Positions 1 to 29,225 of a DNA stretch of 29,225 nt are shown piece by piece (within the stretch, counting starts at the first letter, position 1; each line of letters begins with the position of its first letter). Source of the stretch: a virus. The notes beneath the pieces are model-generated. The model was not told the DNA's origin and searched no databases. It saw only the letters and a program-made list of their open reading frames with translations. A program made the translations under genes and the position numbers. Where the stretch lies: the IMG/VR virus record IMGVR_UViG_3300035388_000079, positions 1-29,225 of that record; one strand, 5' to 3'.

Positions 1-312
1 TTAGTCGTCTCTTTGAGTTCTTAAAAACTTGATATATTGTTTTATCTGTTCCAACTCTTCCTCTGTGAGATCTTCGGTGGCGTGAAAGGCGAGCGTGTCT
101 GTATGGTGCCTAACGTTTGTTTCGCCAAGAAGGAAATCTACTGAAATATCGAAAAACTTGGAAAAGGCTTTTAAAATATCTGGATTAGGATAGCTAACAC
201 CATTTTCATATGAAGAAATGGCTTGTTTTGAGAGATTGAATTTCATTCCAAACTCTGCTTGTGTTAATCCAGCGCGCTTCCGTTCGTTTTTCAATCTACC
301 TTGAAAATCCAT
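1..312 (-). CDS. XRE-family phage repressor (CI/ImmR-like)
   Basis: Helix-turn-helix repressor of 103 residues that should hold the lysogenic state by binding operators between itself and the divergent Cro-like gene. The XRE domain fills residues 1-63, with the helix-turn-helix at about 17-38 (LTQAEFGMKFNLSKQAISSYENG). The tail ends in a helical segment (LTEEELEQIKQYIKFL) that is probably for dimerisation. There is no S24/LexA peptidase domain, so it is unlikely to be self-cleaved; known repressors of this short type (ICEBs1/phi105 ImmR) are inactivated by a separate ImmA metalloprotease, which would lie left of the window. The ATG at 312 is chosen because AGGTGA sits 5 bases upstream; the GTG at 321 lies inside that ribosome-binding site. 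Family assignment is firm; the ImmR parallel is inference. Confidence 0.9.
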   Translation of the reverse strand: MDFQGRLKNERKRAGLTQAEFGMKFNLSKQAISSYENGVSYPNPDILKAFSKFFDISVDFLLGETNVRHHTDTLAFHATEDLTEEELEQIKQYIKFLRTQRDD

Positions 313-335
313 AGTAATCACCTACCCTGTCTATA

Positions 336-341
336 ATTATA
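336..341 (-). promoter_or_regulatory. Leftward -10 box for the repressor
   Basis: On the minus strand this reads TATAAT, about 24 bases upstream of the repressor start. No good -35 hexamer stands at 16-18 bases, so the promoter would be weak or activator-dependent. It abuts the operator-like site at 341-359, which fits autoregulation. Confidence 0.5.
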
Positions 342-359
342 GTCAAAAATATATGGACT
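341..359. promoter_or_regulatory. Operator-like site O1 (19 bp, degenerate)
   Basis: The 19-base stretch AGTCAAAAATATATGGACT has outer arms AGTC/GACT in inverted order and shares the right half TGGACT with the better site at 419-437. It lies just upstream of the leftward -10 box, so binding here could regulate the repressor gene. The inner part is not symmetric, so the call is tentative. Confidence 0.4.
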
Positions 360-382
360 TTCATTAGTAAAATAAGAAAAAT

Positions 383-395
383 GTGGATAATCCAC
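383..395. repeat. Short palindrome in the switch region
   Basis: GTGGAT-A-ATCCAC is a perfect 6-bp inverted repeat around one base, between the two divergent promoters. It shares TGGA with the 19-bp operator-like sites but not their full pattern. It may bind the Cro-like protein or a second dimer of the repressor; function is unproven. Confidence 0.35.
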
Positions 396-413
396 TAAAA
401 ATAGAAAAAACTA

Positions 414-442
414 TTGACAGTACATCATTGATGGACTATATT
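414..442 (+). promoter_or_regulatory. Early rightward promoter (PR-like)
   Basis: TTGACA (414-419) and TATATT (437-442) are separated by exactly 17 bases, a near-consensus housekeeping sigma promoter. It points at the Cro-like gene, whose start is at 487. The 19-bp operator-like palindrome at 419-437 fills the space between the two boxes and a second copy lies at the expected transcript start, so repressor binding would block it directly. Confidence 0.8.
419..437. promoter_or_regulatory. Operator-like site O2 (19 bp)
   Basis: AGTACATCATTGATGGACT is an inverted repeat around a central T, with 8 of 9 base pairs symmetric. It fits exactly between the -35 and -10 boxes of the rightward promoter, the classic place for a repressor operator. 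Confidence 0.65.
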
Positions 443-451
443 TGTAATTGA

Positions 452-470
452 AGTACATTGTTAATGGATT
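452..470. promoter_or_regulatory. Operator-like site O3 (19 bp)
   Basis: AGTACATTGTTAATGGATT matches the site at 419-437 in most positions, in the same orientation, with centres 33 bp apart (about three helical turns), which would let two dimers bind the same face. It lies just after the expected transcription start of the early promoter. Confidence 0.55.
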
Positions 471-486
471 GGAAGGAGGTTATACC

Positions 487-717
487 TTGAATTATGGCAA
501 AGTAATTAAAGCATTATGCAAAGTGAATGGAATTACAATGTCGAAACTTGCCGAGGAGCTCGGGAAAAGCAAACAGTATATTTCTGCATTAACAAATGGG
601 ACGATTCGCTTAAGGTATGAAATGGCGGTGCAGATTGCAGAAGTATTTGATACTACACCGGATGACATATTTCTACGAAATGAGGACTCGAACTCTGAAG
701 AGGAGGACAATGGCTAA
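487..717 (+). CDS. Cro-like XRE regulator, first early gene
   Basis: XRE-type DNA-binding protein of 76 residues transcribed from the early promoter. The helix-turn-helix lies around residues 16-38 (ITMSKLAEELGKSKQYISAL), and the C-terminus is a short acidic tail (NSEEEDNG). By position opposite the repressor it is the Cro equivalent, expected to bind the same operators and favour lytic growth. The TTG at 487 is chosen because GGAAGGAGG ends 7 bases upstream; longer in-frame starts would lie at or before the predicted transcript start. Its 3' end overlaps the next gene by 8 bases, so the two are probably translationally coupled. Confidence 0.85.
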   Translation: MNYGKVIKALCKVNGITMSKLAEELGKSKQYISALTNGTIRLRYEMAVQIAEVFDTTPDDIFLRNEDSNSEEEDNG

Positions 718-865
718 TTTCAGTCGCATCGATGCAAACTACCAGGAACTTGAGAAATGCCCCCGCTGCCATTGTGAGATCCAGCAGGGTGACACCCATT
801 GCTTCCGCTGTGGATTGCTTCTTGATCCAGTGGTTATCTGGATGATTGGAAAGAGTAAAAAGTGA
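710..865 (+). CDS. Small zinc-ribbon protein A (51 aa)
   Basis: A 51-residue protein with one zinc ribbon: C17xxC20 and C31xxC34 separated by ten residues (C22 is extra), followed by LLLDPVVIWMIGK. The same ending (LDPVVxWMI) closes the protein encoded at 876-1442, so the two are related at the C-terminus. AGGAGG at 701-706 precedes the ATG at 710, overlapping the Cro-like gene. Zinc ribbons of this kind usually mediate nucleic-acid or protein contacts, but no specific function can be assigned. It is the first of four zinc-ribbon genes in a row. Confidence 0.75.
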   Translation: MANFSRIDANYQELEKCPRCHCEIQQGDTHCFRCGLLLDPVVIWMIGKSKK

Positions 866-875
866 GGTGTATTAA

Positions 876-1442
876 TTGGAGAACAATGTGGTTGAAGCAA
901 TCAATGAATTACGGTTTCATCGTGCATCGAAAATCGGAAAAATGCGTAGCATATATGATTTATCAAATAGTGAAAAACGTGAATTTAACATTCAGGAGAA
1001 GTCGAAGTATGAAGAGTTATCAGAGGATATTAAAACGATGGACCGTGAGTTGTTCGTTTTGGAAATGCTGAAAGTATTATTTGAAAAGTTTAGTTGTGGA
1101 AGTAAAGTTGATTTCGAAATGATGGACCAAGTTGATTTGGAGAAACCATATCGAGATCTAGAAGAATTGGACAGAAAGTCAAAAGGCCAGATAGAGATCA
1201 ATCTCGATAGTCAAGTAGTGCAGGAAAAACCTGATGAGTGCCCTGCCTGCCATGGATCAATTGATGATGACACTAATTATTGCACGGGATGCGGTCAACA
1301 AATTAATTATCGAGTTGTTAGATGCAAATGCGGCTATTTGAATTCTTCAATGTCCAACCACTGCAAGCGTTGCGGGGTGGTTCTGGATCCAGTGGTTGCT
1401 TGGATGATTGAAAGGAGAGAAGAAAATGAAAGCATGCGTTAA
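876..1442 (+). CDS. Helical protein with C-terminal double zinc ribbon B
   Basis: A 188-residue protein of unknown function. Residues 1-115 are charged and predicted helical with no recognised domain. The C-terminus carries two zinc ribbons: C122/C125 with C136/C139, and C150/C152 with C163/C166, ending in VVLDPVVAWMI as in the upstream 51-residue protein. The stretch from CGxQINY through GYLNxS recurs in the next gene, so neighbouring genes share a duplicated ribbon module. It starts at TTG 876, with GAGGTG 6-7 bases upstream. It overlaps the next gene by 17 bases. A role in DNA binding or in anchoring a partner is possible but only inferred. Confidence 0.75.
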   Translation: MENNVVEAINELRFHRASKIGKMRSIYDLSNSEKREFNIQEKSKYEELSEDIKTMDRELFVLEMLKVLFEKFSCGSKVDFEMMDQVDLEKPYRDLEELDRKSKGQIEINLDSQVVQEKPDECPACHGSIDDDTNYCTGCGQQINYRVVRCKCGYLNSSMSNHCKRCGVVLDPVVAWMIERREENESMR

Positions 1443-1758
1443 GTGCTGTGCAACATGCAAATGGAGAAAAAAGAAAGGCGAGTTCTATGTCTGTCATAAC
1501 CCGAAAAGCTCACTTGTGAGAGCACATGTCGAAAGATATCATTTATGTGATTATTGGGAAGATAAATACGCAGAAAGAAAATGTCCTGATTGTAAAGGAC
1601 CAGTGAAAGAAGGCCAGAATTTCTGTACAAATTGCGGCCTTCAGATTAACTATCAAGTTACTAAGTGTGAATGTGGTTATCTAAACCAGTCCACTGATCG
1701 GTATTGCCAAAAATGTGGAGCGAAGCTTATTCATCCTCTGGATGAACATATGGTTTGA
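1426..1758 (+). CDS. Cysteine-rich triple zinc-finger protein C
   Basis: A 110-residue protein with 14 cysteines in three groups: an N-terminal cluster (C4, C7, C8, C11, C23, C41), a ribbon C53/C56 with C67/C70, and a ribbon C81/C83 with C94/C97. The last two match the C-terminal half of protein B (CGLQINYQVxxCxCGYLNQS), indicating module duplication or shuffling. GAAAGGAG precedes the ATG at 1426; an in-frame TTG at 1408 lies before that site and is less likely. The 3' end overlaps, tail to tail, the leftward gene 1727-1957. No function is known; all cysteines have nearby partners, so metal binding is well supported. Confidence 0.75.
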   Translation: MKACVKCCATCKWRKKKGEFYVCHNPKSSLVRAHVERYHLCDYWEDKYAERKCPDCKGPVKEGQNFCTNCGLQINYQVTKCECGYLNQSTDRYCQKCGAKLIHPLDEHMV

Positions 1759-1957
1759 TCAGTCCTTCTTCAAAATAGACCGTTGGAGAGCCGCAAACAC
1801 TGCAGAAGCATTCATCTTCTTCAAGTGGATTATCTCCTCCGTTATGAGTTTGGCAGCTTTCATTAGTGCAGAAATTTGAATCTAATTCATGACCACAATT
1901 ACTGCAGTGATCGTAGTTGTCCGGATTTTCGTGTCGGCACTTGATACATGTACTCAT
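1727..1957 (-). CDS. Double zinc-ribbon protein D, opposite strand
   Basis: A 76-residue zinc-ribbon protein read leftward inside an otherwise rightward early region. Ribbon one uses C4/C7 and C18/C21; ribbon two has C30, C35, C50, C52 and C55, followed by CGSPTVYFEEGLIKP, an ending I recognise from small zinc-ribbon proteins in other Firmicutes accessory regions. The start at 1957 is supported by AAAGGTGGTGAT just upstream on the minus strand. It converges on protein C and overlaps its end by 32 bases; the overlap holds the short palindrome CATCC-TCT-GGATG. Its direction implies its own promoter (not clearly visible) and expression independent of the lytic operon, possibly in the lysogen. 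Function unknown. Confidence 0.75.
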   Translation of the reverse strand: MSTCIKCRHENPDNYDHCSNCGHELDSNFCTNESCQTHNGGDNPLEEDECFCSVCGSPTVYFEEGLIKPYVHPEDE

Positions 1958-2081
1958 TTAATCACCACCTTTCATAGAAATTAGTGTTGGGCCACTACTT
2001 CTACGATAACCTTCTTGGTGATGAAATTCAAGATAATGGAAAGAACGGCCACTAGGAATGACCGTAAATGAGAGGTGAGAA

Positions 2082-2270
2082 ATGTTATTGTACAAGATTG
2101 ATCAGAGGGCGAATCTAATCACAGAAGAGATGAGACGTATAGCTAGAGAAATTTCAAGAGATATTGCGGAGATGGTTAACCAAGGGCACGATCTTGATGA
2201 ATTAATCCTTGAGGGGAGATTGCATCTTCGGCGGTCCCTGGATGAGCTTTGTGAAGCCCTTCTAGTTTAA
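2082..2270 (+). CDS. Small helical early protein (62 aa)
   Basis: A 62-residue protein, almost entirely predicted helical and rich in charged residues (ITEEMRRIAREISRDIAEMV), with no recognised domain. AGAGGTGAG lies just upstream of the ATG. It follows the leftward zinc-ribbon gene after a 124-base gap, so a rightward promoter may restart here, although none is convincing. It could be a small regulator or antirepressor-like adaptor, but nothing in the sequence decides this. Confidence 0.6.
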   Translation: MLLYKIDQRANLITEEMRRIAREISRDIAEMVNQGHDLDELILEGRLHLRRSLDELCEALLV

Positions 2271-2341
2271 GTGTACAGGATAATGAACTGATATTTCGCC
2301 GGATTGTTACCGGTTGAATAAATACTATTTGAGGTGATTAT

Positions 2342-2866
2342 ATGTCGTTTTCAAATGAACTAATGATTCAAAGAAAAAGAAGTGGTATGAGTCAAAATGC
2401 TTTGGCCATGGCTATTGGGGTTACACAGTCGACAATTTCTGATTATGAATCAGGCCGTGATGTTCCCCAGAATAATGCATACAGGATGACCCGGATATTG
2501 AAGAGTGATCGGCTTCTTGCTGTGCATTGCTTCGAATATAAAACAGGATTTTTCAATGTACCGGTGTTGAATCGAGTCGATGACCACAATGTAGTTGGCA
2601 TGGGAATTTTGATCGAGGAAGCTGCAGAACTGATTTCAAATATTGAACGGTTACGGAAGCTGGTAGTGAACAAAAGGGATCGACGAGAGTTCAATAAGAA
2701 TGAATGGGAAAGGGTCCAGCAACATGAAGAGCAGATTTTGGATATTATGCCGGCAATCCAGATGCACTTGATTGAAATGTCTGAGGTTTTTGGGTTAGAT
2801 CTGCATGATCTGGAGTATCGGCTAGAGCAGAAAATGAGTCGAAAAGGCTATTACAAAAAATCATGA
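2342..2866 (+). CDS. XRE-family regulator with helical C-terminal domain
   Basis: A 174-residue protein with an N-terminal XRE helix-turn-helix at about residues 16-39 (MSQNALAMAIGVTQSTISDY), then a linker and a C-terminal helical region (about 80-165) of unknown function. It is a third XRE protein in the window, away from the switch, so it probably regulates other early genes or the host, or serves replication rather than immunity. GAGGTGAT precedes the ATG by 4 bases. The length is typical of phage two-domain XRE regulators. The regulatory role is known for the family; the target is not visible. Confidence 0.8.
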   Translation: MSFSNELMIQRKRSGMSQNALAMAIGVTQSTISDYESGRDVPQNNAYRMTRILKSDRLLAVHCFEYKTGFFNVPVLNRVDDHNVVGMGILIEEAAELISNIERLRKLVVNKRDRREFNKNEWERVQQHEEQILDIMPAIQMHLIEMSEVFGLDLHDLEYRLEQKMSRKGYYKKS

Positions 2867-2881
2867 TAGGAGGAAAAATGA

Positions 2882-3130
2882 ATGAATAATCAAGCACCGC
2901 GTTTGATCACTATTAAAAATGCTGCGGAAATTATGGGCAAGTCTGAAATGTTTGTCCGGATTGGATTGCGACGGGGACTACTGCCGTTTGGGGTGGCTTG
3001 GAAGATGCCAGGCTCATCAAGTTACAGCTATTATATTTACCCGAATAAATTTCAAGAGTTTGTAGGTGGTCTTGAAGGGGATGTCGGAGAGGGTGCTGCG
3101 GATATTATCTTTGAGAGCGATCCGGCATGA
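2882..3130 (+). CDS. Winged-helix/excisionase-like DNA-binding protein
   Basis: An 82-residue protein with the pattern of a MerR/excisionase-type winged helix (ITIKNAAEIMGKSEMFVRIG then LLPFGVAWK and a YYIYPNKF wing). Similar small proteins are common in early regions of Firmicutes phages and bind DNA as regulators or recombination directionality factors. AGGAGG stands 7 bases upstream; a nearer ATG at 2878 is in another frame and stops at once. It overlaps the following gene by four bases (ATGA). Whether it acts as an excisionase is uncertain because no integrase is in the window. Confidence 0.7.
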   Translation: MNNQAPRLITIKNAAEIMGKSEMFVRIGLRRGLLPFGVAWKMPGSSSYSYYIYPNKFQEFVGGLEGDVGEGAADIIFESDPA

Positions 3131-3369
3131 ATCGACCACTTAGTGGGCCTGAAGTACACTTTCAATTCGGATCCTATTTTTCATCAGTTGCATGCGAGCT
3201 GATCTCTTGGAGTTTGAATTTGAGGCATGCTGCCGAACGTATTGAGAAGCGTTACAGAACAGCATATGGGATTTCATTGGAGTACATGACAAAGAGGAAG
3301 TATGGAGAAAAAGGTTGCAGGCAAATTGGTAAGCCACCGTGGTTTTTGAATTTACCAGAGAGACCTTAG
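3127..3369 (+). CDS. Hypothetical early protein (80 aa)
   Basis: An 80-residue protein with no recognised domain, basic in its second half. Its ATG overlaps the stop of the preceding gene (ATGA), so translation is probably coupled to it. No strong ribosome-binding site of its own was seen. It is followed by a 25-base gap to the SANT-like gene. A reading frame on the other strand exists here but lacks a ribosome-binding site and breaks the operon direction. Confidence 0.6.
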   Translation: MNRPLSGPEVHFQFGSYFSSVACELISWSLNLRHAAERIEKRYRTAYGISLEYMTKRKYGEKGCRQIGKPPWFLNLPERP

Positions 3370-3394
3370 TTGAATTAATAGTGAGGTGAAATTG

Positions 3395-3619
3395 ATGAAC
3401 AAGTATAGAATCCCATACGATCCAGAATTACATGATATGCATCAGAAGGCTTGGAGTGAGGAAGATCTAATGTATCTTTGTTCAATGTATGAAAACACAA
3501 AGGGAGCTGATTTAGCATTATCTCTGGGCAGAACGCACGCCACAGTAATGTCAAAAGCGTATTACTTGAGAAAAGCAGGATTGTTTGAGAATTATAAACA
3601 AAGAGGGAAAGCGATGTAA
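3395..3619 (+). CDS. SANT/Myb-like DNA-binding protein
   Basis: A 74-residue protein whose core runs AWSEEDLMYLCSMYENTK then a turn and LALSLGRTHATVMSKAYYLR. This is the tryptophan-plus-acidic start and recognition-helix pattern (GRTxxxVxxKAxxLRxxG) of SANT/Myb-like or GcrA-like helix-turn-helix domains found in phage early genes. It probably binds DNA as a transcription regulator. The ATG at 3395 follows GAGGTGA by 5 bases; the GTG at 3386 lies inside that site. It ends 13 bases before the next start. Confidence 0.75.
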   Translation: MNKYRIPYDPELHDMHQKAWSEEDLMYLCSMYENTKGADLALSLGRTHATVMSKAYYLRKAGLFENYKQRGKAM

Positions 3620-3632
3620 AAGGAGGTTCATG

Positions 3633-3992
3633 ATGAACGACAATCTGAAAGAAAGAAAAAGAGTATCTTGGACGAAAGCCAGAAGACCAACTGCGACCAA
3701 ATCATTGGTAATTCCATGCTTAGTGATCCTGATCGTCATGCTGACTATTATTGGAGCAATGCAACATAAGGTGATTAGTGAGTACCAGGAGGCAGTAGTT
3801 TTGCTTGATGAGAGCAGTGAGTACCAGATGGTCCTTATTGACGATTTAAGAGCAGAGAATGAATCACTGAGAGATAATGTAAGCTTCTCGGAGCAAACGC
3901 TTAATGTGGTCGATTTGGACTATATTCAGGAGATTCCCGAAGGTGTAGACTTGCGGATCCGGTTAGTGCTTCAGGCATTAGGAGGAGAATAA
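3633..3992 (+). CDS. Single-pass membrane protein with coiled coil
   Basis: A 119-residue protein with a basic N-terminus, one hydrophobic helix at about residues 25-44 (SLVIPCLVILIVMLTIIGAM) and a helical, probably coiled-coil C-terminal part outside the membrane (VVLLDESSEYQMVLIDDLRA). The topology (short cytoplasmic start, external coiled coil) resembles FtsL/DivIC-type division proteins, but there is no specific match, so a division- or envelope-related role is speculation. AGGAGG at 3621 is best spaced for the ATG at 3633, although ATG 3630 is directly adjacent. Its stop overlaps the next start (TAATG). Confidence 0.7.
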   Translation: MNDNLKERKRVSWTKARRPTATKSLVIPCLVILIVMLTIIGAMQHKVISEYQEAVVLLDESSEYQMVLIDDLRAENESLRDNVSFSEQTLNVVDLDYIQEIPEGVDLRIRLVLQALGGE

Positions 3993-4234
3993 TGAAGAAC
4001 ACATTAACAGATTTGAACAATTATTTATTTGAGACATTGGAACGGTTGATGGATGACGAGTTGTCTGACAAGGAAATGGGAAAGGAAATTACTAGAAGCC
4101 AGGCAGTATCAGCAGTGGCTACCAATGTCGTTAAGAACGGGGAGCTGGCTTTGAAAACGATGCAGCATCTTCATAAACACGGTTTCGATTCAGCAGATGA
4201 GTCTTTGCCACCGATGCTGGAGGCGAAGGTATGA
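3992..4234 (+). CDS. Conserved phage hypothetical protein (80 aa)
   Basis: An 80-residue helical protein with the segment NNYLFETLERLMDDEL...RSQAVSAVATNVVKNGEL, which I recognise as recurring in small early proteins of many phages and prophages; its function is unknown. It is coupled to both neighbours: the ATG shares a base with the preceding stop and its own stop overlaps the HNH start (ATGA). GGAGGAGA lies just upstream. Confidence 0.75.
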   Translation: MKNTLTDLNNYLFETLERLMDDELSDKEMGKEITRSQAVSAVATNVVKNGELALKTMQHLHKHGFDSADESLPPMLEAKV

Positions 4235-5040
4235 AAAAATACCCGAAAGAAGTTAAAACGTTTATTGAACAGCATGTGAAGGGAACCACGACAAGTGACT
4301 TGGTTGAGCTTGTGAACGCGGAATTTGGTCCGATATTCACTAATGAAAAGATGAAGGCATTCAAGCACAATCATAAATTAAAAAGTGGAACTCCATCGCA
4401 TCCGAAAGCAGGGAGCCCGACGAAGCTTTATTCAAAAAATGTGAGAGCATATATTACCAAGAATCATGATGGAATTTCAATTATGGATATGACCGATTTA
4501 TTGAACGAGACTTTTGGAAAGCAATACACCTATAAGCAAATAGGAGCTTTTTATAAGAATAACAAAATTAGGTGTGGTGTAGATTGCAAGTTTCAAAAGG
4601 GTGGTGTGCCGCAAAATAAAGGCAGAAAGGGCTATCATGCTCTAGGGAGTGAGAAAGGTTGGTTCAGGAAAGGTAATAGGCCTATTAATCATAAACCTGT
4701 TGGCACTGAGGTTATACAAGGCTATGGATATACATGGGTTAAGGTTGATGAACCCAATGTGTGGATGCAGAAGCATAGATTGATTTGGGAAGAAGAAAAC
4801 GGAAAAGTTCCTGAGGGTTCAATTGTAACGTTTCTTGATGGAAACAAGCAGAATATTACTTTAGAAAATCTCGCACTTATTACAAAGGCTGAATCACTGG
4901 AGCTGACGAGATCGGATCTTAGAAGTGAAAATGCAGAATTCACTGAAACTGGAATATTGATAGTAAAAGTGAAGAGAGCCCGGGTTATGAACCAAAAGAA
5001 AAAAGACCCGCACAGCAATGCGGATCCAACGAGTATCTGA
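4231..5040 (+). CDS. HNH endonuclease with duplicated N-terminal module
   Basis: A 269-residue HNH-type nuclease. The HNH core is at about residues 178-220 (QKHRLIWEEENGKVPEGS, then FLDGNKQN and LENLALIT), with H182, D203 and N213 as likely active-site or structural residues. The usual second histidine of the HH motif is replaced by TF, as in the common FLDG(N/D)K subfamily. Residues 8-53 and 71-116 look like two copies of one helical module (FIEQHxxGTTTSDLVELVN versus YITKNHDGISIMDMTDLLN), probably tandem DNA-binding domains. It may be a homing-type or DNA-processing enzyme. It overlaps the preceding gene by four bases. Confidence 0.85.
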   Translation: MKKYPKEVKTFIEQHVKGTTTSDLVELVNAEFGPIFTNEKMKAFKHNHKLKSGTPSHPKAGSPTKLYSKNVRAYITKNHDGISIMDMTDLLNETFGKQYTYKQIGAFYKNNKIRCGVDCKFQKGGVPQNKGRKGYHALGSEKGWFRKGNRPINHKPVGTEVIQGYGYTWVKVDEPNVWMQKHRLIWEEENGKVPEGSIVTFLDGNKQNITLENLALITKAESLELTRSDLRSENAEFTETGILIVKVKRARVMNQKKKDPHSNADPTSI

Positions 5041-5050
5041 CTAAAAATAT

Positions 5051-5101
5051 CTCTATTTAATTATATCAGATTCGCTTCTGTAAGTGAATAGAGAAAGCGA
5101 A
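5051..5101 (+). promoter_or_regulatory. Possible RNA pseudoknot before the 5116 gene
   Basis: CTCTATT (5051-5057) can pair with AATAGAG (5087-5093), and TTCGCTT (5071-5077), which lies in the loop of that stem, can pair with AAGCGAA (5095-5101) just beyond it. The two perfect 7-bp helices interleave as in an H-type pseudoknot. The second helix ends at the purine-rich ribosome-binding region (5102-5112) of the gene starting at 5116, so it could control translation. Chance pairing cannot be excluded without comparative data. Confidence 0.35.
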
Positions 5102-5115
5102 GGGGGAAAGGGTTA

Positions 5116-5580
5116 ATGAAGCATGTAGACATGTTGAGAGAGGACTGGGCAAAGTATTGCGGGGCCAATTACAAGAAGTATCGTGAGAAGATTGAGGCAT
5201 TGAACATGAGAATTGAAGCATTGAGGATTGAGCGTAGTGTTAGCGTTGAGAATCATGAATACAACGATGTGGAAACAAAGGACGAAGAAATTGAGATTGT
5301 CAAAACCCTATTGGAAGAGTGTTTCCCAATCAATTTTGATAAGTATGTTAAAAGAGAATTTGCCAAGGATTTTAAGACGATTGTTGGAACCGGGAAATTA
5401 ACAAAAGAAGATCGATTGTTTTTTAAGATCTACTTCTTTAGAGAGTATCTTGGATTCAGAGTAAATGATGTTATGAAAAAGTTGAAGATCAGTCCTAAAA
5501 GGTACTACGACACATACAATTTGGGGATGGGTTTATTCTTCCCAGGGGACAATAATGAAGAACTTTCAGAGGTAGGGTGA
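5116..5580 (+). CDS. Coiled-coil protein with possible helix-turn-helix
   Basis: A 154-residue protein of unknown function. Residues 20-45 are a likely coiled coil (REKIEALNMRIEALRIERSV). The C-terminal half contains LTKEDRLFFKIYFF followed by VNDVMKKLKISPKRYYDTY, which resembles a sigma-region-4/ArpU-type helix-turn-helix. It may therefore be an early regulator or a replication accessory protein. The ribosome-binding region is GGGGGAAAGGG. It ends four bases before the replication initiator gene. Confidence 0.65.
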   Translation: MKHVDMLREDWAKYCGANYKKYREKIEALNMRIEALRIERSVSVENHEYNDVETKDEEIEIVKTLLEECFPINFDKYVKREFAKDFKTIVGTGKLTKEDRLFFKIYFFREYLGFRVNDVMKKLKISPKRYYDTYNLGMGLFFPGDNNEELSEVG

Positions 5581-5584
5581 TGAC

Positions 5585-6571
5585 ATGGCGCGACCGATAA
5601 AATTAGGCATAGAGTACTTCAGTCTGGATGTACTACCGGATGAAAAGGTGGAATACATCGAGACATTATATGAAGCAGAAGGTTTTTATCTCTGGATCAA
5701 ACTTTTACAGCGGATATACTCGAGTGGCTATTTCATTAAATGGTCAAAGTTTCACTTAGCTTCTATGAAGAAACAGACAGGGATCCAGATGGATAAGATC
5801 GAAGAGATTCTTGCCAGCTGCCTAGAGGTTGGTTTATTCAATCAGGAACTCTATGATCAGTATGGAATTATCACTTCCAGGGGGATCCAGAAGCGGTTTT
5901 ATATGGCGGCACAGAAGCGAAAAGAGATTGAGATCATTCCAGAATACGTGCTTCATGACAAGTTATTGCGGTGGTTTGACGGTGATAACACGGAAGAAAC
6001 CCTACAAAAAGCAGACGAAAACCCAATGAGTGAAGGAGTTAATTCCGAAGAAACCAAGGAAGAAGAACCTAAACCGGAGGGTTATTGCGGAATTAATGCG
6101 GAAGAAACCCCACCTGATGAAGAGTTACCGGGGGGTAACGGAAGTGTTTCCGCAGAAGATTGCCGACTTAATGACGTCCAAAGTACACAAAGTAAAGTAA
6201 AGGAAAGTAAAGTAAAGGAAAGTAAAGTAAAGGAAAGTAAAGTAAAGGAAAGTAAAGAGAAAAAGAGTAAAGCGCGCAAACCCTCTCCACCTAAAATTGC
6301 CTATGCTGAAAACGTGAAAATGACGGAAGATCAATATCAAAAACTCGTGGAGGAAGTGGAGGTGTCAGGAGCGAAATGGGTGATTGATTATCTGAATAAT
6401 TACAAGATCGGTAATGGCAAGAAGTACAAGAGCGATTACCACGTGATGCGGAATTGGGTGATCGGCGCATACAGAGAGCGTTTAGCTAAAGGCCAGATAC
6501 CATCTGAAAGGAGTGAGGTGAATGACAGCGTTGAATCAGATCTTGCAGAACGGGATTGGAATCAGTTCTGA
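5585..6571 (+). CDS. Replication initiator, Lin1244/Lin1753 N-domain with DnaD-like end
   Basis: A 328-residue replication protein. Residues 1-125 match the Lin1244/Lin1753 N-terminal domain of phage initiators (GIEYFSLDVLPDEKVEYIE...YEAEGFYLWIKLLQRIY). The middle is acidic and low-complexity, with a KVKES repeat at about residues 203-222. Residues 236-315 look DnaD/DnaB-C-like (GKKYKSDYHVMRNWVIGAY). It should open or mark the phage origin and recruit the helicase loader encoded next. The four exact 15-bp repeats inside the gene may be origin iterons, as in lambda O. Its 3' end overlaps the loader by 50 bases. Confidence 0.85.
   Translation: MARPIKLGIEYFSLDVLPDEKVEYIETLYEAEGFYLWIKLLQRIYSSGYFIKWSKFHLASMKKQTGIQMDKIEEILASCLEVGLFNQELYDQYGIITSRGIQKRFYMAAQKRKEIEIIPEYVLHDKLLRWFDGDNTEETLQKADENPMSEGVNSEETKEEEPKPEGYCGINAEETPPDEELPGGNGSVSAEDCRLNDVQSTQSKVKESKVKESKVKESKVKESKEKKSKARKPSPPKIAYAENVKMTEDQYQKLVEEVEVSGAKWVIDYLNNYKIGNGKKYKSDYHVMRNWVIGAYRERLAKGQIPSERSEVNDSVESDLAERDWNQF
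6191..6250. repeat. 15-bp tandem repeat, four exact copies (possible iterons)
   Basis: AGTAAAGTAAAGGAA is repeated four times without change, with a fifth partial copy from 6251. It encodes SKVKE repeats in the replication initiator. The unit length keeps the frame, so copy number can vary without breaking the gene. Position inside the initiator gene suggests the replication origin, by analogy with lambda and other Firmicutes phages. Confidence 0.85.
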
Positions 6572-7310
6572 TCGGCAAGCTGTACATGCAAAAACACAGA
6601 GTCAGTATAAATGTCCGATTTGTCATGATTCGGGTTGGGAGATTATCATCAAGGATGATGGGCGGGAAGCATGCAGACCATGTGAGTGTTTGAAGCGCAA
6701 GAAGGCAATCAGTGCTTTGAAGGGTTCAGGGATTGCAGAGGCTTTTCAGGATCGTACCCTGGATAATTACATCCCAAAAAATGAGGTTCAGGAAGTTGCA
6801 TTGAGTCGATCAAAACGGTTTGTTGAGATCTTTGGAAAGTATGACAACATGCATATGAATTTTATGCTAATGGGACAAAATGGCGCTGGGAAAACACATT
6901 TATCTGTCGGAATAGCAAACGCATTGATCAAGAAAAATGTGTTGGTGCGTTATGTAACATTTCAGGATTTGCTTGCTACATTTGCAAACGCCAAGAAAGA
7001 AAAGGATCTGTACAAAGTGATTAACCAGTACAAGGACGCTGAGCTTTTGGTAATCGACGATATCTTCAGGACGACGATCCGAGAGTGGAATGGTCAGAAG
7101 AATCCCTTGATGAGTCATATTGACACGATGTTTCAGATCATTGATTATCGCTATTTCAAGAAAAAGGGGATTGTGGTTACCTGCGAGAAAACGATTGAAG
7201 AGTTACGAAATATGGATCGAGCAATTACAGGACGATTGGTTGAGTATGCCCGTGGCAACATCGTCGAATTCAAGGATCCAAAGCTGGATCACAGGTTCTA
7301 TGGCCGGTAG
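6522..7310 (+). CDS. DnaC/DnaI-type helicase loader (AAA+ ATPase)
   Basis: A 262-residue AAA+ ATPase that loads the replicative helicase at the phage origin. An N-terminal zinc site (C31/C34 with C51/C54) is followed by a linker and the ATPase core: Walker A GQNGAGKT at 118-125, Walker B LLVIDD at 175-180, and VVTCEKTIEEL near the sensor region. Length and order match DnaC/DnaI/IstB-like loaders. GGAGTGAGGTG precedes the ATG. It overlaps the initiator by 50 bases in another frame, which suggests coupled production of the two partners. No helicase gene is present, so host DnaB/DnaC is probably used. Confidence 0.92.
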   Translation: MTALNQILQNGIGISSDRQAVHAKTQSQYKCPICHDSGWEIIIKDDGREACRPCECLKRKKAISALKGSGIAEAFQDRTLDNYIPKNEVQEVALSRSKRFVEIFGKYDNMHMNFMLMGQNGAGKTHLSVGIANALIKKNVLVRYVTFQDLLATFANAKKEKDLYKVINQYKDAELLVIDDIFRTTIREWNGQKNPLMSHIDTMFQIIDYRYFKKKGIVVTCEKTIEELRNMDRAITGRLVEYARGNIVEFKDPKLDHRFYGR

Positions 7311-7581
7311 ATTAATTAACTGTGCTGCATGTAATCGATCGGTGAGAAATACAGATTTGATTGTGATCGGAGGCAAGGCATTTTGCGGGAGGTGCCTGAA
7401 GCGGATTCACATAAAGGGCAGAGGTATTTCAGGTTGGTATTACATGCATTTGAAAAAGCGGATCTTTGTTGAGTATTGGGATGGTCATGATCGAGTGGTT
7501 GAGGAATTTGGGATGGATGAACTTGTGGTCGGAAGAAGGACCCAGCGACAGATGGAGCAGGAGGAAGAGCGATATGCATAA
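7300..7581 (+). CDS. Small zinc-finger protein after the helicase loader
   Basis: A 93-residue protein with a CxxC pair at 8/11 and another at 29/32 (CAAC and CGRC), a compact zinc ribbon at the N-terminus, then a basic aromatic region and an acidic end. The ATG at 7300 overlaps the end of the loader gene by 11 bases, so it is probably translated by coupling; a much longer in-frame extension inside the loader gene lacks a ribosome-binding site. Function unknown; a replication accessory role is inferred from position only. Confidence 0.65.
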   Translation: MAGRLINCAACNRSVRNTDLIVIGGKAFCGRCLKRIHIKGRGISGWYYMHLKKRIFVEYWDGHDRVVEEFGMDELVVGRRTQRQMEQEEERYA

Positions 7582-7750
7582 ATTAGAATTTGATGCACCG
7601 GCACTGTACAGTTATCAGATGCGATTGAGTCCGGAAATGGTGTTGTACAAGTCGGAGGATAATGGCAAGATTATTCTCTATGATGAGGGAGCGAAGAAGA
7701 TGCTGGAAGTTGATCCGAAGTCGCTGAAGATGGTGAAAGGGGCGAAGTGA
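7574..7750 (+). CDS. Small hypothetical protein (58 aa)
   Basis: A 58-residue protein (starting MHKLEFDAPALYSYQM) with no recognised domain. AGGAGGAAG stands upstream of the ATG at 7574 and the gene overlaps the preceding one by 8 bases. An in-frame upstream extension is rejected because it has no ribosome-binding site. It is part of a run of short genes after the replication pair. Confidence 0.6.
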   Translation: MHKLEFDAPALYSYQMRLSPEMVLYKSEDNGKIILYDEGAKKMLEVDPKSLKMVKGAK

Positions 7751-7751
7751 T

Positions 7752-7901
7752 ATGCAATGGAAAATTTCCTGTTGGAATAGTAAATGTAAACAGTATTATG
7801 AGGACTCTTGCATGAATCCGAAGAAATGCATCCAATTGGATCAAGAGGGTAAATGTATGGATTTTGAAAAGGGGAAAAATGAAGCCTATCAGGAGGATTA
7901 G
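7752..7901 (+). CDS. Small cysteine-rich protein (49 aa)
   Basis: An intact 49-codon frame (starting MQWKISCWNSKCKQYYED) with five cysteines at 7, 12, 20, 26 and 35, fitting tightly between its neighbours with gaps of one and two bases. AAGGGGCGAAGTGAT precedes the ATG. The spacing suggests a small metal-binding or disulphide-bonded protein. It is easily missed because of its size. No family was recognised. Confidence 0.55.
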   Translation: MQWKISCWNSKCKQYYEDSCMNPKKCIQLDQEGKCMDFEKGKNEAYQED

Positions 7902-7903
7902 AT

Positions 7904-8269
7904 GTGGAAGATTTTAAACCGATGGGAATGAAAGAAATCGGAAGAATAGAATTTGAAATAATCTGCATGACAGAAAAATTAAGAGAACAATGCAGAAGAA
8001 CGAAATATTGTGAAGGATGTCCGATATCAACTGGCGAGTGTTGCCCGATAAGTCATTTGATAAAGGCGACGGACATAATGAAAATCAATGCGAAAAAAGA
8101 TTTTGTAACTAAAGAGAGGGTGATGGAAGAGGAGTTGAGAGCGAATTTGACCAATCAGTTGATACTGGTGAATGGACATGACTTGAGTGATCCGATGGTT
8201 CAAGAAGACTTACTTAAGTTGAATGATGAAATGAAGAAAACTTTGGGGATTAGTAGTCTTGGGATTTAA
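7904..8269 (+). CDS. Hypothetical protein with internal cysteine cluster
   Basis: A 121-residue mainly helical protein with a cysteine cluster in the middle (C-RRTKYCEGCPISTGECC) and a helical C-terminus (about 85-120). The GTG at 7904 is used; AGGAGGATT overlaps the end of the preceding small gene, and the nearby ATG at 7902 is in another frame and stops early. The C-terminal part faintly recalls Spo0E-type phosphatases but lacks their SQELD motif. Function unknown. Confidence 0.65.
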   Translation: MEDFKPMGMKEIGRIEFEIICMTEKLREQCRRTKYCEGCPISTGECCPISHLIKATDIMKINAKKDFVTKERVMEEELRANLTNQLILVNGHDLSDPMVQEDLLKLNDEMKKTLGISSLGI

Positions 8270-8283
8270 TTGGAGGAGAAGCT

Positions 8284-8544
8284 ATGGTACCAGTGAAAAC
8301 AGAAACAAGTGATATTGTGTTCAAAAAAGAAGGTGCTGGTGATCTACCAGCGACGAAATGTACGATGAACGATGGTGTATCACCATGCTATGAAACGGTA
8401 TGGGAGTTGACTCCCTTTGAGAAAAATCAAGTTATTGAGAATGGCAAGATCTACTTGTATTTGGTTGGTCAGACAGTTCAACCTTGCTTTATAACAACGG
8501 AGTCAGCGATTATTGTGAATGAAAATAAGGGCGGTACAAAATAA
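8284..8544 (+). CDS. Hypothetical protein (86 aa)
   Basis: An 86-residue protein, probably beta-rich (WELTPFEKNQVIENGKIYLY then LVGQTVQPCFITT), with no recognised domain. GGAGGAGAAG lies just upstream of the ATG. It belongs to the run of small genes that ends at the terminator near 8765. Confidence 0.65.
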   Translation: MVPVKTETSDIVFKKEGAGDLPATKCTMNDGVSPCYETVWELTPFEKNQVIENGKIYLYLVGQTVQPCFITTESAIIVNENKGGTK

Positions 8545-8561
8545 TAAATGGACGGTGAGAG

Positions 8562-8741
8562 ATGCCAAGACAGATTGAAAAGAGACAGAAAATAGAGGAC
8601 AGACTAATTGAGTATATTCGGGCAACTTTATCAACAGTCGAAGCCCAAGGGCGATTGGATCACTTCGATATTTCGATAAGTGTTCACCAGGGAACTTTGA
8701 GTTACAACCTGAATTTGAAAGAGAGAGAAAAAATAACATAG
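8562..8741 (+). CDS. Small hypothetical protein (59 aa)
   Basis: An intact 59-codon frame (starting MPRQIEKRQKIEDRLIEY) with a helical first half and a short strand-rich second half. GGTGAGAG precedes the ATG. It is the last gene before the terminator hairpin. No family was recognised; direction, spacing and ribosome-binding site support it as real. Confidence 0.55.
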   Translation: MPRQIEKRQKIEDRLIEYIRATLSTVEAQGRLDHFDISISVHQGTLSYNLNLKEREKIT

Positions 8742-8764
8742 CAGTCCTACCGGACATGCCGGCG

Positions 8765-8800
8765 GACACTTCTGAGTAACATACAGGAGTGTCTTTTTTT
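8765..8800 (+). terminator. Rho-independent terminator of the early/replication unit
   Basis: GACACTTCTG (8765-8774) pairs with CAGGAGTGTC (8784-8793) as a 10-bp stem with one G-U pair and a 9-base loop, followed by seven Ts. It lies 23 bases after the last small gene and just before the regulator at 8821. Confidence 0.85.
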
Positions 8801-8820
8801 ATTGTGAGGGGAGAGAAAAG

Positions 8821-9249
8821 ATGGAATTTGTGAAATGTTATCAGGATCTATGCAGAGAGATTGAAATATATGAAATGCGGCTTGAGTCACTCATCGCCCA
8901 GAAGGATGCGATTGTGGATGGGTGGTTGAAGCCGATCAGTGATATTTCTGGAATCGATTATACGGCACCCAGGGTGCAGGAGAATCATTGTAAGTTGGAT
9001 ATGATGGAGCATTTACCTCATATTGAAGCGTTGGAGAAGGATGTTGAGAAGTATCAGTTGCTACTGGAGAAGGTTAAGGAATGTCAAAAAATTATTGAGG
9101 AACGGATAAGCAATATGAATGGAATTGAATATAAAATAGCTTATATGAGAGTAATTGAAGGGAAAAACTTGAAAAAAATTGCAAAAGAGTTAAACTATTC
9201 TTATGGATATATAAGAAAAAATACTATAAATTTAAATTTGAAAGGATGA
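8821..9249 (+). CDS. ArpU/sigma-region-4-like late transcription regulator
   Basis: A 142-residue protein with two coiled-coil stretches (about 10-30 and 65-100) and a C-terminal helix-turn-helix of the sigma-70 region 4 type (GIEYKIAYMRVIEGKNLKKI then LNYSYGYIRKNTI). This architecture, just upstream of the packaging genes, is that of the ArpU/RinA-like activators known to switch on late phage operons. It follows a terminator; its own ribosome-binding site is GAGGGGAG. Its last 40 codons are clearly more AT-rich than the first 90, merging with the AT-rich genes downstream. Family identification is from pattern and position. Confidence 0.75.
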   Translation: MEFVKCYQDLCREIEIYEMRLESLIAQKDAIVDGWLKPISDISGIDYTAPRVQENHCKLDMMEHLPHIEALEKDVEKYQLLLEKVKECQKIIEERISNMNGIEYKIAYMRVIEGKNLKKIAKELNYSYGYIRKNTINLNLKG

Positions 9250-9255
9250 CGTAAG

Positions 9256-9918
9256 ATGAAAGACAATAAGATTAGATTTTCTGGAAGTACAAGAGACTGG
9301 GTTATTGTGGCAGTAATTATTTTAGGGGCAGTATTAATGTATTGTAGTGTACAAATAAATTATAACGATCACACGATTGCTGCAGTGAATCTGGTGGTTG
9401 GATTTATATCGGCATCAACGGTCGCAATACTTGCATTTTCAACATATGACTTGAGTACGGAGATTCAAAAAAAAGAGAATAAGGTAAAAACGGTTAGAGC
9501 GAATGTTGGTTTGGAAATTTGGAAAGATCAATTTGATTGTATTAGGGAAATTATTGAAAAACTTGAAGCCGTTTACAATAAAACGGATAAAATTTCTGAG
9601 AATGAGCTTGATGAGTATATTGGTCGATTTGCAGATTTATTTATATCTCGAGCGGAATTTCAAAAAAATATTGAAGATTTAGTTATTGCTGAACAAGGTT
9701 CTAAAATTAGTAAAGTAAAAGAAATTTATGAAAAGTCAAATCAATTGAAAGGTGTTATTGATTCAAAATTAAAGAAAACTGGAAGCACTCCTTATATAGA
9801 CTTAACTAGAATTATTAAGAACACTTCAACTGATTCAAAGTATACTGACGATTTCTACGGAAAACAAAAAAAAGACATTAATGAGATTCTAGATATTTTT
9901 ATAGAAGTATGTGATTGA
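9256..9918 (+). CDS. AT-rich cargo gene: two-helix membrane protein with cytosolic body (I)
   Basis: A 220-residue protein of unknown function. Two hydrophobic helices at about residues 14-34 and 42-63 are joined by a short external loop; the remaining roughly 150 residues are charged, helical and should face the cytoplasm. Base composition is strikingly AT-rich compared with the flanking phage genes, a sign of recent transfer. It is followed by a terminator. The gene at 10123-10749 has the same architecture. Location between the late regulator and the packaging genes is a common place for morons; superinfection exclusion or anti-phage defence is a reasonable guess but not shown. Confidence 0.7.
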   Translation: MKDNKIRFSGSTRDWVIVAVIILGAVLMYCSVQINYNDHTIAAVNLVVGFISASTVAILAFSTYDLSTEIQKKENKVKTVRANVGLEIWKDQFDCIREIIEKLEAVYNKTDKISENELDEYIGRFADLFISRAEFQKNIEDLVIAEQGSKISKVKEIYEKSNQLKGVIDSKLKKTGSTPYIDLTRIIKNTSTDSKYTDDFYGKQKKDINEILDIFIEVCD

Positions 9919-9977
9919 AAATATGGAACAATTAGGGAACAATTGTTGATGCAAAACTGTTGTATTATGGTATTGAG

Positions 9978-10005
9978 GAGAATTGCATAGAGCAGTTCTC
10001 TTTTT
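9978..10005 (+). terminator. Rho-independent terminator after cargo gene I
   Basis: GAGAATTGC (9978-9986) pairs with GCAGTTCTC (9992-10000), nine base pairs with one G-U, 5-base loop, then TTTTT. It isolates the 9256-9918 gene from the next one. Confidence 0.8.
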
Positions 10006-10051
10006 GTATATTATTTCTGGGTAATAGTAGTGAATATTTATTTCTATTTAG

Positions 10052-10080
10052 TTTATACATAGTGTAGAAACTCTTATAAT
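10052..10080 (+). promoter_or_regulatory. Promoter of cargo gene II
   Basis: TTTATA (10052-10057) and a perfect TATAAT (10075-10080) are separated by 17 bases. With the terminator just upstream and the ATG at 10123, this makes the next gene a self-contained unit, as expected of a moron expressed from the prophage. Confidence 0.6.
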
Positions 10081-10122
10081 GATATGATTTAATGATAGTA
10101 AGTTGAATTATAGGAGGACATT

Positions 10123-10749
10123 ATGAAAATAAACAAGCAAGATGCTTTTATGGCAGGATTCGTTATATTATTTTACGCTCTAAGTGTTATTGGTCTTGCT
10201 TTGGTTGGGAAGCCAAATGGGAGTTCGATTTTATTTAATGCAATTGAAGTTAGTGCTACAATAATTCTTGGAATTATTGCAATCAGTATTAGTCTTAAGC
10301 AAACTATAATTTCTGAGGAAATGAAGGTATTAGCTGAAAAACAGACATTGATATCGGAGGATCTAAGGCTGATTAATATTCTAGAGGAAATAAGCAAGCA
10401 AATTGAAATTCTCGAGGAAGTCGATGAATATCTTCAAAAGCTCGCAATGGCATTTTCATTATATCCATTATTAACTGCGCAGAGACGAATTTATAATATG
10501 CCGCTTGAATTCCAACATGATCTTATGCTCAAGAGCAAAAGATTTATTGATATTGATAGAGATAGATTTAATGTGCTTAAGGAATCATTAATAAGGCAAC
10601 ATTTGAAATGGCTTAATGCAAAGGGGGAAGAAGGCGAAGATATGGACTTCTCGCGGGGCAAAAGGAATATTAAAGAGTTATTAGAGCCTATCAATTACAA
10701 ACTGGAAGAACTAAATTCTAGGAAAAAAACGATAGAAGATAGATGGTAA
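10123..10749 (+). CDS. AT-rich cargo gene: two-helix membrane protein with cytosolic body (II)
   Basis: A 208-residue protein with two hydrophobic helices (about 9-29 and 36-58), a short external loop, and a long helical cytosolic region with a probable coiled coil at 60-105 (EEMKVLAEKQTLISEDLRLI). AGGAGG precedes the ATG. It has its own promoter and lies behind a terminator, so it can be expressed in the lysogen. Architecture and AT-richness match the gene at 9256, although the two sequences do not look alike, so they may be distant paralogues or partners. No domain was recognised. Candidate role: membrane-sited exclusion of other phages; this is inference from topology and position. Confidence 0.7.
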   Translation: MKINKQDAFMAGFVILFYALSVIGLALVGKPNGSSILFNAIEVSATIILGIIAISISLKQTIISEEMKVLAEKQTLISEDLRLINILEEISKQIEILEEVDEYLQKLAMAFSLYPLLTAQRRIYNMPLEFQHDLMLKSKRFIDIDRDRFNVLKESLIRQHLKWLNAKGEEGEDMDFSRGKRNIKELLEPINYKLEELNSRKKTIEDRW

Positions 10750-10784
10750 GGTATGGAAATCTGATTAAAATACGGAGGTGCGTT

Positions 10785-11336
10785 TTGGCAGCAGCAAATC
10801 CAATCCGCGACAAGCGGGTACTGAAAGACATTACTGGATACTTGAAGATGCAGAGCGAACGGGATTATATTCTCTTTATGATGGGGATCTATTCCGGGCT
10901 TCGGATCAGTGACATCCTGAAGCTGAAGGTGTCGGATGTTAGGAACCAAGACTACTTCATGGTGACCGAGCAGAAGACGGGGAACATCCGAAAGATCATA
11001 ATCAATCCGGAGCTGAGGCGAGAGATTGCCTTATATGTGTTGGATAAGGATAATGAAGATTATCTGATTCGGTCCCGGGAGAACTACAACAACCCGATAA
11101 GCAGGCAACGCGCTTATCAAATCATCACAGAAGCTGGAGAAAAGTATGGTGTTCGATTGAGTACGCATAGTATGCGGAAAACATTCGGGTACCATTTTTA
11201 TTTGCAGTGCGGCGAGAGGAATGCATTGCCGGTCTTGATGAAGATCTACGGGCACAGGAGTGAATTGCAAACATTGGACTACATTGGAGTGGAACAGGAC
11301 TATATCGATACATCGTTGAGAAACTTTAGATATTGA
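10785..11336 (+). CDS. Catalytic-domain-only tyrosine recombinase
   Basis: A 183-residue tyrosine recombinase holding just the catalytic domain: R40 (YSGLRISD), K64 (TEQKTGN), H128xxR131 (THSMRKT), H157 (YGHRS) and nucleophile Y166 (TLDYIGV). All six residues expected of an active enzyme are present, but the N-terminal core-binding (SAM-like) and arm-binding domains of phage integrases are absent. TTG 10785 is the start, with GGAGGTG just upstream. Such short enzymes beside terminase genes are seen in other Firmicutes phages; they may resolve genome multimers or act on a local site rather than integrate the phage. It returns to the base composition of the phage backbone. Confidence 0.85.
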   Translation: MAAANPIRDKRVLKDITGYLKMQSERDYILFMMGIYSGLRISDILKLKVSDVRNQDYFMVTEQKTGNIRKIIINPELRREIALYVLDKDNEDYLIRSRENYNNPISRQRAYQIITEAGEKYGVRLSTHSMRKTFGYHFYLQCGERNALPVLMKIYGHRSELQTLDYIGVEQDYIDTSLRNFRY

Positions 11337-11366
11337 CCTGTTTTTATATTTTTTTCTGTTGAGTTA

Positions 11367-11520
11367 GTCGAAACGGGTAGCTTGTTAAACCGTGTTTTTT
11401 CGACAGGGGGAAAGCTACTGATATGACTGGGGTTGAATACTTTTTAATGAATTTAACAATTCCTTAGATACGAGAAACTCAAATAGGTGTTAGGAAAACA
11501 CATTCAACCCCAGTAACCAT
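11367..11520 (+). ncRNA. Candidate structured RNA (pseudoknot plus multi-branched stem)
   Basis: The 222-base gap before the HNH gene holds nested complementarities. GTCGAAA (11367-11373) pairs with TTTCGAC (11398-11404), extended by CGG (11374-11376) with CCG (11390-11392). The loop segment GTAGCTT (11377-11383) pairs with AAGCTAC (11412-11418), giving a pseudoknot. Next, ACTGGGGTTGAAT (11426-11438) pairs perfectly over 13 bp with 11502-11514, enclosing three small hairpins at 11449-11462, 11472-11480 and 11487-11501; ATG/CAT extend the base (11423-11425 with 11518-11520). This is too ordered for a plain spacer. It may be a regulatory or packaging RNA, or a DNA site for the adjacent recombinase or late activator. 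No promoter was found; no known RNA family was recognised. Confidence 0.5.
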
Positions 11521-11558
11521 GCGGTCTGTCCTATGATTGAAGAGGTGATTTTAGGAAA

Positions 11559-11927
11559 ATGACAAGAAGATCATTGAAACCATGTGCCAAGATCGGGTGT
11601 AAGAACCTCACTTCAGGCTATTATTGTGAGGAACACAAGGCAGAAAAGAAAAAGGTAAAACGACAAAAGGATAAACAAAGACCATCGGCAAGCCAGCGAG
11701 GATATGATCATCGTTGGCGCAAGGCTCGAAGGTCTTTTTTATTACGGAATCCACTATGTGCTCGGTGTGCAGCCATTGGAATCGTTCGACAGGCGACAGT
11801 TGTTGACCACATCATCCCTCATAAGGGAGATCCAGGCTTGTTCTGGGATGTGAGTAACTGGCAACCGCTCTGTGAGGAATGCCACAACGTCAAGACTGCA
11901 ACCGAGGATGGTGGTTTCGGTAGATAG
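11559..11927 (+). CDS. HNH endonuclease of the packaging module
   Basis: A 122-residue HNH nuclease. Two zinc cysteine pairs (C67xxC70 and C105xxC108) frame the active site: D83-H84 with H88 (VVDHIIPH), N100 (VSNWQPLCEECH) and H109. The N-terminus has extra C9, C14 and C23 that may form another zinc site. In known cos phages with this gene order (HNH, TerS, TerL) the HNH protein works with the terminase to cut the cos site. It follows the structured non-coding region and is followed by a cos-like intergenic stretch. Confidence 0.9.
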   Translation: MTRRSLKPCAKIGCKNLTSGYYCEEHKAEKKKVKRQKDKQRPSASQRGYDHRWRKARRSFLLRNPLCARCAAIGIVRQATVVDHIIPHKGDPGLFWDVSNWQPLCEECHNVKTATEDGGFGR

Positions 11928-12003
11928 GTAGGGGGGTCTGAATCTCTACAACGGTTCCGAAGGGGACCGTTGGGTGAGCCTTCAGAAACGTGCCCGCGAA
12001 TTA
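11928..12003 (+). other. Probable cos region between HNH and terS
   Basis: The gap contains a run of six G (11931-11936) followed by TCTGAATCTCTAC, a hairpin AACGGTTCC-GAAG-GGGACCGTT (11950-11971; nine pairs, one G-U as RNA), then GTGCCCGCGAATTA. From memory of related HNH-TerS phages, a G-run plus AATCTCTA plus hairpin recurs at this spot and is taken as the packaging cut site. The exact cut position and overhang cannot be read here. The ribosome-binding site of terS (AGGAGGGG) follows. Confidence 0.5.
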
Positions 12004-12020
12004 GAATAGGAGGGGTATAA

Positions 12021-12515
12021 ATGGGACAACCTGGAAGAAAACCAAAACCAACAGCTTTAAAATCACTTCAGGGGAATCCCGGGAAGCGTCCCTTGAACAA
12101 TAATGAGCCGGAGTTTGAGAAATATGAGTTAGATGCGAAAGGAACGATCAAGCCACCAGTGTATTTGGATAGCTTGGCCAAGAAGGAATGGAAGCGGATT
12201 GCTCCGATTCTTCATAAAGTTGGATTGTTGACCAAGGCGGATGAAGCAGCACTGGCCGCGTACTGCGCAAACTTCTCTCGCTGGGTGCAGGCTGAGAAGT
12301 TGGTAAAAGAAGCCGGTCTAACATATGAGTCGGACAAAGGGAATGTTATTCAGAGGCCTGAAGTTGGGATTGCGAATACTGCGATGAAGTTGATGGTGAC
12401 TTTCTGCAAAGAGTTCGGATTGACTCCGAGTTCTCGAACATCTTTGTCAATGGAGCAGGCGGAGAAAATGGAAAGCCCCTTTGTTAGTTTCTTAAAGGGT
12501 GGTCAAGTTGGATAG
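12021..12515 (+). CDS. terS: Terminase small subunit, P27 family
   Basis: A 164-residue small terminase that recognises phage DNA and recruits the large subunit to start packaging. It begins with the P27-family signature GRKPKPTALKSLQGNPGKRP and continues with PPVYLDSLAKKEWKRIAPIL and KADEAALAAYC, ending in the TPSSRTSL region; length is normal for the family. AGGAGGGGTATAA precedes the ATG. It overlaps terL by 8 bases if terL starts at TTG 12508. Confidence 0.93.
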   Translation: MGQPGRKPKPTALKSLQGNPGKRPLNNNEPEFEKYELDAKGTIKPPVYLDSLAKKEWKRIAPILHKVGLLTKADEAALAAYCANFSRWVQAEKLVKEAGLTYESDKGNVIQRPEVGIANTAMKLMVTFCKEFGLTPSSRTSLSMEQAEKMESPFVSFLKGGQVG

Positions 12516-14196
12516 AACCAGCAAGTATGCCAGGGAAGTATTAGCCGGCAATATTCCGGCCAACAAGTTGGTGAAGTTGGCATGCATGCGACATATGAAT
12601 GATCTGAAGAAGTCGGTTCGAAAGAAGTATCCGTATAAGTTCGATAAGGAACTTGCGGATCGAGCGATTAACTTCTTCCCATTTCTAAAACATACTACAG
12701 GTGAGTGGGCTGGCCGGCCAATTGAGTTGGAACTCTGGCAGTGTTTTATTATTGGATCTGTATTTGGATGGGTTCGTAAGTCTGATAGAATCCGCAGGTT
12801 TCGGACGGCTTATGTCCAGGTACCCAGGAAAAATGGCAAGTCAACTTTGGCTGCCGGCATTGCACTCTATGGTTTGCTGGCAGACGGGGAGGCCCGGGCG
12901 GAGATCTATTCAGCTGCAACCAAGCGTGACCAGGCAAAGATTATCTTCGAGGAAGCCAAGCGGATGGTTTTGACTTCCGATGAACTCAAGAAGATTGTTG
13001 ATGTCTATAAGCTTAACCTTAGTGTTCCGGATACCTTCAGCAAATTTGAGCCATTGGCTTCAGAGGCAGACAGCCTCGATGGATTGAATGTGTACTTTGC
13101 TTTGATCGATGAGTTGCATGCACACAAGACGCGTGAACTTTGGGATGTCCTTGAAACTGCCACCGGTGCAAGACGCCAACCGTTGATGTTTCCGATCACT
13201 ACGGCCGGATTTAATCACAACGGCATTTGCTATGAGCAGTATGAATATTCAACCAAGATTCTGAACCATACCGCCGGCATGGAAGATGATCGGTACTTTG
13301 CATATATTGCGCAGATGGATCCGGAAGATGATTGGCGGGATCCGGAAACCTGGGCAAAGGCGAATCCGAACCTTGGGGTCTCAGTGAAACTGGAAGACCT
13401 GGAAGCAAAAGCGAAAAAAGCCAAGGAGATCCCCGCGGCGCAGAACAACTTCTTGTGCAAGCATTTGAATGTTTGGGTGAACAGTGAAGTGCGCTGGATG
13501 GATATGGAGAGGTGGCGCAAGTGCCCAACACTTACTGAAGAGGAAGTGAAGGCGCTTAAGCTAGAAGAACTTCCCTGTATTGTTGGGGTCGACCTTTCTG
13601 CTACAACGGATATTACAAGCATCAACTTTGAGTTCCCGCTCCCGGATGGTCGTGTATACGTTCACAGTCATTCCTTTATTCCGGAAGACAAGGTGGATGA
13701 GAAGATCAAACGAGACAAAGTGCCATATCGCCTATGGGAGAAGCAAGGGTATTTGACTTTCACTCCTGGGGGTGTAGTAGATTATGATTGGATCATTTCG
13801 TATATTATGACGAAGGCTAAGATTTGGGATATCAAAGAGATCTGCTATGATCCATGGAACGCTACTCAAATGGCCAACACCTTGACCAATGAGGGTTTTC
13901 TTTGTGTGGAGATTCGCCAAGGCTACAAAACACTTTCTGAACCGACCAAGGATGTGTACAAGTTGGTTCTTCGTGGGAAATACATTCACAACAATAACCC
14001 AGTGTTATCTTGGGCAATGAGCAATGCGGTTGCAGTTTCCGATCCAGCCGGCAATATCAAGCTGGACAAGTCGAAGGCGCAGTACCGGATTGACCCGGCG
14101 GTTGCGGCAGTGATCAGCCATGTTCGTGCGATTCTTCGACCATACGAGAATGAGTCCAGGAGCGTTTATTCAGAAAGAGGGATTGCATATTTATGA
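12508..14196 (+). CDS. terL: Terminase large subunit (ATPase-nuclease)
   Basis: A 562-residue packaging motor. The ATPase has Walker A PRKNGKST near residue 106-113 and Walker B ALIDELH near 198-204; the nuclease half contains GVDLSATTDITS (first acidic residue) and the later ICYDPWNATQ motif. It pumps DNA into the prohead and cuts it at the ends. TTG 12508 is preferred because AAAGGG lies 8 bases upstream, whereas the GTG at 12499 sits next to that site; the difference is three codons. It overlaps the following membrane-protein gene by four bases. Confidence 0.95.
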   Translation: MDRTSKYAREVLAGNIPANKLVKLACMRHMNDLKKSVRKKYPYKFDKELADRAINFFPFLKHTTGEWAGRPIELELWQCFIIGSVFGWVRKSDRIRRFRTAYVQVPRKNGKSTLAAGIALYGLLADGEARAEIYSAATKRDQAKIIFEEAKRMVLTSDELKKIVDVYKLNLSVPDTFSKFEPLASEADSLDGLNVYFALIDELHAHKTRELWDVLETATGARRQPLMFPITTAGFNHNGICYEQYEYSTKILNHTAGMEDDRYFAYIAQMDPEDDWRDPETWAKANPNLGVSVKLEDLEAKAKKAKEIPAAQNNFLCKHLNVWVNSEVRWMDMERWRKCPTLTEEEVKALKLEELPCIVGVDLSATTDITSINFEFPLPDGRVYVHSHSFIPEDKVDEKIKRDKVPYRLWEKQGYLTFTPGGVVDYDWIISYIMTKAKIWDIKEICYDPWNATQMANTLTNEGFLCVEIRQGYKTLSEPTKDVYKLVLRGKYIHNNNPVLSWAMSNAVAVSDPAGNIKLDKSKAQYRIDPAVAAVISHVRAILRPYENESRSVYSERGIAYL

Positions 14197-14378
14197 TGAA
14201 ATTAAAAAACGGACTCAAGCGGATCGGCAAGGCCATTGGAAGTCATATGGATGATCTGTTTTTGTTATTGGGCATGAGCCTATTAATTTTTGGGATCCAT
14301 CTCATATCAATACCCGCAGCCTTCATTGCTGCGGGTGTTTTGTTGATGGGGTTTAGTTTTCTTTTGGCGAGGGGGTGA
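14193..14378 (+). CDS. Small two-helix membrane protein between terL and portal
   Basis: A 61-residue protein with two hydrophobic helices (about 22-38 and 41-59) after a basic start (MMKLKNGLKRIGKAIGSHMD). Its ATG overlaps the terL stop (ATGATGA), so translation is probably coupled. Small membrane proteins at this position occur in other Firmicutes phages; function unknown. The part encoding the second helix contains a strong terminator-like hairpin at 14312-14341, so this short gene may exist partly to carry that signal through the translated operon. Confidence 0.65.
   Translation: MMKLKNGLKRIGKAIGSHMDDLFLLLGMSLLIFGIHLISIPAAFIAAGVLLMGFSFLLARG
14312..14341 (+). terminator. Terminator-like hairpin inside a coding sequence
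   Basis: ACCCGCAGC (14312-14320) pairs perfectly with GCTGCGGGT (14328-14336) around a 7-base loop, followed by GTTTT. It lies 116 bases after terL, within the small membrane-protein gene and before the portal gene. The interrupted T-run suggests partial termination or an RNA-processing site rather than full arrest. Confidence 0.55.
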
Positions 14379-14385
14379 TAAATAA

Positions 14386-15606
14386 ATGGGGTTATTCGGA
14401 AAGCTTGTAGAGCGGCGCGGTGATTCGATAGCAAATCCATCAAATTCGATGGTAAGTTTCTTAACCGGTGGACTGCAGAGTTATACAGGAAAGGTTGTCA
14501 CGGAGGGGAATGCATTGACCTTTTCGGGCGTGCTTGCTTGTGTAAACGTGATCAGTGATACCGTCGCATCTTTACCGTTGTTTCTCTATGAGAAGAATCA
14601 AGACACTCGCACCAAGGCTAGGGACCATCCGTTGTACGAATTGTTACATGATCAACCGAATCCTGAAATGACTTCGGCATCTTTCAGAGTCATGATGCAA
14701 GCGCATCTACTCTTATGGGGGAATGCATACGCGGAGATCCAGTGGGGAAATGACGGATATCCAAAGGCGCTTTGGCCATTGAATCCGTCGACAACAATTA
14801 TGGAACGAGAGCAAGGTACCAAGAAGCTCCGGTACCGGGTTTCGATTCCAAACGGGAAACAAGTCATATTGCCGGCGGAAAATGTGTTGCACCTGGTAGG
14901 GCTCACCTTGGATGGGATCCAGGGGATTTCGCCGATTGGATTGGCTCGTGAGGCTATTGGTCTTGGGTTGTCAGCTGAAGAATTCGGTTCAAGATTCTTC
15001 GGGAACAATGCAACTCCAGGGGGAGTACTCGAGCATCCAAAGGCTTTAGGGAAGGATGCCCAAGGGAATCTACGTGAGTCATGGAATGAAATGCACAAAG
15101 GACTTGAGAACTCGCATCGTATTGCGATCCTTGAAGAGGGAATGCAGTACAAACAAATTGGGATTCCACAAAAGGATGCTCAATTTTTGGAAACGCGTAA
15201 GTTTCAGCTTGAAGAAATTGCAAGGATCTACCGGGTACCGCAGCATTTGATTGGCGTATTGGATAAGGCGACCTTCTCAAACATCGAGCATCAAGACATT
15301 TCGTTTGTTAAGCATACGATTCGTCCTTGGTTGGTTCGCTGGGAGCAGTCGATGGTTCGATCTCTTTTAACATCGATCGAGAGGAAGCGATATTCAATTG
15401 AATTCAACGTGGATGGCCTCCTTCGAGGGGATATTAATACGCGGTATAAGGGATATCATTTCGCCATTAACGATGGATGGATGAGTGGGAATGATGTGAG
15501 GAAACTGGAAAACATGGAACTGCAAGATGGATTGGATGAATATTTCATCAATGGCAACATGAAACCAGTGAAAGAAATCCTTGTGGGAGGTGGGAAGAGT
15601 GAATAG
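14386..15606 (+). CDS. Portal protein, HK97 family
   Basis: A 406-residue portal subunit; twelve copies form the ring through which DNA enters the head. Recognised by the HK97-portal pattern: VLACVNVISDTVASLPLFLY near the start, then HPLYELLHDQPNPEMTS, LLLWGNAYAEI and VPQHLIGVLDKATFSNIEHQ. GGGGGTGAT precedes the ATG. The end overlaps the protease gene by 8 bases. Confidence 0.95.
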   Translation: MGLFGKLVERRGDSIANPSNSMVSFLTGGLQSYTGKVVTEGNALTFSGVLACVNVISDTVASLPLFLYEKNQDTRTKARDHPLYELLHDQPNPEMTSASFRVMMQAHLLLWGNAYAEIQWGNDGYPKALWPLNPSTTIMEREQGTKKLRYRVSIPNGKQVILPAENVLHLVGLTLDGIQGISPIGLAREAIGLGLSAEEFGSRFFGNNATPGGVLEHPKALGKDAQGNLRESWNEMHKGLENSHRIAILEEGMQYKQIGIPQKDAQFLETRKFQLEEIARIYRVPQHLIGVLDKATFSNIEHQDISFVKHTIRPWLVRWEQSMVRSLLTSIERKRYSIEFNVDGLLRGDINTRYKGYHFAINDGWMSGNDVRKLENMELQDGLDEYFINGNMKPVKEILVGGGKSE

Positions 15607-16204
15607 CAAAGAACGAGAACAAAGAAGTAATGTGTTTTTACCAAGCGTTGAACTTCGCGCAGCTGAAGAAGAAGGTAAGATGAAAAAGATTGTTGGTTAC
15701 GCGGTGAAGTGGGACCAGCGATCAAAGCCGATTTGGGGATTTTTCCAAGAGCAATTCAGAAAGGGTGCTTTTCAAAAGTCGCTATCGAATCAGGAAGTTG
15801 TTGCAACATGGCAGCACCGCATGGAGGAGGTTCTGGGAAGAACACCTGGCACTCTGTCGGTTCTTGAGGATGAGATTGGTCTTCGGTATGAAATCGATCC
15901 ACCTACTTGGGCGGAAAGGCATATCGAAACGATCGAACGCGGGGATGTGCGGGGAAGCTCTTTTATCTTTCATGCAACAAAGGAAGAATGGGATGAAACG
16001 GATCCAGACATGGCAGTACGAACAGTTCTTGAAGCGGATCTGTTTGAGGTTTGCCCGGTAACCATTCCGGCATATCCGCAAAGTGTTGCATCGACAAGGT
16101 CGGCACAAGATGTTTTTGAATCGCGAGCAAGCGTAAGTGAAAGTGCAGTTGAGCTCGAGTTGATGAAATTGGAATTGGATCTTTTAGAGATGGAGGGAAA
16201 ATAG
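15599..16204 (+). CDS. Prohead protease, HK97 family
   Basis: A 201-residue serine-type prohead protease that trims the capsid protein during head maturation. H73 (VVATWQHRMEEVLGRT) and a serine of RGSSF (120-121) are the likely catalytic residues. The GTG at 15599 is selected because GGGAGGTGG lies 6 bases upstream, and it overlaps the portal stop. The last roughly 40 residues are helical and probably clipped or scaffold-like. It ends immediately before the capsid start. Confidence 0.9.
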   Translation: MNSKEREQRSNVFLPSVELRAAEEEGKMKKIVGYAVKWDQRSKPIWGFFQEQFRKGAFQKSLSNQEVVATWQHRMEEVLGRTPGTLSVLEDEIGLRYEIDPPTWAERHIETIERGDVRGSSFIFHATKEEWDETDPDMAVRTVLEADLFEVCPVTIPAYPQSVASTRSAQDVFESRASVSESAVELELMKLELDLLEMEGK

Positions 16205-17440
16205 ATGAATGAAAGAACAAGAGAATTACGGCAACAGCGCGCAGATCTAATTGGCCAAGCCCGTGTCATGTTTGATAAGGCGGGTAAAGAAAAGCGAAGC
16301 ATGAACGCAGATGAGAAGGTTGTTTGGGATAAGCACATGGCGGATGTGCGAAAGTTCGATGATCAAATTGCCGAAGAGGGGCGGAATGATCAGCTGTCAG
16401 CTTTGGAACAATCCATTGCTGGAAATGGTGAACCTCAAGCTGGCCAGATTGATTTAGGTACCCGTGCAGGTAAAATTCATCCAACGAATACACCTGAGTA
16501 TCGTTCGGCATTTGGTAAGTTTTTGTCTGAGGGCCGTACTGCAGCATTCACCAATGAAGAGATGCGAGCTTTGCAAGCAAGTGTTGCAATTAGTGGTGGA
16601 AATATCACCGCGCCGCAAGAGTTTGTGAAGAAGCTCCTTGTGGGCTTGAAGTCTGAGGTGTGGATGCGACAATTCGCGACCGTCTTTGAGCTTAAGACTG
16701 CTTTGAGCATGGGTATTCCAACGCTCGATACAGACATTGCTGATGCGGACTGGACAACAGAGCTTTCAACAGGCAGCGAAGGCACATTGGAGTTTGGAAA
16801 GCGTGAGTTGAAGCCTCAAGCATTGGCAAAACGAATCAAGGCTTCAGATACTTTGATGCGATTGGCTGCATTGCCGATTGAAGATATCATTCGGGATCGT
16901 TTGATGTACAAATTCGCAGTAGCTGAGGAGAAAGCCTTCTTGACTGGTGATGGAAATGGTAAGCCTTTGGGTGTATTTACACCAAGTGCAAATGGTATTC
17001 CAGTAGCCCGTGATATTTCAGCAGGTAATACCGCTACGGCAATTACCTATGACGGCTTACTAGCAACGAAAATGGCACTGAAAGAGGGCTACCGTCGAAA
17101 CGCACGCTGGATGTTCCATAGTGATGCGGTTCTTCAGATCCTTCAGCTGAAGGATGGGGCCGGTCAGTACGTCTTGAATCCGAATCTTCCTGAAGCAGAT
17201 AAGATTTTGAACATGCCTTATCACACTTCTGACTTTGCGCCGAACACCTTCACCACGGCTCAGTATGTTGGCCTATTGGGTGATTTCAGTCACTACTGGA
17301 TTGCTGATGCATTGGATATGAGAGTCCAGCGTTTGATCGAGCTTTATGCAGAGAACAATCAAATTGGCTTCATCGGTCGTAAAGAGACTGATGGCCAGCC
17401 AGTAATGGGTGAAGCCTTTGCCCGAGTGAAACTTGGCTAG
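16205..17440 (+). CDS. Major capsid protein, HK97 fold
   Basis: A 411-residue capsid subunit. Residues 1-90 are a charged helical delta region acting as a built-in scaffold; the mature shell domain begins around EYRSAFGKFLSEG, where the protease would cut. Fold hallmarks follow: AISGGNITAPQEF, then EEKAFLTGDGNGKPLGVF and WMFHSDAVLQILQLKD. It begins one base after the protease gene. A strong terminator hairpin stands 31 bases after its stop, inside the next gene, which probably sets capsid transcripts apart from those of later genes. Confidence 0.95.
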   Translation: MNERTRELRQQRADLIGQARVMFDKAGKEKRSMNADEKVVWDKHMADVRKFDDQIAEEGRNDQLSALEQSIAGNGEPQAGQIDLGTRAGKIHPTNTPEYRSAFGKFLSEGRTAAFTNEEMRALQASVAISGGNITAPQEFVKKLLVGLKSEVWMRQFATVFELKTALSMGIPTLDTDIADADWTTELSTGSEGTLEFGKRELKPQALAKRIKASDTLMRLAALPIEDIIRDRLMYKFAVAEEKAFLTGDGNGKPLGVFTPSANGIPVARDISAGNTATAITYDGLLATKMALKEGYRRNARWMFHSDAVLQILQLKDGAGQYVLNPNLPEADKILNMPYHTSDFAPNTFTTAQYVGLLGDFSHYWIADALDMRVQRLIELYAENNQIGFIGRKETDGQPVMGEAFARVKLG

Positions 17441-17450
17441 GAGGTAAATG

Positions 17451-17777
17451 ATGAGAGTAAAAATGAAGAAGACATCCGCGTCTAGCGCGGGTGTCTTTTT
17501 AAACAATCACGAGTATGAAATTGAAAATGAATTAGCAGAGTCATTGGTTGTGGTGGGCGCTGCGGTTTCCCTGGAACCACAAGAAAAAGATTTTGAAGAA
17601 GATCATGAAGATGATCCTGAATCTTTATTGAAGCATGTGGGCGGCGGATATTATGAGCTGCCAAACGGCGAACGGGTCAAGGGAAAAGAGAAAGCAGAAA
17701 AAGTGTTGGCTGATTATCTGGAGGGACAAGAAGAAAAGTCTGCAGAAGATGCAGCTGATCAGAAGGGTGATGAATAA
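17451..17777 (+). CDS. Small acidic head-region protein
   Basis: A 108-residue acidic protein between capsid and connector genes. It begins MRVKMKKTSASSAGVFLNN and has a YYELPNGERVKGKEKAEKVL stretch near the end. No family was recognised; position suggests a minor head or decoration component. ATG 17451 is best spaced from AGGAGG at 17439; ATG 17448 is too close. Codons 7-17 are written across a full terminator-like hairpin plus T-run, so this start region is constrained by RNA function as well as coding. Its stop overlaps the next start. Confidence 0.65.
   Translation: MRVKMKKTSASSAGVFLNNHEYEIENELAESLVVVGAAVSLEPQEKDFEEDHEDDPESLLKHVGGGYYELPNGERVKGKEKAEKVLADYLEGQEEKSAEDAADQKGDE
17471..17500 (+). 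terminator. Intragenic terminator after the capsid gene
   Basis: GACATCCGCG (17471-17480) pairs with CGCGGGTGTC (17486-17495), ten pairs with one G-U, 5-base loop, then TTTTT. It meets all features of an intrinsic terminator although it lies just inside the downstream coding sequence. Ribosomes on that gene could melt it, linking read-through to translation. Confidence 0.75.
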
Positions 17778-18343
17778 TGGGCATTAAATTGATTACGCCG
17801 GCAAATTCATTGCCAATTGAGTTGAGCCTCGTTAAGCAGCATCTACGATTGGATGAAGAAGATACTTCTGAAGACGTATTGTTGGCTCAATTTATTCTCG
17901 CTGCTGAAGGGGTGTGTGAGAACTACCAGGGAAGGGTGTTTTCAAAAAAGAGCTATTGTGCTTATTTTGACTGGATCGTAGAATCGGCGAAGCTACAATT
18001 TCCTCCTTTGATCTCTGTCACAGAAGTGAAAGCGAAGCTTTACGATGGCACGGAGATGGTTATCCCATCAGCTGATTATTTTGTGGATACGAATTCGTTC
18101 CTTGGAAGAGTGGTCCTGAAGGATCCATCGAAATACACAGGCACACATTTGGAACCGGCCGGCTATCAGATTATTTTTGAAGCGGGTTATGATACGCTGC
18201 CAGACAATTACCGCCAGGCACTGTTGCTTCTAACAGCTCACTACTATGAAAATCGGGAAGCAGTGCTTATCGGTACGATCTCAAAAGTAATGGAGTTTTC
18301 TGTGTTTGCATTGCTGGACCCTGATCGGGTGGTGGTCGTTTGA
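17777..18343 (+). CDS. Head-tail connector, gp6-like adaptor
   Basis: A 188-residue adaptor of the gp6/gp15 class that joins the portal ring to the tail. Family pattern: LSLVKQHLRLDEEDTSEDVL then FILAAEGVCENYQGR near the start and PDNYRQALLLLTAHYYENRE near the end. The ATG overlaps the preceding stop (TAATG), and its stop overlaps the TTG start of the closure protein. Confidence 0.88.
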   Translation: MGIKLITPANSLPIELSLVKQHLRLDEEDTSEDVLLAQFILAAEGVCENYQGRVFSKKSYCAYFDWIVESAKLQFPPLISVTEVKAKLYDGTEMVIPSADYFVDTNSFLGRVVLKDPSKYTGTHLEPAGYQIIFEAGYDTLPDNYRQALLLLTAHYYENREAVLIGTISKVMEFSVFALLDPDRVVVV

Positions 18344-18657
18344 GAGCAGGAGCATTAAATAGGCGAATTACCTTCTTAGAAAAAAGTGAGGGCAGTTCTG
18401 CTGAAGGGTATCCGGAAGAACAGCAATATACCCCGGGCCCTTCGTGCTGGGCGGGAGTGAAACCCATTACTGCTAAAGAGACATTTGCTGGCAATACGGA
18501 AAAGACAGAAGCTACAACACTGATTACGATTCGGTACCGAAAGGACATTGATGAGTCTTTTGTGATTTCGTATAATGGCAAGATTTATGAAATTGAGTCA
18601 ATCGTCGATGTGAACGAAGGGCACTTCAAAATGGAGATCTTGGCCAAGAGAAGGTAA
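18340..18657 (+). CDS. Head closure / head-tail adaptor protein
   Basis: A 105-residue protein of the SPP1 gp16-like head-closure family: NRRITFLEKSEG, then CWAGVKPITAKETFAG, and the final GKIYEIESIVDVNEGHFKME. It stops DNA leaking from the filled head and gives the tail its docking site. It starts at TTG 18340, overlapping the previous stop (TTGA), so it is probably translated by coupling. Confidence 0.88.
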   Translation: MRAGALNRRITFLEKSEGSSAEGYPEEQQYTPGPSCWAGVKPITAKETFAGNTEKTEATTLITIRYRKDIDESFVISYNGKIYEIESIVDVNEGHFKMEILAKRR

Positions 18658-18667
18658 GGTGAAGTAA

Positions 18668-19108
18668 ATGGGTGTTGATCTTGAATTCAAAGGCTTTGAA
18701 GAATTAACGGCCAAGCTTGTTGAAAAGGGTAAAAACATTGGTCGAATTGAGAATAAGGCTTTGAAGGAAAGCGCGAAAGTGCTACGAGATGAGATCAAGA
18801 GGCGCGCACCGAGAAGTCAGAAGCCCAGGAAGAATCCCAAGTCAGGCAAACATACTTGGCGAACAGGGAAACATGCTGCTGATCATATTTCGATTTCGGG
18901 AGTAAAGACGGATAAGTACGGCTGCAAGAATGTGTTTGTCGGTGTGGAGAAAGGCGATATGTCACCATATTTCTACATGAAGTTTTTAGAGTGGGGAACA
19001 TCGACAATAACGGCCACTCCCTTTGTTTTGCCGGCGAAGGAAGCGAAAAAGGCAGAAGTGTTCAAGAAACAGGAAGAAGTGTTGAGAAAGGAGCTTGCCC
19101 GTGATTGA
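18668..19108 (+). CDS. HK97 gp10-like tail component
   Basis: A 146-residue protein of the HK97-gp10 family, placed between head closure and tail terminator. The typical opening is VDLEFKGFEELTAKLVEKGK, followed by KESAKVLRDEIKRRAPRS, then HISISGVKTDKYG and the closing YFYMKFLEWGTSTITATPF. It helps join tail and head. AAGGTGAAG precedes the ATG; its stop lies within the next gene's start region. Confidence 0.88.
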   Translation: MGVDLEFKGFEELTAKLVEKGKNIGRIENKALKESAKVLRDEIKRRAPRSQKPRKNPKSGKHTWRTGKHAADHISISGVKTDKYGCKNVFVGVEKGDMSPYFYMKFLEWGTSTITATPFVLPAKEAKKAEVFKKQEEVLRKELARD

Positions 19109-19481
19109 TTTGGGCGGACAGATCAAGTCCGCATTGGAGACTGATCCGGATGTGGTTGCGCATGCCGGTGAGAAGAAAGTACATCGGCTGAAGGCTCCCG
19201 AAGGAATCAAGTCACCGTACATCACGTTCTTTGAAGTGGTGAATGATGACACGAACTTCGCGGATAATGAGCCTTTATCAGCCAAGTTGATCTACCAGGT
19301 GGATGTTTGGTGTGAAAAGAAAGACGTTTCGCACCTAGTTCCCCTATCAAATGGAGCGGAGAAAGTGATGAAAGCCCTGGACTTTTCGCGCATCGATGCT
19401 CAAGAATTTTATGAAAATGATACTGGGCTGTATCACAAGGCAGTCAGGTATCAAATTGCCAAAGATTATGAGGAGGAATAG
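19101..19481 (+). CDS. Tail terminator (tail completion) protein
   Basis: A 126-residue protein with the pattern of DUF3168/tail-completion proteins (QIKSALETDPDVVAH then SPYITFFEVVNDDTNFAD and AKLIYQVDVWCEK). It caps the tail tube and fixes its length before joining to the head. The GTG at 19101 is chosen: AAAGGAG is 8 bases upstream, while the TTG at 19095 is only two bases from it. It overlaps the gp10-like gene by 8 bases. Confidence 0.75.
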   Translation: MIDLGGQIKSALETDPDVVAHAGEKKVHRLKAPEGIKSPYITFFEVVNDDTNFADNEPLSAKLIYQVDVWCEKKDVSHLVPLSNGAEKVMKALDFSRIDAQEFYENDTGLYHKAVRYQIAKDYEEE

Positions 19482-19483
19482 AT

Positions 19484-20053
19484 ATGGGTTATGAAGTTGG
19501 AGTAGATAATCTTCACGTAGCGGTGATTACTTCAGAAACAGATAGTGCGACTGTCTATGAGGCACCAGTTGCAGTACCAGGTGTCAAGAGTATCGGGCTT
19601 TCAACCAACGGTGCATCTGCCACTCAGAGTGGAGACAACCGGATCTTAGATGTTGAGACCTCGCGTGGTGCAGTAAATGTGGCGATTGCCGCTGCAAGCT
19701 TGCCAGCGGATGTTAGAGCATTATTACTTGGTCATGCGATCAATGCAACGGACAAAACGCTCGTTGAAAAGTCGGGCGACCAAGCGCCGTATATTGCATT
19801 GGGATTCAGATCCAGCAAGTCGAATGGAAAAGCGAAGTACGTTTGGTTATACAAGGGTAAAGCTATGGAACCGGATGAGACTCATGCTGGGAAAGACAAT
19901 GGTTCTACTACCTACAAGACGCCTTCAATCAACATGGTTTTTATCCCGCGGCTTGATGAAAAAATTAAGATTACCGGTGATGAAGACGATGCAGGATTTA
20001 CTGCAGCGGCAACATGGTTTAGTGCAGTGTATGAAGAGTCAACGGGCGTATAG
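19484..20053 (+). CDS. Major tail tube protein
   Basis: A 189-residue tail tube subunit of the phi13-type siphovirus family. The pattern VGVDNLHVAVITSETDSATV and VAVPGVKSIGLS is followed by YIALGFRSSKSNGKAKYVWL and a beta-rich end. It polymerises around the tape measure. GAGGAATAG precedes the ATG, two bases after the previous stop. The two chaperone genes and tape measure follow in the standard order. Confidence 0.9.
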   Translation: MGYEVGVDNLHVAVITSETDSATVYEAPVAVPGVKSIGLSTNGASATQSGDNRILDVETSRGAVNVAIAAASLPADVRALLLGHAINATDKTLVEKSGDQAPYIALGFRSSKSNGKAKYVWLYKGKAMEPDETHAGKDNGSTTYKTPSINMVFIPRLDEKIKITGDEDDAGFTAAATWFSAVYEESTGV

Positions 20054-20063
20054 GAGGTAGTGA

Positions 20064-20414
20064 ATGAGCAATGTGAAAGAGATGGGTGTGCAGTTGGTTC
20101 TTGATAAGCCGCGCACCTTGCGGTTTGATTTTAATGCGATGATCGACATCGATGAGAAATACGATGGTGTTAATAATGCAATTGCAGAGTTAAATGCAGA
20201 TGAACCAGGTCGCATAGTGAAAACATTGAAAACGATTCGGTATCTTGTTTTCAAGGGTTTACTACATGAGGATCCGGATCTCACGGAAGAAGAGGTTGGC
20301 CGCTTGTTGACTTATAACATGGAAGCGCCGGCAAAGATTAATGATGCCCTCATGCAAGCTTTTGGAATCGCTTTGCCTGAGGTTGAAGAGGACGTAGAGA
20401 TAAAAAACGAGTAG
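20064..20414 (+). CDS. Tail assembly chaperone, short form (G-like)
   Basis: A 116-residue tail assembly chaperone, equivalent to lambda gpG, that coats the tape measure while the tube is built. It has RTLRFDFNAMIDIDEKYDG near the start and a helical second half. Its last codons are ATA AAA AAC GAG TAG, which contains the slippery heptamer A-AAA-AAC, so some ribosomes shift to -1 and make the longer form. AGGAGGTAG precedes the ATG. Confidence 0.88.
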   Translation: MSNVKEMGVQLVLDKPRTLRFDFNAMIDIDEKYDGVNNAIAELNADEPGRIVKTLKTIRYLVFKGLLHEDPDLTEEEVGRLLTYNMEAPAKINDALMQAFGIALPEVEEDVEIKNE

Positions 20415-20608
20415 GAGTCAGTTCTGAATCCCCTGGATGGGATTGGGATTGGCTCTTTTATATGGCAGTAGTCCACTTGAGACTGAGTGAGGAGAGCTTC
20501 TGGCGGATGACTCCCCGGAAGCTTTTTGCCATTTTGCGAGTGGATGCAGAATTTAAGAATCCTAAGAGAAAGTCAGAGAAGAAATTTATTGATGAAGTGC
20601 TCTTTTAG
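20064..20608 (+). CDS. Tail assembly chaperone, -1 frameshift product (GT-like)
   Basis: Joined product: frame 0 from 20064 to 20408, then -1 frame from 20408 to the TAG at 20606-20608, about 181 residues. The -1 extension adds a segment reading SPGWDWDWLFYMAVVHLRLS then ESFWRMTPRKLFAILRVDAE, which is the classic pattern of the T-part of siphovirus tail chaperones. The extension has no ribosome-binding site of its own, which supports frameshifting. In known phages the ratio of G to GT, set by the shift, is needed for tail assembly. It ends 15 bases before the tape measure start. Confidence 0.85.
20402..20455 (+). promoter_or_regulatory. Programmed -1 frameshift signal
   Basis: Slippery heptamer A-AAA-AAC at 20402-20408, in the right phase, is followed after 6 bases by a possible stem: GAGTCA (20415-20420) with TGGCTC (20450-20455, one G-U), and inside it AATCCC (20427-20432) with GGGATT (20439-20444). 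The zero-frame stop at 20412 lies between slippery site and stem, as in other tail chaperone genes. Confidence 0.85.
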
Positions 20609-20623
20609 AAGGAGGGGATTGAC

Positions 20624-23600
20624 TTGGCAGGGCAAGGTGATAAGTATGATCTGTATACCAGAGTAGGAATGGATGATGGTGACTTTCAAAAGGGCATTGA
20701 GAGTATCAACCGGGGTCTTCGGGTGATGAAATCAGACTTCAAAGTTGCCCAAGAGAAAACAAAGACTTTTGGAACCTCCTTCGATGCTTTGGGTGAAAAG
20801 TCTGGACAGCTAATGAAACGATTGGATCTGACTAGACAAAAATCTAAGCTTCTTCAACAACAAATCGATGATTCTTCAAAGGTCTATGGTGGTAATTCGA
20901 AACAGGTTGAAAAACTAGAGATACAGTTGAATAATGCTAGATCGGAGGAGTATCGCCTTGAACGCCAGCTGAAGGAAACCAATGAGCAGATTGCCAAGCA
21001 GTCAACGCGATTTGGTAGGCTGCAAGCGAAGATAGAGGAATCTGAGACGAAGCTGAAAGCCTTTGGTGGTGCTATGAAGAGTGCTGGATCCGGCATGATG
21101 CTATCACTTACAGCACCCTTGTTGGCAGCGGGCGTAGCATCAACAAAGCTCGCCATGGACACCGGTGAGACGGAGAACTTATACAAGGTTTCGGTTGGGA
21201 ATATGAAGGACTCCTTTGACGTCTTTGTGGCAACGATGCAAGATGGTCTTGGATTGAACAAGTATGCAGTTCAAGAGTTTTCGGCAACCTTAAACACCAT
21301 GTTTGATTCAATGAAGTTTGGCGAAGAGTCATCCTTCGAGATGTCCAAGGGATTAACTCAGTTAGCTTACGACATGTCGTCATTTTACAACATGGATCCG
21401 GATGAAGCTTTCAACAAGTTGCAGGCTGGAATTACCGGTGAAGCTGAAGGTTTGAAACGACTCGGCATTATGATCGATGAGGCGACAATCAAGTCATATG
21501 CATACCAAAATGGGATAGCAGAACAAGGCACTGCACTAACTGAGAACCAGAAGGTGCTTGCCCGGTACGCAGCCATTATGGACCAGACAGGAAAAGCCCA
21601 GGGTGATTTAGCCAGGACGATTGACAGCCCAACAAATCAGATGCGGATCCAAATGGAGAGCATCAAGGAATTGGGTGCCGAATTTGGTAATGTGTTGTTG
21701 CCAGCAGTGGCAGACATGCTGAAGCCAATCAAGAATTTGACGGATTGGCTGAAGGGACTGGATGATGGACAGAAGAAGTTGGTGGTTGGTGTTGGAATTT
21801 TTGCGGCATCCCTGGGTCCAGTTGTTATGATGGCTGGACAACTGACAATCGCACTTCCTGGCATTATTACGGCGTTTGGAGCGCTGAAGTTGGGTGCAGC
21901 AAAACTGGGTGCTGGTTTGAAATTCTTGGCGACAAATCCATTTGCGCTTACTGTAGCGGCCATGACTGCTATCGTTATCATTTCTAAGAAGATCTATGAC
22001 AATTGGGAGACTTTTGCACCATTTGCAAATGCAATTTGGGCGACCGTTGCTGCAGGAGTGGATGTTGCATTTGATGGAATCAATGTGGCTTTTCAAGGAT
22101 CGAAGATGGCATTCGCGAAGCTTCTGGATTTTTGGCTAGGCGGATGGTTAGAATTTTATGGCAGCCTTGCTTCTATGGGTAAGGATCTTCCGATAATTGG
22201 TGGGGCATTTGAGTTTGCATCAGAGAAAATGAATGGCATGGCTGAAGGCTTGCAGAAGTTCTCACAGAATGCGACCGAGGATTTTGCGAAAGCAAAGGAT
22301 AGCCTAGCGGAATCGCGCGAGAGCTTTACTGAGAATGCGGATAAAATGGGCGAAGCAGCCAAGGAATTGGCCGGCAAGCTGAAGGAACACTTTGCCGGTG
22401 GTGTGAAAGACGCTGCAGATGAGGCGAAGGATGAAGGTGTGCCGGCATATACGGACGCGGGCGAAGCTCTGGCTCTTGCACTTGCTGAAGGGATTGAATC
22501 CGGAAACGGTGCGGTGAAGGATGCATCGGTAAATTTGGTAGACTCATTCAAACAAACGGTTGATGATTTGAAATCAGCTTTGGTGAAAGCGCTGAAGATG
22601 AGGATCCAGGAGTCTTATGATCTAGAGAAAGAGAACCTTGAAAATGAGGTTCAGGCTTTGGAAGAATGGAAGGATGAAAGTATAGATCGTATCAAATCGG
22701 TTTATGATGCCAGAAAAGATGGGCTTGAGAAGCAGAAAGATGCGGTCATCGATGCGCTGGATGATGAAAAGGATCGACTAGACAAGTGGAAAGACGAAAG
22801 CATAAAGGCGATTGAAACGGTTCGAGATGCGAAGCTAAAGGCTCTGCAGGATCAGATCGATGCACTGGATGAACAGGAGAAAGTGAAAGATCGAGCCGTA
22901 TCATTTGATGAAGAGCAAGAGCAGATCGATCAGCTGAAGCTTTTGATTGAATATGAATCGGATGAAGGAAACCTGAAGACAATGCAGGCGGAACTGGACA
23001 AGGTTCTGCAGGCCCGTGAAGCGCGGCTCCATAAGGAATCCATTGAAGATAAGAAAGATTCTTTGAAGGATGAGATGGAGGCTGTGAAGGAAGCGGCGGA
23101 CACCGAGAAGGAAACGATTGAGGATCGCTATGAGCATCAAAGTGAAATGTTGGAGAAGCGGATCGAGGACACGCAGCGGTATTACGATACCCAGGCTGAG
23201 CTTATGGAGTTGGCCAAGGAATCGGAGTTGATATCTATCAATTCTCTTTACGAAGCATCAAAGGGAACGCTTGATCAGAAGCAGTTGGATCTCGATGCCT
23301 TTTATGCGAAGAAACTGGAAGATTCAGCAATCAATGCGGAAGCAGAGAAGCTGATTATTGATCAGAACCAGCAGGAAATTTTGGAGTTGCTGAAGGGATA
23401 TGGTGATGGGTACCAGGCAGTTGGGAAGAGTCTTGGCGAACGATTGGTTGCAGGTTTTGGACCACAGGTGGATAAGATTGCTTCCATGATTGCGAATGTC
23501 CAAACGAAGTTGAGTGCGGCGCAGTCTCAGGCAGATTCACTTAAGACGAATGCAACAGGTTCGAATACAACGAATATTACTACTTCAACAACCAATGATT

Positions 23601-23713
23601 CAAAGATCGTGAACAATAACGTCACGATTCAATCCAAGGGATCCGGAACGGCTGCAGAGCGGCGGACCTATGAGGGCGTACAGCGGAGGTTGAGTTTTGA
23701 GATGGCCATGTAG
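20624..23713 (+). CDS. Tape measure protein
   Basis: A 1029-residue tape measure, the longest gene, which sets tail length and is ejected before DNA. The order is typical: N-terminal coiled coils (about 45-145), a phage-tail tape-measure core (MKSAGSGMMLSLTAPLLAAG), a hydrophobic stretch at about 385-465, and a long charged C-terminal coiled coil. In that coil a 40-residue unit starting WKDESI is repeated (W682 and W722). At 3090 bases it predicts a tail of roughly 150 nm by the usual 1.5 angstrom per residue rule. TTG 20624 follows GGAGGGG by 6 bases. Confidence 0.95.
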   Translation: MAGQGDKYDLYTRVGMDDGDFQKGIESINRGLRVMKSDFKVAQEKTKTFGTSFDALGEKSGQLMKRLDLTRQKSKLLQQQIDDSSKVYGGNSKQVEKLEIQLNNARSEEYRLERQLKETNEQIAKQSTRFGRLQAKIEESETKLKAFGGAMKSAGSGMMLSLTAPLLAAGVASTKLAMDTGETENLYKVSVGNMKDSFDVFVATMQDGLGLNKYAVQEFSATLNTMFDSMKFGEESSFEMSKGLTQLAYDMSSFYNMDPDEAFNKLQAGITGEAEGLKRLGIMIDEATIKSYAYQNGIAEQGTALTENQKVLARYAAIMDQTGKAQGDLARTIDSPTNQMRIQMESIKELGAEFGNVLLPAVADMLKPIKNLTDWLKGLDDGQKKLVVGVGIFAASLGPVVMMAGQLTIALPGIITAFGALKLGAAKLGAGLKFLATNPFALTVAAMTAIVIISKKIYDNWETFAPFANAIWATVAAGVDVAFDGINVAFQGSKMAFAKLLDFWLGGWLEFYGSLASMGKDLPIIGGAFEFASEKMNGMAEGLQKFSQNATEDFAKAKDSLAESRESFTENADKMGEAAKELAGKLKEHFAGGVKDAADEAKDEGVPAYTDAGEALALALAEGIESGNGAVKDASVNLVDSFKQTVDDLKSALVKALKMRIQESYDLEKENLENEVQALEEWKDESIDRIKSVYDARKDGLEKQKDAVIDALDDEKDRLDKWKDESIKAIETVRDAKLKALQDQIDALDEQEKVKDRAVSFDEEQEQIDQLKLLIEYESDEGNLKTMQAELDKVLQAREARLHKESIEDKKDSLKDEMEAVKEAADTEKETIEDRYEHQSEMLEKRIEDTQRYYDTQAELMELAKESELISINSLYEASKGTLDQKQLDLDAFYAKKLEDSAINAEAEKLIIDQNQQEILELLKGYGDGYQAVGKSLGERLVAGFGPQVDKIASMIANVQTKLSAAQSQADSLKTNATGSNTTNITTSTTNDSKIVNNNVTIQSKGSGTAAERRTYEGVQRRLSFEMAM

Positions 23714-23725
23714 GGGAGGGATGAA

Positions 23726-24586
23726 ATGGACCGAGAAATAATATTTACCAATGCCCGGGGCAAAAGTATCCGGTTGAATGATAATCGTCCTTTCATCCTA
23801 ACGAAACTGGAAGGGGTATCTGCACCGGCAACGAGCATATATTCCAGAAGGGCTCCGTATCAGGATGGTCGGAGCTTTTCTCATGTAACGCTTGAACCCA
23901 GGGTGATTGTGATCGAGGGGGCGTTTCCAAAGGATGGAGACAGGTTTGAGAATCGCCGGCGATTGATGGAAGTTTTCAACCCAGGGTTGAAGACCTTTGG
24001 AGATCTGCAGATCCAGATGGGAACCCTCAAAAAGAAAGCACGCTGCATTGTGGATAGTTCGCCGGTTCTTCCGGAAACGGAGGGACCTTATCAGCGGTTC
24101 CAGGTGCAGCTCTTTTCACCGGATCCATATTTGATAGATGTGGTGGAAACACTCGCTTCGATGACTGAGTGGGAAGGCGGTGTGGAGTTTCCTTTCACTT
24201 GGCCAACTGTGTTTGCGGTTAGGAGTTCGAATCAAACCATTGAGATTGTGAATGGCGGAGATGTGCCGGCACCGGTGAGAATTGATTTCTATGGACCGGC
24301 AACGAATCCTAAGGTAGAGAAGCTGGAGACCGGGGAGTTTATCCAGGTGAATAGAACCCTGACGGCCAATGAAATTCTTTCCATTGATACGAGCTTTGGA
24401 AACAAAACGGTGATCTTGAAGAATCTAAGCACAGGTGAAGAGATTAATGCCTTTGGGTACCTGGATCTTTCATCTGTATTTCTTTCGCTCGATGTGGGAG
24501 CCAATACGCTGAATTACACCGCGGGAGAGACGGGGGTTGAAACCCTGGTTGAGGTTCGATATGCAGGGAGGTACATTGGCTTATGA
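23726..24586 (+). CDS. Distal tail protein (Dit-like)
   Basis: A 286-residue siphovirus distal-tail protein, forming the hub ring at the tail tip. The pattern NRPFILTKLEGVSAPATSIY then APYQDGRSFSHVTLEPRVIV and RRRLMEVFNPGLKT matches the siphovirus tail-component family; the second half is a beta-rich galectin-like region. It follows the tape measure by 12 bases and overlaps the next gene by four (ATGA). Confidence 0.88.
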   Translation: MDREIIFTNARGKSIRLNDNRPFILTKLEGVSAPATSIYSRRAPYQDGRSFSHVTLEPRVIVIEGAFPKDGDRFENRRRLMEVFNPGLKTFGDLQIQMGTLKKKARCIVDSSPVLPETEGPYQRFQVQLFSPDPYLIDVVETLASMTEWEGGVEFPFTWPTVFAVRSSNQTIEIVNGGDVPAPVRIDFYGPATNPKVEKLETGEFIQVNRTLTANEILSIDTSFGNKTVILKNLSTGEEINAFGYLDLSSVFLSLDVGANTLNYTAGETGVETLVEVRYAGRYIGL

Positions 24587-25671
24587 TTCGATTATTTGAT
24601 GATCAGTTCAATCCTCTTTGTGAGATTGATGATTTTGAGAGCCTGGTGTACGTCCGGAAGCACTACGGTGCTGGGGAGTTTACCCTGGTACTGGATCCGC
24701 ATGCATGTCATGCATCGTTATTTAAAAACAAGGATTATTTTCTTGTGGTTGATAAGGACCCGAGAAAGTCGGGGATCATACGATTCTTTGAGCAGAGCGA
24801 TGATGAAGAGTCGAAGCTTGAGATTCGAGGATTTACCCTGGAGTCTGTACTCAATCGCCGGCTGGTTATTCCTCCGGATGGCCAGGCGTATGATGTGATA
24901 TCCGGATCAGCGGAAACAGCCATCAAGCATTATGTGGGGAACCATGTGACCGCACCGGTGGATCCAGCCAGGGTATTTGCAAATTTCACGATGGCAGCAG
25001 ATCAGAATCAAGGTGTGCCGGCAAAGAAATATGCCAGGTACGATGAGCTTTTGAGTGTGATCAGTGAAATCGGGGAGCAGTCGAAGATGGGGTTTGAGGT
25101 TCTGTTTGATTTGGAGTCCAAGAGTTTGATCTTTGATGTGGTACCAGGTGAGGATCATGCAGTTGGATCCGCTTCGCCGGTGATCTTCTCGATGGAGTAC
25201 ACCAACTTGGAATCACAGACATTCACAGTAGATGCGTTAAAGGAAAAGACGACTGCTTATGTAGGTGGAGGTGGGGAGGAAACATCCCGTCCTGTAATTG
25301 TAGTTGGTGGATCCGCGGTTGGACTCGCTCGAATTGAAACCTTTGTGAATGCAAGTAGTGCTGAGGTAGTGGATCTTTCTGATATTGGGACCCAGGAGCT
25401 TGTGTCCATGAATTTGATTGAAACAATTGCTGGCGTGGCACTTGATTCAATGGGACCATTCACCTATGGGGTTGATTATTCCCTGGGGGATGAAGTGACG
25501 GTGGTGAATTCTTCGAATGGGGAAGCCGTTACAGTACAGATCGTTGAAGTGAAAGAAACGATTGAAGAGGATGGCCATGAGGTGGAGTTGATCTTTGGCC
25601 AAGGGCGGCCGTTATTGTCGGATGTCCTAAAGAACAAGTTTAAGCAATATGACAAATTACTGAGGAGGTAG
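24583..25671 (+). CDS. Siphovirus ReqiPepy6 Gp37-like tail protein
   Basis: A 362-residue protein of the ReqiPepy6 Gp37-like family, the tail-associated (Tal-like) hub component in many Gram-positive phages. Signature parts: RLFDDQFNPLCEIDDFESLV, ARKHYG-like VRKHYGAGEFTLVL, then SGIIRFFEQ and the beta-rich ending VTVQIVEVKETIEEDGHEVE. It sits under the distal tail ring and helps contact the cell wall. Its stop is two bases before the next ATG. Confidence 0.87.
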   Translation: MIRLFDDQFNPLCEIDDFESLVYVRKHYGAGEFTLVLDPHACHASLFKNKDYFLVVDKDPRKSGIIRFFEQSDDEESKLEIRGFTLESVLNRRLVIPPDGQAYDVISGSAETAIKHYVGNHVTAPVDPARVFANFTMAADQNQGVPAKKYARYDELLSVISEIGEQSKMGFEVLFDLESKSLIFDVVPGEDHAVGSASPVIFSMEYTNLESQTFTVDALKEKTTAYVGGGGEETSRPVIVVGGSAVGLARIETFVNASSAEVVDLSDIGTQELVSMNLIETIAGVALDSMGPFTYGVDYSLGDEVTVVNSSNGEAVTVQIVEVKETIEEDGHEVELIFGQGRPLLSDVLKNKFKQYDKLLRR

Positions 25672-25673
25672 AG

Positions 25674-26360
25674 ATGGAGCATTCAAGATTTTTTGATAGT
25701 GTGAATGGGGATCGGGTCTATCCCGCTTCCTCATTCTCTGAATTCTTTGCTTCAATCATTGGTACAGGGGTTCAGTCCTTGGGGCCGAATCTCCAGGTGC
25801 TTGAGGTACCAGGAGCCATGAAAGTTGAGATTCAGCCGGGAGTGGCCTGGATCAACGGATACTTCTACATGGTGGATGTGGATAAGCTGCAGCTAACGAT
25901 TGATGGAGCAGATCCGAATGATCTTCGCTATGACCGGATTATTTTGAGGTGGGATCTTCAGAATAGAGAGCTGACGGTGAAGGTCCTGAAGGGGATTCCA
26001 GATGTGAATCCGGTGATCCCTGCGCTAACTAGGACTGAATCTATTTATGAGATCTCCTTGGCCAAGATCGATGTGACTGCTGGGAAGAGTTATTTGGAAC
26101 AGAGTCAGCTCATTGATGAGCGGGCAGATGATTCTTTATGTGGTCAGGCTGGGCTTCTTGTGTTGGTGGATGGCTTGGATCCGAGTCAGTTTGGTTCAGT
26201 GGATGATGTGGCAGCAAACACCCAGTCGATCAGCAATCTTTTAGATGGAACCCAGAAGGCAGGTGACGCAAGTAAGATTGACGGGAAGAAGATTTCAGTC
26301 TCTTCAGTTGAGCCGGCCGCTCCTTCTGAAGGGGATTTATGGATTGATACAACTGTGTAG
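25674..26360 (+). CDS. Baseplate / receptor-binding adaptor protein
   Basis: A 228-residue structural protein with a beta-rich N-terminal domain common at the tail tip of Firmicutes siphophages (FFDSVNGDRVYPASSFSEFF then VQPG-type EIQPGVAWINGYFYMVD, and YDRIILRWDLQNRELTVKVL). It ends in GDLWIDTTV, a typical phage fibre-end motif. Probably an adaptor that holds the following repeat protein. GAGGAGGTAGAG precedes the ATG. Confidence 0.78.
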   Translation: MEHSRFFDSVNGDRVYPASSFSEFFASIIGTGVQSLGPNLQVLEVPGAMKVEIQPGVAWINGYFYMVDVDKLQLTIDGADPNDLRYDRIILRWDLQNRELTVKVLKGIPDVNPVIPALTRTESIYEISLAKIDVTAGKSYLEQSQLIDERADDSLCGQAGLLVLVDGLDPSQFGSVDDVAANTQSISNLLDGTQKAGDASKIDGKKISVSSVEPAAPSEGDLWIDTTV

Positions 26361-26371
26361 GGGGTGAGTGG

Positions 26372-27142
26372 ATGGCGCAGCTGAAGGCGAGAGTGGGGAC
26401 TGAATGGGTGGTTCCCAGCAATATCAAAGCATGGGATGGGTCCCAATGGATTCCAGAGCGAATGGGGCGAGTTCGAGTTGGTGCTGAATGGTTGGAGATA
26501 ATGAGATATGCATTTCAACGACTATTTTCTGCAGATACGAATGTTGATAAATATTATGAACTGAACATAGAAACGCTAACGGTTATTAATGAATCAGCGG
26601 GGGTGAGTCCTGGTGGGATGGGTGGAATAGAGGAGAGAGTTTTTGCCGGTCGCACAGGTTCGTCGACAGATTATTTCTATGAATTGAATCCTGATTCACT
26701 TGCTGTAATTCAGGGTGGAAGTTATGCTGGCAATCCCTCAGGGGCTGGTGGTACAAGTGCTCGCTTATTTAAATGTGAAGATGTTTCCGGAGAAGAAAAA
26801 AATCATGAATTGAATCCTGAAACTCTAGCAAAGATTCATTCTGTTTCTTCACAAAGTACAGCTCCATCAGGGATTGGAGGGATGCTACTTAGATTGTTTG
26901 CTTGTGATAAGTCTGCAGATAAGAATTATGAGCTAAATCTTGATACGTTAGGGATTATTAATTCATTAAGCTCACAGGCAGGCTATCCAGCAGGTATCGG
27001 TGGGGTAAATGATCAATTGTTTGCTGCAGACAGTTCCACGGAGAATTTGTATGAATTGAATCCTGATTCACTTGTGGTGATTAGAACGGTAACAGCTCCA
27101 AGTACTTATACAACAGGGATTGGTGGAACAAAAGTATCGTGA
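26372..27142 (+). CDS. Putative receptor-binding protein with five propeller-like repeats
   Basis: A 256-residue protein: a 48-residue N-terminus with several tryptophans (GTEWVVPSNIKAWDGSQWIP), then five repeats of about 41 residues, each reading roughly RLFAxD..YELNPDSLAVI....APSGIGG. Such short beta-rich repeats usually build blades of a beta-propeller; five visible blades end directly in GIGGTKVS. DNA here is more AT-rich than upstream tail genes, and two repeats share an exact 25-base run, so the region is prone to recombination. It is the best candidate for host-receptor recognition by position (last tail gene group); binding target unknown. Confidence 0.7.
   Translation: MAQLKARVGTEWVVPSNIKAWDGSQWIPERMGRVRVGAEWLEIMRYAFQRLFSADTNVDKYYELNIETLTVINESAGVSPGGMGGIEERVFAGRTGSSTDYFYELNPDSLAVIQGGSYAGNPSGAGGTSARLFKCEDVSGEEKNHELNPETLAKIHSVSSQSTAPSGIGGMLLRLFACDKSADKNYELNLDTLGIINSLSSQAGYPAGIGGVNDQLFAADSSTENLYELNPDSLVVIRTVTAPSTYTTGIGGTKVS
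26678..27074. repeat. Exact 25-bp direct repeat in the receptor-binding gene
   Basis: The 25 bases at 26678-26702 and 27050-27074 are identical and encode YELNPDSL in blades 2 and 5. They lie 372 bases (124 codons, three blades) apart, so recombination between them would delete or duplicate three blades in frame. Confidence 0.8.
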
Positions 27143-27152
27143 GGAGAGAATG

Positions 27153-27578
27153 ATGAAGATTTTGAAATTTACGGGACAATTAGTTGACCTAATGGGTTTG
27201 GATGCCCGAAAGAATTGGGAGAAGGATTGTGGCTTGAGATTTTCTTCAGGACATCAAAATGCTGAAGAAGAGACCACTTTGATGGAAGTTATCGATGAAG
27301 AGAAGACGGCAAAGTATTTTGCTTTGTCAGAAGTGGAAGTCTTGACGGTTGGGCAGGCGAATCTAGTGATTGCTGAGAAGATGGATAAAACTATCTTTCG
27401 TCGATATGACGATGCGCTCTATGGGGCGAACATTCAGAAGAAGATTGCGGATGGATCCTTGGATATCGATCTGATGCAGCCTGACTGGACGGATCAGCAA
27501 GAGCTGGAGTTTTTGTACAATGCCGGAGTGAGTGGGATCAAAAGACAAGAGTTTGTTGCTCCACGTTTTGTAGAGTAG
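27153..27578 (+). CDS. Hypothetical protein between tail fibre and holin
   Basis: A 141-residue soluble protein with no recognised domain. It is mostly helical at the ends with an acidic middle (NAEEETTLMEVIDEEKTAKY). ATG 27153 is best spaced from GAGGAGAG at 27141; the ATG at 27150 is close to it. It may be a tail-fibre assembly factor, as is common at this place, but nothing in the sequence shows this. Confidence 0.6.
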   Translation: MKILKFTGQLVDLMGLDARKNWEKDCGLRFSSGHQNAEEETTLMEVIDEEKTAKYFALSEVEVLTVGQANLVIAEKMDKTIFRRYDDALYGANIQKKIADGSLDIDLMQPDWTDQQELEFLYNAGVSGIKRQEFVAPRFVE

Positions 27579-27603
27579 AAGTCGAATGCATGGGGAGGCG
27601 TGA

Positions 27604-28134
27604 ATGGCACAATTACAGGAATACTTTTCGAAGGTGCTTGATGGATCCAACCCGGCGATCGGGTTTGTCTTTTCTGCGATAAGCTACTTGCTCTTTCCGG
27701 ATCAAGCTTTCTTCACCAGTATTGTTGCGGTGGGGGTGGCAATGATCTTGGATATCCTAACGAAGTTTTGGTCCTTGGCCAAGCAGAATCAAGGGTACCG
27801 GGAAGCGGTAAAAACGAGGGCGATTTATAGCAAGACTCTATGGGATAAGACGAAGATCAAATTGTTTTCGTACTTGTGCATTATGATTCTGGCAGGACTC
27901 AGCTATAGGGTAGCACCCCTGAAGGAAATGGGGATCTTCTTTGCAACGGTGGTTTACGCGGTTATGTTCCTTCGGGAAGGGCAGTCGGTAGTGGAAAATT
28001 TAATGGATGGAGGAGCTGACCTTGGGTGGCTTCTTTTTTGGGTGAAGCGAAAGCAGAAACAGATATTGGAATCAGAGATTGATGAGTACCAGGGGAAGAG
28101 AAGGGAGGATGATGATTATGAAAACCGAGTATAA
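27604..28134 (+). CDS. Phage holin (holin 4 / TcdE-like family)
   Basis: A 176-residue membrane protein with hydrophobic helices at about 20-50, 85-100 and 108-122. The pattern VGVAMILDILTKFWSLAKQN, then TIKLFSYL-like KIKLFSYLCIMILAGLSY, fits the Cph1/TcdE-type holin 4 family, which opens the membrane at the end of infection. Unusually long charged C-terminus. It overlaps the amidase by 17 bases, so holin and endolysin are made together. Confidence 0.85.
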   Translation: MAQLQEYFSKVLDGSNPAIGFVFSAISYLLFPDQAFFTSIVAVGVAMILDILTKFWSLAKQNQGYREAVKTRAIYSKTLWDKTKIKLFSYLCIMILAGLSYRVAPLKEMGIFFATVVYAVMFLREGQSVVENLMDGGADLGWLLFWVKRKQKQILESEIDEYQGKRREDDDYENRV

Positions 28135-28858
28135 AACAAGCGTTAAACTCATCACTCAGAATCGATATTCTCGCCCAGGTAGGCGATTAAAAGGCATGAG
28201 GGGGTTGGTGGTCCACTGGGTCGCTAACCCCGGCTCAACGCCGAGAGGGAACCGGAATTTCTTTGAGAATCGAAAGCTTGGGAAGGATGGATTTGGATCA
28301 GCTCATGAGATCATTGGGATCACCGGAGAAAGGTTGCTCTGCATACCTGAAACGGAGTTGGCCTATCATGTGGGATCAAAGACCTACACCAAGCGGGCAC
28401 TTAGCCGGCTATCCTCATATCCAAACGATTATACCTATGGGCTTGAGTTTTGCCACAAGGATTGGACCGGGGAGTTCACAGAGGAGATGCTGGATTCCGC
28501 AGCGCATCGATGCGCAGAGCTTTGCCTGAAGTACGATCTGGATCCTGCGCGAGATATTTGGACGCACCAGCAGGTGGTGGGCTGGAAGGAATGCCCGAGA
28601 TGGTTTGTGAAGAAGCCAATGGAATTTCAAAAATTCAAAGAAAGAGTGAAGGAGATTGTGATGCCGAAACAATTGGAGAAGTGGCAAAGGGAACTTGGCC
28701 GAAAAGCAGTCAAGGAATTGAGTGATCGAGGGATCTTAAAGGATCCGGATAAGTGGAACCAGGAAGATGAGCTGGCAAAGCCGGCACCAACGTGGTTGAT
28801 GCTTACAGTTCTTGCGCGATATGCAGAGGAGGATGAGAAGAATGAAAAAAACGATTAA
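28118..28858 (+). CDS. Endolysin: N-acetylmuramoyl-L-alanine amidase
   Basis: A 246-residue amidase (Amidase_2/PGRP fold) that cuts the bond between muramic acid and the stem peptide. Zinc ligands H33 (GLVVHWVA), H150 (TH) and C159 (KECPRWF) are all present, with E110 (YGLEFCH) and K157 near the active site. Residues 185-240 form a C-terminal domain (KWQRELGRKAVKELSDRGIL then PTWLMLTVLARY) of the kind found at the ends of clostridial phage lysins, probably for wall binding. ATG 28118 is chosen for spacing from GGGAGG; ATGs at 28109 and 28112 are too close. Confidence 0.92.
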   Translation: MKTEYKTSVKLITQNRYSRPGRRLKGMRGLVVHWVANPGSTPRGNRNFFENRKLGKDGFGSAHEIIGITGERLLCIPETELAYHVGSKTYTKRALSRLSSYPNDYTYGLEFCHKDWTGEFTEEMLDSAAHRCAELCLKYDLDPARDIWTHQQVVGWKECPRWFVKKPMEFQKFKERVKEIVMPKQLEKWQRELGRKAVKELSDRGILKDPDKWNQEDELAKPAPTWLMLTVLARYAEEDEKNEKND

Positions 28859-29225
28859 GGTTTTGATGGTGGTCCTGGCAGTGATTTTGCTGGGTGTTTT
28901 GATTTTGGGGTTCCAGGGAGTGATCACTATGCCGGTCGCCGTGAATGTGGTGGCTGTAGGAGTATTCATTGGGGTGCTCCTGGTACTAACCTACATGGGG
29001 CAGATCGGAGTGGTGAAGAAAATTCTGCTTTCTTTGGTGATTGAGGCCGAGCATATCTACGGTTCCGGAACAGGTAAGATGAAATATAATCATGTGCTTG
29101 GGAAGACATACTTCATGATCCCAAGTGTGGTTAAGATGTTTATTACTGAGCAGACGATTAGTGAAATGTTGGAAGTTGCTGTAGATCAGTTGCATGTTTT
29201 TCTTACAGAGACAACAAAAGAATAG
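28842..29225 (+). CDS. Phage holin, LLH family
   Basis: A 127-residue protein with two close hydrophobic helices (about 5-24 and 29-52) and a cytosolic helical tail containing EAEHIYGSGTGKMKYNHVLG, the hallmark of LLH-type holins. It is the second holin-like protein around the amidase; it may be a holin partner, an antiholin or a timing factor. GAGGAGG precedes the ATG at 28842, and it overlaps the amidase by 17 bases. The stop is the last codon of the window. Confidence 0.85.
   Translation: MKKTIKVLMVVLAVILLGVLILGFQGVITMPVAVNVVAVGVFIGVLLVLTYMGQIGVVKKILLSLVIEAEHIYGSGTGKMKYNHVLGKTYFMIPSVVKMFITEQTISEMLEVAVDQLHVFLTETTKE

Follow-up and report, generated by a model that had tools for sequence, protein, structure and literature searches.

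The Recombinase Gene and the Gap Downstream of It

The window analysed here, a phage contig of 29,225 bases from IMG/VR whose left end is missing, encodes a small tyrosine recombinase of 197 aa formed by the catalytic domain only (10743–11336, + strand; PF00589, E 2e-17; phrog_216). A gap of 222 nt (11337–11558) runs from the recombinase stop to the start of an HNH endonuclease gene (11559–11927, + strand; PF01844, phrog_144), the first of the packaging genes, and is followed further on by the small (P27/Terminase_4) and large terminase subunits (12021–14196, + strand; PF05119, PF20441, PF03354). The recombinase possesses R54, K78, H142, R145, H171 and Y180, with catalytic residues 99–100% conserved in 91 homologues, and the best PDB folds for its AF2 model (pLDDT 85) are Xer/integrase catalytic domains (XerA and the HP1, P2 and lambda integrases). 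By its catalytic R-K-H-R-H/W-Y set, fold and family profile, the protein belongs to the tyrosine recombinase superfamily, and its scores with subfamily models are 65.8 bits for NF040815 (XerA/integron integrase; cut-off 220) and 36 and 34 bits for FimB and FimE (cut-offs 221 and 222). Judging from the gene content of related phages, this small recombinase is probably not the phage’s lysogeny integrase: most of the 27 records tested carry another integrase, either a tyrosine integrase of 340–440 aa or a large serine recombinase.

The gap had been singled out in the initial annotation for its pairings, and every pairing listed was located by script in the sequence. They comprise a hairpin with the stem GTCGAAA/TTTCGAC (11367–11373 with 11398–11404) plus CGG/CCG, whose loop GTAGCTT (11377–11383) is complementary to AAGCTAC (11412–11418) in a proposed pseudoknot, a perfect 13-bp inverted repeat, ACTGGGGTTGAAT/ATTCAACCCCAGT (11426–11438 with 11502–11514), and three small hairpins (11449–11462, 11472–11480 and 11487–11501). 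We estimate that a perfect inverted repeat of 13 bp would occur by chance within 222 nt with a probability of ∼1e-3 or less.

That these pairings form together, as had been supposed, was not borne out. The whole gap folds modestly better than shuffled sequences (z –2.2 on the + strand and –2.7 on the – strand), and the proposed combination of hairpin and pseudoknot is missing from its minimum-energy fold. The window, L002, L003 and L005 are the only four relatives available; in their alignment, 71% of pair cells are kept in the hairpin and likewise in the pseudoknot, and 92% in the 13-bp stem, where no pair has changed on both sides. The covariation of the whole structure stays within the range of shuffles, 117 of 500 being as high. 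The statement that the element resembles no known RNA family stood: Rfam gave zero matches in the window at the gathering score, and the best permissive matches were at chance level.

A Tripartite Element Conserved Downstream of the Recombinase

In many phages with distant homologues of the recombinase, the sequence downstream of that gene holds two imperfect dyads of ∼31 bp with dif-like half-sites, here called A and B. Site A, placed after the recombinase, occupies positions 11361–11393 in the window, as delimited by alignment to L002, L003 and L005 and by the A motif of the distant homologues; its consensus is AGTTmmCCATAAAAAG..GTGTGTAACTCA, and in the window its outer arm, GAGTTAGTCGAA, is degenerate while the inner arm, TTGTTAAAC, is conserved. 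Site B, a dif-like core placed before the packaging genes (11449–11481; GAATTTAACAATTCCTTAGATACGAGAAACTCA; consensus GAGTTACACACAATATAAGATATGGGTAACTCA), was located by PWM scans and by natural breakpoints in Bacillus phages, and is found in a single copy per phage; its centre and right arm resemble the dif site of B. subtilis. Between them lies motif C (11412–11435), a weak central dyad, AAGCTACTGATATGACTGGGGTTG, defined as a cross-validated motif at a fixed position, with the phage consensus AAAGCCTTGATGCATCAAGGCTTT and a held-out mean of 8.2 bits vs. 2.3 in shuffles; a general dyad test for the central dyad remained at background level, only the position-fixed sequence motif held, and no within-locus pairing of motif C was detected in phages.

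The pairings noticed in the window map onto this plan. Site A corresponds to the hairpin, motif C holds the pseudoknot partner and overlaps the left arm of the 13-bp repeat, and each arm of site B is one of the small hairpins. That left arm (11426–11438, + strand) is present only in the window’s own clade, and the right arm (11502–11514, + strand) lies downstream of B, outside the conserved element, and is absent from distant homologues; between the arms there is one mismatch in L002 and more in L003. Alignment with L002 suggests that site A is evolving unusually fast in the window’s clade. Over 11361–11425, the worst block of 40 nt is ∼67% identical to L002, and the flanks are mostly ∼90% identical or more.

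For cross-validation, the A and B motifs were trained on one part of the recombinase clusters and applied to the rest: 107 of 209 held-out loci, belonging to 40 of 73 clusters, pass at a threshold that 0 of 627 dinucleotide shuffles reach. Nearly half of the clusters are below this threshold; some of them have different arms, and others a site elsewhere or none found. The distance from the start of A to the start of B is 86 bp in the window and mostly 82–86 or 108–110 bp overall. The element lies on the recombinase strand in 140 of the 141 loci having it, and between the recombinase and the large terminase in 72 of the 73 in which the latter was located. In the Bacillus cereus group, the A–B unit is intact even where cargo genes part it from the recombinase.

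If one enzyme occupied all four half-sites, the arms of A and B would be expected to match within each locus, as is in fact observed: over 35 clusters, the right arm of A matches the left arm of B at 4.26 of 6 positions vs. 3.30 in permutations (z 6.4), and the left arm of A matches the right arm of B at 4.29 vs. 3.52 (z 5.9). A and B therefore look like recognition sites of one protein. Their central spacers have no locus-specific homology, which makes simple inversion or deletion between A and B unlikely. No description of the A–C–B site was found in a literature search of open-access papers.

The Plasmid Counterpart

Relatives of the recombinase family occur on 1,973 plasmid records. In the Bacillus badius plasmid pPM8 (8.2 kb), the recombinase gene is preceded by the order site1–C inverted repeat–site2, and the same arrangement is present in loci of Anoxybacillus, Halobacillus, Aneurinibacillus and Domibacillus. 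In these plasmid-type loci, the element is upstream of the recombinase and follows the same plan as in phages, with the centres of site1 and site2 108–110 bp apart and motif C being a perfect inverted repeat; in a model-free scan, a clear tripartite site was recovered in only some of the plasmid loci examined. In the tree, which has weak support at its deep forks, plasmid and phage enzymes are interleaved. By motif and arrangement, the same three-part site is found beside this enzyme in many Gram-positive phages and in some plasmids, and this counterpart, together with the interleaving of the enzymes, argues for a function in replicon maintenance, such as multimer resolution. The same analogy has been drawn for the XerC/D-like genes of phage-plasmids (PMC6669507).

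Natural Breakpoints and Cargo at Site B

In Bacillus phages, the ends of Blast matches between loci pile up within 20 nt of the centre of B. In 21 pairs with at most 20 differences over the 250 positions left of B, homology is lacking in the right flanks; at the right edge of B, the mismatch rate of these pairs rises from ∼0.04 to ∼0.7. One pair of loci (L280 and L281) is 99.9% identical across 890 nt of the left flank and splits inside the B spacer, beyond which L281 continues with the right side of a third locus (L282); two further pairs, L269/L272 and L054/L057, show zero mismatches over the 250 nt to the left of B, and their right sides are unrelated. A sample chosen by the B sequence alone, ignoring the recombinase, comprised 107 distinct loci, in which 22 types of left flank and 43 types of right flank occur in reassorted combinations, and showed the same mismatch step; this sample partly overlaps the contigs of the first set and is not fully independent of it, and agreement inside the searched B is fixed by the pattern, so that only the step beyond B is informative. 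On the comparison of these loci, the Bacillus breakpoints, lying within B or at its edge, represent natural exchange of cargo, defence-like genes included. Homologous recombination between shared flanks could spread cassettes that already exist, but does not by itself explain why many unrelated cargoes start at the same edge of B.

The cargo of the Bacillus cereus group is mostly a single ORF of 0.3–1.8 kb, nearly absent in one case; its start usually lies within ∼90 nt of B, and its end often coincides with a shared boundary, GTGGCAGAGTCGTGA, which codes for VAES-stop. Among the cargoes of L260–L300 there are a TIR-type effector (L295), a PDC-S31 candidate defence protein (L287), a weak RiboL-PSP-HEPN match (L265) and a DUF3231 protein (L285). 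Past the cargo, on its right side, the phages of L260–L300 share a conserved and apparently non-coding block of ∼230 bp (from B+70 to B+300 in L275), which starts with GTGGCAGAGTCGTGACCGC, has no Rfam match in L275 or L276, and is entered by several cargo ORFs ending in VAES-stop. A second cargo slot, left of A and between it and the recombinase, is present in L036, L275 and L276, and in the last two it holds a nucleoside-hydrolase-like ORF.

In Clostridium phages the breakpoint signal at B is weak, and cluster 7, considered as a second case of exchange, was rejected, most of its differences proving to lie further downstream of B. No exchange was seen in the four contigs of the window’s clade, where the right flank is conserved.

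A Probable Recombination Site, With Proposed Roles in Multimer Resolution and Module Exchange

We consider it probable that the gap is the cis-acting A–C–B recombination site of the adjacent stand-alone tyrosine recombinase, serving multimer resolution and allowing exchange between B sites. Among the options that the initial annotation had offered, a recognition site for the recombinase is strongly supported by conservation, by the co-evolution of the arms, by the plasmid site and by the natural breakpoints in relatives, and structured RNA and packaging RNA had to be given up. These features, namely the element and its conservation, the matching arms, the conserved active site, the plasmid counterpart and the breakpoints at B in Bacillus relatives, are established at the level of sequence; by extension, the window phage itself would recombine as its relatives do.

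In this mechanism, recombinase monomers would sit on the two half-sites of A and the two of B. Site B (TTnnACACAAT-spacer-ATATGTnnAA, dif-like) would be the site of strand exchange, and A, with a factor bound at C, would form an accessory or architectural part controlling when B recombines. The B of one DNA molecule would then recombine with the B of another copy. Within a multimer this would lead to resolution, likely the basic role in view of the enzyme’s relatives and of the same three-part site on plasmids; between different co-resident phages, it would swap the sequence downstream of B. A point against this reading is that resolving multimers could hinder packaging from concatemers.

More tentatively, and with somewhat less than even confidence, we suggest that an undescribed one-enzyme system is common to Gram-positive phages and plasmids, and that in phages it acts as an integron-like port for module exchange at the early/late junction, through which accessory and defence genes are shuffled between co-resident phages with near single-nucleotide precision. 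Precise joints between phage gene modules are as a rule attributed to homologous or illegitimate recombination. In the present case, a conserved recombinase encoded by the phage, and apparently distinct from its lysogeny integrase, is accompanied by a complex site of its own where early and late genes meet. One cause of phage mosaicism and of the turnover of accessory genes thereby becomes directly testable, and a large plasmid/phage recombinase family gains a candidate cis site.

Comparison With Known Systems

In the TnpI-IRS systems of Tn4430 and Tn5401, which serve resolution, a tyrosine recombinase acts on a core and on accessory sites for the same enzyme. The element described here shares with them a core of two inverted arms, accessory sites within ∼115 bp and the adjoining recombinase gene; in terms of sequence, it has what TnpI-IRS and cer-type sites have, that is, a core of two inverted arms with a short spacer of 6–8 bp (B) and accessory sites at fixed spacing (A and C). 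Unlike the enzyme of the window, however, TnpI is larger and has a core-binding domain, and its accessory motifs are direct repeats, whereas in the present element a central motif lies between two dyads.

Xer/dif and the plasmid cer/psi sites (PMC5779722; PMC2958812, for context) are similar in their dif-like half-sites, single site per replicon, accessory sequences and likely multimer resolution, but differ in that the present system has its own stand-alone catalytic-domain enzyme, an accessory dyad of the same arm type and no XerC/XerD pair. The INT_C_like_3-type recombinases of Gram-positive plasmids (PMC7117683) probably fall, together with the present enzyme, into one broad group of short tyrosine recombinases of plasmids, and no description of a recombination site for them was found in the literature searched. 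The element would belong to a hitherto undescribed tyrosine-recombinase system, whose function is probably multimer resolution and which would also permit cassette exchange.

Alternative Explanations

The recombinase might instead have been selected for capturing and exchanging accessory genes at B, with the resolution of multimers as a by-product. Such a reading draws on the likeness to integrons, which also have single-ORF cargo at one recombinase site: in the Bacillus cereus group, B is mostly followed by one ORF, often with a shared right boundary, the right-flank types number 43, and some cargo has defence-like domains (TIR, PDC-S31). We regard it as rather unlikely. Inspection of the right boundary for B-type dyads revealed neither a second B site nor an attC-like one, and each phage has one cassette; furthermore, the integrase model scores far under its cut-off, the site is a double-stranded, dif-like one, cargo at B is missing from many other phages, among them that of the window, and plasmid relatives have the site without a matching cassette pattern.

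Considerably less probable is a regulatory nucleoprotein site, in which the recombinase and a C-binding protein would loop A–C–B to control late transcription, with catalysis vestigial. The location at the junction of early and late genes, the A–B spacing fixed near eight helical turns and the ArpU/RinA-like regulator encoded upstream are consistent with looping, but every active-site residue is 99–100% conserved, the 109-bp spacing class is off by ∼2.5 turns, cargo genes part the recombinase from the site in the Bacillus cereus group, and breakpoints occur at B.

An invertible switch of the FimB/FimE kind, with A and B as inverted repeats and the segment between them flipping, is very improbable. 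FimB and FimE are likewise ∼200 aa and catalytic domain only, their models show weak similarity to the recombinase, and the arms are compatible with an inverted orientation; however, the NCBIfam scores are far under the cut-offs, the spacers of A and B lack the locus-specific homology that strand exchange by this enzyme class normally needs, and the inverted-vs.-direct polarity is not significant, with no inverted variant noticed in the close relatives compared. A single-strand hairpin of the attC/CTX type, in which A would pair with B, gained no specific support, the matches being 4.96 of 7 inverted, 4.73 direct and 4.63 within-site.

Least credible of all is the structured phage RNA, regulatory or packaging, first proposed: the pairings exist and the gap folds modestly better than shuffles on the + strand, but Rfam, covariation and the pairing of motif C in phages were all negative, the hairpin and pseudoknot are not preserved in relatives, and distant homologues retain two dyads and a sequence motif in place of those stems.

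Other Features of the Locus and of Related Records

Between the HNH and small terminase genes (11945–11990), a GC-rich inverted repeat, CAACGGTTCC...GGACCGTTG, represents a candidate cos region. The phi105 record stops shortly past its HNH gene. In the 9.7-kb record of the Streptococcus satellite phage Javan591 (L163), the same recombinase family is found at the record end, and the phage has its own integrase of 436 aa. Just upstream of the recombinase in the window, 9256–9918 and 10123–10749 encode two similar-looking proteins of unknown family, each membrane-plus-coiled-coil in type, which are possibly exclusion or accessory genes.
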